Shown piece by piece: positions 1-40,628 of a stretch of 40,628 nt of DNA. The position numbers were made by a program, and so were the translations under genes. The DNA is from an uncultured Chthonomonas sp. Its GTDB lineage: Bacteria > Armatimonadota > Chthonomonadetes > Chthonomonadales > CAJBBX01. The notes under the pieces were generated by a model. The model did not search any database. It was not told where the DNA came from and worked only from the letters and a program-made list of their open reading frames with translations. Numbering within the stretch: the first letter of the stretch is position 1; each line of letters starts with the position of its first letter. The DNA is taken from positions 1 through 40,628 of the forward strand of contig CAISJD010000197.1 in assembly GCA_903885605.1 (NCBI GenBank), given 5' to 3'.

Positions 1-557
1 CCTGCACCACCAACTGCCTGGCCCCTGTCGCCAAGACCATCAACGACACCTTCGGGATCGTCTGCGGCATGATGACCACCGTCCATGCCTACACGAATGA
101 CCAGAAGGTCGCCGACCAGGCCCACAGCGACCTGCGCCGCGCCCGTGCCGCCGCCGAGAGCATCATCCCCACCTCCACCGGGGCCGCGAAGGCCATCGGC
201 GTCGTGGTGCCCGCCCTCAACGGCAAGCTGAACGGCATGGCCCTCCGCGTCCCGACACCCACCGTCTCCCTGGTCGACCTCGTGCTGACCACCGAGAAGC
301 CGGTGACCAAGGAGACCGTGAACGCCGCCCTGCGCGCCTCCGCCGCCGGCTCTATGAAGGGCTACCTGGTGGTTGAGGATGCTCCGCTGGTCTCCACCGA
401 CTTCGTCGGCAACCCGGCCTCGTCGATCGTCGACTCCTCCGAGACGATGGTCATGGGCGAGAACATGGTGAAGATCATGGCTTGGTACGACAACGAGTGG
501 GGCTATTCGTCCCGCGTCGCCGACCTGATCGTCTTCATGGTGGAGAAGGGCCTGTAG
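1..557 (+). CDS. gap: Glyceraldehyde-3-phosphate dehydrogenase, 3' part (5' end outside window)
   Basis: Catalyses NAD(P)-dependent oxidative phosphorylation of glyceraldehyde 3-phosphate in cytosolic glycolysis. Only the C-terminal half is present. The reading frame enters at base 3 with the nucleophile-bearing motif CTTNCLAP, so the catalytic Cys is the first visible codon. The active-site His follows in the segment TVHAYTNDQ, and the protein ends with the family hallmark [13 protein letters not shown]. Pgk, a sugar-isomerase-like gene and TPI follow on the same strand, so this is a triose-phosphate glycolytic cluster. A perfect hairpin lies 68 bases after the stop, before pgk. Cofactor preference cannot be judged because the Rossmann half is missing. 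The family assignment is secure. Confidence 0.97.
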
Positions 558-624
558 GTCCGGTTGCGGGTTCGCCCTCCGGGCAGCGCCCGGCGGCCGA
601 TGATCGGCCAGGGCTTCAAGCAGG

Positions 625-660
625 AGCACGGGGGGCACGTTGCTACGTGCCCCCCGTGCT
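625..660 (+). terminator. Perfect 16-bp hairpin between gap and pgk
   Basis: Bases 625-640 and 645-660 are exact reverse complements around a TGCT loop, giving a very GC-rich 16-bp stem. No T-run follows on either strand, so it is not a classic intrinsic terminator. It may be an attenuator or an mRNA-stabilising 3' structure that sets gap apart from pgk. The rest of the 558-720 gap shows no further gene. Confidence 0.6.
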
Positions 661-720
661 GCATTGTCTACCGCAAGGTTGCACTTTGCAGCTGAAGGTG
701 TAAGGAATAGGTAAGCGAGC

Positions 721-1923
721 GTGAAACTCAACAAGAAGACCATTGAGGACGTGGATGTCCGCGGAAAGCGCGTACTCGTCCGTGTCGACTTCAACGTGCC
801 ACAGGATCCCGCCGATCCCAGCGTCATCACCGATGATCGGCGCGTCCGCGAGGCCCTGCCCACCATCCAGCGGCTCATCGCCGAGGGTGGGCGCGTGGTC
901 CTCGTCTCGCACCTGGGCAAGCCCAAGGGAGGCCCGTCGGCCAAGCTGAGCCTCGCGCCCGTGGCCGCGCTGCTCTCAGGCCTTCTCGGCGCCCCCGTCG
1001 CCTTCGCGACGGACTGCGTCGGTGAGCCCGCGGAGTCCGTGGTCGCCGCTCTGACTGACGGTTCCGTGGCCCTGCTTGAGAACCTCCGCTTCCACCCCGA
1101 GGAGGAGGCCAACGATCCAGCCTTCGCCAGGATGCTGGCGGGCCTGGCCGAGGTCTACGTCAACGACGCCTTCGGCACCGCCCACCGTGCGCACGCCTCC
1201 ACCGAGGGCGTCACCCACTACCTGCCGGCCTACGCGGGCTTCCTGATGCGCAAGGAGATCGAGTACCTCAGCGGCGCGCTTGAGGACCCCAAGAGGCCCT
1301 TCGTCGCGGTGCTGGGCGGAGCCAAGGTTAAGTCCAAGATCCCCGTAATCCAGCAGTTGCTGGGGAAGGTCGACAAGCTCATCGTCGGCGGCGGCATGTC
1401 GTACACGTTCGCCAAGGCGGTAGGGTACGAGATCGGCAACTCGCTCCTGGACGAGGCGTCGCTGGAGTACTGCCGCAAGCTCCGCGCCGAGGTGGGCGAT
1501 AAGCTTCTCCTTCCCACCGATGTCGTCGTTGTGGACGGCAACCCGTTCGAGGTCGATCCCGCCACGCTGAGCGCCAGGATGGTACCGGTGAGCGAGATCC
1601 CCGTTGGCTGGGAAGGCGCCGATATCGGCGAGCAGACCCGCGCCAGCTTTGCCGAGGCTATTCGCGGCGCAGGGACGGTGGTTTGGAACGGTCCCATGGG
1701 TGTGGCTGAGTTTGAGCGCTTCGCCGCGGGCACCCGTGCGGTGGCCGAGGCGATGGCCGAGTCGAGTGCGGTGACCATCGTAGGCGGTGGCGACTCCGCG
1801 GCCGCTGTCCAGCACCTCGGCTACGCCGACAGGATGACGCATATCTCAACGGGAGGAGGCGCCTCCCTCGAGCTGCTCGAAGGCAAGGAGCTGCCCGGCG
1901 TGGTGGCGCTTCTCGACAAGTAA
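721..1923 (+). CDS. pgk: Phosphoglycerate kinase
   Basis: Transfers phosphate from 1,3-bisphosphoglycerate to ADP, the first ATP-yielding step of glycolysis, in the cytosol. The protein is 400 residues, normal for the family. The N-terminal domain has the RVDFNVP substrate-binding signature and the HLGKPKG segment. The hinge and C-terminal domain show [11 protein letters not shown], the VWNGPMGV nucleotide-binding motif and the GGGDSAAAV glycine-rich loop near the end. The start chosen is the GTG at 721, which places the conserved N-terminus correctly; an AAGGA-like sequence lies somewhat far upstream. It sits downstream of gap and 33 bases upstream of a sugar-isomerase-like gene, consistent with one glycolytic transcription unit. 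Confidence 0.98.
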
Positions 1924-1956
1924 CGCAAAAGGGTTCGCCCGGAAGGGACGGCCGAC

Positions 1957-2796
1957 GTGAAGCTAGGAGTGATGCTGGCCGGTCGCCGTGCGGAGGACAT
2001 CTCCAAGCGGCTGGCCCAGGCCCGGGAAGCAGGTTTCTCCCTGTGCCAACTGAACCTCCAGCAAGAGGGCCTGTCGCGCGCCGATCTGGTGGAGATCGCC
2101 GATGCCTTGCTGGAGTACGGCATACGTCCCGTCAGCATCGGCTGCTACGTCAACCCGGTGGCGCCGAGCCGTCCTTCCTATCTGGGAGTGACCCGGGCGG
2201 ACCTTGAGACCGTACTACACGGGCTCGACATCCTCGGGGCCCGCCGCGTCGTACTGCTCAGCGGCAGCCGCGGCGACGCCTTCTACGACCCCGAACCGTG
2301 GAACGAGACGGAGGAGGCGCTGGCGGAGCTGTCGGCCTTCATCACGGGCATCGTGAAGGAGACCAGGGCGAGGAACTATGTCCTTGTCCTGGAGCCCTGG
2401 TACTGCCATGTGCTGAACTCGGTGGAGCGCATCCTGCAGTTCCATGACGGCCTGCATCCCGATGTGGCGCGGCATGTGCGCTACGTGCTTGATGCCGTGA
2501 ACCTGCTGAGCCCTGACCGCTATGAAGAGCGCGACGCGGTTGCCGTAGCGGCGTGCCGGGCCCTGGGCGCCGGCGCCGGAGTGGTGCACCTGAAGGACAT
2601 CGTGATGCCGCCGGACGGCGAGCACGCCATGCCGCCGCCGGGCCTGGGTCGCCTGGACTACGCGGCCTATGTGGCCGCCTTACAGGAGCACGCTGCCGAG
2701 GAGGCGCCCGCCATCGTGCGGAACGTGCCCGCCCATGAGATGGCGCAGGTCCGCGACATCCTGCTCCGAATGTCGGATCGATGGCGGCTCGCATAG
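1957..2796 (+). CDS. Sugar phosphate isomerase/epimerase-like TIM barrel protein
   Basis: This 279-residue protein has the pattern of the xylose-isomerase-like TIM-barrel family (AP endonuclease 2 superfamily). Alternating strands and helices are visible, and likely metal-binding residues occur at Glu in VLVLEPW, Asp in VLDAVNLL and His in VVHLKDIV. The usual fourth ligand, a Glu on the last strand, is not obvious: the corresponding segment reads AIVRNVP. Substrate is unknown; relatives act on keto-sugars, inositols or hydroxypyruvate. The GTG start at 1957 is preceded by a GGAAGGGA ribosome-binding sequence. It is wedged between pgk and tpiA with short gaps, so it is probably co-expressed with them, but nothing shows a glycolytic role. 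Confidence 0.8.
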   Translation: MKLGVMLAGRRAEDISKRLAQAREAGFSLCQLNLQQEGLSRADLVEIADALLEYGIRPVSIGCYVNPVAPSRPSYLGVTRADLETVLHGLDILGARRVVLLSGSRGDAFYDPEPWNETEEALAELSAFITGIVKETRARNYVLVLEPWYCHVLNSVERILQFHDGLHPDVARHVRYVLDAVNLLSPDRYEERDAVAVAACRALGAGAGVVHLKDIVMPPDGEHAMPPPGLGRLDYAAYVAALQEHAAEEAPAIVRNVPAHEMAQVRDILLRMSDRWRLA

Positions 2797-2832
2797 AGCC
2801 TCAACCCAGCAATAACTAAGGAGAACTCATCT

Positions 2833-3636
2833 GTGAGCCGAAAACTCATCATCGCCGGCAACTGGAAGATGCACAACACCACGGCCCAGGCCCGTGCGCT
2901 CATCACCGACCTGGCGCCGCTGGTAGCCGGCGCGGCTTCAGTCGATGTCGTGGTCTGCCCCACCTATACCGCGCTGGCGACGGCGTCCGACGCGCTGCAG
3001 GGCACGGGCATCATGCTGGGCGCACAGGATGTCTTCTGGAAGGACAAGGGCGCCTATACCAGCCGGATCTCGCCCTCCATGCTGCTCGACCTCGGCGTGA
3101 CCTATGTCGTCATCGGCCACTCCGAATGCCGCGGCCGCTTCGGCGTGCCTGAGCCGGACTTTGACGAGGCCGTGCTGGCCCACTTCGGCGATAGCGACGC
3201 CACCGTCAACCGCAAGCTCAAGGCAGCCCTGGCGGCCGGCCTCAAGCCCATCGTCTGCGTGGGGGAGACGCTCTCCGAGCGGCGCCAGGGCGAGGCCGAC
3301 GCCGTGGTGGCGTCCCAGGTCCGCGGCGCCCTCGCGGGCATCGACGCCGACGCCGTCCCCGGCCTGGTGCTGGCCTATGAACCCGTATGGGCGATCGGCA
3401 CCGGCGAAGTCTGCGGCTCCGACGAGGCCGACCGCATCTGCGGCGTCGCCCGCGCCACCGTGGCTGAACTCTACGGCGCCGAGGCGGCCGAGGCCGTCCG
3501 CGTGCAGTACGGCGGCAGCGTCAAGCCGGACAACGCGGCCGAGCTGCTCGGCAAGCCCAACATCGACGGCGCGCTGGTCGGCGGCGCCGCGCTGAAGGCC
3601 GGCGACTTCGCTGCCATCGTCAACGCGGGCGCCTAG
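2833..3636 (+). CDS. tpiA: Triose-phosphate isomerase
   Basis: Interconverts dihydroxyacetone phosphate and glyceraldehyde 3-phosphate. The catalytic Lys is in AGNWKMHN near residue 13, the electrophile His is in VIGHSE, and the base Glu is in [12 protein letters not shown]. The phosphate-binding loop YGGSVKPDN and the GALVGGAAL strand are present. At 267 residues it is slightly long. The excess comes mainly from about 15 extra residues directly after the GHSE motif (segment [17 protein letters not shown]), before the usual VNRK helix. The GTG start at 2833 has AAGGAGA upstream. It is the last gene of the glycolytic group and is followed by a hairpin. Confidence 0.98.
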
Positions 3637-3648
3637 GGCGCGGAGATC

Positions 3649-3678
3649 GGGGCGCCCGGACCGCACGTCGGGCGCCCC
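3649..3678 (+). terminator. 10-bp hairpin between tpiA and rlmN
   Basis: Bases 3649-3658 (GGGGCGCCCG) and 3669-3678 (CGGGCGCCCC) form a perfect 10-bp stem with a 10-base loop. It follows the tpiA stop by 12 bases and ends only 6 bases before the rlmN ATG, occupying the place where a ribosome-binding site would be. No T-run follows. It could end the tpiA transcript or limit rlmN translation. Confidence 0.5.
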
Positions 3679-3684
3679 ATCGCA

Positions 3685-4734
3685 ATGAGACCCCTGGTCG
3701 GCCTCAGCTCCGACGAACTCGCCTCCCTGGCCAAGGAGCTGGGGCAGCCGGCCTATCGCGGCAAGCAGATAGGCCGATGGCTCTACCACGCCTACGCCGC
3801 CACGTTCGACGAGATGTCCGACCTGCCCGCCGGCCTGCGCGCCGCGCTGGTCGCCGGCTTCACCATAGGCACCGGACGGTGCGTCTCTGCCAGCCTCGCC
3901 ACCGACGGGACGGAGAAGCTGGCGGTGCGGTTCGGCGAGGACGCCGTGGTGGAGTGCGTCCGCCTGCCGTATGAGGACCGCGTCTCGGTCTGCCTCTCGT
4001 GCCAGGAAGGATGCGCCATGCGGTGCGCCTTCTGCGCCACGGGCATCTCCGGCTTCCGGCGCAACCTGACCCGAGGCGAGATTCTGCAGCAGTTCCTGCT
4101 CCTCCAGGCCCGCGCTCCGGAACGCCGCATCTCGCACGTCGTCTTCATGGGGATGGGGGAGCCGATGCACAACCTGGACGAGGTGCTGGGCGCGGCTCGG
4201 ATTCTGGTGGGCGAAGTGGGCCTTTCGGCGCGATCGATCACGGTGTCGACGGTAGGTGTGGTTCCCGGCATCCTTCAGTTGGCGGAGGCCGGGCTACCTA
4301 TCAACCTGGCTGTCTCGCTGCACGCCCCGGACGACGGGGTGCGCGCGGGCCTGATCCCGGCGGCTCGTAAGTGGCCTATGTCCGAGGTGCTTGACGCTTG
4401 CCGCCAGTATCGGGCGAAGACGGGCCGCGATCTGACCTATGAGTACCTGCTGATCGCGGGCGTGAATGACGACCCGGACCAGGCGCAGCGGCTGGCGGAT
4501 ACGCTACGCGGAGCGCCCGGCTCGGTGAACCTGATCCCGTACAATCCCGTCCCCGGCGCGCCGGGCTTCCACCGCCCGTCCGGGCAGTCGGTGCAGCGGT
4601 TTCGCGCGGTGCTGGAAGCGGCAGGCCGCCACGTCACGCAGCGCCAAGAGCGTGGCGGAACGGTGGATGCAGCATGCGGCCAACTGCGATTGCGTGCGCT
4701 CAGCGAGCCTGCCGGTCTGGGCGGCGCACGATGA
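3685..4734 (+). CDS. rlmN: Dual-specificity 23S rRNA/tRNA adenine-C2 methyltransferase
   Basis: A radical-SAM enzyme that methylates C2 of adenosine 2503 in 23S rRNA and, in known members, A37 of some tRNAs. The iron-sulphur motif is CAMRCAFC, with cysteines at residues 110, 114 and 117. GMGEPMHN follows as the SAM-binding strand. The methyl-carrying cysteine lies in the C-terminal segment GGTVDAACGQL. The length of 349 residues is normal. The ATG at 3685 has no recognisable ribosome-binding site, because a hairpin fills that space. Its stop overlaps the next start in an ATGA arrangement, so translation of the LptC-like gene is probably coupled to it. Confidence 0.97.
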   Translation: MRPLVGLSSDELASLAKELGQPAYRGKQIGRWLYHAYAATFDEMSDLPAGLRAALVAGFTIGTGRCVSASLATDGTEKLAVRFGEDAVVECVRLPYEDRVSVCLSCQEGCAMRCAFCATGISGFRRNLTRGEILQQFLLLQARAPERRISHVVFMGMGEPMHNLDEVLGAARILVGEVGLSARSITVSTVGVVPGILQLAEAGLPINLAVSLHAPDDGVRAGLIPAARKWPMSEVLDACRQYRAKTGRDLTYEYLLIAGVNDDPDQAQRLADTLRGAPGSVNLIPYNPVPGAPGFHRPSGQSVQRFRAVLEAAGRHVTQRQERGGTVDAACGQLRLRALSEPAGLGGAR

Positions 4735-5300
4735 GGCGATGCGGCGTAGTCGGGTCCCTGCTTGCCGCTGCGCTCCTCGCCGTGGCGGGAGGATGCGGCG
4801 GGCGTAAGGCTCCAACCGAGGGGCAGGGCAGCAAGAGGAAGGGCCCGGCGACACTGCCGCAGTTCGTCACGTCGTCGGGCATTGCGGTCCGGTGGCAGGA
4901 ACAGGGCAAGGGCGGTCGCCTGCAGCCCATTCTTGAGGTGCAGGCCGAGACGGGTGATCTGAACGCGCAGACGCAGTCGGGCCGCCTCCTGAAGACCCGC
5001 GGGCGCTTCTACAACGACGGCAAGCCTGCGGCCCGCTTTCAGGCGCCTGAAGTAGATGCCGACCAGGACCGGCACGAGGTTGTGGCCCGCGGAGGCGTTA
5101 CCCTTGTCAGCATCGAGCCCGCAGGTCTCACCGTGACGGCTAGGAACGTTGTATGGGACACGGTCTCCGGTACCATACTTCTGCGCGGTGACGTTCGGTT
5201 TGTGTATGTGGAGCCGGGCGGCACGGTGGTGACGGCCGCCGGAGGCCCGTTCGACAGGATTACCATGAACGCCGAGATGCGCCGGGTGACGATCCCGTAG
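4731..5300 (+). CDS. lptC: LptC-like LPS-export lipoprotein
   Basis: Predicted periplasmic component that bridges the inner-membrane LPS extractor to the LptA bridge. The start is the ATG at 4731, which overlaps the rlmN stop; the frame is open further upstream but only inside rlmN. The 189-residue product begins with a positively charged stretch, a hydrophobic segment and a lipobox ending VAGGC, so it is likely an inner- or outer-membrane lipoprotein rather than the bitopic form of enterobacteria. The rest is rich in beta-strand-like repeats, including GRFYNDGKPAARFQAPEV and VVARGGVTLV, typical of LptC/OstA folds. Function rests on this weak similarity plus position next to LptA-, LptB- and LptF/G-like genes. 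Confidence 0.75.
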   Translation: MRRCGVVGSLLAAALLAVAGGCGGRKAPTEGQGSKRKGPATLPQFVTSSGIAVRWQEQGKGGRLQPILEVQAETGDLNAQTQSGRLLKTRGRFYNDGKPAARFQAPEVDADQDRHEVVARGGVTLVSIEPAGLTVTARNVVWDTVSGTILLRGDVRFVYVEPGGTVVTAAGGPFDRITMNAEMRRVTIP

Positions 5301-5342
5301 CCGCGTCACGGAAGCCGGTCTGAGGCGGAAAGGCGAAGGGGT

Positions 5343-6050
5343 ATGGCAATGAGACAGGCCCATGGGCTGCGTTGGGCCGCGGTTGCGGCGGGGTTGCTCC
5401 TGCTGGCGGGCGTCGGATTGGCCCAGGAGAAGCGCCAGGCCATTCGGTTCGGCGACATCATGCTGTCCAACTACGCCAAGGCCGAGCTGGAGCTGGGCGT
5501 TTCGGCGATGGCCAAGGGCCCGGACACCACCGTGGACGCCACCGACCCTAAGTCGGGCGCCCAGGCGCGTCTGCAGGCCCAGTCCATCACGGCGTTCTTG
5601 TTGCCCAAGGTCCGGAACCAGGTGGAGCGCGTGGAGGCCGTGGGCGCCGTCCGCTTCTGGTCCAGCCGCGCCGCCGAAGGCGTCCAGGGCAGGCAGGTCG
5701 TCCGCGCTACAGGTTCCAAAGGCGTCTACTACAAGGTCGAGGAGCGCCTGGTGCTGACCGGCCCGCTCACGTTTGAGGCGGAGCAGCCGGCCGCCGGAGG
5801 CAAGGGCGCCGAGAAGGTCACCGGTTCGGCCGGGAAGGCCGAGTACGACGAGGCCAAGCGATCGCTGGTGTTGACCGGGCACGTTGAGGCGACGGTGGTC
5901 ACGCCGGATACTCCCGCCGAGGGCTCCACCTTCTCCGGCGACAGCGTCCGGATCGACATGAGGGCTCGGCCCTACAAGGTCTACATCGATAACCCGTCCA
6001 TGGACGGCAGCATCAACATCCGGTTCAAGGAGCAGGACAAGAAGCCGTAG
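5343..6050 (+). CDS. lptA: LptA/OstA-like periplasmic protein
   Basis: Probable periplasmic bridge protein that carries lipopolysaccharide toward the outer membrane. The product has 235 residues and begins with a Sec signal peptide (hydrophobic stretch AAVAAGLLLLAGVGLA with cleavage likely just after). It then shows OstA-type features: GKAEYDEAKRSLVLTGHVEA followed by FSGDSVRIDM is the characteristic pattern of strands in which unprocessed and modified turns alternate. A GAAGGGG ribosome-binding sequence precedes the ATG at 5343, and a second in-frame ATG lies two codons later. It is placed between LptC-like and lptB genes. Sequence similarity is modest, so the role leans on context. Confidence 0.8.
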   Translation: MAMRQAHGLRWAAVAAGLLLLAGVGLAQEKRQAIRFGDIMLSNYAKAELELGVSAMAKGPDTTVDATDPKSGAQARLQAQSITAFLLPKVRNQVERVEAVGAVRFWSSRAAEGVQGRQVVRATGSKGVYYKVEERLVLTGPLTFEAEQPAAGGKGAEKVTGSAGKAEYDEAKRSLVLTGHVEATVVTPDTPAEGSTFSGDSVRIDMRARPYKVYIDNPSMDGSINIRFKEQDKKP

Positions 6051-6072
6051 GGCTGCTTGCTGAGAGGCCACC

Positions 6073-6792
6073 TTGGAAATCTGCGCTGAGGAACTCGTCA
6101 AGAGCTATCGGGGCCGCCGTGTCGTTAGCGGCATCAGCCTTGGTATGCGTCAGGGCGAGATCGTAGGTCTGCTCGGCCCCAACGGCGCCGGTAAGACCAC
6201 GACATTCTACATGATCGTCGGGCTCGTGCGCCCCAACAGCGGTCGAGTGCTACTGGACGGCAAGGACATCAGCAGTGCGCCGATGTACAAGCGCGCTCGC
6301 ATGGGCATCGGCTACCTGGCGCAGGAGCCGTCGGTCTTTCGCGAGCTGTCCGTGGCAGAGAACCTGCGGCTGGTCCTCGAGCACTCGGGCCTGGGGCGAG
6401 TCGATCGTGAGGCCAGGATTACTGCGTTGTTGGAGGAGTTGGGTCTTGAGCGGCTGCGCAACGCCGTGGGCAAGACCCTCTCAGGCGGAGAGCGGCGGAG
6501 GGTGGAGATCGCCCGTGCGCTGGCCACCAGCCCAGCGTTCATCCTGCTCGACGAGCCCTTCACCGGCGTGGATCCCATCGCCATCCAGGATATCCAACAG
6601 ATCGTGGTGCAGCTGAAGCAGAAGGGGATCGGCATCCTCATCACCGACCACAACGTGCAGGCGACGCTTCGCATCACAGAGCGCGCCTATATCGTCGCCG
6701 ACGGCGAGATCAAGGCCGCTGGCCTGTCTGACGAGCTTCCGAACGACCCGGTGGCCCGCCAGTTCTACTTCGGCGAGGGCTACGATGGCTGA
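6073..6792 (+). CDS. lptB: LPS export ABC transporter ATP-binding protein
   Basis: Cytosolic ATPase that powers extraction of lipopolysaccharide from the inner membrane. The 239-residue protein is a single ABC domain: Walker A GPNGAGKTT (residues 35-43), Q-loop LAQEPSVF near 82, signature LSGGE at 136-140, Walker B ILLDEPF with Asp160-Glu161, and a switch His in ITDHNV. The C-terminal YFGEGY segment matches LptB. Translation likely starts at the TTG at 6073, preceded by GAGAGG. It lies 22 bases after the LptA-like gene and 9 bases before the permease gene. Confidence 0.96.
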   Translation: MEICAEELVKSYRGRRVVSGISLGMRQGEIVGLLGPNGAGKTTTFYMIVGLVRPNSGRVLLDGKDISSAPMYKRARMGIGYLAQEPSVFRELSVAENLRLVLEHSGLGRVDREARITALLEELGLERLRNAVGKTLSGGERRRVEIARALATSPAFILLDEPFTGVDPIAIQDIQQIVVQLKQKGIGILITDHNVQATLRITERAYIVADGEIKAAGLSDELPNDPVARQFYFGEGYDG

Positions 6793-6801
6793 GGCGCACC
6801 C

Positions 6802-7953
6802 GTGAAGATCGTCGATCGGCTGATCCTGAAGGAGATGCTGGGCCCCGTCGCCAACAGCTTCTTCATGTTCCTCATGCTCGTCTACACCACCACATGGCTG
6901 GTCCGGATGACGGACTGGATGGTGAAGGGCGCCTCCATGTCGCTGGTGGTTCGGTCGGCCGTCTACAGCCTGCCCGCGCTGGCCACCCAGTGCCTGCCCA
7001 TGGCCCTTTTGCTGGGCACGCTACTCGCCTTCGGGCGCCTCTCGGGCGACAGCGAGAACATCGCGCTCCACGCCGGAGGCGTCAGCTTCTGGCGCGTTGC
7101 CAAGCCCGTGGGCGTCCTCGGCATTGTGATCGCCTTGGTCACCTTCACCTGGAACGACACGCTGGTGCCCTGGGCCCAGACCCAGTTCCTGGGCCTGCAG
7201 CGCGAGGTGATGGAGAGCCTGGGCTCGACGAACCAGCCCATCAGCTATGCTGTCCCGCGCCGCGAGGGCAAGGGCGTCGACGAGTGGATCAACATCGCCG
7301 GCGGGTATGACGCCAAGAGCCGATCGCTGCTGAACGTCACGATCCTCAAGATGAGCGAGGAGCGCGACCGTGTCGGGCGACCCGAGGTGCTCGTCTACGC
7401 CGAGAGGGTGCAGGCGCGCCTGGCCGGCGGCCCCATGACCGACGCCGTGTTCATGGATGGCTACGTCCGTTACTTGCGCCCCGATGCCGACGGCAAGATC
7501 ATTGACGTTAACTTCAAGCAGGCCGAGTCGCGCTCCATGCCGCAGAACGTGGGCTTCGGCGGACGCGACTTCAAGCGCATCATTGAGACCGGCGCTACGG
7601 ACAAGTGGTCCATGACGTTCGCACGGATGCGCGAGAAGATCAAGCGTGACCATCAGGACGGCAACTTCGACACGGGCGTCGATGAGTTCAACATGTGGGA
7701 GAAGATCTGGCTCCCCCTGGCCAGCTGCATCTTCGGCCTTGTGGGCGCACCGCTCGGTGTCAGGCCCCATCGCGGAAACAAGACGCTGGGCTTCGGGTTG
7801 GCCATTGTGATCATCTTCCTCTACTGGGTCACGCACAACTGGATGTTCCAGTTGGCGAAGGGCGGCGCCTTCTCGCCCATGCTGGCAGCCTGTACCGCCA
7901 ACATCGTCGGGGCTATCGCGGCGACGGTCCTGATGGCCCGTACCCGCCAGTAG
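6802..7953 (+). CDS. LptF/LptG family LPS export permease
   Basis: Inner-membrane permease of the LptB2FG complex. The 383-residue product has three N-terminal membrane segments (around residues 12-32, 50-72 and 103-123). A periplasmic beta-rich domain follows, then three C-terminal membrane segments from about residue 305. This is the standard YjgP/YjgQ layout. The segment GAPLGVRPHRGNKTLGFG is the conserved cytosolic turn that contacts the ATPase. The GTG at 6802 is the start, with GAGG nine bases upstream. Only one permease gene is present in the cluster, whereas proteobacteria have separate lptF and lptG. It may form a homodimer, or a second copy may lie elsewhere. Confidence 0.9.
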   Translation: MKIVDRLILKEMLGPVANSFFMFLMLVYTTTWLVRMTDWMVKGASMSLVVRSAVYSLPALATQCLPMALLLGTLLAFGRLSGDSENIALHAGGVSFWRVAKPVGVLGIVIALVTFTWNDTLVPWAQTQFLGLQREVMESLGSTNQPISYAVPRREGKGVDEWINIAGGYDAKSRSLLNVTILKMSEERDRVGRPEVLVYAERVQARLAGGPMTDAVFMDGYVRYLRPDADGKIIDVNFKQAESRSMPQNVGFGGRDFKRIIETGATDKWSMTFARMREKIKRDHQDGNFDTGVDEFNMWEKIWLPLASCIFGLVGAPLGVRPHRGNKTLGFGLAIVIIFLYWVTHNWMFQLAKGGAFSPMLAACTANIVGAIAATVLMARTRQ

Positions 7954-8004
7954 CCACTTCGTGGCGGCTTGGGGTCGCCACCAGGAAGGTCTGAGTAGAG
8001 CGGT

Positions 8005-9579
8005 ATGTGGATCGCGGCTGCACTGACGATCACGGTGCTCGTGGGCGGCGTCATCGCCTATGCCGGGGACCTCATCGGTCGCCGGCTGGGCAAGCGTCGC
8101 GTCAGCGTGTTCGGACTGCGCCCGAAGCACACCGCCATCCTCATCACCAGCGTCACCGGCGTCATCATCTCGTGCATCACCACGGTGGTCCTCTTCCTGA
8201 TGGTCCCGCCCGTTCGCGAGGTGCTGCTGCAGGGCCGCGCCGCGCTGAAGCAGCTCCCGGGGTTGCGCAAGCAGACCACGCAGCTGCGCAGGGAGATCGC
8301 CGACGAGCGCTCCCGGCTGACCGTGGCCCTGTCACAGCGGCAGGCGGTTCAGGGCGACCTGGACCGCGCCCGCCGCGACTACAAGCGCATCCTGGCTGAA
8401 CTCGGCCGCACGCGCGCCCGGCTGGCCAATGCCCAGGCCCTGGTGCGTCGGGCCGAGGCCGCCCGCTCAGCCGCTCTCCTGGCCGCCGACAAGGCGCAGA
8501 GGCAGGCGAAGCAAGCCCGGGCGCAGACGAGGCTGGAACAGCAGCAGGCGCAGAAGCTGGCCACGCTTAACGAGGGCCTGCGCGGCGTCAACATGGAGCT
8601 TGCGAAGGAGAAGGCCGCCTTGACCGCGTCGGTGGCCGACCTGAACCAGCAGATCGGCGACCTCCAGCAGCACAACACGGAGCTCCAGCGCCGCAACGAC
8701 GAGGCCGCCCGCCAGAATGCCGACCTTCAGGCCGAGACGACACGCCTCAACACCGTGATCTCCGGCCTCCGGGACCGCCAGACAGCCCTGTCCGCCGCGG
8801 TCGCTGAGCTGGAGACCCGCAATGCGGACCTGGAGCGCACGGCCGTGGACATCTTTGGCCGCAACCGGACGCTGTGGGGCCTGTACGAGTCGCTGCGGAC
8901 CGGCCGCGTTGCGGTGCAGGGCGGCGAGGATCTCGCGCGTACCATCCTGCCCTCCGGGCCTACGCCGCGTGAGGTGCGCGAAGGGATTGACCAGCTGCTG
9001 CATGCCGCTCACCTGAGCGCGCTGGCCAAGGGCGCCGGGCCGGGCGCCAAGGCGCGCGCGGTGCAGATCGTGGACAAACGGCTCTTCGTAGGCGGGCCCA
9101 ACGGCCCGGGCTACACGGTCCAGGTGACCGAGGATGACCGAATCAGTGCGCTGGTCGCCCGGCTCACGCAGTCGGCTGAACCCATGTGCCTGGTGGCGCT
9201 GGCGGTGGCAAACAGCGTGACCGGCGAGCCCGCGGCGATTGACCTGCAACCGTTCTCCAACCGGCTGATCTACGTGAAGGGGCAGGCCATCCTCAGTCGC
9301 AGCATCAACGGCAACCGGCCTGCTACGGCGGTCTTCAGCGATCTCGTCGGGTTCGTGAAGTCGGTTGGGCAGAGCGCGTTGGGCCGTGGGCTCATCCCGC
9401 GTTTCGATCCCTCTACCGGCGAGCCCCAGGTGGGCGCCATGGGGGCGGCGGACCTTGTCAGCCTCACTGAGCGTGTGCGACGATCGGGGAAGTCGGTTAC
9501 GGTCACGGCCGCCGCCGGCTCCGATACCCGTGCGGCCGAGCCGCTCCAGCTCACCTTCCGGGTCGATCTGCGACCATGA
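8005..9579 (+). CDS. DUF3084 family membrane-anchored coiled-coil protein
   Basis: A 524-residue protein of unknown function. Two membrane segments occupy roughly residues 3-22 and 46-70, separated by the charged motif RRLGKRRVSVFGLRPKHTAI, which is typical of DUF3084. A long coiled coil runs from about 85 to 290, rich in Arg, Gln, Glu and Ala with heptad spacing (many LRR, QQAQKL, DLQAET units). The C-terminal 230 residues look globular, with strands such as YTVQVTEDD and PLQLTFRVDL. It ends in an ATGA overlap with a RuvC/YqgF-like gene; I recall the same pairing from cyanobacteria. Its place directly after the LPS export genes suggests an envelope role, but this is inference. Confidence 0.85.
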   Translation: MWIAAALTITVLVGGVIAYAGDLIGRRLGKRRVSVFGLRPKHTAILITSVTGVIISCITTVVLFLMVPPVREVLLQGRAALKQLPGLRKQTTQLRREIADERSRLTVALSQRQAVQGDLDRARRDYKRILAELGRTRARLANAQALVRRAEAARSAALLAADKAQRQAKQARAQTRLEQQQAQKLATLNEGLRGVNMELAKEKAALTASVADLNQQIGDLQQHNTELQRRNDEAARQNADLQAETTRLNTVISGLRDRQTALSAAVAELETRNADLERTAVDIFGRNRTLWGLYESLRTGRVAVQGGEDLARTILPSGPTPREVREGIDQLLHAAHLSALAKGAGPGAKARAVQIVDKRLFVGGPNGPGYTVQVTEDDRISALVARLTQSAEPMCLVALAVANSVTGEPAAIDLQPFSNRLIYVKGQAILSRSINGNRPATAVFSDLVGFVKSVGQSALGRGLIPRFDPSTGEPQVGAMGAADLVSLTERVRRSGKSVTVTAAAGSDTRAAEPLQLTFRVDLRP

Positions 9580-10040
9580 CCGGCGCCGGCGCGTCGCCGG
9601 CCGGCATCGTAGTGGCCATAGATCCCGGCACAGGCAAGTGCGGATTGGCCGCGGCGCGGAGCGACGGCGTCGTGTTGCGGCAAGCGGTGGTCCCCGTAGG
9701 TGACGCAGCCGACTTGGCGACGCGGTGGGCCACGGAGTTCGGCGCGGTCGCCATCGTGCTCGGAGACGGCACCGGTAGCCGTGCCGTGCAGCAGGCCTTG
9801 CTGCACTTGTCCGCCGCGGCAGCCGTGCCGCTGGAGGCAGTGGACGAGCGTGGCTCATCGGAGGAGGCGCGTCGGCTCTATCTGCGCGCCCATCCGCCGA
9901 AGGGCTGGGCACGGCTGGTGCCGCCCTTCCTCCGGTTTCCCGCCGAAGACTATGACGACCACTGCGCCGTGGTCCTGGCGCGCCGCTGGTTCGCCCTCAA
10001 CCTCGGCGGCGATGTGGCGCCGGACCGCGAGAACCCATAG
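9576..10040 (+). CDS. RuvC/YqgF-like RNase H-fold nuclease (Holliday junction resolvase-like)
   Basis: A 154-residue protein with the RNase H fold of the YqgF/RuvX/RuvC superfamily. The first catalytic Asp is in VAIDPGTGKCGLA (Asp16), the middle acidic residue lies in VDERGSSEEARRLY, and the last pair of Asp is in YDDHCAVVLARRW. The VDERxSS motif is the mark of YqgF, which processes the 5' end of pre-16S rRNA in E. coli, but this protein is a divergent copy, so DNA-junction or rRNA substrates both remain possible. Start is the ATG at 9576, overlapping the DUF3084 stop by 4 bases, implying translational coupling. Confidence 0.78.
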   Translation: MTGAGASPAGIVVAIDPGTGKCGLAAARSDGVVLRQAVVPVGDAADLATRWATEFGAVAIVLGDGTGSRAVQQALLHLSAAAAVPLEAVDERGSSEEARRLYLRAHPPKGWARLVPPFLRFPAEDYDDHCAVVLARRWFALNLGGDVAPDRENP

Positions 10041-10056
10041 CAAGGAGCCTCCTGGA

Positions 10057-12522
10057 ATGCCCTCACCGTCGGCCGTCCACCTCGTCTGCAACGCCCATCT
10101 CGATCCCGTCTGGCTCTGGGAGTGGGAGGAGGGGGCGGCTGCGGCCGTCTCCACGTTCCGCACCGCGGCCGACCTCTGCGAGGAGTTCGAGGGCTTCGTC
10201 TTCTGCCACAACGAGGTGATACTCTACGAGTGGGTGGAGGAGTATGAGCCGCAGCTTTTCGCGCGCATCCAGCGGCTCGTGGCCGCCGGCAAGTGGCACG
10301 TGATGGGCGGCTGGTACCTGCAGCCCGACTGCAACATGCCCAGCGGAGAGGCCCTGGTGCGGCAGGCCTCGGTGGGGCGACGCTACTTCTCCGAGAAGCT
10401 GGGCGCGTACCCCACGGTGGCGATCAACCTGGATCCCTTCGGCCACAGCCAGGGCCTGGTGCAGATCATGGCCCGTTGCGGCTACACCGGCTACCTATTC
10501 TGCCGCCCGGGCGTCGGCGACCTCCCGCTGCCCTCCGAGCTCTTCACCTGGGTGGGGTATGACGGCTCCACCGTGGCAGCGCGCCGCGTCCCATCGTACA
10601 ACTCGCCGCTGGGCCACGCGCGAGAGAAGGTCGAGGGTTGGGTCGACGCCTGCTCGGAGCCCGTTACCGTGGTGCTCTGGGGCGTCGGCGACCATGGCGG
10701 CGGCCCGTCCCGGAACGACCTGCGCCGGCTGGCGGAACTGATCTCCGCCAACCCGGCCGTCCGCCACTCCACACCCGAGGCCTACTTTGCCGAAGCCTGC
10801 GCCGGCATCGACCTTCCACGTGTGGACCGCGACCTGAACCGCTGGGCCGTGGGCTGCTACACGTCCCAGGTGCGGATCAAGCAGGGCTACCGCCGCCTTG
10901 AGAACTCCCTCTTTGCGACCGAGAAGATGGCGTCTGCCGCGTCCGCCGCCGGGCTAATGGCCTACCCGCAGGCCGAGCTGGCCGAGGCCGAGCGTGTGAT
11001 GCTCACGAGCCAGTTCCACGATATCCTCCCCGGCTCGTCGATCCAGCCGGTAGAGGAGGCCGCCCTGCGCGGCATGAGCCACGGCATGGAGCTACTGAGC
11101 CGTGTCCGTGGGCGGTCCTTCTTCGCGCTCTCCGCCGGCCAGGCCCCTGCCGCCGAGGGCGACATCCCGGTGCTTGTCTACAACCCCCACCCGTGGCCGG
11201 TGCGAACGGTCGTCTCCTGCGAGTTCCAGCTGCACGACCAGAACTGGACCGAGACTTTCACTGACGTGCGCGTCGTCGGCGCCTCCGGGCCTGTCCCGGC
11301 GCAGGTCGAGAAGGAGGAGAGTAACCTGCCCCTCGACTGGCGCAAGCGCGTGGTCTTCGACGCGGAGTTGGCTCCCTCCAGCATGAACCGGTTCGACTGC
11401 AAGCTCGAGGTGTTGCCCGCCCGTCCGCCGCGCCCGGGCGCCGATGCCGACGGTGACATTGTGATCCAGAACAGCGACCTGTCGGTTCGCATCGGCCGCA
11501 GGTCGGGCCTCATCGAGGAGTGGATCTCTCCCGCCGGCCCGGTCCTCGCCGCGCCGGGACCCGTGCCGCTGGTGCTGGAAGATGATGAGGACCCCTGGGG
11601 GATGCGCCTGCAGCGGTTCGATGGCCGATCCGAGCCCTTCCGCCTGATGACCCCCGCCGAGGCCGCTCGGTTCTGTGCGGTCCGCGCGACCGATCTCGAT
11701 CCGGTGCGCGTGATCGAGCATGGCGACGCCCGGACCGTGGTCGAGGCGCTCTTCACATGGGGTAGCTCCAGCCTGGCGCTCCGGTATGCCGTGCCCCGGA
11801 ACGGCGCGGACATCGAGGTCGAGGCCCGCGTCTTCTGGTTCGAGAAACAGAAGATGCTCAAACTCGCCTTGCCGGTCGCCTGCGGCGATCAGGCCCGCAT
11901 GATCGGGCAGACCGTGTTCGGCCGTGATGCTCTCTCCGTCGATGGGGCGGAGGCGGTCTACCAGAAGTGGATCGCTACCGTCTGTCCAGCGACGGGCCTG
12001 GCGCTCACGGCGATCAACGACGGCAGTTACGCGGCCGACTTCCGAGACGGCGCCCTGCGGCTTACGCTGCTCCGTTCGCCGGGCTATTCCGCGCATCCGA
12101 TCGGCGACCGCGACATCCTGCCCCAGGACCGCCACATGCCGCATGTCGATCAGGGCGAGCGCGTTTTCCGGTACTGGCTCAGCTCCGGTCCGGCCGAGAG
12201 CCGCCTGCGCGACCTGGAGCGCGAGGCCGCCATACGCAACGAGCCGCCCATGGCCGTTTCGTTCTTCCCTTCCGGTCAGGGCGAGGCGCCTGGTCCGTTC
12301 GTCACGCTCAGCGAACCCACGGTGCAGTTGGCATCGGTGCGCCGGAGCCACGACGGCTCTGGATGGACGTTGCGGCTGGTGGAGACGACGGGTGCGCCCA
12401 CAGGCGTGACGGTGCGCCTGCCTGGCCTCGGCATCGAGGCTGAGGTGAGGCTGGGAGCCTACGAGGTGCAGACGGTCAAGACGGCGGGCGACGGGCTCGC
12501 CGTAGGTTCGATGCTGGAGTAG
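10057..12522 (+). CDS. GH38 family alpha-mannosidase
   Basis: An 821-residue glycoside hydrolase that removes alpha-linked mannose with retention of configuration. The catalytic domain begins immediately: zinc ligands His14 and Asp16 are in CNAHLDPVW, and the nucleophile Asp126 is in NLDPFGHSQ. The central helical domain contains SQFHDILPGSS with a further metal-site His, followed by the C-terminal beta-sandwich domains. The reading frame is open upstream, but the ATG at 10057 with AAGGAG twelve bases before it gives the correct N-terminus. No signal peptide is visible, so the enzyme is probably cytosolic and acts on imported oligosaccharides. A propeller/phosphoesterase gene starts 16 bases downstream. 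Confidence 0.93.
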   Translation: MPSPSAVHLVCNAHLDPVWLWEWEEGAAAAVSTFRTAADLCEEFEGFVFCHNEVILYEWVEEYEPQLFARIQRLVAAGKWHVMGGWYLQPDCNMPSGEALVRQASVGRRYFSEKLGAYPTVAINLDPFGHSQGLVQIMARCGYTGYLFCRPGVGDLPLPSELFTWVGYDGSTVAARRVPSYNSPLGHAREKVEGWVDACSEPVTVVLWGVGDHGGGPSRNDLRRLAELISANPAVRHSTPEAYFAEACAGIDLPRVDRDLNRWAVGCYTSQVRIKQGYRRLENSLFATEKMASAASAAGLMAYPQAELAEAERVMLTSQFHDILPGSSIQPVEEAALRGMSHGMELLSRVRGRSFFALSAGQAPAAEGDIPVLVYNPHPWPVRTVVSCEFQLHDQNWTETFTDVRVVGASGPVPAQVEKEESNLPLDWRKRVVFDAELAPSSMNRFDCKLEVLPARPPRPGADADGDIVIQNSDLSVRIGRRSGLIEEWISPAGPVLAAPGPVPLVLEDDEDPWGMRLQRFDGRSEPFRLMTPAEAARFCAVRATDLDPVRVIEHGDARTVVEALFTWGSSSLALRYAVPRNGADIEVEARVFWFEKQKMLKLALPVACGDQARMIGQTVFGRDALSVDGAEAVYQKWIATVCPATGLALTAINDGSYAADFRDGALRLTLLRSPGYSAHPIGDRDILPQDRHMPHVDQGERVFRYWLSSGPAESRLRDLEREAAIRNEPPMAVSFFPSGQGEAPGPFVTLSEPTVQLASVRRSHDGSGWTLRLVETTGAPTGVTVRLPGLGIEAEVRLGAYEVQTVKTAGDGLAVGSMLE

Positions 12523-12538
12523 CCGCAAGGAGGCAACC

Positions 12539-14980
12539 ATGCGAAACAGGCAACTCGTGGCCGTGGGCGTCGTCGCGCTCATGCTGGCCGGCGGCGCCGT
12601 GGTGGCGTCTCGTACCAGGAGCGGCCGGATGCGGCATCCCTACACCGGCCGGAGCGTGGACGTGCCGGGGCCTATCGGTTCCGCCACTCGGCTGCACAGC
12701 GGGTGGCAGGTTCGGCCCGTGGGGCGCCAGACGCCTATCCCCGATATGCCTCTCGGCGGCGCGGTGAGCCCGGATGGGCGCCTGCTGGCCCTGCCGAGCT
12801 GCGGGTTCAACGCGAACGGCCTGAACCTGGTGGACCTCAAGACCGGTGCGGTCGTCGCCACCGTGCCCCTTACCCGTGCCTGGCGCGGCGTGGCCTGGGC
12901 GCACGACGGCCGTTCTGTGTACGTCTCTGGCGGTGTCTCCAACCCGACGGGCGACATCCTCAAGGTGGTCCTGGGCGATGACGGCAAGTGGAAGCGGTCG
13001 GCGGCCATCAAGCTCACCAGCCGCACGCCCTCGGGCATCTGCCTCTCCACGCTCGCCCTTGCGCCGGACGGCAGGCGCCTGATCGGCCTGAATGTGCTGG
13101 ACGGCGCCTCCTTCGTGATCAACACGTCCGACGGTACGGTGCAGCCCGCCGGTCGCATCGCCAGGAACCCCTCCGCAGGCGTCCTTGCGCCGGACGGCAA
13201 GACGCTCTACGTCACGGACTGGGCCGCAGGCGCGTTGCTGGTGGTAGATGTCTCGACCGTGCCGTTCAGCGTGAGCCGCACGGTCGCTACGGGCCTTCGG
13301 CCCACAGACCTCGTCGTGGCTCCGGACGGCCGCGTCTACGTTGCCTGTGCCGGCGATGATCTGGTGGCAGTGCACAGCGGCGCGGACCTTGCCGTGGCCG
13401 AGCGTGTGAACACCACCTTATCGCTTCGCCACGTTACGGGTAGCACGCCCACTGCCCTGGCGTTGTCGCCCGACGGCGACACGCTGGCCGCCGCCAACTC
13501 TGACAACAACAACGTCTGCATCATCGATGTCCGAACGCCGGGCTCCAGCCGAGTGGCCGGCTTCGTGCCCACGGCGTGGTACCCCTCGGCGGTCTGCTAC
13601 GCGCCGTCGGGCAAGCTGGCCATCGCCTCCGGTAAGGGGCTGGGAAGCCGACCCAACCCGGCCAAGGCGCCCATCAACCCCACGACGCCCGCCGGGTTCG
13701 AGTACATCCCGAGGCAGCTCCAGGGCCTCGTAACGCTCGTGGAAGCACCGAACGGTACCAGGTTGCGTGGCTGGACCGCCACGGCCCGTCGCTGCGTGCC
13801 ATTCCGCGACAGGCAGGTGGCATCGGCCGATGGTCGGGGCTGCGTGGCGGTGCCGGCGAAGGTCGGTGCGCCGTCGCCCATCAAGCATGTGATCTACATC
13901 ATCAAGGAGAACCGCACCTACGACCAGGTCTTCGGCGACATGCCGAAGGGCAACGGCGACCCTTCGCTCTGCCTCTTCGGCGCTGACGTCACGCCGAACC
14001 AGCACTCCCTGGCCGAGGAGTACGTGCTGCTTGACAACACCTACTGCAGCGGCGAGGTGTCGCAGGACGGGCATCCATGGAGCACTCAGGCCATTGCCAC
14101 CGAGTTCACGCAGCGGGCCTGGACCATCGGCTACTCCGGCAAGGGGCAGCTTGCGGGTGACGGCGCACTGGCGGATTCGCGGGGCGGCTACCTCTGGGAG
14201 GCGTGCAAGCGCAAGGGCCTGAGCTTCCGCTCCTATGGCGAGTATGTCGGCCACCCGACCCTCGATGGGCACATCAGCGAGGCGTACATCGGCAAGGCCG
14301 GTCCGGGCAGCGCGCCTCCGGGCCGCGACCCCGACCGCGCGGACGTCTTTATTCGTGAGTTCCGCGAGTTCGAGGCCAAGGGCGCGGTGCCCAGCCTGAT
14401 GGTGCTCTCCCTGGGCGAGAACCACACCAACGGCACCAGGGCCGGCTCCTTCACGCCCAAGGCCATGGTAGCCTCAAACGACCAGGCTGTCGGCCGGATC
14501 GTCGATGCCGTGTCGCACAGCTCCGTCTGGGGCCGGACAGCCATCTTCATCATCGAGGATGACGCGCAGAACGGTCCCGACCACGTCGATGCCCATCGCA
14601 CGGCGGCCCTGGTGATCAGCCCCTGGGTGAAGCGGCGCTCGGTGGACAGCACGATGTACAGCACGGTCTCCATGCTGCGGACGATGGAGCTGATCCTCGG
14701 GCTGGCGCCGCTGACCCAGCATGACGCCTCGGCCGCGCCGATGTACGCCTGCTTCGCCGACAAGCCGGACCTGGCGCCATTCACCTGCCTGCCCCCGCTC
14801 ACAGACCTGAATGCCCGCAACGGCGCCCAGGCCTACGGGGCTCAGCGGTCGGCTGCCATGGACTGGAGCGAGTACGACCGCATCGACGAGGATGCGCTGA
14901 ACCGGATCCTCTGGCACAGCATCAAGGGGAAGGGGACGCCGTACCCGGGTTCGACGCGCCGATCGCTGGCGGCGGAGTGA
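12539..14980 (+). CDS. YVTN beta-propeller / phosphoesterase fusion protein
   Basis: An 813-residue secreted or membrane-anchored protein. The N-terminus has a hydrophobic segment at about residues 6-23, probably an uncleaved anchor or signal. Residues ~60-430 carry repeated YVTN/NHL-type propeller blades (units such as LAPDGRRLIGLNV and SPDGDTLAAANSDNN). From about residue 448 a phosphoesterase domain of the acid phosphatase/phospholipase C type begins with HVIYIIKENRTYDQVFGD. Metal-site residues continue in the EDDAQNGPDHVDAHR region near 675-687. Substrate is unknown; relatives split phosphate mono- or diesters outside the cytoplasm. AAGGAGG precedes the ATG at 12539. The 16-base gap from the mannosidase gene suggests co-transcription. 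Confidence 0.9.
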   Translation: MRNRQLVAVGVVALMLAGGAVVASRTRSGRMRHPYTGRSVDVPGPIGSATRLHSGWQVRPVGRQTPIPDMPLGGAVSPDGRLLALPSCGFNANGLNLVDLKTGAVVATVPLTRAWRGVAWAHDGRSVYVSGGVSNPTGDILKVVLGDDGKWKRSAAIKLTSRTPSGICLSTLALAPDGRRLIGLNVLDGASFVINTSDGTVQPAGRIARNPSAGVLAPDGKTLYVTDWAAGALLVVDVSTVPFSVSRTVATGLRPTDLVVAPDGRVYVACAGDDLVAVHSGADLAVAERVNTTLSLRHVTGSTPTALALSPDGDTLAAANSDNNNVCIIDVRTPGSSRVAGFVPTAWYPSAVCYAPSGKLAIASGKGLGSRPNPAKAPINPTTPAGFEYIPRQLQGLVTLVEAPNGTRLRGWTATARRCVPFRDRQVASADGRGCVAVPAKVGAPSPIKHVIYIIKENRTYDQVFGDMPKGNGDPSLCLFGADVTPNQHSLAEEYVLLDNTYCSGEVSQDGHPWSTQAIATEFTQRAWTIGYSGKGQLAGDGALADSRGGYLWEACKRKGLSFRSYGEYVGHPTLDGHISEAYIGKAGPGSAPPGRDPDRADVFIREFREFEAKGAVPSLMVLSLGENHTNGTRAGSFTPKAMVASNDQAVGRIVDAVSHSSVWGRTAIFIIEDDAQNGPDHVDAHRTAALVISPWVKRRSVDSTMYSTVSMLRTMELILGLAPLTQHDASAAPMYACFADKPDLAPFTCLPPLTDLNARNGAQAYGAQRSAAMDWSEYDRIDEDALNRILWHSIKGKGTPYPGSTRRSLAAE

Positions 14981-14992
14981 GGGGGAGGGGAA

Positions 14993-15065
14993 TGGGCCCG
15001 GTAGGATTCGAACCTACGATCAATCAGTTATGAGCCGACTGCCTTAACCGCTAGGCTACGGGCCC
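14993..15065 (-). tRNA. tRNA with CAT anticodon (elongator Met or Ile2)
   Basis: The 73-base cloverleaf is complete on the - strand: acceptor stem GGGCCCG/CGGGCCC with discriminator A, D-stem GCC/GGC, anticodon stem GTCGG/CTGAT with loop CTCATAA, and T-arm GTAGG-TTCGAAT-CCTAC. CCA is not encoded. It is not the initiator, because base pair 1-72 is G-C and the anticodon stem lacks three G-C pairs. Met and lysidine-modified Ile2 tRNAs share this loop and cannot be told apart with certainty here. Confidence 0.95.
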
Positions 15066-15076
15066 CTGCGATGGAC

Positions 15077-15106
15077 ATTCTACCTAGAGAGCGCAATGAG
15101 CGTCAA
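15077..15106 (-). promoter_or_regulatory. Predicted sigma70-type promoter of the tRNA gene
   Basis: On the - strand, TTGACG (15106-15101) and TAGAAT (15082-15077) are separated by 18 bases. The -10 box ends 11 bases before the mature tRNA 5' end, fitting a start about 5 bases upstream of it. The element spans the start codon of the divergent histidine kinase gene. Confidence 0.6.
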
Positions 15107-16280
15107 TGAAGGGCTGCCCGGCGCCGGAGGGCCGCGGCAGGGCTGGAACTCGGGCAAGTACCTCTGGATCACGCTGGCGGTGATCGCCGCGTACCTGCCT
15201 CTGGCCCTGGCTGACGCGGCGGCGGCGGGACGCCTTCGGTGGGGCGCCGGAGTTGTCTATGTACTCCTCGGTGCGGCCGTGGTCAGCGCGGGCCTCCGCA
15301 CCTTGTCGGCCTTCCGCTCGGGCGGACACAACAGCCGACGGCGCGGATGGGCGTTCGATGTCGTCGATGCGTGCCTCATTTCGGTGGGCGTCGCTGCCAC
15401 CGGTGGCGTGCAGAGCGAGATATGGCTCTTCTACTTCGTGGTTGTGGCGTCGGAGGCGCTCTTCGAGAGCCGTGCCGGGGTGGCCTTGCTGGTCGGCATG
15501 GCGGCGGCAGGCTACTCGGTGGCAGCGCTCGTGCCGTGGCGGGGCCCGGCCGACGTGGGAGTGGTAGTAGTGCGCTTGGCCGTTATCGCCCTGGTCGCGC
15601 ACTTCGCCCGGCAGATCTCGGTGCTGCGCGAGCGGCAGGACCGCGAAACGGCCGACCTGCGCGAGCAGATGGCGTCGGCCGAGGAGCGTGCGCACATCGC
15701 CCGGGAGCTGCATGATGGCCTGGGCCACGCCCTCACGGCCTGCATCCTGCGCCTGCAACTCGCGGCCCGGCTGGTGGAGCCGTGTCCCGGCGAGGCGCGG
15801 GCGATGGTGGAGGAGGAGACTGCGGGGCTTCGCGCGGCGTGGAGCGAGTGCCGCGACCTGGCGTTCCACCTGCGCCCGCTCGACGTCGGCGCGGCAGGCT
15901 TCGTTGAGGCCTTACGCGGCTATCTCGGCCGCTTCGCCGACCGAACCGGCGTGGTGGTGACGCTCGATGCCGCGCCGGAGACGCCGGAGCCGCCCGCAGC
16001 CGTGCGTCACGCCTTCGAGCGCGTGCTGCAGGAGGCGCTGACCAATGCCGTTCGCCATGGGAAGCCGCAGGCGGTCGCGGTCAGCCTTGGTAGCGACGGC
16101 GGACGGCTCCGGCTGTCGGTCAAGGACGATGGCGCCGGCTTCGACGCCTCGACCGCCGCCACGGGTGTGGGCCTCGCCTCCATGCGTGAGCGGATGGCGC
16201 GGCTCGGCGGGACGTTGGAGGTCACATCCGCGCCCGGTATGGGAGCCGATGTCGTTGCCGTCGCGCTGGTGGAACGGTGA
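15096..16280 (+). CDS. Sensor histidine kinase, NarL/DesK type
   Basis: A 394-residue membrane kinase that probably phosphorylates the response regulator encoded 12 bases downstream. About six hydrophobic segments lie between residues 22 and 171 with no large extracytoplasmic loop, so it may sense a membrane or intramembrane signal. A short coiled coil leads to the HisKA_3 dimerisation domain, where the phosphoacceptor is His206 in ARELHDGLGHAL. The ATPase domain shows the N-box EALTNAVRHG, the G1 box DDGAGFD and the G2 region GVGLASMRERM. The ATG at 15096 has only a weak AGAGAG-like site upstream and overlaps the predicted tRNA promoter. Confidence 0.93.
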   Translation: MSVNEGLPGAGGPRQGWNSGKYLWITLAVIAAYLPLALADAAAAGRLRWGAGVVYVLLGAAVVSAGLRTLSAFRSGGHNSRRRGWAFDVVDACLISVGVAATGGVQSEIWLFYFVVVASEALFESRAGVALLVGMAAAGYSVAALVPWRGPADVGVVVVRLAVIALVAHFARQISVLRERQDRETADLREQMASAEERAHIARELHDGLGHALTACILRLQLAARLVEPCPGEARAMVEEETAGLRAAWSECRDLAFHLRPLDVGAAGFVEALRGYLGRFADRTGVVVTLDAAPETPEPPAAVRHAFERVLQEALTNAVRHGKPQAVAVSLGSDGGRLRLSVKDDGAGFDASTAATGVGLASMRERMARLGGTLEVTSAPGMGADVVAVALVER

Positions 16281-16292
16281 CTGGAGGAACGC

Positions 16293-16952
16293 ATGGAACA
16301 GGAGCGCCCGATCCGCATCGTCATCGCTGAGGACCAGCGCCTCACGCGAGAGACGCTGGCCCGACTGCTCCAAATGGAGCCCGGCTTCGAGGTGGTCGGC
16401 GTTGCGCAGGACGGCGTGGAGGCGCTGAACCTGGTGCGCCGGTCGCGGCCCGACGTGCTGCTGACCGACATCGAAATGCCCTGCATGAACGGCATCGACC
16501 TGACGCGTACGGTGAAGCAGGAGATGGGCGGCGTGGGCGTGGTGGTCTTGACGATCTACCACGACGACGTCCGCGTGTTCCAGGCGATCCGCGCCGGTGC
16601 GCAGGGCTACGTGCTCAAGGATTGCCCGATGGAGGACACGCTGGATGCGATCCGCGCCGTGGCGCGCGGCGAGGGGTTGCTGCACCCCTCCGTGGCCGCC
16701 CGCGTCCTCACGGAGTTCGCGCGCCTCGCCGGTCGTGGAGCTACCGACCACGCTGCGTTCTCGGATCTCTCCACCCGCGAGGTAGAGGTCCTGCGTGAGC
16801 TGGCCACAGGCAAGCGCAACCGGCAGATCGCCGACGCGCTGTTCATCAGCGAGAAGACCGTCAAGAACCACATCAGCAGTATCCTCTTCAAGCTGCACGT
16901 CAACGACCGCACCGAAGCCGCGCTCCTCGCCGCCCGGCAGGGGCTCGTGTAG
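16293..16952 (+). CDS. LuxR/NarL family response regulator
   Basis: A 219-residue DNA-binding regulator. The receiver domain has the acidic pocket in IAEDQ, phosphoacceptor Asp59 in LLTDIEMP and the conserved Lys in GYVLKD. A linker leads to a C-terminal helix-turn-helix of the LuxR class (LSTREVEVLRELATGKRNRQ, then the recognition helix around SEKTVKNHISSI). It is very likely the partner of the adjacent kinase. The ATG at 16293 follows a GGAGG sequence. Target genes are unknown. Confidence 0.96.
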   Translation: MEQERPIRIVIAEDQRLTRETLARLLQMEPGFEVVGVAQDGVEALNLVRRSRPDVLLTDIEMPCMNGIDLTRTVKQEMGGVGVVVLTIYHDDVRVFQAIRAGAQGYVLKDCPMEDTLDAIRAVARGEGLLHPSVAARVLTEFARLAGRGATDHAAFSDLSTREVEVLRELATGKRNRQIADALFISEKTVKNHISSILFKLHVNDRTEAALLAARQGLV

Positions 16953-16956
16953 GCGG

Positions 16957-16983
16957 TTGCCGGTGGGTTCGACCCAGTATACT
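16957..16983 (+). promoter_or_regulatory. Possible promoter for gmk-ricT
   Basis: TTGCCG (16957-16962) and TATACT (16978-16983) are separated by 15 bases, shorter than ideal. They lie in the 83-base gap upstream of gmk. The -10 match is good but the spacing is poor, so this is tentative. Confidence 0.35.
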
Positions 16984-17035
16984 AAGGGTGCCGGCGGCCG
17001 CATGATCGGGCGCCGCGCTCTGCTCTGGAGGGTGT

Positions 17036-17701
17036 GTGGTGTCGATCGGCTCCTTGTTCGTGGTCTCCGGCCCCAGCGGGGTGGGCAAGGACACCGTTCT
17101 GCAGCGCGTCCTTGCGCGCCTCGGCCGGGGCGCCCTCATGCGCGTGACGACGGCCACCACGCGCCCCATGCGCCCCGGCGACACCGACGGCGTCTCGTAC
17201 CACTTCCTGAGCCGCGATGAGTTCGAACGGCGTGTTGCGGCGGGATGGTTCCTTGAGTGGGCCTCTTTCGGCGGCGAGCTCTACGGCACGCCTGCCGGAG
17301 CTGTGGCCGAGACCCGGGCGGCGGGCAGGCATGTGCTGATCCAGATCGATGTCCAGGGCGCCGATCAGGTGCGGGCGCTGGCGTCTGACGCCGTGCTGAT
17401 CTTCATCGCGCCGCCCACCATGGCCGCCATGCGCGAGCGGCTCCTGGCCCCCGGAGCCGATGCCCGGAACGACCTGGAGCAACGCCTGCGGCGGGGCGCC
17501 GAGGAGGTGGCCGGCGCCGGGAGGTTCGACTTCGTGGTCATCAACGACGTGCTCGAGGAAGCGGCCGACGAACTGGAGGCCCTCCTCATCGTGCATGGCG
17601 CCGCGCCGGTCGGCCCTACGCCGGATCAGGTCGAGCTCGCCGAGCGTTGTGCGGTCAGCCGTCGGCGCAGTCACCTCGATTTCCTGTTGGAGGGCATCTG
17701 A
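17036..17701 (+). CDS. gmk: Guanylate kinase
   Basis: Phosphorylates GMP to GDP in the cytosol. The 221-residue protein has the P-loop SGPSGVGKDT near its N-terminus. The residue after the P-loop Lys is Asp rather than the usual Ser/Thr, with Thr following. The GMP-binding segment contains TTATTRPMRPGDTDGVSYHF and ends in FLEWASFGGELYGT. The strand LIQIDVQGAD holds the catalytic-site acidic residues. Start is GTG at 17036 or the adjacent in-frame GTG at 17039, after a GGAGGG ribosome-binding sequence. It is 3 bases from ricT, so the two are co-expressed. Confidence 0.95.
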   Translation: MVSIGSLFVVSGPSGVGKDTVLQRVLARLGRGALMRVTTATTRPMRPGDTDGVSYHFLSRDEFERRVAAGWFLEWASFGGELYGTPAGAVAETRAAGRHVLIQIDVQGADQVRALASDAVLIFIAPPTMAAMRERLLAPGADARNDLEQRLRRGAEEVAGAGRFDFVVINDVLEEAADELEALLIVHGAAPVGPTPDQVELAERCAVSRRRSHLDFLLEGI

Positions 17702-17704
17702 CCC

Positions 17705-18565
17705 ATGCCGATCGTGGTGGGTGTGGCCTTTCGCCGGTGTACGCGGGCCTACTGGTTCGATCCCGGCCCGCTGGAGCCTGCCGAAGGCGCCGACGTGGTC
17801 GTGGAGACCGCCAAGGGCCTCGACATCGGCCATGTGCGGATCGCTCCGACGGAGGTGGCCGAGGCCGATCTCCAGGCTCCGCTGAAGCGCGTGGTGCGGC
17901 TCGCCACGAAGCGCGACCTCGATTCTGTGGCGCGCAACCGCGACCGAGCCGCCCGTGCGCTTCAGGTCTGCGGGGCGCGCATCCGCCACCATCGCCTTCC
18001 CATGAAGCCCCTGACGGCCGACTTCGCGTTCGACAGCTCGCAAGTCACGGTCTACTTCTCCGCCGACACGCGCGTCGATTTCCGTGACCTGGTCAAGGAT
18101 GTGGCGGGTCAGCTCCGGTGCCGCGTACAGCTCCTCCAGGTGGGCGCACGGGACCAGGCCAAGATGCTGGGCGGGGTGGGCACCTGTGGGCGCGAGCTCT
18201 GCTGCTCTTCGTTCATGACGGATTTCATGCCCGTCTCCATGCGCATGGCGAAGGACCAGAGCCTCTTCCTGAACCCGGCCAAGTTCTCCGGCGCCTGCGG
18301 CAAGCTCATGTGTTGCCTGCGCTACGAGCATGAGGTCTACGTGGCCGCCAAGCGCATCCTGCCGCCCCTGGGCGCTTCCATCGAGACGCCGGTGGGTAAG
18401 GGGCGCGTTGTGGGGCTGCAGATGCTTCGCGAGCAGATCACAGTGCAGCTTGATGATGCCGAGGCTGCCGTGGTGGTGGCGCCGCAGGACTGCACGTGGC
18501 AGGCTCGCCACGCAGCGAACCACCCCATCGACGATGACCTTGAGGGTAGCGACCTCGAGGATTAG
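17705..18565 (+). CDS. ricT: RicT/YaaT-like PSP1 domain protein
   Basis: A 286-residue PSP1-domain protein. In Bacillus the homologue YaaT (RicT) joins RicA and RicF in an iron-sulphur complex that aids RNase Y-dependent mRNA processing and affects sporulation and competence. The cysteine-rich signature is intact: GTCGRELCC (Cys161, 166, 167) and ACGKLMCCLRYE (Cys198, 203, 204). The final 40 residues are acidic. It follows gmk by 3 bases. Its stop codon overlaps that of the convergent helicase gene (shared TTAG), with no terminator between them. RicA and RicF are not in this window. Confidence 0.93.
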   Translation: MPIVVGVAFRRCTRAYWFDPGPLEPAEGADVVVETAKGLDIGHVRIAPTEVAEADLQAPLKRVVRLATKRDLDSVARNRDRAARALQVCGARIRHHRLPMKPLTADFAFDSSQVTVYFSADTRVDFRDLVKDVAGQLRCRVQLLQVGARDQAKMLGGVGTCGRELCCSSFMTDFMPVSMRMAKDQSLFLNPAKFSGACGKLMCCLRYEHEVYVAAKRILPPLGASIETPVGKGRVVGLQMLREQITVQLDDAEAAVVVAPQDCTWQARHAANHPIDDDLEGSDLED

Positions 18566-20895
18566 CCGCCCGGCGCCGTAAGGTCCTGCAGCAGGAGCGC
18601 GGCGCCCCGCTTGTCCGGGAAGCGGCCTCGGACGCCGGCGTCCATGTCGCCCATGGCGAACGCCGGTACCGCGGAGCCCACGCACGAGGGGCAGCCGTCA
18701 CGGCAGGCGCACGCGGCCACGATGTCCCGAGCCGCCGCCAGGATGCGGTCCACGCTGTCCAGGCATCGCCGGGCGAAGCCCATCCCGCCCGGGAACCGGT
18801 CGAAGAGGAACACCGCCTCGCGGCCCAGACAGGCCACGTCCACGGTCGCCCCGATGTCGCTCACGTCGCACATGGCGAACATGGGCGCCACTTCGACCAG
18901 CAAGTTGGCAACGCCGAGCAGCGCGTCGGCGGCGGGGATACCCTCGGCTGCGATGCGCTTCAGCATGGCAGGCGACGGCGCGATCCACATCGCCACCGTG
19001 GGCAGCGTCACCGGCGGAAGGTCGAGCGGCTCGAAGCCCAGGCTGTCGCGGCTGGTGAACTTGATCTTCTTGAACATGGGGAGCGTGGTCGTCACGGTCA
19101 CGTCGCCCAATCCCGTCTGAACCTCTCCGCGCTCGGCCCGCTCCACGGCCTCGTCCAGCCGAAGCTGCGCCACCTGGACGGCCTGCGTGTAGTAGTCGAG
19201 GTCGCGGCGCTCCACGTGGGCGATCTTCTGGTCCATGTCCAGCCGCGTGACGAAGTAGGTGTCGGCCTCGTGCAGGTAGACCGCGTTGGTGTGCAGCTGC
19301 TGCATGGCGCCCGACTCGTCCATGGTGCCGATGACCCGGCTCCGGTCGCTGTCGTCCTGGATGGTGTAGACCGGGCCGGAGATGTTGCGCAGGCTCACCT
19401 CCGCGGCCGGATAGCTGCTCTGGGCCCAGTAGAGCCTGCCCTGGCGGCGCACCACCTGCTGCTCCTCCTCCAGCACCTCGCCCAGCGCTGCGCCGTAGCC
19501 TCCGAATCGCTTGAGGTCCTCGTCCGTGAGCGGCAGCTCTGACGCGGCGCATCGCACGTGGCCGATCACGATGTGCGGGTTGTCCGCGTCAATGGTGGCC
19601 TGCTCGGGGCACTGGCCGAAGAGGTACTCCGCGTGGGAGGCGATGTACTGGTCCATGGGCGAGTTCTGTGCCACGAGGAAGACCAGCGCATCGGAGCGGC
19701 CACGCCCGGCGCGTCCCGCCTGCTGCCACATGCTGGCCACGCTACCGGGGTAGCCGACGAGGATGCAGGCATCGAGCGAGCCGATGTCGATGCCGAGTTC
19801 CAGGGCGTTCGTCGATGTGACCGCCAGGAGGTCGCGGTCCAGGAGCCTCCGCTCGATCTCGCGCCGGTCCTCGGCCAGGTACCCTCCCCGGTAGGCGTGG
19901 ATGCGCTCGGTCAGCCGCTTCCCATCGCGCCGCAGCGCCTCGCGGGTCTCGCGGTAGAGCATCTCGGCGGTCAACCGCGTGCGCGAGAAGGCGATCGTCT
20001 GGACGCCGCTCCGCATGAGGGTGGCGAGGAGCTTGACAGCCTCGTGGACGCAGCTTCGGCGTTCGCCACCCGCCCGCCACCCCGGTTCGCCTTCGGGGCG
20101 GACGATCAGGGGCGGGTTCCATATGACGAACCGCTTGGGACCGGCAGGTGAGCCGTCATGGGTGATCAGCTTCACGGGGCGGCCCAGGATGCGCTCGGCA
20201 TGCTCCTGCGGGTTGCCGATGGTGGCCGACGAGCAGATGTAGGTCGGCTCGGAGCCGTAGTGGCGGCAGATGCGGTCCAGGCGCCGGAGTACGTTGGCCA
20301 GGTGCGACCCGAAGACGCCCCGGTAGGCGTGCAGTTCGTCGATGACGACATACTTCAGGTGGCTCAGGAAGCGGTTCCAGCGCGGATGGTTGGGCAGGAT
20401 GCCCGCGTGGAGCATATCGGGGTTGGTGAGGGCCGCGTGGGCCGCGTCACGGACTTTGCGCCTCTGGTTCTGCGGCGTGTCCCCGTCATACGTTCCCGCG
20501 ATGAGCCCGATGCCCTCCTTGCCGCCGTAGCGCTGCAGGACGCGGAACTGGTCCTGCGCCAGTGCCTTGGTGGGGTAGAGGAGCAGCGCCGTGGCCAGCG
20601 GGTCCGCCACCACGGCCTCGACGATGGGGATGGCGTAGCAGAGCGTCTTGCCGCTGGCCGTCCCGGTGACCACCACGACGCTCTGCCCCTGCCGCGCGGC
20701 GGCGATGGCCTCCATCTGGTGCGAGTAGAGCCGCTCGACGCCGTCACGCTCCAGTATCTGCCGGATCGGCTCCGAGAGGCCAAGATCCGCCTCGCCGAAT
20801 GCCGCGATCCTCGGTTCCATGTTGCGGACGCAGACGGCCTGTCCCTCGTAGTAGGGCAGTGTCTGGATCCTGGCGGCGATCTCCGCGAGGTTCAT
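18562..20895 (-). CDS. mrfA: MrfA-type DEAD/DEAH-box helicase with four-cysteine C-terminal domain
   Basis: A 777-residue superfamily 2 helicase of the YprA/MrfA type. In Bacillus, MrfA works with the exonuclease MrfB in repair of mitomycin C-damaged DNA. All motifs are canonical: Q-like SHQ at 58-60, Walker A TGTASGKT with Lys83, motif II DELH at 186-189, motif III SAT at 223-225, motif V TSTNALELGIDIG, and motif VI QQAGRAGR. The C-terminal MZB/DUF1998 domain carries the zinc-type motif CACRDGCPSC. The ATG at 20895 overlaps the stop of the upstream paralogue by 4 bases. It is the last gene of the mrfB-paralogue-mrfA unit and converges on ricT. Confidence 0.93.
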   Translation of the reverse strand: MNLAEIAARIQTLPYYEGQAVCVRNMEPRIAAFGEADLGLSEPIRQILERDGVERLYSHQMEAIAAARQGQSVVVVTGTASGKTLCYAIPIVEAVVADPLATALLLYPTKALAQDQFRVLQRYGGKEGIGLIAGTYDGDTPQNQRRKVRDAAHAALTNPDMLHAGILPNHPRWNRFLSHLKYVVIDELHAYRGVFGSHLANVLRRLDRICRHYGSEPTYICSSATIGNPQEHAERILGRPVKLITHDGSPAGPKRFVIWNPPLIVRPEGEPGWRAGGERRSCVHEAVKLLATLMRSGVQTIAFSRTRLTAEMLYRETREALRRDGKRLTERIHAYRGGYLAEDRREIERRLLDRDLLAVTSTNALELGIDIGSLDACILVGYPGSVASMWQQAGRAGRGRSDALVFLVAQNSPMDQYIASHAEYLFGQCPEQATIDADNPHIVIGHVRCAASELPLTDEDLKRFGGYGAALGEVLEEEQQVVRRQGRLYWAQSSYPAAEVSLRNISGPVYTIQDDSDRSRVIGTMDESGAMQQLHTNAVYLHEADTYFVTRLDMDQKIAHVERRDLDYYTQAVQVAQLRLDEAVERAERGEVQTGLGDVTVTTTLPMFKKIKFTSRDSLGFEPLDLPPVTLPTVAMWIAPSPAMLKRIAAEGIPAADALLGVANLLVEVAPMFAMCDVSDIGATVDVACLGREAVFLFDRFPGGMGFARRCLDSVDRILAAARDIVAACACRDGCPSCVGSAVPAFAMGDMDAGVRGRFPDKRGAALLLQDLTAPGG

Positions 20896-23651
20896 GGTGC
20901 GGTCTCCTTGGTCTCTTGCGCGGGCGCATCGGGCTTGCGGCGGGCGCGGAGGCGGGCGAGTGAGGCCAGGCCGTCGCCGGCGATCAGCGCCGGCCGGGCA
21001 GGCGTCGGATCAGGTGTCTGGGGCGGCGTCTCCACGCGCTCGGTGGGCGTCTCCAGCCGCGTGCCGGGCAGCTCCGCATGCGGCTCGGCGGCGCCGCTCC
21101 GGCGCAGTCGGCGCACCAGTTCGCGATCGAAGCCCGTGCGTGTGCGTGCGCGTGCGGAGGCGTCCGGGCTGGTGAGCGCGCCCGGGCTTGGCGGCTCCGG
21201 GCGCTCCAGTTGGTCGCCGAACTCCACCGCGTGGGGGAGCTTGGGCTCCCGCTGGCGCTCCAACCGGCGTTTGATCTCTCGTTCTAGCGAGAGGCGCACG
21301 GACTCGCGGTTCTCGGTCATGCGCTCAGTGTCGATCTGGGGCGCCGCCACGTGGTCTGCCAACAGGCCCTTTAGGATCGCCAGCGATGCGCGCTTGTCGG
21401 GGACGGATCCCTCGCCCCGCTCAACGTTCCAGGTGGTGAAGCGCCGCAGCGGCTTGCCCACGCAGAGCGGGCATCCAGCGCGGCAATTGCACTTGCGGAC
21501 GGCCTCATAGACGGCGGGCAGCACCTCGTGGATGCGCTCGTAGGCCGCCTGGCTGTATCCGAGGCCGCGCGGCAGCCGTTCGTAGATGAAGACCGCCTGC
21601 CACGGCGAGTTGGAGCAGCCCACCGTATGCGACAGGTCGGCCGTGTCGCACCTCACGAAGAGGGGTAGGAGCATGCGCGTCGCGTACCCGATGCCGCGAA
21701 GGCCGTGCATCACGTCGAGGCCCGAGCGCCGCACCTCGGCCAGCAGCGGCTCGGGAGCGACGAACCAGACAGCCATGGTCTCGAGCCACATCGTCGGCGT
21801 GAAGACCGCGTGGGTGGAGACGGCGTCCAGCGACCGGAAGGGGATGCGCGAGTAGTGCGTCGTGTCGAAGTGCGCCGTCACCTCGCCCCAGACGCACTCG
21901 CCGGAGCCCATGGCCTTGCGGCGCAGCACGTGGTCGATATGGTTCACATCGGTGCCGCCGGACGGCTGCGTGTAGTAATCCACCTCCTCGCGGTGGACCG
22001 TGCAGGTCTTGCGGCCGAGGTCGAGATGGTCCACCAGGTAGGTGTCGCCGTGCTGCATGTAGACGGCGCCCTCATGGATCAGCGGCTGGGCGTCGTACTC
22101 GTTGAGGTGGCCGATCACCTGCCCGGTATCACGGTCCTGGATCGGCACGTCGGCGCCGTCCATGCTGCGCAGGCCGAACTCGTGCTGGGGCGTCTCGGAA
22201 GTGGCGTGGTACCAGGTCTGACCGATGCGGCGCACCTTGCCCTGCGCCTCAAGGACCTCCATGGCCGTCACGGCGTGGGGGCCGAAGAGGCCCATCTCGC
22301 CCTGCTCCACGGGCATCTCATGTGCGGCGCAACGGAGGTGGCCCATGACCACGAACGGGTTGTGCGGATCCACGCCGGCCGTCTCCAAGGGGCGTCCAAA
22401 GAGGTACTCGGGGTGGCGCATGATGTACTGGTTGGCCGGGGTCTCGAGGCCGACCAGTACGCAGAGCCCCTCGCCGTCGGATCGTCCGGCTCGGCCCGCC
22501 TGCTGCAGGAAGGCCGTCAGCGTGCCGGGGTAGCCTACCAGCACCGACGCTGCCGGCGAGCCGGTTCGGATGCCCTCCTCCAACGCCGGCGTAGAGCTGA
22601 TCCCGGCGATTGAGCCATCGAGCAGGCGCTGCTCTATGGCCCGCCGCTCCGGCAGCAGGTACCCGGCGCGGTAGGCCTCCACAGACCTCGATCCGCGCGA
22701 TGCCGCATCGCCCAGTTCCTCGTTGCAGTAGCGCGCGATGAGCTCCGCCGATATCTTGGCCTTGGAGAAGGTGATCGTCGGCGCACCCGCCGTGATCAGG
22801 CGAGCCATGATGGCGGCGGCCTCGATCAGGGCGCCTCGCCTGGCCTTGCGCCGCGTGGAGCGGATGATGGGAGGGTTCCACAGTACAAAGGTGCGCGGCC
22901 CGGAAGGGGCGCCGCTCTGGTCGATCAGCTGGGCTGGACGGCCCGTGAGCTCCTCCATGAGTTCCGCCGGGTTGGCCACCGGCCCGCAGGCGCCATGCAC
23001 CGAGGGACGCGCCCCGTAGCGCCCGGCGACGCGAAGCAGGCGCCGCACGAGGTTGCCCATGCCCGCGCCGAACATTCCTCCGTAGGCGTGGAGGTCGTCG
23101 ATGAGCAGGAGTTCCAGGCGGCTCAGGAAGCGCTGCCACCGGGCATGTTGGGGCATCAGCCCCGCGTGGACCATGTCCGGCGTGGTGATGACGAGGCGCC
23201 CCTCCTCGCGGAGCCTCCGGCGCGTGGCCGCGGGCATCTCGCCATGCATGGCGCCCATGGTGACGTCGCCCAGTCCAGCCCGCCCCAGCAGCGCCTCCAA
23301 CTGCACGGCATGGTCGAGGCATGACGAGCGGGTGGGGCAGAGGATGAGGGCGCAGCCGTCGCGGCCCAGCATGGCGGCTGCGGCCGCCAACCTGAGCGAG
23401 GAGGACTTGCCCGTGTCCACGCCGGTGGCCAGCACCCCGCCGCGGCGGCTCCGGACCAGGTGCATGAAGTCGAACTGGTGGCTGTAGAGCGGGCGCTCAT
23501 CGGCGGCGTCCAGCGCCGTGCGCAGGGGCCCGGGCAGGTCATCGTCGGCGGCCAAGACCGGCGCCCTGGCCGGGACGCGGTGGATGTGCGCGATTTGGCC
23601 CGCGTAGAACGGGCTGCCGCGCAGGGCTTCGATCCAGGTTTCGGCGCTCAT
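20892..23651 (-). CDS. MrfA paralogue with degenerate helicase motifs
   Basis: A 919-residue relative of the neighbouring MrfA, alignable along nearly all of its length. The Walker A Lys is kept (TGVDTGKSS, Lys82), as are motif VI QQAGRAGR and the C-terminal cysteine motif CNCRAGCPLC. Key catalytic motifs are altered. Motif II reads DDLH (185-188) instead of DELH, motif III SAT is replaced by ACG around 221-223, and motif V is STPALEEGIRTG where MrfA has STNALELGIDIG. It may therefore bind ATP without efficient hydrolysis or unwinding. After the MZB domain it has an extra tail of about 150 residues, charged and then proline-rich. The frame is intact, arguing for a retained function, perhaps as a structural partner of MrfA. 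Confidence 0.9.
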   Translation of the reverse strand: MSAETWIEALRGSPFYAGQIAHIHRVPARAPVLAADDDLPGPLRTALDAADERPLYSHQFDFMHLVRSRRGGVLATGVDTGKSSSLRLAAAAAMLGRDGCALILCPTRSSCLDHAVQLEALLGRAGLGDVTMGAMHGEMPAATRRRLREEGRLVITTPDMVHAGLMPQHARWQRFLSRLELLLIDDLHAYGGMFGAGMGNLVRRLLRVAGRYGARPSVHGACGPVANPAELMEELTGRPAQLIDQSGAPSGPRTFVLWNPPIIRSTRRKARRGALIEAAAIMARLITAGAPTITFSKAKISAELIARYCNEELGDAASRGSRSVEAYRAGYLLPERRAIEQRLLDGSIAGISSTPALEEGIRTGSPAASVLVGYPGTLTAFLQQAGRAGRSDGEGLCVLVGLETPANQYIMRHPEYLFGRPLETAGVDPHNPFVVMGHLRCAAHEMPVEQGEMGLFGPHAVTAMEVLEAQGKVRRIGQTWYHATSETPQHEFGLRSMDGADVPIQDRDTGQVIGHLNEYDAQPLIHEGAVYMQHGDTYLVDHLDLGRKTCTVHREEVDYYTQPSGGTDVNHIDHVLRRKAMGSGECVWGEVTAHFDTTHYSRIPFRSLDAVSTHAVFTPTMWLETMAVWFVAPEPLLAEVRRSGLDVMHGLRGIGYATRMLLPLFVRCDTADLSHTVGCSNSPWQAVFIYERLPRGLGYSQAAYERIHEVLPAVYEAVRKCNCRAGCPLCVGKPLRRFTTWNVERGEGSVPDKRASLAILKGLLADHVAAPQIDTERMTENRESVRLSLEREIKRRLERQREPKLPHAVEFGDQLERPEPPSPGALTSPDASARARTRTGFDRELVRRLRRSGAAEPHAELPGTRLETPTERVETPPQTPDPTPARPALIAGDGLASLARLRARRKPDAPAQETKETAP

Positions 23652-23660
23652 TACCGTCGG

Positions 23661-24584
23661 CTAGGGCAGCCTGGCGGCCAGTTCCGCCAGCGTCAGCAGA
23701 TCCTGTAGATTGTGTTCCATGATGCGCTCGAGGTGCGTGGCGTTGCCGGTTCGCACAAAGTGGTGGTATGCGTCCGGCACGGCCCAGCCGGGGATGTCCT
23801 CGGCGCGGCGGCGGGCGCAAACCTGGCGCTCCAGCGTCTGCAGCTTGCAGTCGGGCAATGCTTCGGCCCAGCACCGTCGTGCCATGTGGAGCAGGTCCAG
23901 ATGAGCCGCCGGCGCCGTCCAGGCGACGCCCGTGGCCGCGGCCCGTGCGCGCAGGTAGGGCACGTCGAAGCTCTTGCCGTTGAAGCTGAGCACGGCGTCG
24001 GCTCCGGCCAGCGCCTCGACCGACCAGGCCACCGCCGCGGCCTCCTCGGAGTAGTCACGCGCCAGATGCTGGTTCAGCGTGAGGGTTCCCTGATCGAATT
24101 CAAGCATCCCCACCAGGAAGACCGGCGAGTTTCCCAGCCCGGTCGTCTCAATGTCCAGGAAGATCGCCCGCTGAGGCGGGCGCCCGGTCGACGCGGCGAC
24201 GGCGAGGCTGCAGGCGGCATCCGGGTCACCGAACGCCGACCGCACGAGGGTCTCGATGGAGGTCGCCGTGCGCCCGAGGTCGGATGCGGCGTCGCAGCGC
24301 ACGAAAGAGGGGCCCCATTGCCCGTGCTGTAGCTCGACGCCGCGAATGGCTTCGTCCAGCGTAATGAAGCGCGTGGGTGGCTCGTAGCGGCGGCCCTGCG
24401 CCATGGGCTGTCGCGGTTCACCCAGCTCAGGCTTCCATGCGAAGTAGGGCGATGCGACCGATGGGGCCTTGCGCGGCGCCGCGGGCTCCGGCTCGCCTTG
24501 TGCGGCCTCGGACGCGGGCGCCTCTGGGCCTTGGGTTCGCGACATGGCCCGGCGGATCAGGTCTCGGTCGCCGGTTGGCGCCAT
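23661..24584 (-). CDS. mrfB: MrfB-type DEDDh exonuclease (YprB RNase H-like)
   Basis: A 307-residue protein with a DEDD-type 3'-5' exonuclease domain. The acidic residues are Asp144 and Glu146 in FLDIETTGL, Asp207 in SFNGKSFDVP, and His291/Asp295 in EHNLQDLLTL, so it is of the DEDDh class. The first ~60 residues are Pro/Ala/Glu-rich and probably flexible. The C-terminal TPR extension found in Bacillus YprB is absent. The ATG at 24582-24584 is used here; an in-frame ATG at 24545 is an alternative. It is the first gene of a leftward unit ending in two MrfA-type helicases (gaps of 9 and -4 bases), which supports a joint DNA repair role. Confidence 0.9.
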   Translation of the reverse strand: MAPTGDRDLIRRAMSRTQGPEAPASEAAQGEPEPAAPRKAPSVASPYFAWKPELGEPRQPMAQGRRYEPPTRFITLDEAIRGVELQHGQWGPSFVRCDAASDLGRTATSIETLVRSAFGDPDAACSLAVAASTGRPPQRAIFLDIETTGLGNSPVFLVGMLEFDQGTLTLNQHLARDYSEEAAAVAWSVEALAGADAVLSFNGKSFDVPYLRARAAATGVAWTAPAAHLDLLHMARRCWAEALPDCKLQTLERQVCARRRAEDIPGWAVPDAYHHFVRTGNATHLERIMEHNLQDLLTLAELAARLP

Positions 24585-24626
24585 GGTCTTGGTGTCCTCT
24601 GGGTGGGCGGCAGGGCTGCACGTACC

Positions 24627-26738
24627 CTAGCATACACCAGAGTCTGGGCCAACGTCTACCTGTTTGTCTGCTGTAAGGTGGATCACGAGGATCAGCCCAA
24701 CGACCACATAGACGCCCAGCATGAAAAGGGCCGAGACGATGCCCGAGTCGTTGAAAGCGCAGGAGACCGCCGCGCCCAGGCAGAGCGGCGGACCCGCGGC
24801 GGCCCAGCGGGGAGTGCGCGCGACCAGGGCCCGCAGGGCGGGCCGTAGCGGCCCTGCGGCCATTACAGCGGCGAACGCGATGATGACCACCGAAGCGACC
24901 ACCGGGCCTCCCGCGGCGATGCCCAGGTTCATGGCTACCTTGCGTATGGCGATCTGCCAAACCGCCTGTGCGCCGGTCTCCTGCCCCAGCCTGAGGGCCG
25001 CGCCGATGTGCGAAGCCTGCACCCCATAGAGGAACCTATCGGCCAGCGAGACGGCCCACGCCGCCGCCATGCCGGCCACAGTCCAGCCCATGCCGGCAGC
25101 TACAGTCAGCCTCCGGCCGGCCATGGCGGCGAGGCTGGGACCGAAGCAGGCGACCGAGCCGATGAGCCCGCCGGCATCGGCGCCGATCGTGGGCCAGCCG
25201 ATCGCCGCGGCCGTGACGAGGAGCGGCAGGGCCCAGAACCGCGCGCCCCACCCGGTGAGGAAAGCGCCCAGCACGAGGCATCCTGCCAGAAGGCCCATGG
25301 GCTCGTTGCCGATGCCGTAGAACCGAATGCCGCGGATGGGACCAGCGACCAGCGGCGAGACCTTCATGCAGGGCTGTCCGGCCAACTGGTCGACCAGCAG
25401 GGCCGCCGCGCTCACCAGAAGGCACGCTGTGATCCGTCGAAGCAGCCTTGGCGCTCCGCCTGCCGTGGCGTCCGATATGGCACGAACCAGTGCGTAGGCT
25501 GCGGTCGTGACCGCGAGCGAAACGGCGGTGAGGCCAACGATGTGCGCCGGAGCGCCGAGGATGTACCAGACCGGCGCGGCGATCACCATGGAGAGGGGCC
25601 AGAGCAGGAAGGCCTCAAGCGCGACGGATAGCGAGGCCGCCCTGGCCGGGTCGCGCCGGATGAGCAGGAGCGCCGGCAGGCCGAAGAGCGCCAGCACGCC
25701 GCCGGTGAAGAGGAACATGGGCCAGAGCGCCTGGGTGCCGGTGTACGAAATCACATCCAGGCGGCGGACGGCGGCCTCGGGCGCGGATGCCTGCTCAGAC
25801 TGGACGCTGTGCCCGCCCATGGTGGCCGGTATGGGCGCACCCAGGCGGTCCAGTAGCGTGGCCGCCACATCCAGCGACGATATCAGGCCGGGAGTGCGCG
25901 TGGTGGCCGAGGTGAGAAGGCCCGGCCTGCCGGTGGGCGTCACCCATACCGCGCCGCCCAATCGGTCCTCCGAGGCATCCCTCGCTGCGCCGGTGGCAAG
26001 GCCTACGACCCACACCTCCGCACCGTCGCCCAGTCGCGCCGCCGTCCGCTCGGCGCCGACGATGCCGGCGGCCGTAGGAAGCCAGAGGGTCACCTCGCCC
26101 GCCTCGGGCCAGATCGGGGTGCGGAAGACGAGACGGGGCATCCCATCCGACATCGCCCGTTCGTCGCCCTGCGGTAGCCAGCCCTGTGGGCCGACACCGA
26201 GCTGCGCCCATATGAGGGAGGCCGGGCCCAACTGCCCTCGGGCCTCGACCCAGATGCCGCCACTGGCCGCGACGCACCCGATGAGGTGGTCGGCCTGACC
26301 CGAGCGCACCAGCGTTCCCCATCCCAGATGCACGGCCGCAGTCCCGACGGGCGCCGCCACGCCGGTGCGCCTCTGGAAGACCTGCGACGCCGTCCCGGGT
26401 TCGCCCGCCACGGCGGCGCCGGGCGGCGAGGGCTCCTGCATGGCGCGGTCGGCCGCCACGGCGCTGCTCAGGGCCATGGAGAGCGCCACCGACGGCCTCC
26501 CTGCCGGCGCGGAGGCAGTGCTTACGCCTGCGAGGCTACCGCGCCGCCGTAATTCGCTGAGCGCAGGCAGGCGTGTCTGCAGGAGGCGTTGAAAGGTGAG
26601 GCCCTCAACAAGGATGATGTGCAGTGCCCGAGGCGGCTGTTGCCCGGCCGCGGTCGGAGCGGCGAGGATCGAGAGGAGCAGGCCGAGCAGCGCCCAACCC
26701 AGCGGCCTTGCCGGTGAGCGGTCGCCGCTACTGCTCAT
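24627..26738 (-). CDS. Alkaline-phosphatase-like multi-pass membrane protein, function unknown
   Basis: A 703-residue envelope protein. The start chosen is ATG 26738, which overlaps the recN stop and opens a signal peptide (ALLGLLLSILAAPTAAG). Residues ~35-340 resemble the alkaline phosphatase superfamily. LHIILVEGL is the position of the usual VxDGL metal-binding strand, but with Glu for Asp. SLDVAATLLDRLGAPIPATM, near the end of that domain, matches the family's closing motif. From about residue 345 there are some ten hydrophobic membrane segments. Related uncharacterised proteins pair a periplasmic phosphatase-like domain with a membrane domain. Loss of standard metal ligands makes catalytic activity doubtful. 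Confidence 0.7.
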   Translation of the reverse strand: MSSSGDRSPARPLGWALLGLLLSILAAPTAAGQQPPRALHIILVEGLTFQRLLQTRLPALSELRRRGSLAGVSTASAPAGRPSVALSMALSSAVAADRAMQEPSPPGAAVAGEPGTASQVFQRRTGVAAPVGTAAVHLGWGTLVRSGQADHLIGCVAASGGIWVEARGQLGPASLIWAQLGVGPQGWLPQGDERAMSDGMPRLVFRTPIWPEAGEVTLWLPTAAGIVGAERTAARLGDGAEVWVVGLATGAARDASEDRLGGAVWVTPTGRPGLLTSATTRTPGLISSLDVAATLLDRLGAPIPATMGGHSVQSEQASAPEAAVRRLDVISYTGTQALWPMFLFTGGVLALFGLPALLLIRRDPARAASLSVALEAFLLWPLSMVIAAPVWYILGAPAHIVGLTAVSLAVTTAAYALVRAISDATAGGAPRLLRRITACLLVSAAALLVDQLAGQPCMKVSPLVAGPIRGIRFYGIGNEPMGLLAGCLVLGAFLTGWGARFWALPLLVTAAAIGWPTIGADAGGLIGSVACFGPSLAAMAGRRLTVAAGMGWTVAGMAAAWAVSLADRFLYGVQASHIGAALRLGQETGAQAVWQIAIRKVAMNLGIAAGGPVVASVVIIAFAAVMAAGPLRPALRALVARTPRWAAAGPPLCLGAAVSCAFNDSGIVSALFMLGVYVVVGLILVIHLTADKQVDVGPDSGVC
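24629..24658 (-). promoter_or_regulatory. Possible promoter for the mrfB-mrfA unit
   Basis: On the - strand, TAGACG (24658-24653) and TATGCT (24634-24629) are separated by 18 bases. They sit inside the last codons of the upstream membrane-protein gene, about 45 bases before the mrfB start. The match is moderate, and read-through from recN is an alternative. Confidence 0.35.
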
Positions 26739-28407
26739 GCGAGCGGGCCGCGAGTAGCTCCCGCGCATGGCGTTCCACGGTCTCGGAGGTGTCGGAGCCG
26801 CCCAGCATCCGCACGATCTCCCGGACGCGCTCTTCCGGTTTGAGGCCCGTCACCGTCACATCGGCGCGCCCGTCGAACTCGGACTTCACGATGGCCAGGT
26901 GGCGGTCGCCCTGACCAGCGATCTGCGGCAGGTGCGTGATGCAGAGCACCTGTGCGTGGCGCGACAGGGCGAAGAGCTTGTCGCCGATGACGGCCGCGGT
27001 ACGGCCGCCGACGCCCACGTCGATCTCGTCGAAGACCATGGTGGGCAGCGGGTCCTGCCGGGCCATGGCACTCTTGATGGCCAGCATCACGCGGGAGATC
27101 TCGCCACCCGAGGCGATCCTGGTCAGCGGGCGTAGTGGTTCGCCGGGGTTGGTAGCGATCAGGAACTCCACCCGGTCGGCGCCTGCGGGGCCCGGTGAGC
27201 CGGCCTCGATCTGCACCTGGAACCGCGTCCGCTGCATCGCGAGTTCAGCGAGTTCGTCCTCCACGGCGGCGGCAAACGCCTCTGCCGCCCGCGTTCGGGC
27301 CGCGGTCAGCTCGGCGCAGACGCGACCGTGCTCGTCGCGCAGCTTGGCCAGGCGCCGGCCTAGCTCCTCGGAGCGCTCGTCGGCGGAGCTCAGGTCGTCG
27401 AGCTTACTCCGCGCCGCCGCGAGGAAGGCCAGGACATCCTCCACCGTGTCGCCGTACTTCCGTTCCAGCGAGCGCAGCATGTCAAGCCGCTCGTTCACCT
27501 GCTCCAGCCGATGCGGGTCGTGTTCGATGGCGTCGCGGTACTGCGAGAGCGTCCTTGCGACCTCCTCCAGCTCGAAGCGGGCGGTGTCGAGGCTGGTCGC
27601 CGCGTCGGCAAGGGAGGTGTCGATATCCGCCGCCGCTGCTGCCTCGCGCGAGGCGAGCGCCAGACTGGTGAGGATGCCGCCCGCGTCGTCGCCTTGCAGC
27701 AGCGACTCGACGGCCAGGGCTGCTGCGGCGAGGCGCTCACTGTTGGCCAGCCGCTTGCGCTCCTGCTCCAGCGCGGCGTCCTCGCCGGGGGCAAGCTCGG
27801 CGGCCTCGATCTGCTGCACCTGGAAGGTGAGGAGGTCCATGGTGCGCGCCCGCTCACGAGCATCGCGCTCCACCTCGGCCAGGTGGGCGCCGGTCTCGCC
27901 GATGCTTCGCCAGAGGTCGATGGAACGGGCGCGGGCGGCGTCCACTTCAGAACCGGCCCAATCGTCCAAGATGGCGATGTGCTTCGATGGGCTCATCAGC
28001 GACTGGTGCTCGTGCTGGCCGTGGAGGTCGACCAGTATCTCGCCGATCTCGCGGAGCTGGGTCGCCGAGGCCGGCCTGCCGCCGATGCGGCTCGAGCTGC
28101 GCCCGGCGGCCGACACCTCCCGGCTCACCACCAGCAACTCCTCGTCGGCGTCGAAGCCCATGCTGCGGAGCGCGTCGGCGGCGTGGGGTGCGCGGCTCAG
28201 GTCGAAGACGGCGTCCACCACGGCGCGGTCCGCCCCGGCGCGGACCAGGTCGGCGCTCGCCTTGGCTCCGAGCACCAGTTCCAGGGCTCCGATGATGATC
28301 GACTTGCCCGCGCCCGTCTCGCCTGTCAGCACATTCAGGCCGGCCTGGAACGAGATGTCCAGGCCGGAGATGATCGCCAGGTCACGGATAACGAGCTGCT
28401 GCAGCAT
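26728..28407 (-). CDS. recN: DNA repair protein RecN
   Basis: A 559-residue SMC-like ATPase that acts at DNA double-strand breaks before RecA-dependent recombination. It begins with MLQQLVIRDLAIISGLDI, and the frame upstream of this ATG (28407) is not RecN-like. Walker A is GETGAGKS at 29-36. A central coiled coil interrupts the ATPase halves, and the C-terminal half has the signature IASGGEISRVMLAIK, Walker B TMVFDEIDVGVGG and the His-switch CITHLPQIAGQGD. Its last codons overlap the start of the phosphatase-like membrane gene. No LexA-type box was recognised upstream; only 22 bases separate it from the DUF6785-type gene. Confidence 0.96.
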   Translation of the reverse strand: MLQQLVIRDLAIISGLDISFQAGLNVLTGETGAGKSIIIGALELVLGAKASADLVRAGADRAVVDAVFDLSRAPHAADALRSMGFDADEELLVVSREVSAAGRSSSRIGGRPASATQLREIGEILVDLHGQHEHQSLMSPSKHIAILDDWAGSEVDAARARSIDLWRSIGETGAHLAEVERDARERARTMDLLTFQVQQIEAAELAPGEDAALEQERKRLANSERLAAAALAVESLLQGDDAGGILTSLALASREAAAAADIDTSLADAATSLDTARFELEEVARTLSQYRDAIEHDPHRLEQVNERLDMLRSLERKYGDTVEDVLAFLAAARSKLDDLSSADERSEELGRRLAKLRDEHGRVCAELTAARTRAAEAFAAAVEDELAELAMQRTRFQVQIEAGSPGPAGADRVEFLIATNPGEPLRPLTRIASGGEISRVMLAIKSAMARQDPLPTMVFDEIDVGVGGRTAAVIGDKLFALSRHAQVLCITHLPQIAGQGDRHLAIVKSEFDGRADVTVTGLKPEERVREIVRMLGGSDTSETVERHARELLAARSHEQ

Positions 28408-28429
28408 GGGTTGGGCCGCGGACCTCCGC

Positions 28430-30352
28430 CTATGGCCAGAACGCGTAGGTCGGCATATCCAGATAGATCCCCACAAGGGTCCAGACGCTGCCGATCACGC
28501 ACTCGCCCAGGATGACGCCGAGGAAGAGCGGCAGGTACTGCCGGTACGCGCGCAGTCCGCCGTAGCGTAGGATAACGAGCTTCAGGAGCCAAGCGAGCAT
28601 GAGCGGGAGCCAGAGCAGGCCCAGCGACCAGGAGCCGGAGACCGCGAAGCCCACCGGGTGGAAGGGGAACCAGCCCAGCCGGAGCCGCAGCATATTCATG
28701 GCCAGCGTGAAGAAGAAGCCCACACCGATGGCGACGCGCGTGTTGAACTGCTGCTGCGGCGGCGAGGGGGAGCGGACCCAACCGGTCATGCGGTTCCAGG
28801 GCTCGCTACCGAAGATAAGATTGACGTTGGGCGGCCCAACCTTCTCGGCGGCGCCCACCTGATAGTTCTGGTGCAGCATGGCCCAGAAGGCGGCCAGCGC
28901 CCCAAAGGCGAGCGCCAGCAGCATGGCCCAGAAGAGCGGCCGGTAGCGCGCCTCGCACCGTTCCGCGATCTTGAAGGCCTCCAACTGGATCGGCATAGGG
29001 TGCGACCGGTAGGCGCGGTTGAAGCCGTAGTACATCGAGAACATGGCGAGGTCGCCGCGTGATATCTGGTTGCTCGTGGTCACCGACGGGATGATGCTGT
29101 CTGGCCCCGCCATATGCAGGTCGTGTGCGGGCGGTCCCAGCTCGGCGCGCATGCGGGTGATGGCGATGGCCAGCGTGAAGTAGATCAGGAAGAATGCGCC
29201 GATCATCATATACGACATACCGGCTCGCTGGCTGAACCAGAAGACGAAGCCCGTGCCCGCCAGGATGCCCGCCACTGCCCATCGGTAGGGGAGCGGCTCC
29301 TTGGCGTCGCCCAGGTCGTGGCTGGGACGCAGGAGGTTGTTGGCGATCCGCACAAAGTGGCTGCGGCTCACGTAGAGGGCGAAGACCGCCAGGCCGATGT
29401 AGGCCCCGAAGGACTGCGCCTCGACGTAGGGGAAGCCGGGGATGTCGCCATAGCCGAACCGCGCCGTGAACACCCGCTCCATGCGCCAGAACCAGGCGAA
29501 GAACCAGACCGAGAAGAGCAGGTCCACCGGAAGCAGCATCCCCAGCGCGATACCGAACGGGTAGAGCGCGATGGGCGTGCCGCCGATGGCGTTCCAGGGC
29601 GGCGCCGTGATGTAGGTGGAGAGGTCTTGCATCGGCCCGAAGCGCTTCAGCGGGAGCAACGGCATGGACGGGTAGAGGAAGGCGAAACCGTTCCAGAGCT
29701 CCAGTCCCGCTGCGATGGCGATGCCGGACCAGAAGAGCTTGGTCTTGAATATCTGGCTCTTCTCGCTCACCATCTCCAGCGGCAACGCGACCAGCGGGTA
29801 GGAGAGGCGCTCGCTCTCAGTCCACTGCCGTCGGAGGAGTGTGTTGATGCAGAGCATCATGAACCCCAGCACCGTCAGCAAGGCCGACCACCAGAGGACG
29901 GGCCCAAGCCATGCATTGAAGTTCGCCGGGCTGTAGAAGCTGCCCGCGCCCTCGTAGAACTGCTTGAGGGCATTCGGGTCGGTCACGGAGAGCCACTTCG
30001 GGACGTACGGGAGGATCTCTGTCGTCCAACCGTTCTCGGGGCGCGCATAGAACGCCGAGTGCGCGAGGATGGGCGTGAGCACCTCGATCATGTCATGCCC
30101 GGCCACGGCGGACGATATGGCCAGCATGATGTAGATCGTCATCAGCTCAGCCGGCGTGTAGGCCAGCTTGGTGGAGATCTTCCGGAGCCCGGCGTTCAGG
30201 GCCAGGAGCACCACCAGGATGAAGACGACGTTGTAGAAGAGCGAAATGGTGGTGGGGTGTCCGAGGTAGCGGAACACCTCCATCTTGGTTACCCAGTAGG
30301 CGTTGACCGGTATGAGCGCCAGCGCCGTCAGCACGGCGCGAGGCGTGACCAT
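28430..30352 (-). CDS. DUF6785/DUF6784-type large multi-pass membrane protein
   Basis: A membrane protein of about 640 residues with roughly 14 hydrophobic segments. Its N-terminal half (MEVFRYLGHPTTISLFYNVVF, then ESERLSYPLVALPLEM) matches the DUF6785 pattern and its C-terminal half (GVGFFFTLAMNMLRLRLGWF and WFPFHPVGFAVS) the DUF6784 pattern, as I recall these families. They are expanded in planctomycetes, Verrucomicrobia and Armatimonadota and have no known function; overall shape suggests a transporter distantly like oligopeptide transporters. The start is uncertain: ATG 30352 is preferred since it lies just before the first membrane segment, while GTG 30397 or TTG 30430 would add a Ser/Pro-rich leader. 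No clear ribosome-binding site is seen. Confidence 0.75.
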   Translation of the reverse strand: MVTPRAVLTALALIPVNAYWVTKMEVFRYLGHPTTISLFYNVVFILVVLLALNAGLRKISTKLAYTPAELMTIYIMLAISSAVAGHDMIEVLTPILAHSAFYARPENGWTTEILPYVPKWLSVTDPNALKQFYEGAGSFYSPANFNAWLGPVLWWSALLTVLGFMMLCINTLLRRQWTESERLSYPLVALPLEMVSEKSQIFKTKLFWSGIAIAAGLELWNGFAFLYPSMPLLPLKRFGPMQDLSTYITAPPWNAIGGTPIALYPFGIALGMLLPVDLLFSVWFFAWFWRMERVFTARFGYGDIPGFPYVEAQSFGAYIGLAVFALYVSRSHFVRIANNLLRPSHDLGDAKEPLPYRWAVAGILAGTGFVFWFSQRAGMSYMMIGAFFLIYFTLAIAITRMRAELGPPAHDLHMAGPDSIIPSVTTSNQISRGDLAMFSMYYGFNRAYRSHPMPIQLEAFKIAERCEARYRPLFWAMLLALAFGALAAFWAMLHQNYQVGAAEKVGPPNVNLIFGSEPWNRMTGWVRSPSPPQQQFNTRVAIGVGFFFTLAMNMLRLRLGWFPFHPVGFAVSGSWSLGLLWLPLMLAWLLKLVILRYGGLRAYRQYLPLFLGVILGECVIGSVWTLVGIYLDMPTYAFWP

Positions 30353-30590
30353 ACGTACACGACCGCCCTGGGCGGGCGCGACGGCAGGCTGCGACACCTG
30401 ACTGGATGTCGATGAAGAGGTGCTATCCAAGGGGCCAAGTCCTGATGCGGTTGATACGTCACGGATTCGACGTGTTCGGTGCCGATTCCTCCGCGCCGCG
30501 GCGCTTTTCGCGCTGTATGCATGGGGTGCAGCGTGTATCATACTCACTCGCAGGGCCGCCCGCGCCTGGCCGGCCTGCACTGGAGCGCCT
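30353..30590. other. Divergent intergenic region between the DUF6785-type gene and cysE
   Basis: This 238-base gap is the largest in the window and must hold promoters for two divergent genes. For cysE, TATCAT at 30536-30541 is a plausible -10 element, but no convincing -35 lies 16-18 bases upstream. For the other direction nothing clear was seen. Part of it may encode an N-terminal extension of the membrane protein. Confidence 0.4.
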
Positions 30591-31289
30591 ATGTTCGCCC
30601 GCCTGAGGGAAGATGTTCGGACCGCCATGCACAAGGACCCGGCGGCTCGCAACGTCTGGACCGTGCTTCTCTACGCGGGCCTGCATGCCCTCATCCTCCA
30701 CCGCGTGGCCCACGCGCTGTGGCGCTCGCCCTTGCCTCCTCGCGAGTTGTGGCGCTGGATGGCCCGCGGCGTTTCGCAGACATCGCGCTTCCTCACCGGC
30801 GTCGAGATCCATCCGGGGGCCACCTTCGGGCGCCGCATCTTCATCGACCACGGCATGGGCGTCGTAGTCGGCGAGACGGCAGAAGTGGGCGACGACGTGC
30901 TCATCTACCACGGCGTAACGCTGGGCGGAACGAGCCTGGAGAAGGTGAAACGGCACCCCACCATCGGCAACGGCGTCCTCATCGGCATGGGCGCCAAGAT
31001 CGTGGGTGCCATCAGAGTGGGCGAGAACTGCAGGGTGGGCGCCAATGCCGTCGTGAACCGCGACGTGCCGCCCAACTGCACCGTGGTGGGCGTGCCGGGC
31101 CGCATCGTCATGCGCGACGGGTTGCGGGTGGATCCGGAGAGCGGCGTCATGGACAACGTGATCAACCGCGTGGACCCGCAGGACCAGGTGATCCGCGAGA
31201 TGCGCCAGCGTCTCGAACTGCTTGAGCAGCATATCGAGAAGCTTGAGGACCACCTGGAGGAGCACTCCCGGCGCGAGCGCTCCTCTTGA
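30591..31289 (+). CDS. cysE: Serine O-acetyltransferase
   Basis: Acetylates L-serine with acetyl-CoA, the first step of cysteine synthesis, in the cytosol. The 232-residue product has the N-terminal helical domain ([19 protein letters not shown]) and a left-handed beta-helix of hexapeptide repeats. These include [19 protein letters not shown], the catalytic [16 protein letters not shown], and [13 protein letters not shown]. Length and layout match the short EpsC/CysE type. The C-terminus is a Glu/Leu-rich helix (residues ~205-230) that probably forms a coiled coil. ATG 30591 follows GGAGCG. It is the only + strand gene in this part and converges on pepP with a 7-base gap. Confidence 0.95.
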
Positions 31290-31296
31290 CGGCCGC

Positions 31297-32664
31297 CTAA
31301 CGCGTTCGCTTGCTCCGCATCAGTTTCTCGATGCCCGCTGCGTCGGACGGCAGGCCGGGCGTCAGCTTCTCGGCGCCGCGGTCGGTCACCGCGAAGTCGT
31401 CCTCGATCCGGATGCCGATGCCCTCGCCGGGTATGTAGAGGCCCGGCTCGATGGTGAGAACCATGCCCGGCTCCAGCGTGGCGGCCATGCTGCCCACGTC
31501 ATGGACATCCATGCCCAGCCAGTGGCTGATGGAGTGGGCAAAGAACGTGTCCATGGTCCGTTCCGTGCCGTCGTCTGCTCGTGCCCGCAAGGGGCTCTCC
31601 CGGAAAAGCCGGCGCGCCAGGGCGTTGAGGTCTCCGAGGGTGGTCTTGCCGGGCACTACCGCCTCGGATGCTGCCTTCTGAACGGCCAGAACAAGGTCGT
31701 AGACCTGCCGCTGCCGCGGCGTGAACTTGCCGCCCACAGGGAAGGTGCGGGTGACATCGCCTGAGAAGCAGCGGACCTCGGCCCCGATGTCCACGACGAC
31801 GAGCTCTCCGGCGGCCATGGCGCGCTCCGACGAGGTGTGGTGCAGGACGGTTGCATTGGGGCCGCTGCCGACGATGCAGGGAAATCCCTCGCGCGCCGCG
31901 CCCTTGCGGCGGAAGCCGGCGAGGATCTCGCCCTCCACCGCGAGTTCGGTCGCGCCGGGGCGAATGGAGCGCGCCGCGCCCTCCATGCCCTCGATCGTGG
32001 CGGCGCCGGCGGCGCGGATCGCGTCCAGTTCCGCGGCGCTCTTCCTCAGGCGCATGGGAGCAATGAGACGGCCCACATCCAGTATCTCCGCATCAGGGTT
32101 TATGGCGCGGATCCGGTCGATGGTCCTGCCGGCGTGCGTGTACCGGGCCGCCTCGCCGACGGGACCCAGGATGTAGACCCGTGGAGCCTTACGGATCGAT
32201 GGAGTGAGCTCGTCCCACATGTCCCAGAGGCGATGGACCGGATCGATGCCTGTCGCGGCTACCGCGTCAGGGCCGGGGGAGAGGTATGCCTCGCCGAACC
32301 GGGTCGCCGCGCCGCCGGTCGGGGGCAGGTAGAGGGCGGCATTGGCGTTCAGCGGGTCGTCCGGCGGCACGATGGCCAGGGCTGCCGAGGGCGCCGATAC
32401 GCCGGTCAGGTAGAACAGGTTGCTCTCCGGACGGAACTTGCCCTCCTCACCGGCCGGGCCGCCGATGAGCAGCACCATGCCGTTGCCGGCAGCCTTTCGC
32501 AGGGCGGCGCGGCGGGCCGCAAAGTCGGCCAGCGGCTGGCCGGACGCGCTGGGATCGCCGACTAGCCGGGGTCCATCAGCGGCTCCGCGCGTGAGCGCAG
32601 GGACGATCAGGGCCGCTACTGCGAGCAGCAGCAGCCCTGTCTTGCGTGGCGTTGGGCCGATCAC
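31297..32664 (-). CDS. pepP: Exported Xaa-Pro aminopeptidase (M24B)
   Basis: A 455-residue metallopeptidase that removes an N-terminal residue preceding proline. A signal peptide (LLLLAVAALIVPALTRGAADG) indicates export, unlike cytosolic PepP. The N-terminal creatinase-like domain contains LFYLTGVSAPSAAL. The pita-bread domain supplies the five dimetal ligands: Asp in VVVDIGAE, Asp in FSGDVTRTF, His in HWLGMDVHDVG, Glu in LTIEPGLY and Glu in IRIEDDF. The GTG at 32664 overlaps the stop of the multihaem cytochrome gene by 4 bases, suggesting coupled translation, though a functional link is unclear. Confidence 0.93.
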   Translation of the reverse strand: MIGPTPRKTGLLLLAVAALIVPALTRGAADGPRLVGDPSASGQPLADFAARRAALRKAAGNGMVLLIGGPAGEEGKFRPESNLFYLTGVSAPSAALAIVPPDDPLNANAALYLPPTGGAATRFGEAYLSPGPDAVAATGIDPVHRLWDMWDELTPSIRKAPRVYILGPVGEAARYTHAGRTIDRIRAINPDAEILDVGRLIAPMRLRKSAAELDAIRAAGAATIEGMEGAARSIRPGATELAVEGEILAGFRRKGAAREGFPCIVGSGPNATVLHHTSSERAMAAGELVVVDIGAEVRCFSGDVTRTFPVGGKFTPRQRQVYDLVLAVQKAASEAVVPGKTTLGDLNALARRLFRESPLRARADDGTERTMDTFFAHSISHWLGMDVHDVGSMAATLEPGMVLTIEPGLYIPGEGIGIRIEDDFAVTDRGAEKLTPGLPSDAAGIEKLMRSKRTR

Positions 32665-34439
32665 GGCTTCGCTGTATCGTCAGCGCCTGCAGTAGCCGCC
32701 CGTGCCTCGATGTGCGCCAATTCCAGCGGGTGCTCGTGCTGCATCTCGCTCTCGGTCTTGATGCCGTTGTAGAAGGTCTTGGCCATCGGGAAGCTGTCTG
32801 GGTTGAAGTGGGCGTTATACAGGTGCCAGGTCAGGATGGCCAGGAACGCCAGGATGGCTTCATCGCTATGCGCTATGTACGCGGCCGAGACCCCGGCCTC
32901 GGGCAGCAGGTTGCCGTAGTAGATGGGGAACCAGAGCACCAAGCCCGAGAAGACCATGATGGGCATACCCCAGTAGACGGCAAAGTAGTCGAACTTCTCC
33001 TTAAACTGGAATCGTCCGTACTTCGGCGCCTCTTTCCAGAGGCCCAGGTAGAACATCGTGACCTGTACGAAGTCCGACAGGTCCTTCCACGTTGGGAACA
33101 TGGTCCACGACGACAGCTTGAACCCGGCCTTCTTCCAGCGGTAGACCAGGTAGGCGGTATGCCAGACCCACGTGATCATCATCACCACGGCGGCTACACG
33201 GTGGATGACCCGTGCAACGGCCATGCCGCCCAACAGGGCGTAGAGCTGGTTGAGCCAGGGAGTTTCGGCAAACCGGAGCGGCAGGCCCGTCAGAACCAGA
33301 GCCGTGAAGCTGAGGGCCAGGCAGATGTGCTGGGTGCGCTGGGCGACCGTGAGGCGCAGGAATGTGCGCTCGCCGGCCGGCTTGGGCCGGCGCCTGCTGT
33401 GGGCGGAGTGGACGACGAACGCCAGCGCCATCACGCCCACGGCGACGGCCGCCACAAGCCCCGCCCGATCGCTACCGAGGAAGGCCATGGCAAGTGATGT
33501 AGCCAGGGCCAGGAAACTGGCGGAGATAAGCGCCGCGACGGGTCTGCCCGAGCGAGGCGGCGTCTTGCCGAAGACCTTCAGCCGCAGGTCGAGCGCGATG
33601 CCGCCCATCAGGAAGAGCACGGTGCCGATCGTCAGCCACTTGAAGAAGAGCTCCTCGTAGTGGAGGCCCGGGGTCTTCTTGACCTTCAGGCGCAGGTGGT
33701 TGGCGCCTGACATGGCGAAGTTCACCTTGGCGCCGACGTGGCAGCCGGCCTTGCCGCACGTCGCGGCGGCTACGTCGCGGTGGGTGGGCGAGCCGGCGTC
33801 GGCATGGCCCTTTACCGCATGGTTGCCGTGACAGTCAACGCAACCCGCTACCTTCTTGTTCCCGAACCGGAGTAGCGCCTTGCCGTGGAAGCTCTCGCGG
33901 TAGGAGGGCACCGCATCGGTATCGACGCCGTACCTCGCCATGCGGGCCGCCTCGCTGTGGCATCGTGAGCATGTCTCGGTGGCGTGGACACGGTCCCCTT
34001 TGGTTCGGGTCACGCTATGGGGATCGCCGCCGGCGCCTGCGTGGCAGGTGATGCAGGTCGGATGGTCGCCTGCCGTCTTGTCGGAGCGCCCATGGACGCT
34101 GGCCGCATACGCCGTCTGCTGGTCCGGATGGCACATGCCGCAGTCGACCTTGGAGGCCTTCATCGGCTCGGTATGGGGCGCTGCGGTGATGGCGGTATGG
34201 CAACCCGTGCAGCCGTTATCCTTGTGGGGTCCGGCGGCGATGGCCTTGGCGTTGACGGCGCGGTGGGCGCCCATCTCGGACTCGTGGCACTCCAGGCATT
34301 TGGCGTCAGTTAGCGTCTCACCGGCAGACGGCGATTCTGACTGGCCCAGTGCCGTGGCGCCAAGCAGCGCAGCCAACGGGGCCGCAGCCACCAGAGCCCA
34401 CGCTCCGGGCCTGCCCATCATCCATCTCGGTAGTCTCAT
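32661..34439 (-). CDS. Multihaem cytochrome c / cytochrome b fusion protein
   Basis: A 592-residue membrane electron-transfer protein. After a signal or anchor segment (residues ~12-32) the periplasmic part has six CXXCH haem c sites at 48-52, 77-81, 100-104, 129-133, 157-161 and 200-204. A seventh candidate, CGKAGCH at 228-234, has four spacer residues. Membrane helices start near 265, with four in the C-terminal domain holding likely haem b histidines (TQHICL, VIHRVAAV, VWHTAYL, LTWHLYNAHF). This resembles cytochrome b561/hydrogenase-type domains, so the protein may move electrons between the quinone pool and periplasmic carriers. ATG 34439 has GGGGGAG upstream. No terminal reductase subunit is nearby. 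Confidence 0.9.
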   Translation of the reverse strand: MRLPRWMMGRPGAWALVAAAPLAALLGATALGQSESPSAGETLTDAKCLECHESEMGAHRAVNAKAIAAGPHKDNGCTGCHTAITAAPHTEPMKASKVDCGMCHPDQQTAYAASVHGRSDKTAGDHPTCITCHAGAGGDPHSVTRTKGDRVHATETCSRCHSEAARMARYGVDTDAVPSYRESFHGKALLRFGNKKVAGCVDCHGNHAVKGHADAGSPTHRDVAAATCGKAGCHVGAKVNFAMSGANHLRLKVKKTPGLHYEELFFKWLTIGTVLFLMGGIALDLRLKVFGKTPPRSGRPVAALISASFLALATSLAMAFLGSDRAGLVAAVAVGVMALAFVVHSAHSRRRPKPAGERTFLRLTVAQRTQHICLALSFTALVLTGLPLRFAETPWLNQLYALLGGMAVARVIHRVAAVVMMITWVWHTAYLVYRWKKAGFKLSSWTMFPTWKDLSDFVQVTMFYLGLWKEAPKYGRFQFKEKFDYFAVYWGMPIMVFSGLVLWFPIYYGNLLPEAGVSAAYIAHSDEAILAFLAILTWHLYNAHFNPDSFPMAKTFYNGIKTESEMQHEHPLELAHIEARAATAGADDTAKP

Positions 34440-34566
34440 CGCGAAGCTCCCCCGCGCAGATATGTCGCATGGCACGACCGGCGAATCGTCGGCCCATTCG
34501 GGAGCCTATTAGACAGCCGGGGCGCGCACTCCTGCCGGTCGCCGGCTCCCGAAGGCAATAAATGGC

Positions 34567-34600
34567 AAAATGGCCCCGCGAACCGAAGTCCGCGGGGCCA
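34567..34600 (-). terminator. Rho-independent terminator after the monohaem cytochrome pair
   Basis: On the - strand, TGGCCCCGCG (34600-34591) pairs perfectly with CGCGGGGCCA (34580-34571) around a 10-base loop and is followed at once by TTTT and an AT-rich stretch. It begins 14 bases past the stop of the cytochrome gene at 34615-34953. The remaining sequence to 34439 should hold the promoter of the multihaem gene, but none was confidently seen. Confidence 0.8.
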
Positions 34601-34614
34601 CGGGACGGTGGACC

Positions 34615-34953
34615 TTACTTGCTCTTTGGATTCCCGGGCAGCGTGCCCTTGGCGCACTCGACGCCGTTCTTGACGCCGTCCTTGTCCGAATCCAGCTTCT
34701 CGATCTTCTCGAAGGCCGCAGGTGTGATCCTTGAGGAGCCGGTGGCCTTGAGGGCCTTCTCCAGGTCGGCGCCGTACGGATTGCGCTTCAGGGTGTTGCC
34801 CACATGGCAGAGGGCGCAGCCGGCCTTAGCCTGGGCGCCGGCCGGAGGCGACTTGTAGCGCTTCGTGAACTCCGACCGAATGGCTGGTAGCGCGAAGGCC
34901 GATGTGGCCGCCAGCAGGAGGCCGACCTGAGCTATGGCGCGAGTGAGACGCAT
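34615..34953 (-). CDS. Small monohaem cytochrome c with C-terminal EF-hand-like loop (copy 2)
   Basis: A 112-residue exported protein. A signal peptide (IAQVGLLLAATSAFA) is followed by one haem c site, GCALCHVG, and the segment NPYGADLEKAL. The C-terminus has a calcium-loop-like DSDKDGVKNGVE, as in thrombospondin type 3/EF-hand repeats, and ends in a Gly/Lys/Pro tail. It is a tandem paralogue of the next gene upstream, sharing the order of haem site, YGADL and DSDKDGVKN. ATG 34953 is preferred because AGAGG lies 7 bases before it; an in-frame ATG at 34968 is possible. Probably a periplasmic electron carrier for a multihaem partner; the partner is not proven. Confidence 0.85.
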   Translation of the reverse strand: MRLTRAIAQVGLLLAATSAFALPAIRSEFTKRYKSPPAGAQAKAGCALCHVGNTLKRNPYGADLEKALKATGSSRITPAAFEKIEKLDSDKDGVKNGVECAKGTLPGNPKSK

Positions 34954-34995
34954 CTTGGAACCTCTCATGTGGCCGGCCCATGGCCGGTCGCTGCG

Positions 34996-35322
34996 TTACT
35001 TGTCCTTGGGATCGCCCGGGTTGGTGCCCTTCTTCAACTCGTCGACGTTCTTCACGCCGTCCTTGTCGGAGTCGAGCGTATCGATCTTCTTCAGCAGGTC
35101 GGCCGTGAGCTTCTTGGTCTTGGCGGCTTCCATGACCTTTTTCAGGTCGGCTCCGTACACATTGAGCTTAACGCCGGCCGTGTGGCAGCCGACGCAGGAA
35201 TCCAGCTTGGCGCCCTTCTTGATGCCGTAGGCCTCGGCGAACGGCGCCTTGAAGCCGGGCAACGCCATGGCGGCGCAGCCTGCTGCGGTCAGCGCAGCGG
35301 TTGCGATCAGACGTACCTTCAT
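34996..35322 (-). CDS. Small monohaem cytochrome c with C-terminal EF-hand-like loop (copy 1)
   Basis: A 108-residue exported protein with a signal segment (MKVRLIATAALTAAGCAAMA, in which TAAGC could serve as a lipobox). One haem c motif, SCVGCHTAG, follows near residue 43, then NVYGADLKKVM and a C-terminal DSDKDGVKNVDEL calcium-loop-like motif with an Asp/Asn/Glu pattern. ATG 35322 has GGGAGG eight bases upstream. It precedes its paralogue by 42 bases, so the pair form one short transcript ending at the terminator near 34567. Haem ligation beyond the His of CXXCH cannot be told from sequence. Confidence 0.86.
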   Translation of the reverse strand: MKVRLIATAALTAAGCAAMALPGFKAPFAEAYGIKKGAKLDSCVGCHTAGVKLNVYGADLKKVMEAAKTKKLTADLLKKIDTLDSDKDGVKNVDELKKGTNPGDPKDK

Positions 35323-35436
35323 CAAATCCTCCCAGGGATCGTGGTTACGTCCCGGCCCTGTATGGTACCGGGAACAGCGTACTCCGCCCTACGGCTACGG
35401 CACAAGCCGCTGCACCGAATGGGCGCCCATGCGCAA

Positions 35437-35453
35437 CGGGGCCTTACGCCCCG
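35437..35453 (-). terminator. Small hairpin at the end of araH
   Basis: CGGGGC (35437-35442) and GCCCCG (35448-35453) form a 6-bp stem with a 5-base loop that contains the araH stop codon. No T-run follows on the - strand, so termination here is weakly supported. Confidence 0.3.
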
Positions 35454-36418
35454 GGACGCCGTCTCATCTTGTCGAAGAGAACTGCGGCCAGGAGGATACC
35501 GCCCCGGGCCACATATTGGTAGAACGCAGGCACGCCGGCGAGGTTCATGGCATTCTGCACCGTGCCCATGATCAACACACCTACCACTACGCCTGGTAGC
35601 GTGCCAATGCCTCCCGACAAGGAAACCCCACCCAGCACGCAGGCCGAAATCACCTCCAGTGAGAAGCCCGCCGATGTGTTGGGCTGCCCGCTGGCCAGGC
35701 GTGCAGCCAGCACAACGCCGGCAAGCCCGGCCATGAGGCCCTGCACCGCGAAGATGGTGATGCGGGTGCGCACTACAGCGATGCCCGCCAGGCGGGCCGC
35801 TTCGCGGTTGCCGCCGATGGCCAGCGCCTTGCGGCCGTAACGTGTCCGGTGGAGCAGGATGCCGAAGACGATGCAGCACGCCGCAGTCAGCCACACCGGC
35901 GCCGGAATGCCAAGCAAGGCGGCGTTGCCCATCTCGATGAACTCGGCGCTCATGGCCCCGACGGCCACACCGCGGCACGAGATCAGAGCCAGGCCATGAA
36001 CGATCTGCATGGTGCCGAGCGTGGTGATCAGGGCGTTGATGCCCAACCGCGCGATCACAAAGCCATTGACCATGCCCACGGCGCCGCCCGCGGCGACGCC
36101 GCAGATGATGCCCACGGGAACGCTACCGGTGGCGTTGATGGCCATGACGGCCAGCACTCCGGACATGGCCACCACCGCCTCGACGGAGAGGTCGAAGTCG
36201 CCTGAGACCATGCAGAAGAGCATGGTGCAGGCCACTATGCCCACCATGCTCACGGAGAGCATGAGGCCCACCAGGTTGACCCAACTCAGGAACCGCGGCA
36301 AGAACAGCGACAGGGCCGCAAAGAGCGCCACGAACACCAGGAACATGCCGGCGTTGTCGCGTAGCGCGGCAGGCATGCCGCCCCGCTGGAGCCGCGTGGA
36401 GGGGGCTGGTTCAGGCAA
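35444..36418 (-). CDS. araH: AraH-like sugar ABC transporter permease
   Basis: A 324-residue inner-membrane permease with about ten hydrophobic segments. The pattern is that of the L-arabinose permease AraH: VACTMLFCMVSGDFDLSVEA, VNGFVIARLGINALITTLGT, TRYGRKALAIGGNREAARLA and ISACVLGGVSLSGGIGTLPG all match the family closely. Translation probably starts at TTG 36418, nine bases after a GAGG sequence; ATG 36376 is an alternative. It follows the AraF-like binding protein by 9 bases. The ATPase AraG, which lies between araF and araH in E. coli, is missing here, so a remote ATPase must serve it. Substrate could be arabinose or a similar monosaccharide. Confidence 0.92.
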   Translation of the reverse strand: MPEPAPSTRLQRGGMPAALRDNAGMFLVFVALFAALSLFLPRFLSWVNLVGLMLSVSMVGIVACTMLFCMVSGDFDLSVEAVVAMSGVLAVMAINATGSVPVGIICGVAAGGAVGMVNGFVIARLGINALITTLGTMQIVHGLALISCRGVAVGAMSAEFIEMGNAALLGIPAPVWLTAACCIVFGILLHRTRYGRKALAIGGNREAARLAGIAVVRTRITIFAVQGLMAGLAGVVLAARLASGQPNTSAGFSLEVISACVLGGVSLSGGIGTLPGVVVGVLIMGTVQNAMNLAGVPAFYQYVARGGILLAAVLFDKMRRRPGA

Positions 36419-36427
36419 GTCTGTGCC

Positions 36428-37459
36428 TCAGTCCAGCAGGCCCTGCTCGCCGGCGATGCGGCGATAGTTGGTGCGGTCCACGAAGATGCCTGCGGTCCGC
36501 GTGTCCCTGGGCGGCTCCACGCCGTCCACGATCCACTTGAACATCAACTCGGTGGTCTCGTAGCCGTGGCGGTAGGGGCTCAGCATCACCGTGCCGAAGA
36601 AGGGGGTCTGCTTGGGATTGGCCAACTCGCCGAAGGACGACGGGCCGCCGATGCCCACGCCGATGCAGGTCGCTGGAGTGAAGCCCCGGCTCTCCATCGC
36701 CCGCACGGCTCCCATCACGCCCTCGTCGTTCACGGAGTAGACGAGCCACCGTTTGACCTCAGGGTGCTGCGTCAGCAGGACGGAGGCCGCGTCGTGGGCG
36801 CCGGGCACGTCCGTGGTGCGCTCAGGCGCGGCGAAGACCTGGCTTCGCGGGAGGCCGGCCTTCACCAGCACGTCGGTGGCGCCGCTGGTGCGTTCCTTGG
36901 AGGTGTTCAGCTCATCGAACGTCACGGCGCAGGCGGCCGTCTCGGCCAGGTTCCAGCCCAGCTTCTTGGCCTGGGCGACCAGGGCCTCGCCCACGGTCTC
37001 GCCGATCTTTCGGGCGCTGATGCCCATGTAGGGCGTATCCATGAACTTGCCGTCGGGGCCCACGAACTGGTCGTCAACGGAGTAGACCTTCATGTTGTGC
37101 GACTTGGCCTTGGCCATGATGGCCGGGCCGAGCTTGACGTCCGGGGTGCAGATCACGAAGCCCTGCGCGCCGTTTACCGCCAGGTTGTCGATGGCGCTGA
37201 TCACCTTCTCACCATCTGTCGCGCCGATGGTGAGGAGCTTGAAGCCGTTCTTGTCGGCGCACTTGCGCGCGAACGTCCACTCGTCCTGGAACCACTTCTC
37301 GTCGGGCATCTTGACGATGAAGCCGATCCGCACATCCTTGGCCGCGGGCCGGGCGGCAGAGGTCTCACCGGTCGGCTCCAAGCCCTTGCCGCATCCCCAT
37401 GCGCACAGCAGAGACGCCGCGCCAAGGCCCAGCGCGGTTCGGCGCACGAACTCTCTCAT
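36428..37459 (-). CDS. araF: AraF-like periplasmic sugar-binding protein
   Basis: A 343-residue solute-binding protein closely patterned on arabinose-binding protein: IGFIVKMPDEKWFQDEWTFA, then GFVICTPDVKLGPAI, VYSVDDQFVG, VPGAHDAASVLLTQHPEVK and YSVNDEGVMGAVRAMES. The Lys in VKMP, the Asp pair in VDDQF and the Asn/Asp in VNDEG occupy known sugar-contact positions. The N-terminus has a twin-arginine-like FVRRTALGLGAAS and a Cys after it (AWGC), so it may be a Tat- or Sec-exported lipoprotein, though Trp in the lipobox is unusual. ATG 37459 follows GAGGAGG. It precedes araH, and the AraG ATPase gene is absent. Confidence 0.93.
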   Translation of the reverse strand: MREFVRRTALGLGAASLLCAWGCGKGLEPTGETSAARPAAKDVRIGFIVKMPDEKWFQDEWTFARKCADKNGFKLLTIGATDGEKVISAIDNLAVNGAQGFVICTPDVKLGPAIMAKAKSHNMKVYSVDDQFVGPDGKFMDTPYMGISARKIGETVGEALVAQAKKLGWNLAETAACAVTFDELNTSKERTSGATDVLVKAGLPRSQVFAAPERTTDVPGAHDAASVLLTQHPEVKRWLVYSVNDEGVMGAVRAMESRGFTPATCIGVGIGGPSSFGELANPKQTPFFGTVMLSPYRHGYETTELMFKWIVDGVEPPRDTRTAGIFVDRTNYRRIAGEQGLLD

Positions 37460-37478
37460 GCGTGCCCTCCTCGATTGC

Positions 37479-38756
37479 TCATGCCCCTATGGGCAGCAGT
37501 TGCGTGACCAGCACGGTAACCGACAGGATGATCAGAACGCCGGTGACTGTCCAGGCGATGGTGTTGAAGATACGCCCGTTCACATAGTCGCCCATGAGCC
37601 GCCGTGTGTTCGCCAGGCGCAGCATGAGCACCAGGATCACAGGCAACAGCATGGCACCGACCAGGTTGGGCAGGATGATGAGCGTGGCCAGGTGGTTCGG
37701 GAAGAGCATGACGATCAGCGCCGAGACCACGATCAGGGCTGTGAAGACGCCGATGAACAGCGGCGCCTCACGGATGCGCCGGCCCACGCCGCTCTCCCAT
37801 CCCAGGGCCTCGGTGACGGCGTAGGCGGTGGAGAGCGGCACGATGATGGCTCCGAAGCACGAGGCGTTGAACAACCCGAAGGCGAAGAGACCCGCCGCCA
37901 GTGGTCCGGCGATGGGCGCCAGCGCCTGGGCGGCCAGCCCGGCGTCGGTGATGGACCGCACACCCGATGTATACAATGTCGCGCCGCAGGCCACGATGAT
38001 GAAGAACGCGATGCCCGTGGTGAAGCAGGCGCCGAAGTAGACGTCCAGACGGGTCAGCCCGTACTCCTCCACGGTGATGCCCTTGTCACGCACGGAGGAC
38101 TGCACGTAAAACTGCCCCCACGGCGTGATGGTCGTGCCGATGAGGCCCACCGCCACCAGGATGTACGAGGCCACGGGGACCATCTTGTGCGTGTCGGGCG
38201 CGAAGATCTGGCGCATGACCTCGCCCCAGTCCGGGTGTGCCATCCCGGCGCTGATGATGTAGAGGAGGTAGACCGTGGAGGCCGCCAGGAGCACGCGCTC
38301 AACGCGTCGGTAGGTCCCGCGTGTGACAAGGAGCCAGATCAGCAGCGCGGCGATCGGCAGCACGATGAACCGGGAGTTCTGCCCCGCGAAGATCGTCACA
38401 GCCGCCAGCATCCCGGCGAACTCGGCCACAGTGGTGGCGAAGTTGGCGGTGATGAGGGCGGCCATGGCGACGAGCGTGACCTTGACGCCGAACTCCTCGC
38501 GGATGAGGTCAGCGAGGCCCTTGCCCGTCACGGCGCCCATTCGAGCGCAGATCTCCTGGCAGACGCCGAGCGCGACCGTACACAGCACCAGTATCCATAG
38601 CATGGAATACTGGAACTGCGCTCCTGCGATCGAGTAGCCGAGGATGCCCGTCGCGTCGTTGTCGGCCGTGGCAGCGATGATGCCCGGCCCAACCACCGCG
38701 AATAGCATCCTCAGCCGGCTGTGGGCGAGTGATCGCCGCACGCTCGGCCGGGTCAT
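37479..38756 (-). CDS. Nramp-related divalent metal transporter
   Basis: A 425-residue membrane protein with about eleven hydrophobic segments and the LeuT-type inverted-repeat pattern of the Nramp family. The first-helix motif, DPGN in classical members, reads ADNDATG (residues 31-37). The sixth-helix MPH motif, which supplies the transition-metal-binding Met, is replaced by TITPWGQFY near residue 210. This places it in a divergent branch, and the transported ion could be magnesium, manganese or another hard cation rather than iron. The frame is open 71 codons further upstream, but ATG 38756 with AGAGGAA before it gives the conserved N-terminus. It lies 8 bases after the ApbE-like gene. Confidence 0.86.
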   Translation of the reverse strand: MTRPSVRRSLAHSRLRMLFAVVGPGIIAATADNDATGILGYSIAGAQFQYSMLWILVLCTVALGVCQEICARMGAVTGKGLADLIREEFGVKVTLVAMAALITANFATTVAEFAGMLAAVTIFAGQNSRFIVLPIAALLIWLLVTRGTYRRVERVLLAASTVYLLYIISAGMAHPDWGEVMRQIFAPDTHKMVPVASYILVAVGLIGTTITPWGQFYVQSSVRDKGITVEEYGLTRLDVYFGACFTTGIAFFIIVACGATLYTSGVRSITDAGLAAQALAPIAGPLAAGLFAFGLFNASCFGAIIVPLSTAYAVTEALGWESGVGRRIREAPLFIGVFTALIVVSALIVMLFPNHLATLIILPNLVGAMLLPVILVLMLRLANTRRLMGDYVNGRIFNTIAWTVTGVLIILSVTVLVTQLLPIGA

Positions 38757-38764
38757 GGTCTGCG

Positions 38765-39718
38765 TCAGGTTCCTCTGTGTCCATTGCCGATCACAACGCT
38801 GTGGCCGTCTGAGCCGTCCATCAGGAAGACTGCTGTCAGGTCCGGCCGCGTCATCAGGTAGTCTCGGGCCGCGTCGGGCCCAAGAACGTTGAAGGCGGTA
38901 GAGAGGGCATCCGTCTCGGCCGCGCACGGCCCTGCCACCCACACCGCTCGAACCCCTCGCGCCGGCCATCCGGTGCGCGGGTCCATGATATGCCCGTAGC
39001 GCCGGCCGTCGGCCACGAAGCGCTGCTCCGTGTCGGCCGAGGTCGACACCGTCTGGTCTATGAGCCCGATCGTGTGCAGCACACGGTCAGGCGCATCCAC
39101 GTCGCGCAGGTCGAAGCGCCATCCTCCGCCGCCCGGCTGTTCGCCGATGGCGACGATAGTGCTCGTGCCGCCGTGCAGGGCCGCGGATCGGACCCCGGTC
39201 CGGCGCAATGCTTCGGCCGCCATATCCAGCGCATAGCCCTTGCCGACGGCCCCGAGGTTCACCTCGATCGCCGGGTCGGGCATGGTCACGCTCCGCACAG
39301 CGTCGTCCCAGACGAGCCGTGCCGCGCCGCACTGTAAGAGTACCAGACGCACCTGCTCGTCAGTCGGCTTGCGGTGCTCCCCGTCGTGGAAGCCCCAGAG
39401 CCGCAGCAGCCTGCCCATGCCCGCGTCGAAGGCTCCCTGCGTGGCGATGCGCCACTCGTCGCATCGGCGGAGCAGTGCGTAGAGCGCCGGCTCCAGGGTG
39501 ACCGATGCATGCGGCGGTGTGGCGTTCAGGCGGGATATATCGCTCTGGGGCCGGTAGACGCTGAGCTGCGCGTCCATCTCGCTCACGAGGTCCAGGGCCG
39601 CCTCGCCCGCGCCGACCAGGATCTCGCGGTCGGTTCCGGACAGGTAGACCTCGAAGCGGCAGCCCATGGCCGGCCGCGATACCACCGGCCAGACCGTGGA
39701 AGCCCCGCGCTTGTCCAT
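38765..39718 (-). CDS. apbE: ApbE-like FAD:protein FMN transferase
   Basis: A 317-residue enzyme of the family that attaches FMN to a Thr or Ser of target flavoproteins, using FAD and magnesium. Family motifs in order are SVYRPQSDISRLN, EVNLGAVGKGYALD near residue 146, HIMDPRTGWPA near 248 and the metal-binding TDALSTAFNVLG near 275. No signal peptide or lipobox is visible at ATG 39718, whereas most ApbE proteins are exported; the open frame further upstream overlaps the preceding gene in another frame and is not used. No Rnf/Nqr subunit or other obvious target is in the window. It sits 11 bases after the SDR gene. Confidence 0.9.
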   Translation of the reverse strand: MDKRGASTVWPVVSRPAMGCRFEVYLSGTDREILVGAGEAALDLVSEMDAQLSVYRPQSDISRLNATPPHASVTLEPALYALLRRCDEWRIATQGAFDAGMGRLLRLWGFHDGEHRKPTDEQVRLVLLQCGAARLVWDDAVRSVTMPDPAIEVNLGAVGKGYALDMAAEALRRTGVRSAALHGGTSTIVAIGEQPGGGGWRFDLRDVDAPDRVLHTIGLIDQTVSTSADTEQRFVADGRRYGHIMDPRTGWPARGVRAVWVAGPCAAETDALSTAFNVLGPDAARDYLMTRPDLTAVFLMDGSDGHSVVIGNGHRGT

Positions 39719-39729
39719 ATCCGTTGCGG

Positions 39730-40467
39730 CTAGAGCGGGTCGGCCATGAACCGGCGGACCGAGATCTCGTCGGTGGCGATGTGCGGCGGCATGGCCAGCA
39801 GGTGCAAGATGGTCGAGGCCACGTCCTCGGGCTGGATCCAGCCTTGCCGGTGGCGTTCCGGGTGCACCTGGTCCGACATTCGCGTATCCACCGCGCCGGG
39901 ACAGACCGCATGGACGCGGATGCCGTGGTCTCGAAGCTCCAGCGCCATGCACTTGCTGAGCATGATGAGCGCGGCCTTCGAGGCGCAGTAAAGGCCCTGC
40001 TTGGGGTAGGGCTTCTTGCCTGAGCTGCTGGCCACGTTGACGATCCAGCCCGACCGAGCCGCCATCATCGACGGAAGAACCGCCCGGCTGCAATGGAAGG
40101 CCGCAGCCAGGTTCAGGTTCATGTGGAGGCCGAAGTCGGCGCCCGTGGTCTCCCACATGGGGGCGAACCGGGCCGTGCCGGCGTTGTTGACCAGGATCGC
40201 CACGCCTCCGAGTTCGCGCGACGCCTCCTCCACGGCTCGGAGGCACTCGTCCTCGCGCGCCAGGTCGCAGCAGACAGCCACCGACCGCCGTCCCAGCGCC
40301 CGAACCTGTTCGGCCACGGATTGCACCTCGGCCTCGGTTCGGGCCGCCACGGCCACGTCGGCGCCGGCTTGCGCCAGGGCCAGGGCCGTGGCGGCGCCGA
40401 TGCCTCGTCCGCCGCCCGTCACCAGGGCCGTCTTGCCCGCCAGGACCGGGCATTCGCAGCCGGCCAA
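39730..40467 (-). CDS. Short-chain dehydrogenase/reductase
   Basis: A 245-residue NAD(P)-dependent oxidoreductase of the classical SDR type. The cofactor loop is TGGGRGIG (17-24), the structural motif VNNAG is at about 93-97, the catalytic Ser is within VASSSGKK (147-149), and Tyr160/Lys164 are in YCASK. It is similar to 3-oxoacyl-ACP reductases, but substrate cannot be assigned from sequence. The start is TTG 40467, two bases after the ribonuclease J stop, with GGAG about ten bases upstream inside that gene. It is probably co-transcribed with ribonuclease J and ApbE. Confidence 0.93.
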   Translation of the reverse strand: MAGCECPVLAGKTALVTGGGRGIGAATALALAQAGADVAVAARTEAEVQSVAEQVRALGRRSVAVCCDLAREDECLRAVEEASRELGGVAILVNNAGTARFAPMWETTGADFGLHMNLNLAAAFHCSRAVLPSMMAARSGWIVNVASSSGKKPYPKQGLYCASKAALIMLSKCMALELRDHGIRVHAVCPGAVDTRMSDQVHPERHRQGWIQPEDVASTILHLLAMPPHIATDEISVRRFMADPL

Positions 40468-40469
40468 GC

Positions 40470-40628
40470 CTAGATCTCCATCACGGCGGGCACGATGACC
40501 GGCCGCCTGCCAGTGCGCTTCTTCAGCGACTTGGCCGTCACATCGCGGATGACCATGCGGGCGCTGTCCGGGTCCACGTCGTCGGCGTCGGCGGCCAGCG
40601 TCTCCAGGGCCTCGGTGACCTTGGTGCG
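40470..40628 (-). CDS. rnj: Ribonuclease J, C-terminal fragment (5' end outside window)
   Basis: Only the last 52 residues are inside the window, running leftward and ending at TAG 40472-40470. The frame reads VTEALETLAADADDVDPDSA and later KKRTGRRPVIVPAVMEI. The ending matches the RNase J signature (KRTGRRPxIxPVIMEV-like), from the C-terminal domain that helps dimerisation. RNase J is a metallo-beta-lactamase-fold endo/5' exonuclease of mRNA decay and rRNA maturation. The catalytic part cannot be checked. It is the first visible gene of the leftward array. Confidence 0.85.
   Translation of the reverse strand, partial: RTKVTEALETLAADADDVDPDSARMVIRDVTAKSLKKRTGRRPVIVPAVMEI

Follow-up and report, generated by a model that had tools for sequence, protein, structure and literature searches.

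What might two adjacent genes for small, putatively exported proteins, each of which joins a single haem c motif to an EF-hand-type loop, contribute to an uncultured Chthonomonas sp. of the phylum Armatimonadota? The genes lie in the window, by which we mean the whole stretch of 40,628 nucleotides that was analysed, and a sequence-only reading had described their products as two adjacent small secreted proteins with one CXXCH, a YGADL segment and a DSDKDGVKN loop each. Both open reading frames bear this description out. The proteins and their motifs, in coordinates of the window, are the following:

34615-34968, minus strand: protein A, 117 aa, a paralogue of B; the open reading frame has a signal-peptide-like start (judged by eye), a CXXCH and the loop

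34804-34818, minus strand: CXXCH of A (CALCH)

34657-34692, minus strand: 12-residue EF-hand-type loop of A, DSDKDGVKNGVE

34996-35325, minus strand: protein B, 109 aa, with a signal-peptide-like start (judged by eye), a CXXCH, an N-V-Y-G segment and an EF-hand-type loop

35182-35196, minus strand: CXXCH of B (CVGCH)

35038-35073, minus strand: 12-residue EF-hand-type loop of B, DSDKDGVKNVDE

Two starts are available for protein B, a TTG at 35325 and the next ATG at 35322, the latter being the end given in the earlier description. The YGADL motif and an N-x-Y-G segment are common to A and B, and in both proteins DSDKDGVKN forms part of a complete loop of 12 residues, the last of which is Glu. 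The two proteins are 42% identical. They had been called tandem, and a recent tandem duplication was considered as their origin and rejected: each sits with its own orthologues in a different clade, in a tree of 126 rows and few columns in which 39 of the 123 inner branches are well supported and the support values themselves are rough. B has an orthologue with 92% identity in a record titled uncultured Chthonomonas sp., a genus of the order Chthonomonadales, and dN/dS within the genus (three pairs for each protein) is 0.16-0.18 for A and 0.08-0.38 for B. A and B are the only copies of the domain in the window's genome (5.6 Mb in 211 contigs), two extra places with E-values of 0.15 and 1.4 being taken as noise. 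As regards a plasmid or phage origin, B was without a match in the plasmid collection and neither A nor B matched PHROGs.

The domain is found across the phylum. When B was used as query, 35 of 61 genomes (the window's genome and 60 relatives) gave a match; with a 28-row alignment as query, 123 of the 291 genomes of the phylum did, as did 95 of the 194 with a completeness of 90% or more and a contamination of 5% or less. The window and 100 stretches chosen from the hits, of which 99 out of 101 contain family members, yielded a set of 132 homologous proteins, whose genes were called by a simple longest-ORF script that leaves some starts over-long. This set comprises 91 short proteins (78 of them under 150 aa as called), 35 proteins with a C-terminal DUF2231-type region and six in which the domain occupies the N-terminus of a long protein. 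In the fused proteins (L057, L058, L060, L064, L131 and others) the domain precedes the DUF2231 membrane region, which is listed in Pfam as a predicted membrane protein without function; Pfam confirmed DUF2231 in all three fused proteins tested, the others being labelled by length and an HFP motif. Several His recur in the DUF2231 region of the printed fused sequences (HPxxVHFP, GHxGG), and these might form a b-type haem site. The long proteins measure 802-939 aa (L065:4811-7627, L073:1078-3771, L076:3012-5807, L167, L168 and L169), and PSCyt2/PSD1 (DUF1549/DUF1553) is present in the one from L065, the single long protein tested with Pfam. One member of the short class, L165:6065-6574, has a C-terminal YHS domain (1.8e-13). 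A wider search gave three loci, one of which is a Candidatus Eremiobacteria record; there, a protein of 513 aa (L036:5980-7521, start CSVCHTQVPALNAYG) has CXXCH-LNAYG and is without the calcium loop.

A and B reach no Pfam or NCBIfam cut-off. Both match the N-terminal third of NF041762 diheme_GEGP, A at 5.8e-9 (35.6 bits, from before the CXXCH to the end) and B at 2.9e-12 (46.5 bits, with the best stretch running from after the CXXCH to the end). However, NF041762 is a di-haem family of 359 positions with a cut-off of 300 bits and two haem motifs, whereas A and B are monohaem proteins of about 110 aa that score far below this value with one CXXCH each. Two of 14 control genomes gave a match to this model under its cut-off, and none of 21 genomes gave one above it. 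Literature searches for a family combining haem c with an EF-hand returned nothing apparently relevant except TfcP, which is considered below, and among papers on DUF2231 with cytochrome c or on Armatimonadetes c-type cytochromes none dealt, by title or abstract, with this haem-calcium family. Judged by sequence, A and B belong to a large undescribed family, whose domain stands alone, before DUF2231 or before DUF1549/DUF1553. A chain of about 110 residues that combines a haem c motif with an EF-hand-type loop had been called unusual; the combination is real and conserved phylum-wide, and A and B are described by no Pfam, NCBIfam or PHROGs model above cut-off. The pairing of CXXCH and loop is not due to chance. 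Among 4448 ORFs of 60-140 aa, drawn from the window and the 100 stretches picked from family hits and therefore a gauge of motif frequency and not of genomes, 61 contain a CXXCH with the strict 12-residue loop, every one of them from the family; in the 4375 small ORFs from outside the family the loop occurs in none and the CXXCH in 17.

The sequence-only reading had made its case depend on conservation of the Asp-rich loop in homologues, and the loop is indeed conserved. The acidic set (Asp at position 1, Asp or Asn at positions 3 and 5, Glu or Asp at position 12) is kept in 114 of the 132 homologues, that is in 82/91 short, 26/35 DUF2231-fused and 6/6 long proteins. Because it is broken in the other 18/132 (9/91 short and 9/35 DUF2231-fused), any function common to the whole family does not require calcium. 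In EF-hands, the ligands are provided by loop positions 1, 3, 5, 9 and 12. The only invariant columns of the 28-row alignment are C44, C47, H48, N55, G58, P103, D85, D87, D89, N93 and E96, and the last five are loop positions 1, 3, 5, 9 and 12; N93 is found in 91/91 short proteins. Loop positions 7, 8, 10 and 11 (91, 92, 94 and 95 of the alignment) vary much more than the acidic set. The non-ligand positions 86 and 88 are also well kept (86/91 and 78/91 short proteins), and the Gly at loop position 6 is replaced in 7/91. Five of the nine loop-broken short members form one clade in one genus. At L135, L171 and L176, a short protein and a nearby DUF2231-fused protein are both loop-broken; at L051, L127 and L155, the loop is broken in only one of two members. 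Joint loop loss in short and fused neighbours is a hint at most.

In A and B the EF-hand loop pattern (acidic or amide residues at positions 1, 3, 5 and 9, Glu or Asp at position 12) is complete. This 12-residue loop with side-chain ligand positions is shared with EF-hand proteins and bacterial TSP3 repeats, but in A and B a single loop shares a small domain with a haem c site, and a paired helix-loop-helix is absent, there being one loop per domain. Pfam gave no EF-hand family for A or B at an E-value of 1 or less, and each of the four Pfam EF-hand models finds between 2 and 6 of the 108 members. The Asp-rich loop might be only a bacterial TSP3-like tail, structural or used for surface attachment, with calcium unlinked to the haem. 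TSP3_bac (PF18884) matches 29 of 108 members at an E-value of 0.5 or less, staying below the 25-bit cut-off in all individually listed members (the highest at 23.0, B at 12.5 bits, A without a match), and the broken acidic sets would also agree with such a tail. The domain nevertheless has a single loop and no tandem repeat, and in the AlphaFold 2 (AF2) model the loop is placed with confidence within one compact domain. We consider this explanation rather unlikely. A calcium-dependent redox behaviour or assembly, as had been suggested for A and B, is possible.

The AF2 model, made from 108 mature domains, reached a pLDDT of 93.3 and a pTM of 0.85, an earlier model from 28 full-length rows being weaker (78.8 and 0.65). 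Its helices span residues 2-12, 35-46, 54-58 and 72-78; a short strand runs from the His of the CXXCH, and the loop separates the third helix from the fourth. Neither model found a PDB fold match at an E-value of 0.001 or less; the few matches returned were to AAA proteins, caspases, the proteasome and others (E 3.4 to 9.7, Z 2.1-2.4), with no cytochrome among them, and give no firm guide to the fold. When the profile of the 108 mature domains was compared with the PDB, the calmodulin EF-hand (profile 43-80) and cytochrome subunits around the CXXCH were recovered by weak whole-chain matches (best E 5.4e-4) in which the single stretches are weak too. B alone, with a best E of 0.02, gave weak matches to PDB sequences of calcium photoproteins, parvalbumins and nitrate reductase. 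Class I monohaem cytochromes c (Cytochrom_C, PF00034) resemble A and B in being small and exported with one CXXCH, and are matched weakly by 38 of 108 members (best 1.3e-4), B scoring 19.3 bits for a cut-off of 21.3 and A having no match. Unlike these cytochromes, the family of A and B is without a conserved distal Met or His and has an EF-hand-type C-terminal half. Temptins are secreted eukaryotic pheromone proteins, and the temptin C-terminal domain (Temptin_C, PF24784) matches 60 of the 108 family members scanned at an E-value of 0.5 or less. The best value among them, 5.4e-6, is that of L123:5753-6007, which lies just over the cut-off (27.2 vs 27 bits, residues 25-74, from the CXXCH through the loop). 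It is the one that passes among 30 individually listed members other than A and B; 29 do not. Several of the Temptin_C matches run from the CXXCH via N-P-[YF]-G to the loop. As for the window's own proteins, A stays below the cut-off at 13.9 bits and B has no match. Going by these profile matches, the haem-bearing domain described here may be distantly related to the temptin C-terminal domain.

The haem side of the domain is conserved in its attachment motif and lacks an evident second ligand. CXXCH is present in 132/132 homologues, and no Met or His column outside it is conserved among them. Neither Met nor His follows the CXXCH in 29 of 90 short members; in 19 of the 90, A included, the whole mature part is without Met or His outside the CXXCH, and these 19 are thus without ordinary His/Met or His/His ligation. 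B has one Met, which is missing from its close orthologue in G001, itself one of the 19. The near-constant residues of the short form are F29 (83/91), Y33 (82), N55 (89), Y/F57 (91), G58 (91) and P103 (90). Loop position 12 is followed immediately by an additional Cys in A and in its two orthologues from the genus; this residue might ligate the haem or form a disulphide. In cytochrome f, the haem is ligated by the N-terminal amine. The predicted mature start of the short members lies 24 residues before the CXXCH in 85/91 and 22 residues before it in five (B, its two genus orthologues, L151 and L163), the remaining one being cut at a contig end, and Pro is found at position 23 in only 46/91. 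This predicted spacing would be compatible with a cytochrome f-like ligation by the N-terminal amine.

A haem of this kind could be five-coordinate and bind O2, NO or CO, with calcium tuning the binding, in which case the proteins would be sensors or scavengers of a gas or small ligand. The missing Met/His column and the 29 short members with neither residue after the CXXCH speak for such a role, but the short form is too small for an output domain and no sensor-type neighbours were noticed in the loci viewed, which were inspected unsystematically. We regard it as quite unlikely. An unusual haem ligation is reported for TfcP of Myxococcus xanthus, an exported monohaem c protein that is connected with calcium and stimulates calcium binding by PilY1 (PMC8833165). 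A and B might likewise be calcium-responsive accessory proteins, in which the haem is structural or regulatory and which aid the calcium-dependent assembly of a surface complex. This explanation stays alive because TfcP shows a monohaem c protein with unusual ligation serving calcium biology and not respiration (PMC8833165); it also agrees with the 19 short members in which His/Met or His/His ligation is impossible and with the strong conservation of the loop. However, in the Myxococcus system the calcium motif sits in the partner on which TfcP acts, PilY1, and TfcP differs from A and B by a distal Cys in place of Met and a charged C-terminal helix; an EF-type loop of its own, as found in A and B, is not mentioned in the portion of its description considered (PMC8833165). 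The multihaem-rich neighbourhood of the short genes stands against an accessory role as well, and we hold this explanation to be improbable.

In that neighbourhood, a protein with at least four CXXCH is encoded within two genes of the short gene in 34 of 72 loci. Such proteins account for 47 of the 264 genes from outside the family that lie no more than two genes from a short gene vs 13 of 304 beyond three genes. Neighbours were labelled by their similarity to the window's cytochrome b part and to the genes of L130 (genome G119), and Pfam and NCBIfam back the L130 labels except that of the barrel, which was given for a Phe at the C-terminus and a strand-like periodicity that was nearly as high in an unrelated soluble control. 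With these labels, a CbcL-like protein (6- to 13-haem plus cytochrome b561) is found in 21/72 short-gene loci, in 19/72 on the same strand and no more than 1 kb away; 25/72 have a 7- to 8-haem protein, with a barrel-like protein in the same stretch in 23 of the 25. Barrel-like proteins occur in 24 of the 72 loci, CcmF in 23, CcmE in 12, NapC-type proteins in nine and a 9-haem-type protein, in some cases shortened by the stretch end, in 13. None of these neighbour types was found in the 21 loci that have only the DUF2231-fused form. In 14 loci two short genes are neighbours, and in 10 a short gene adjoins a fused one. The barrel-like neighbours of 540 aa had no Pfam or NCBIfam match, and the one tried against the PDB had none there.

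The 9-haem protein of L130 matches the DmsE-family decahaem cytochromes at 1.1e-55, with 188.9 bits vs a cut-off of 192.2, and a 9-haem protein beside a barrel-like one, as found in related loci and on contig C201, may correspond to a conduit of the MtrCAB/PioAB type. Contig C201 belongs to the window's own genome and carries 9-haem, barrel-like and 8-haem genes in a row (L194:8183-12462), a gene set that would be a possible porin-cytochrome conduit. The 8-haem protein encoded there has a lipoprotein-like start. When every architecture is counted and relatedness is ignored, the domain occurs in 53 of 61 genomes with an 8-haem protein and in 70 of 230 others. Many of the cluster-bearing genomes are presumably Fimbriimonadia. 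Narrow literature searches found no paper on porin-cytochromes in Armatimonadota or on extracellular electron transfer in Fimbriimonadaceae.

Around A and B themselves, the window contains the following features:

34572-34599, minus strand: GC-rich hairpin, a probable terminator after A, missing from the consensus scan

32661-34475, minus strand: membrane protein with a hexahaem c part and cytochrome b561, of CbcL-like layout; likely start ATG 34439

35444-36418: ABC-type permease gene (BPD_transp_2)

A and B had been said to form their own transcript ending at a strong terminator. The 3' end is credible, given the hairpin after A, which has a tail of four T where the consensus scan requires five; the same stem is found in G001 with a T5 tail, and at the corresponding place after A, G002 has another strong hairpin, which lacks a T run. 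The start of such a transcript gained no support, the scan of the window giving no promoter match for the A/B pair. With the hairpin between them, co-transcription of A with the CbcL-like gene is doubtful in the window. The product of the latter has six CXXCH and matches Ni_hydr_CYTB (8e-12) and Cytochrome_C7 (3.8e-8) in Pfam. In G002, a member of the same genus, A is followed by a NapC/NirT-like gene, truncated where the contig ends, and not by a CbcL-like one. An ApbE family protein (2.7e-63) is encoded at 38765-39733 on the minus strand, about 3.4 kb from the cytochrome pair.

We propose that A and B are periplasmic electron carriers with a structural calcium site in a chain of the porin-cytochrome type, a reading to which we assign a probability of roughly 0.5. 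The sequences, their conservation, the absence of Met and His in 19 of 90 and the gene neighbourhood are what we observed; haem attachment, calcium binding, the partners, the direction of electron flow and the stabilising role of calcium are what we infer. Both proteins would be exported; the N-terminal half would bind haem via the CXXCH, and the C-terminal half would form a single EF-hand-like helix-loop-helix holding one calcium ion. Electrons would be taken from a quinol-oxidising inner-membrane multihaem/cytochrome b protein encoded beside A and B and passed to multihaem proteins leading to the outer membrane, for which the gene set on contig C201 is a candidate. The product of 32661-34475 is proposed as the redox partner, since a CbcL-like protein is encoded within 1 kb and on the same strand in 19 of the 72 short-gene loci. 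In class I cytochromes c, the loop with the Met ligand lies in the C-terminal half. Calcium would most likely stabilise the equivalent part of the chain in A and B, and the haem would thereby be left with an unusual or missing sixth ligand.

A comparable arrangement exists in Geobacter, where CbcL consists of a b-type membrane part and a nine-haem periplasmic part, with the small cytochrome PpcA as putative partner (PMC9129911). The likeness lies in an inner-membrane protein with multihaem c and b-type parts that has a putative partner in a small periplasmic cytochrome. Nine c haems are described for CbcL (PMC9129911), whereas six CXXCH are found in the window's protein, and PpcA is trihaem, in contrast to A and B with their one haem motif and calcium-type loop. 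By analogy, we propose that A and B would take a PpcA-like place in electron export. Several observations count against the carrier reading. No CbcL-like gene lies within 1 kb in 53/72 loci and no 7- to 8-haem gene is present in 47/72, in stretches that reach about 6-8 kb out or stop where the contig does. The broken loops (18/132) and the lack of a PDB fold match at an E-value of 0.001 or less count against it too. Moreover, electron carriers are not usually built around a haem that lacks a strong sixth ligand. In another reading, the EF-hand calcium site would replace the distal-ligand loop in a new minimal haem domain, in which the iron is open or unusually bound, for instance by a Lys, by the near-invariant Asn55, by the amine of the mature N-terminus or by the extra Cys of A, and calcium would set the redox or ligand-binding state and thus act as a switch of electron export in Armatimonadota; we find this unlikely.

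The missing distal haem ligand, the fusion forms and the multihaem neighbourhood in related genomes go beyond what the sequence-only reading had noticed. The loop-broken members that exist in nature (9/91 short proteins) are ready controls for the role of calcium. If the carrier reading is right, the family would show how haem c and calcium sites can be coupled within one small natural protein that has no canonical second ligand to its haem.
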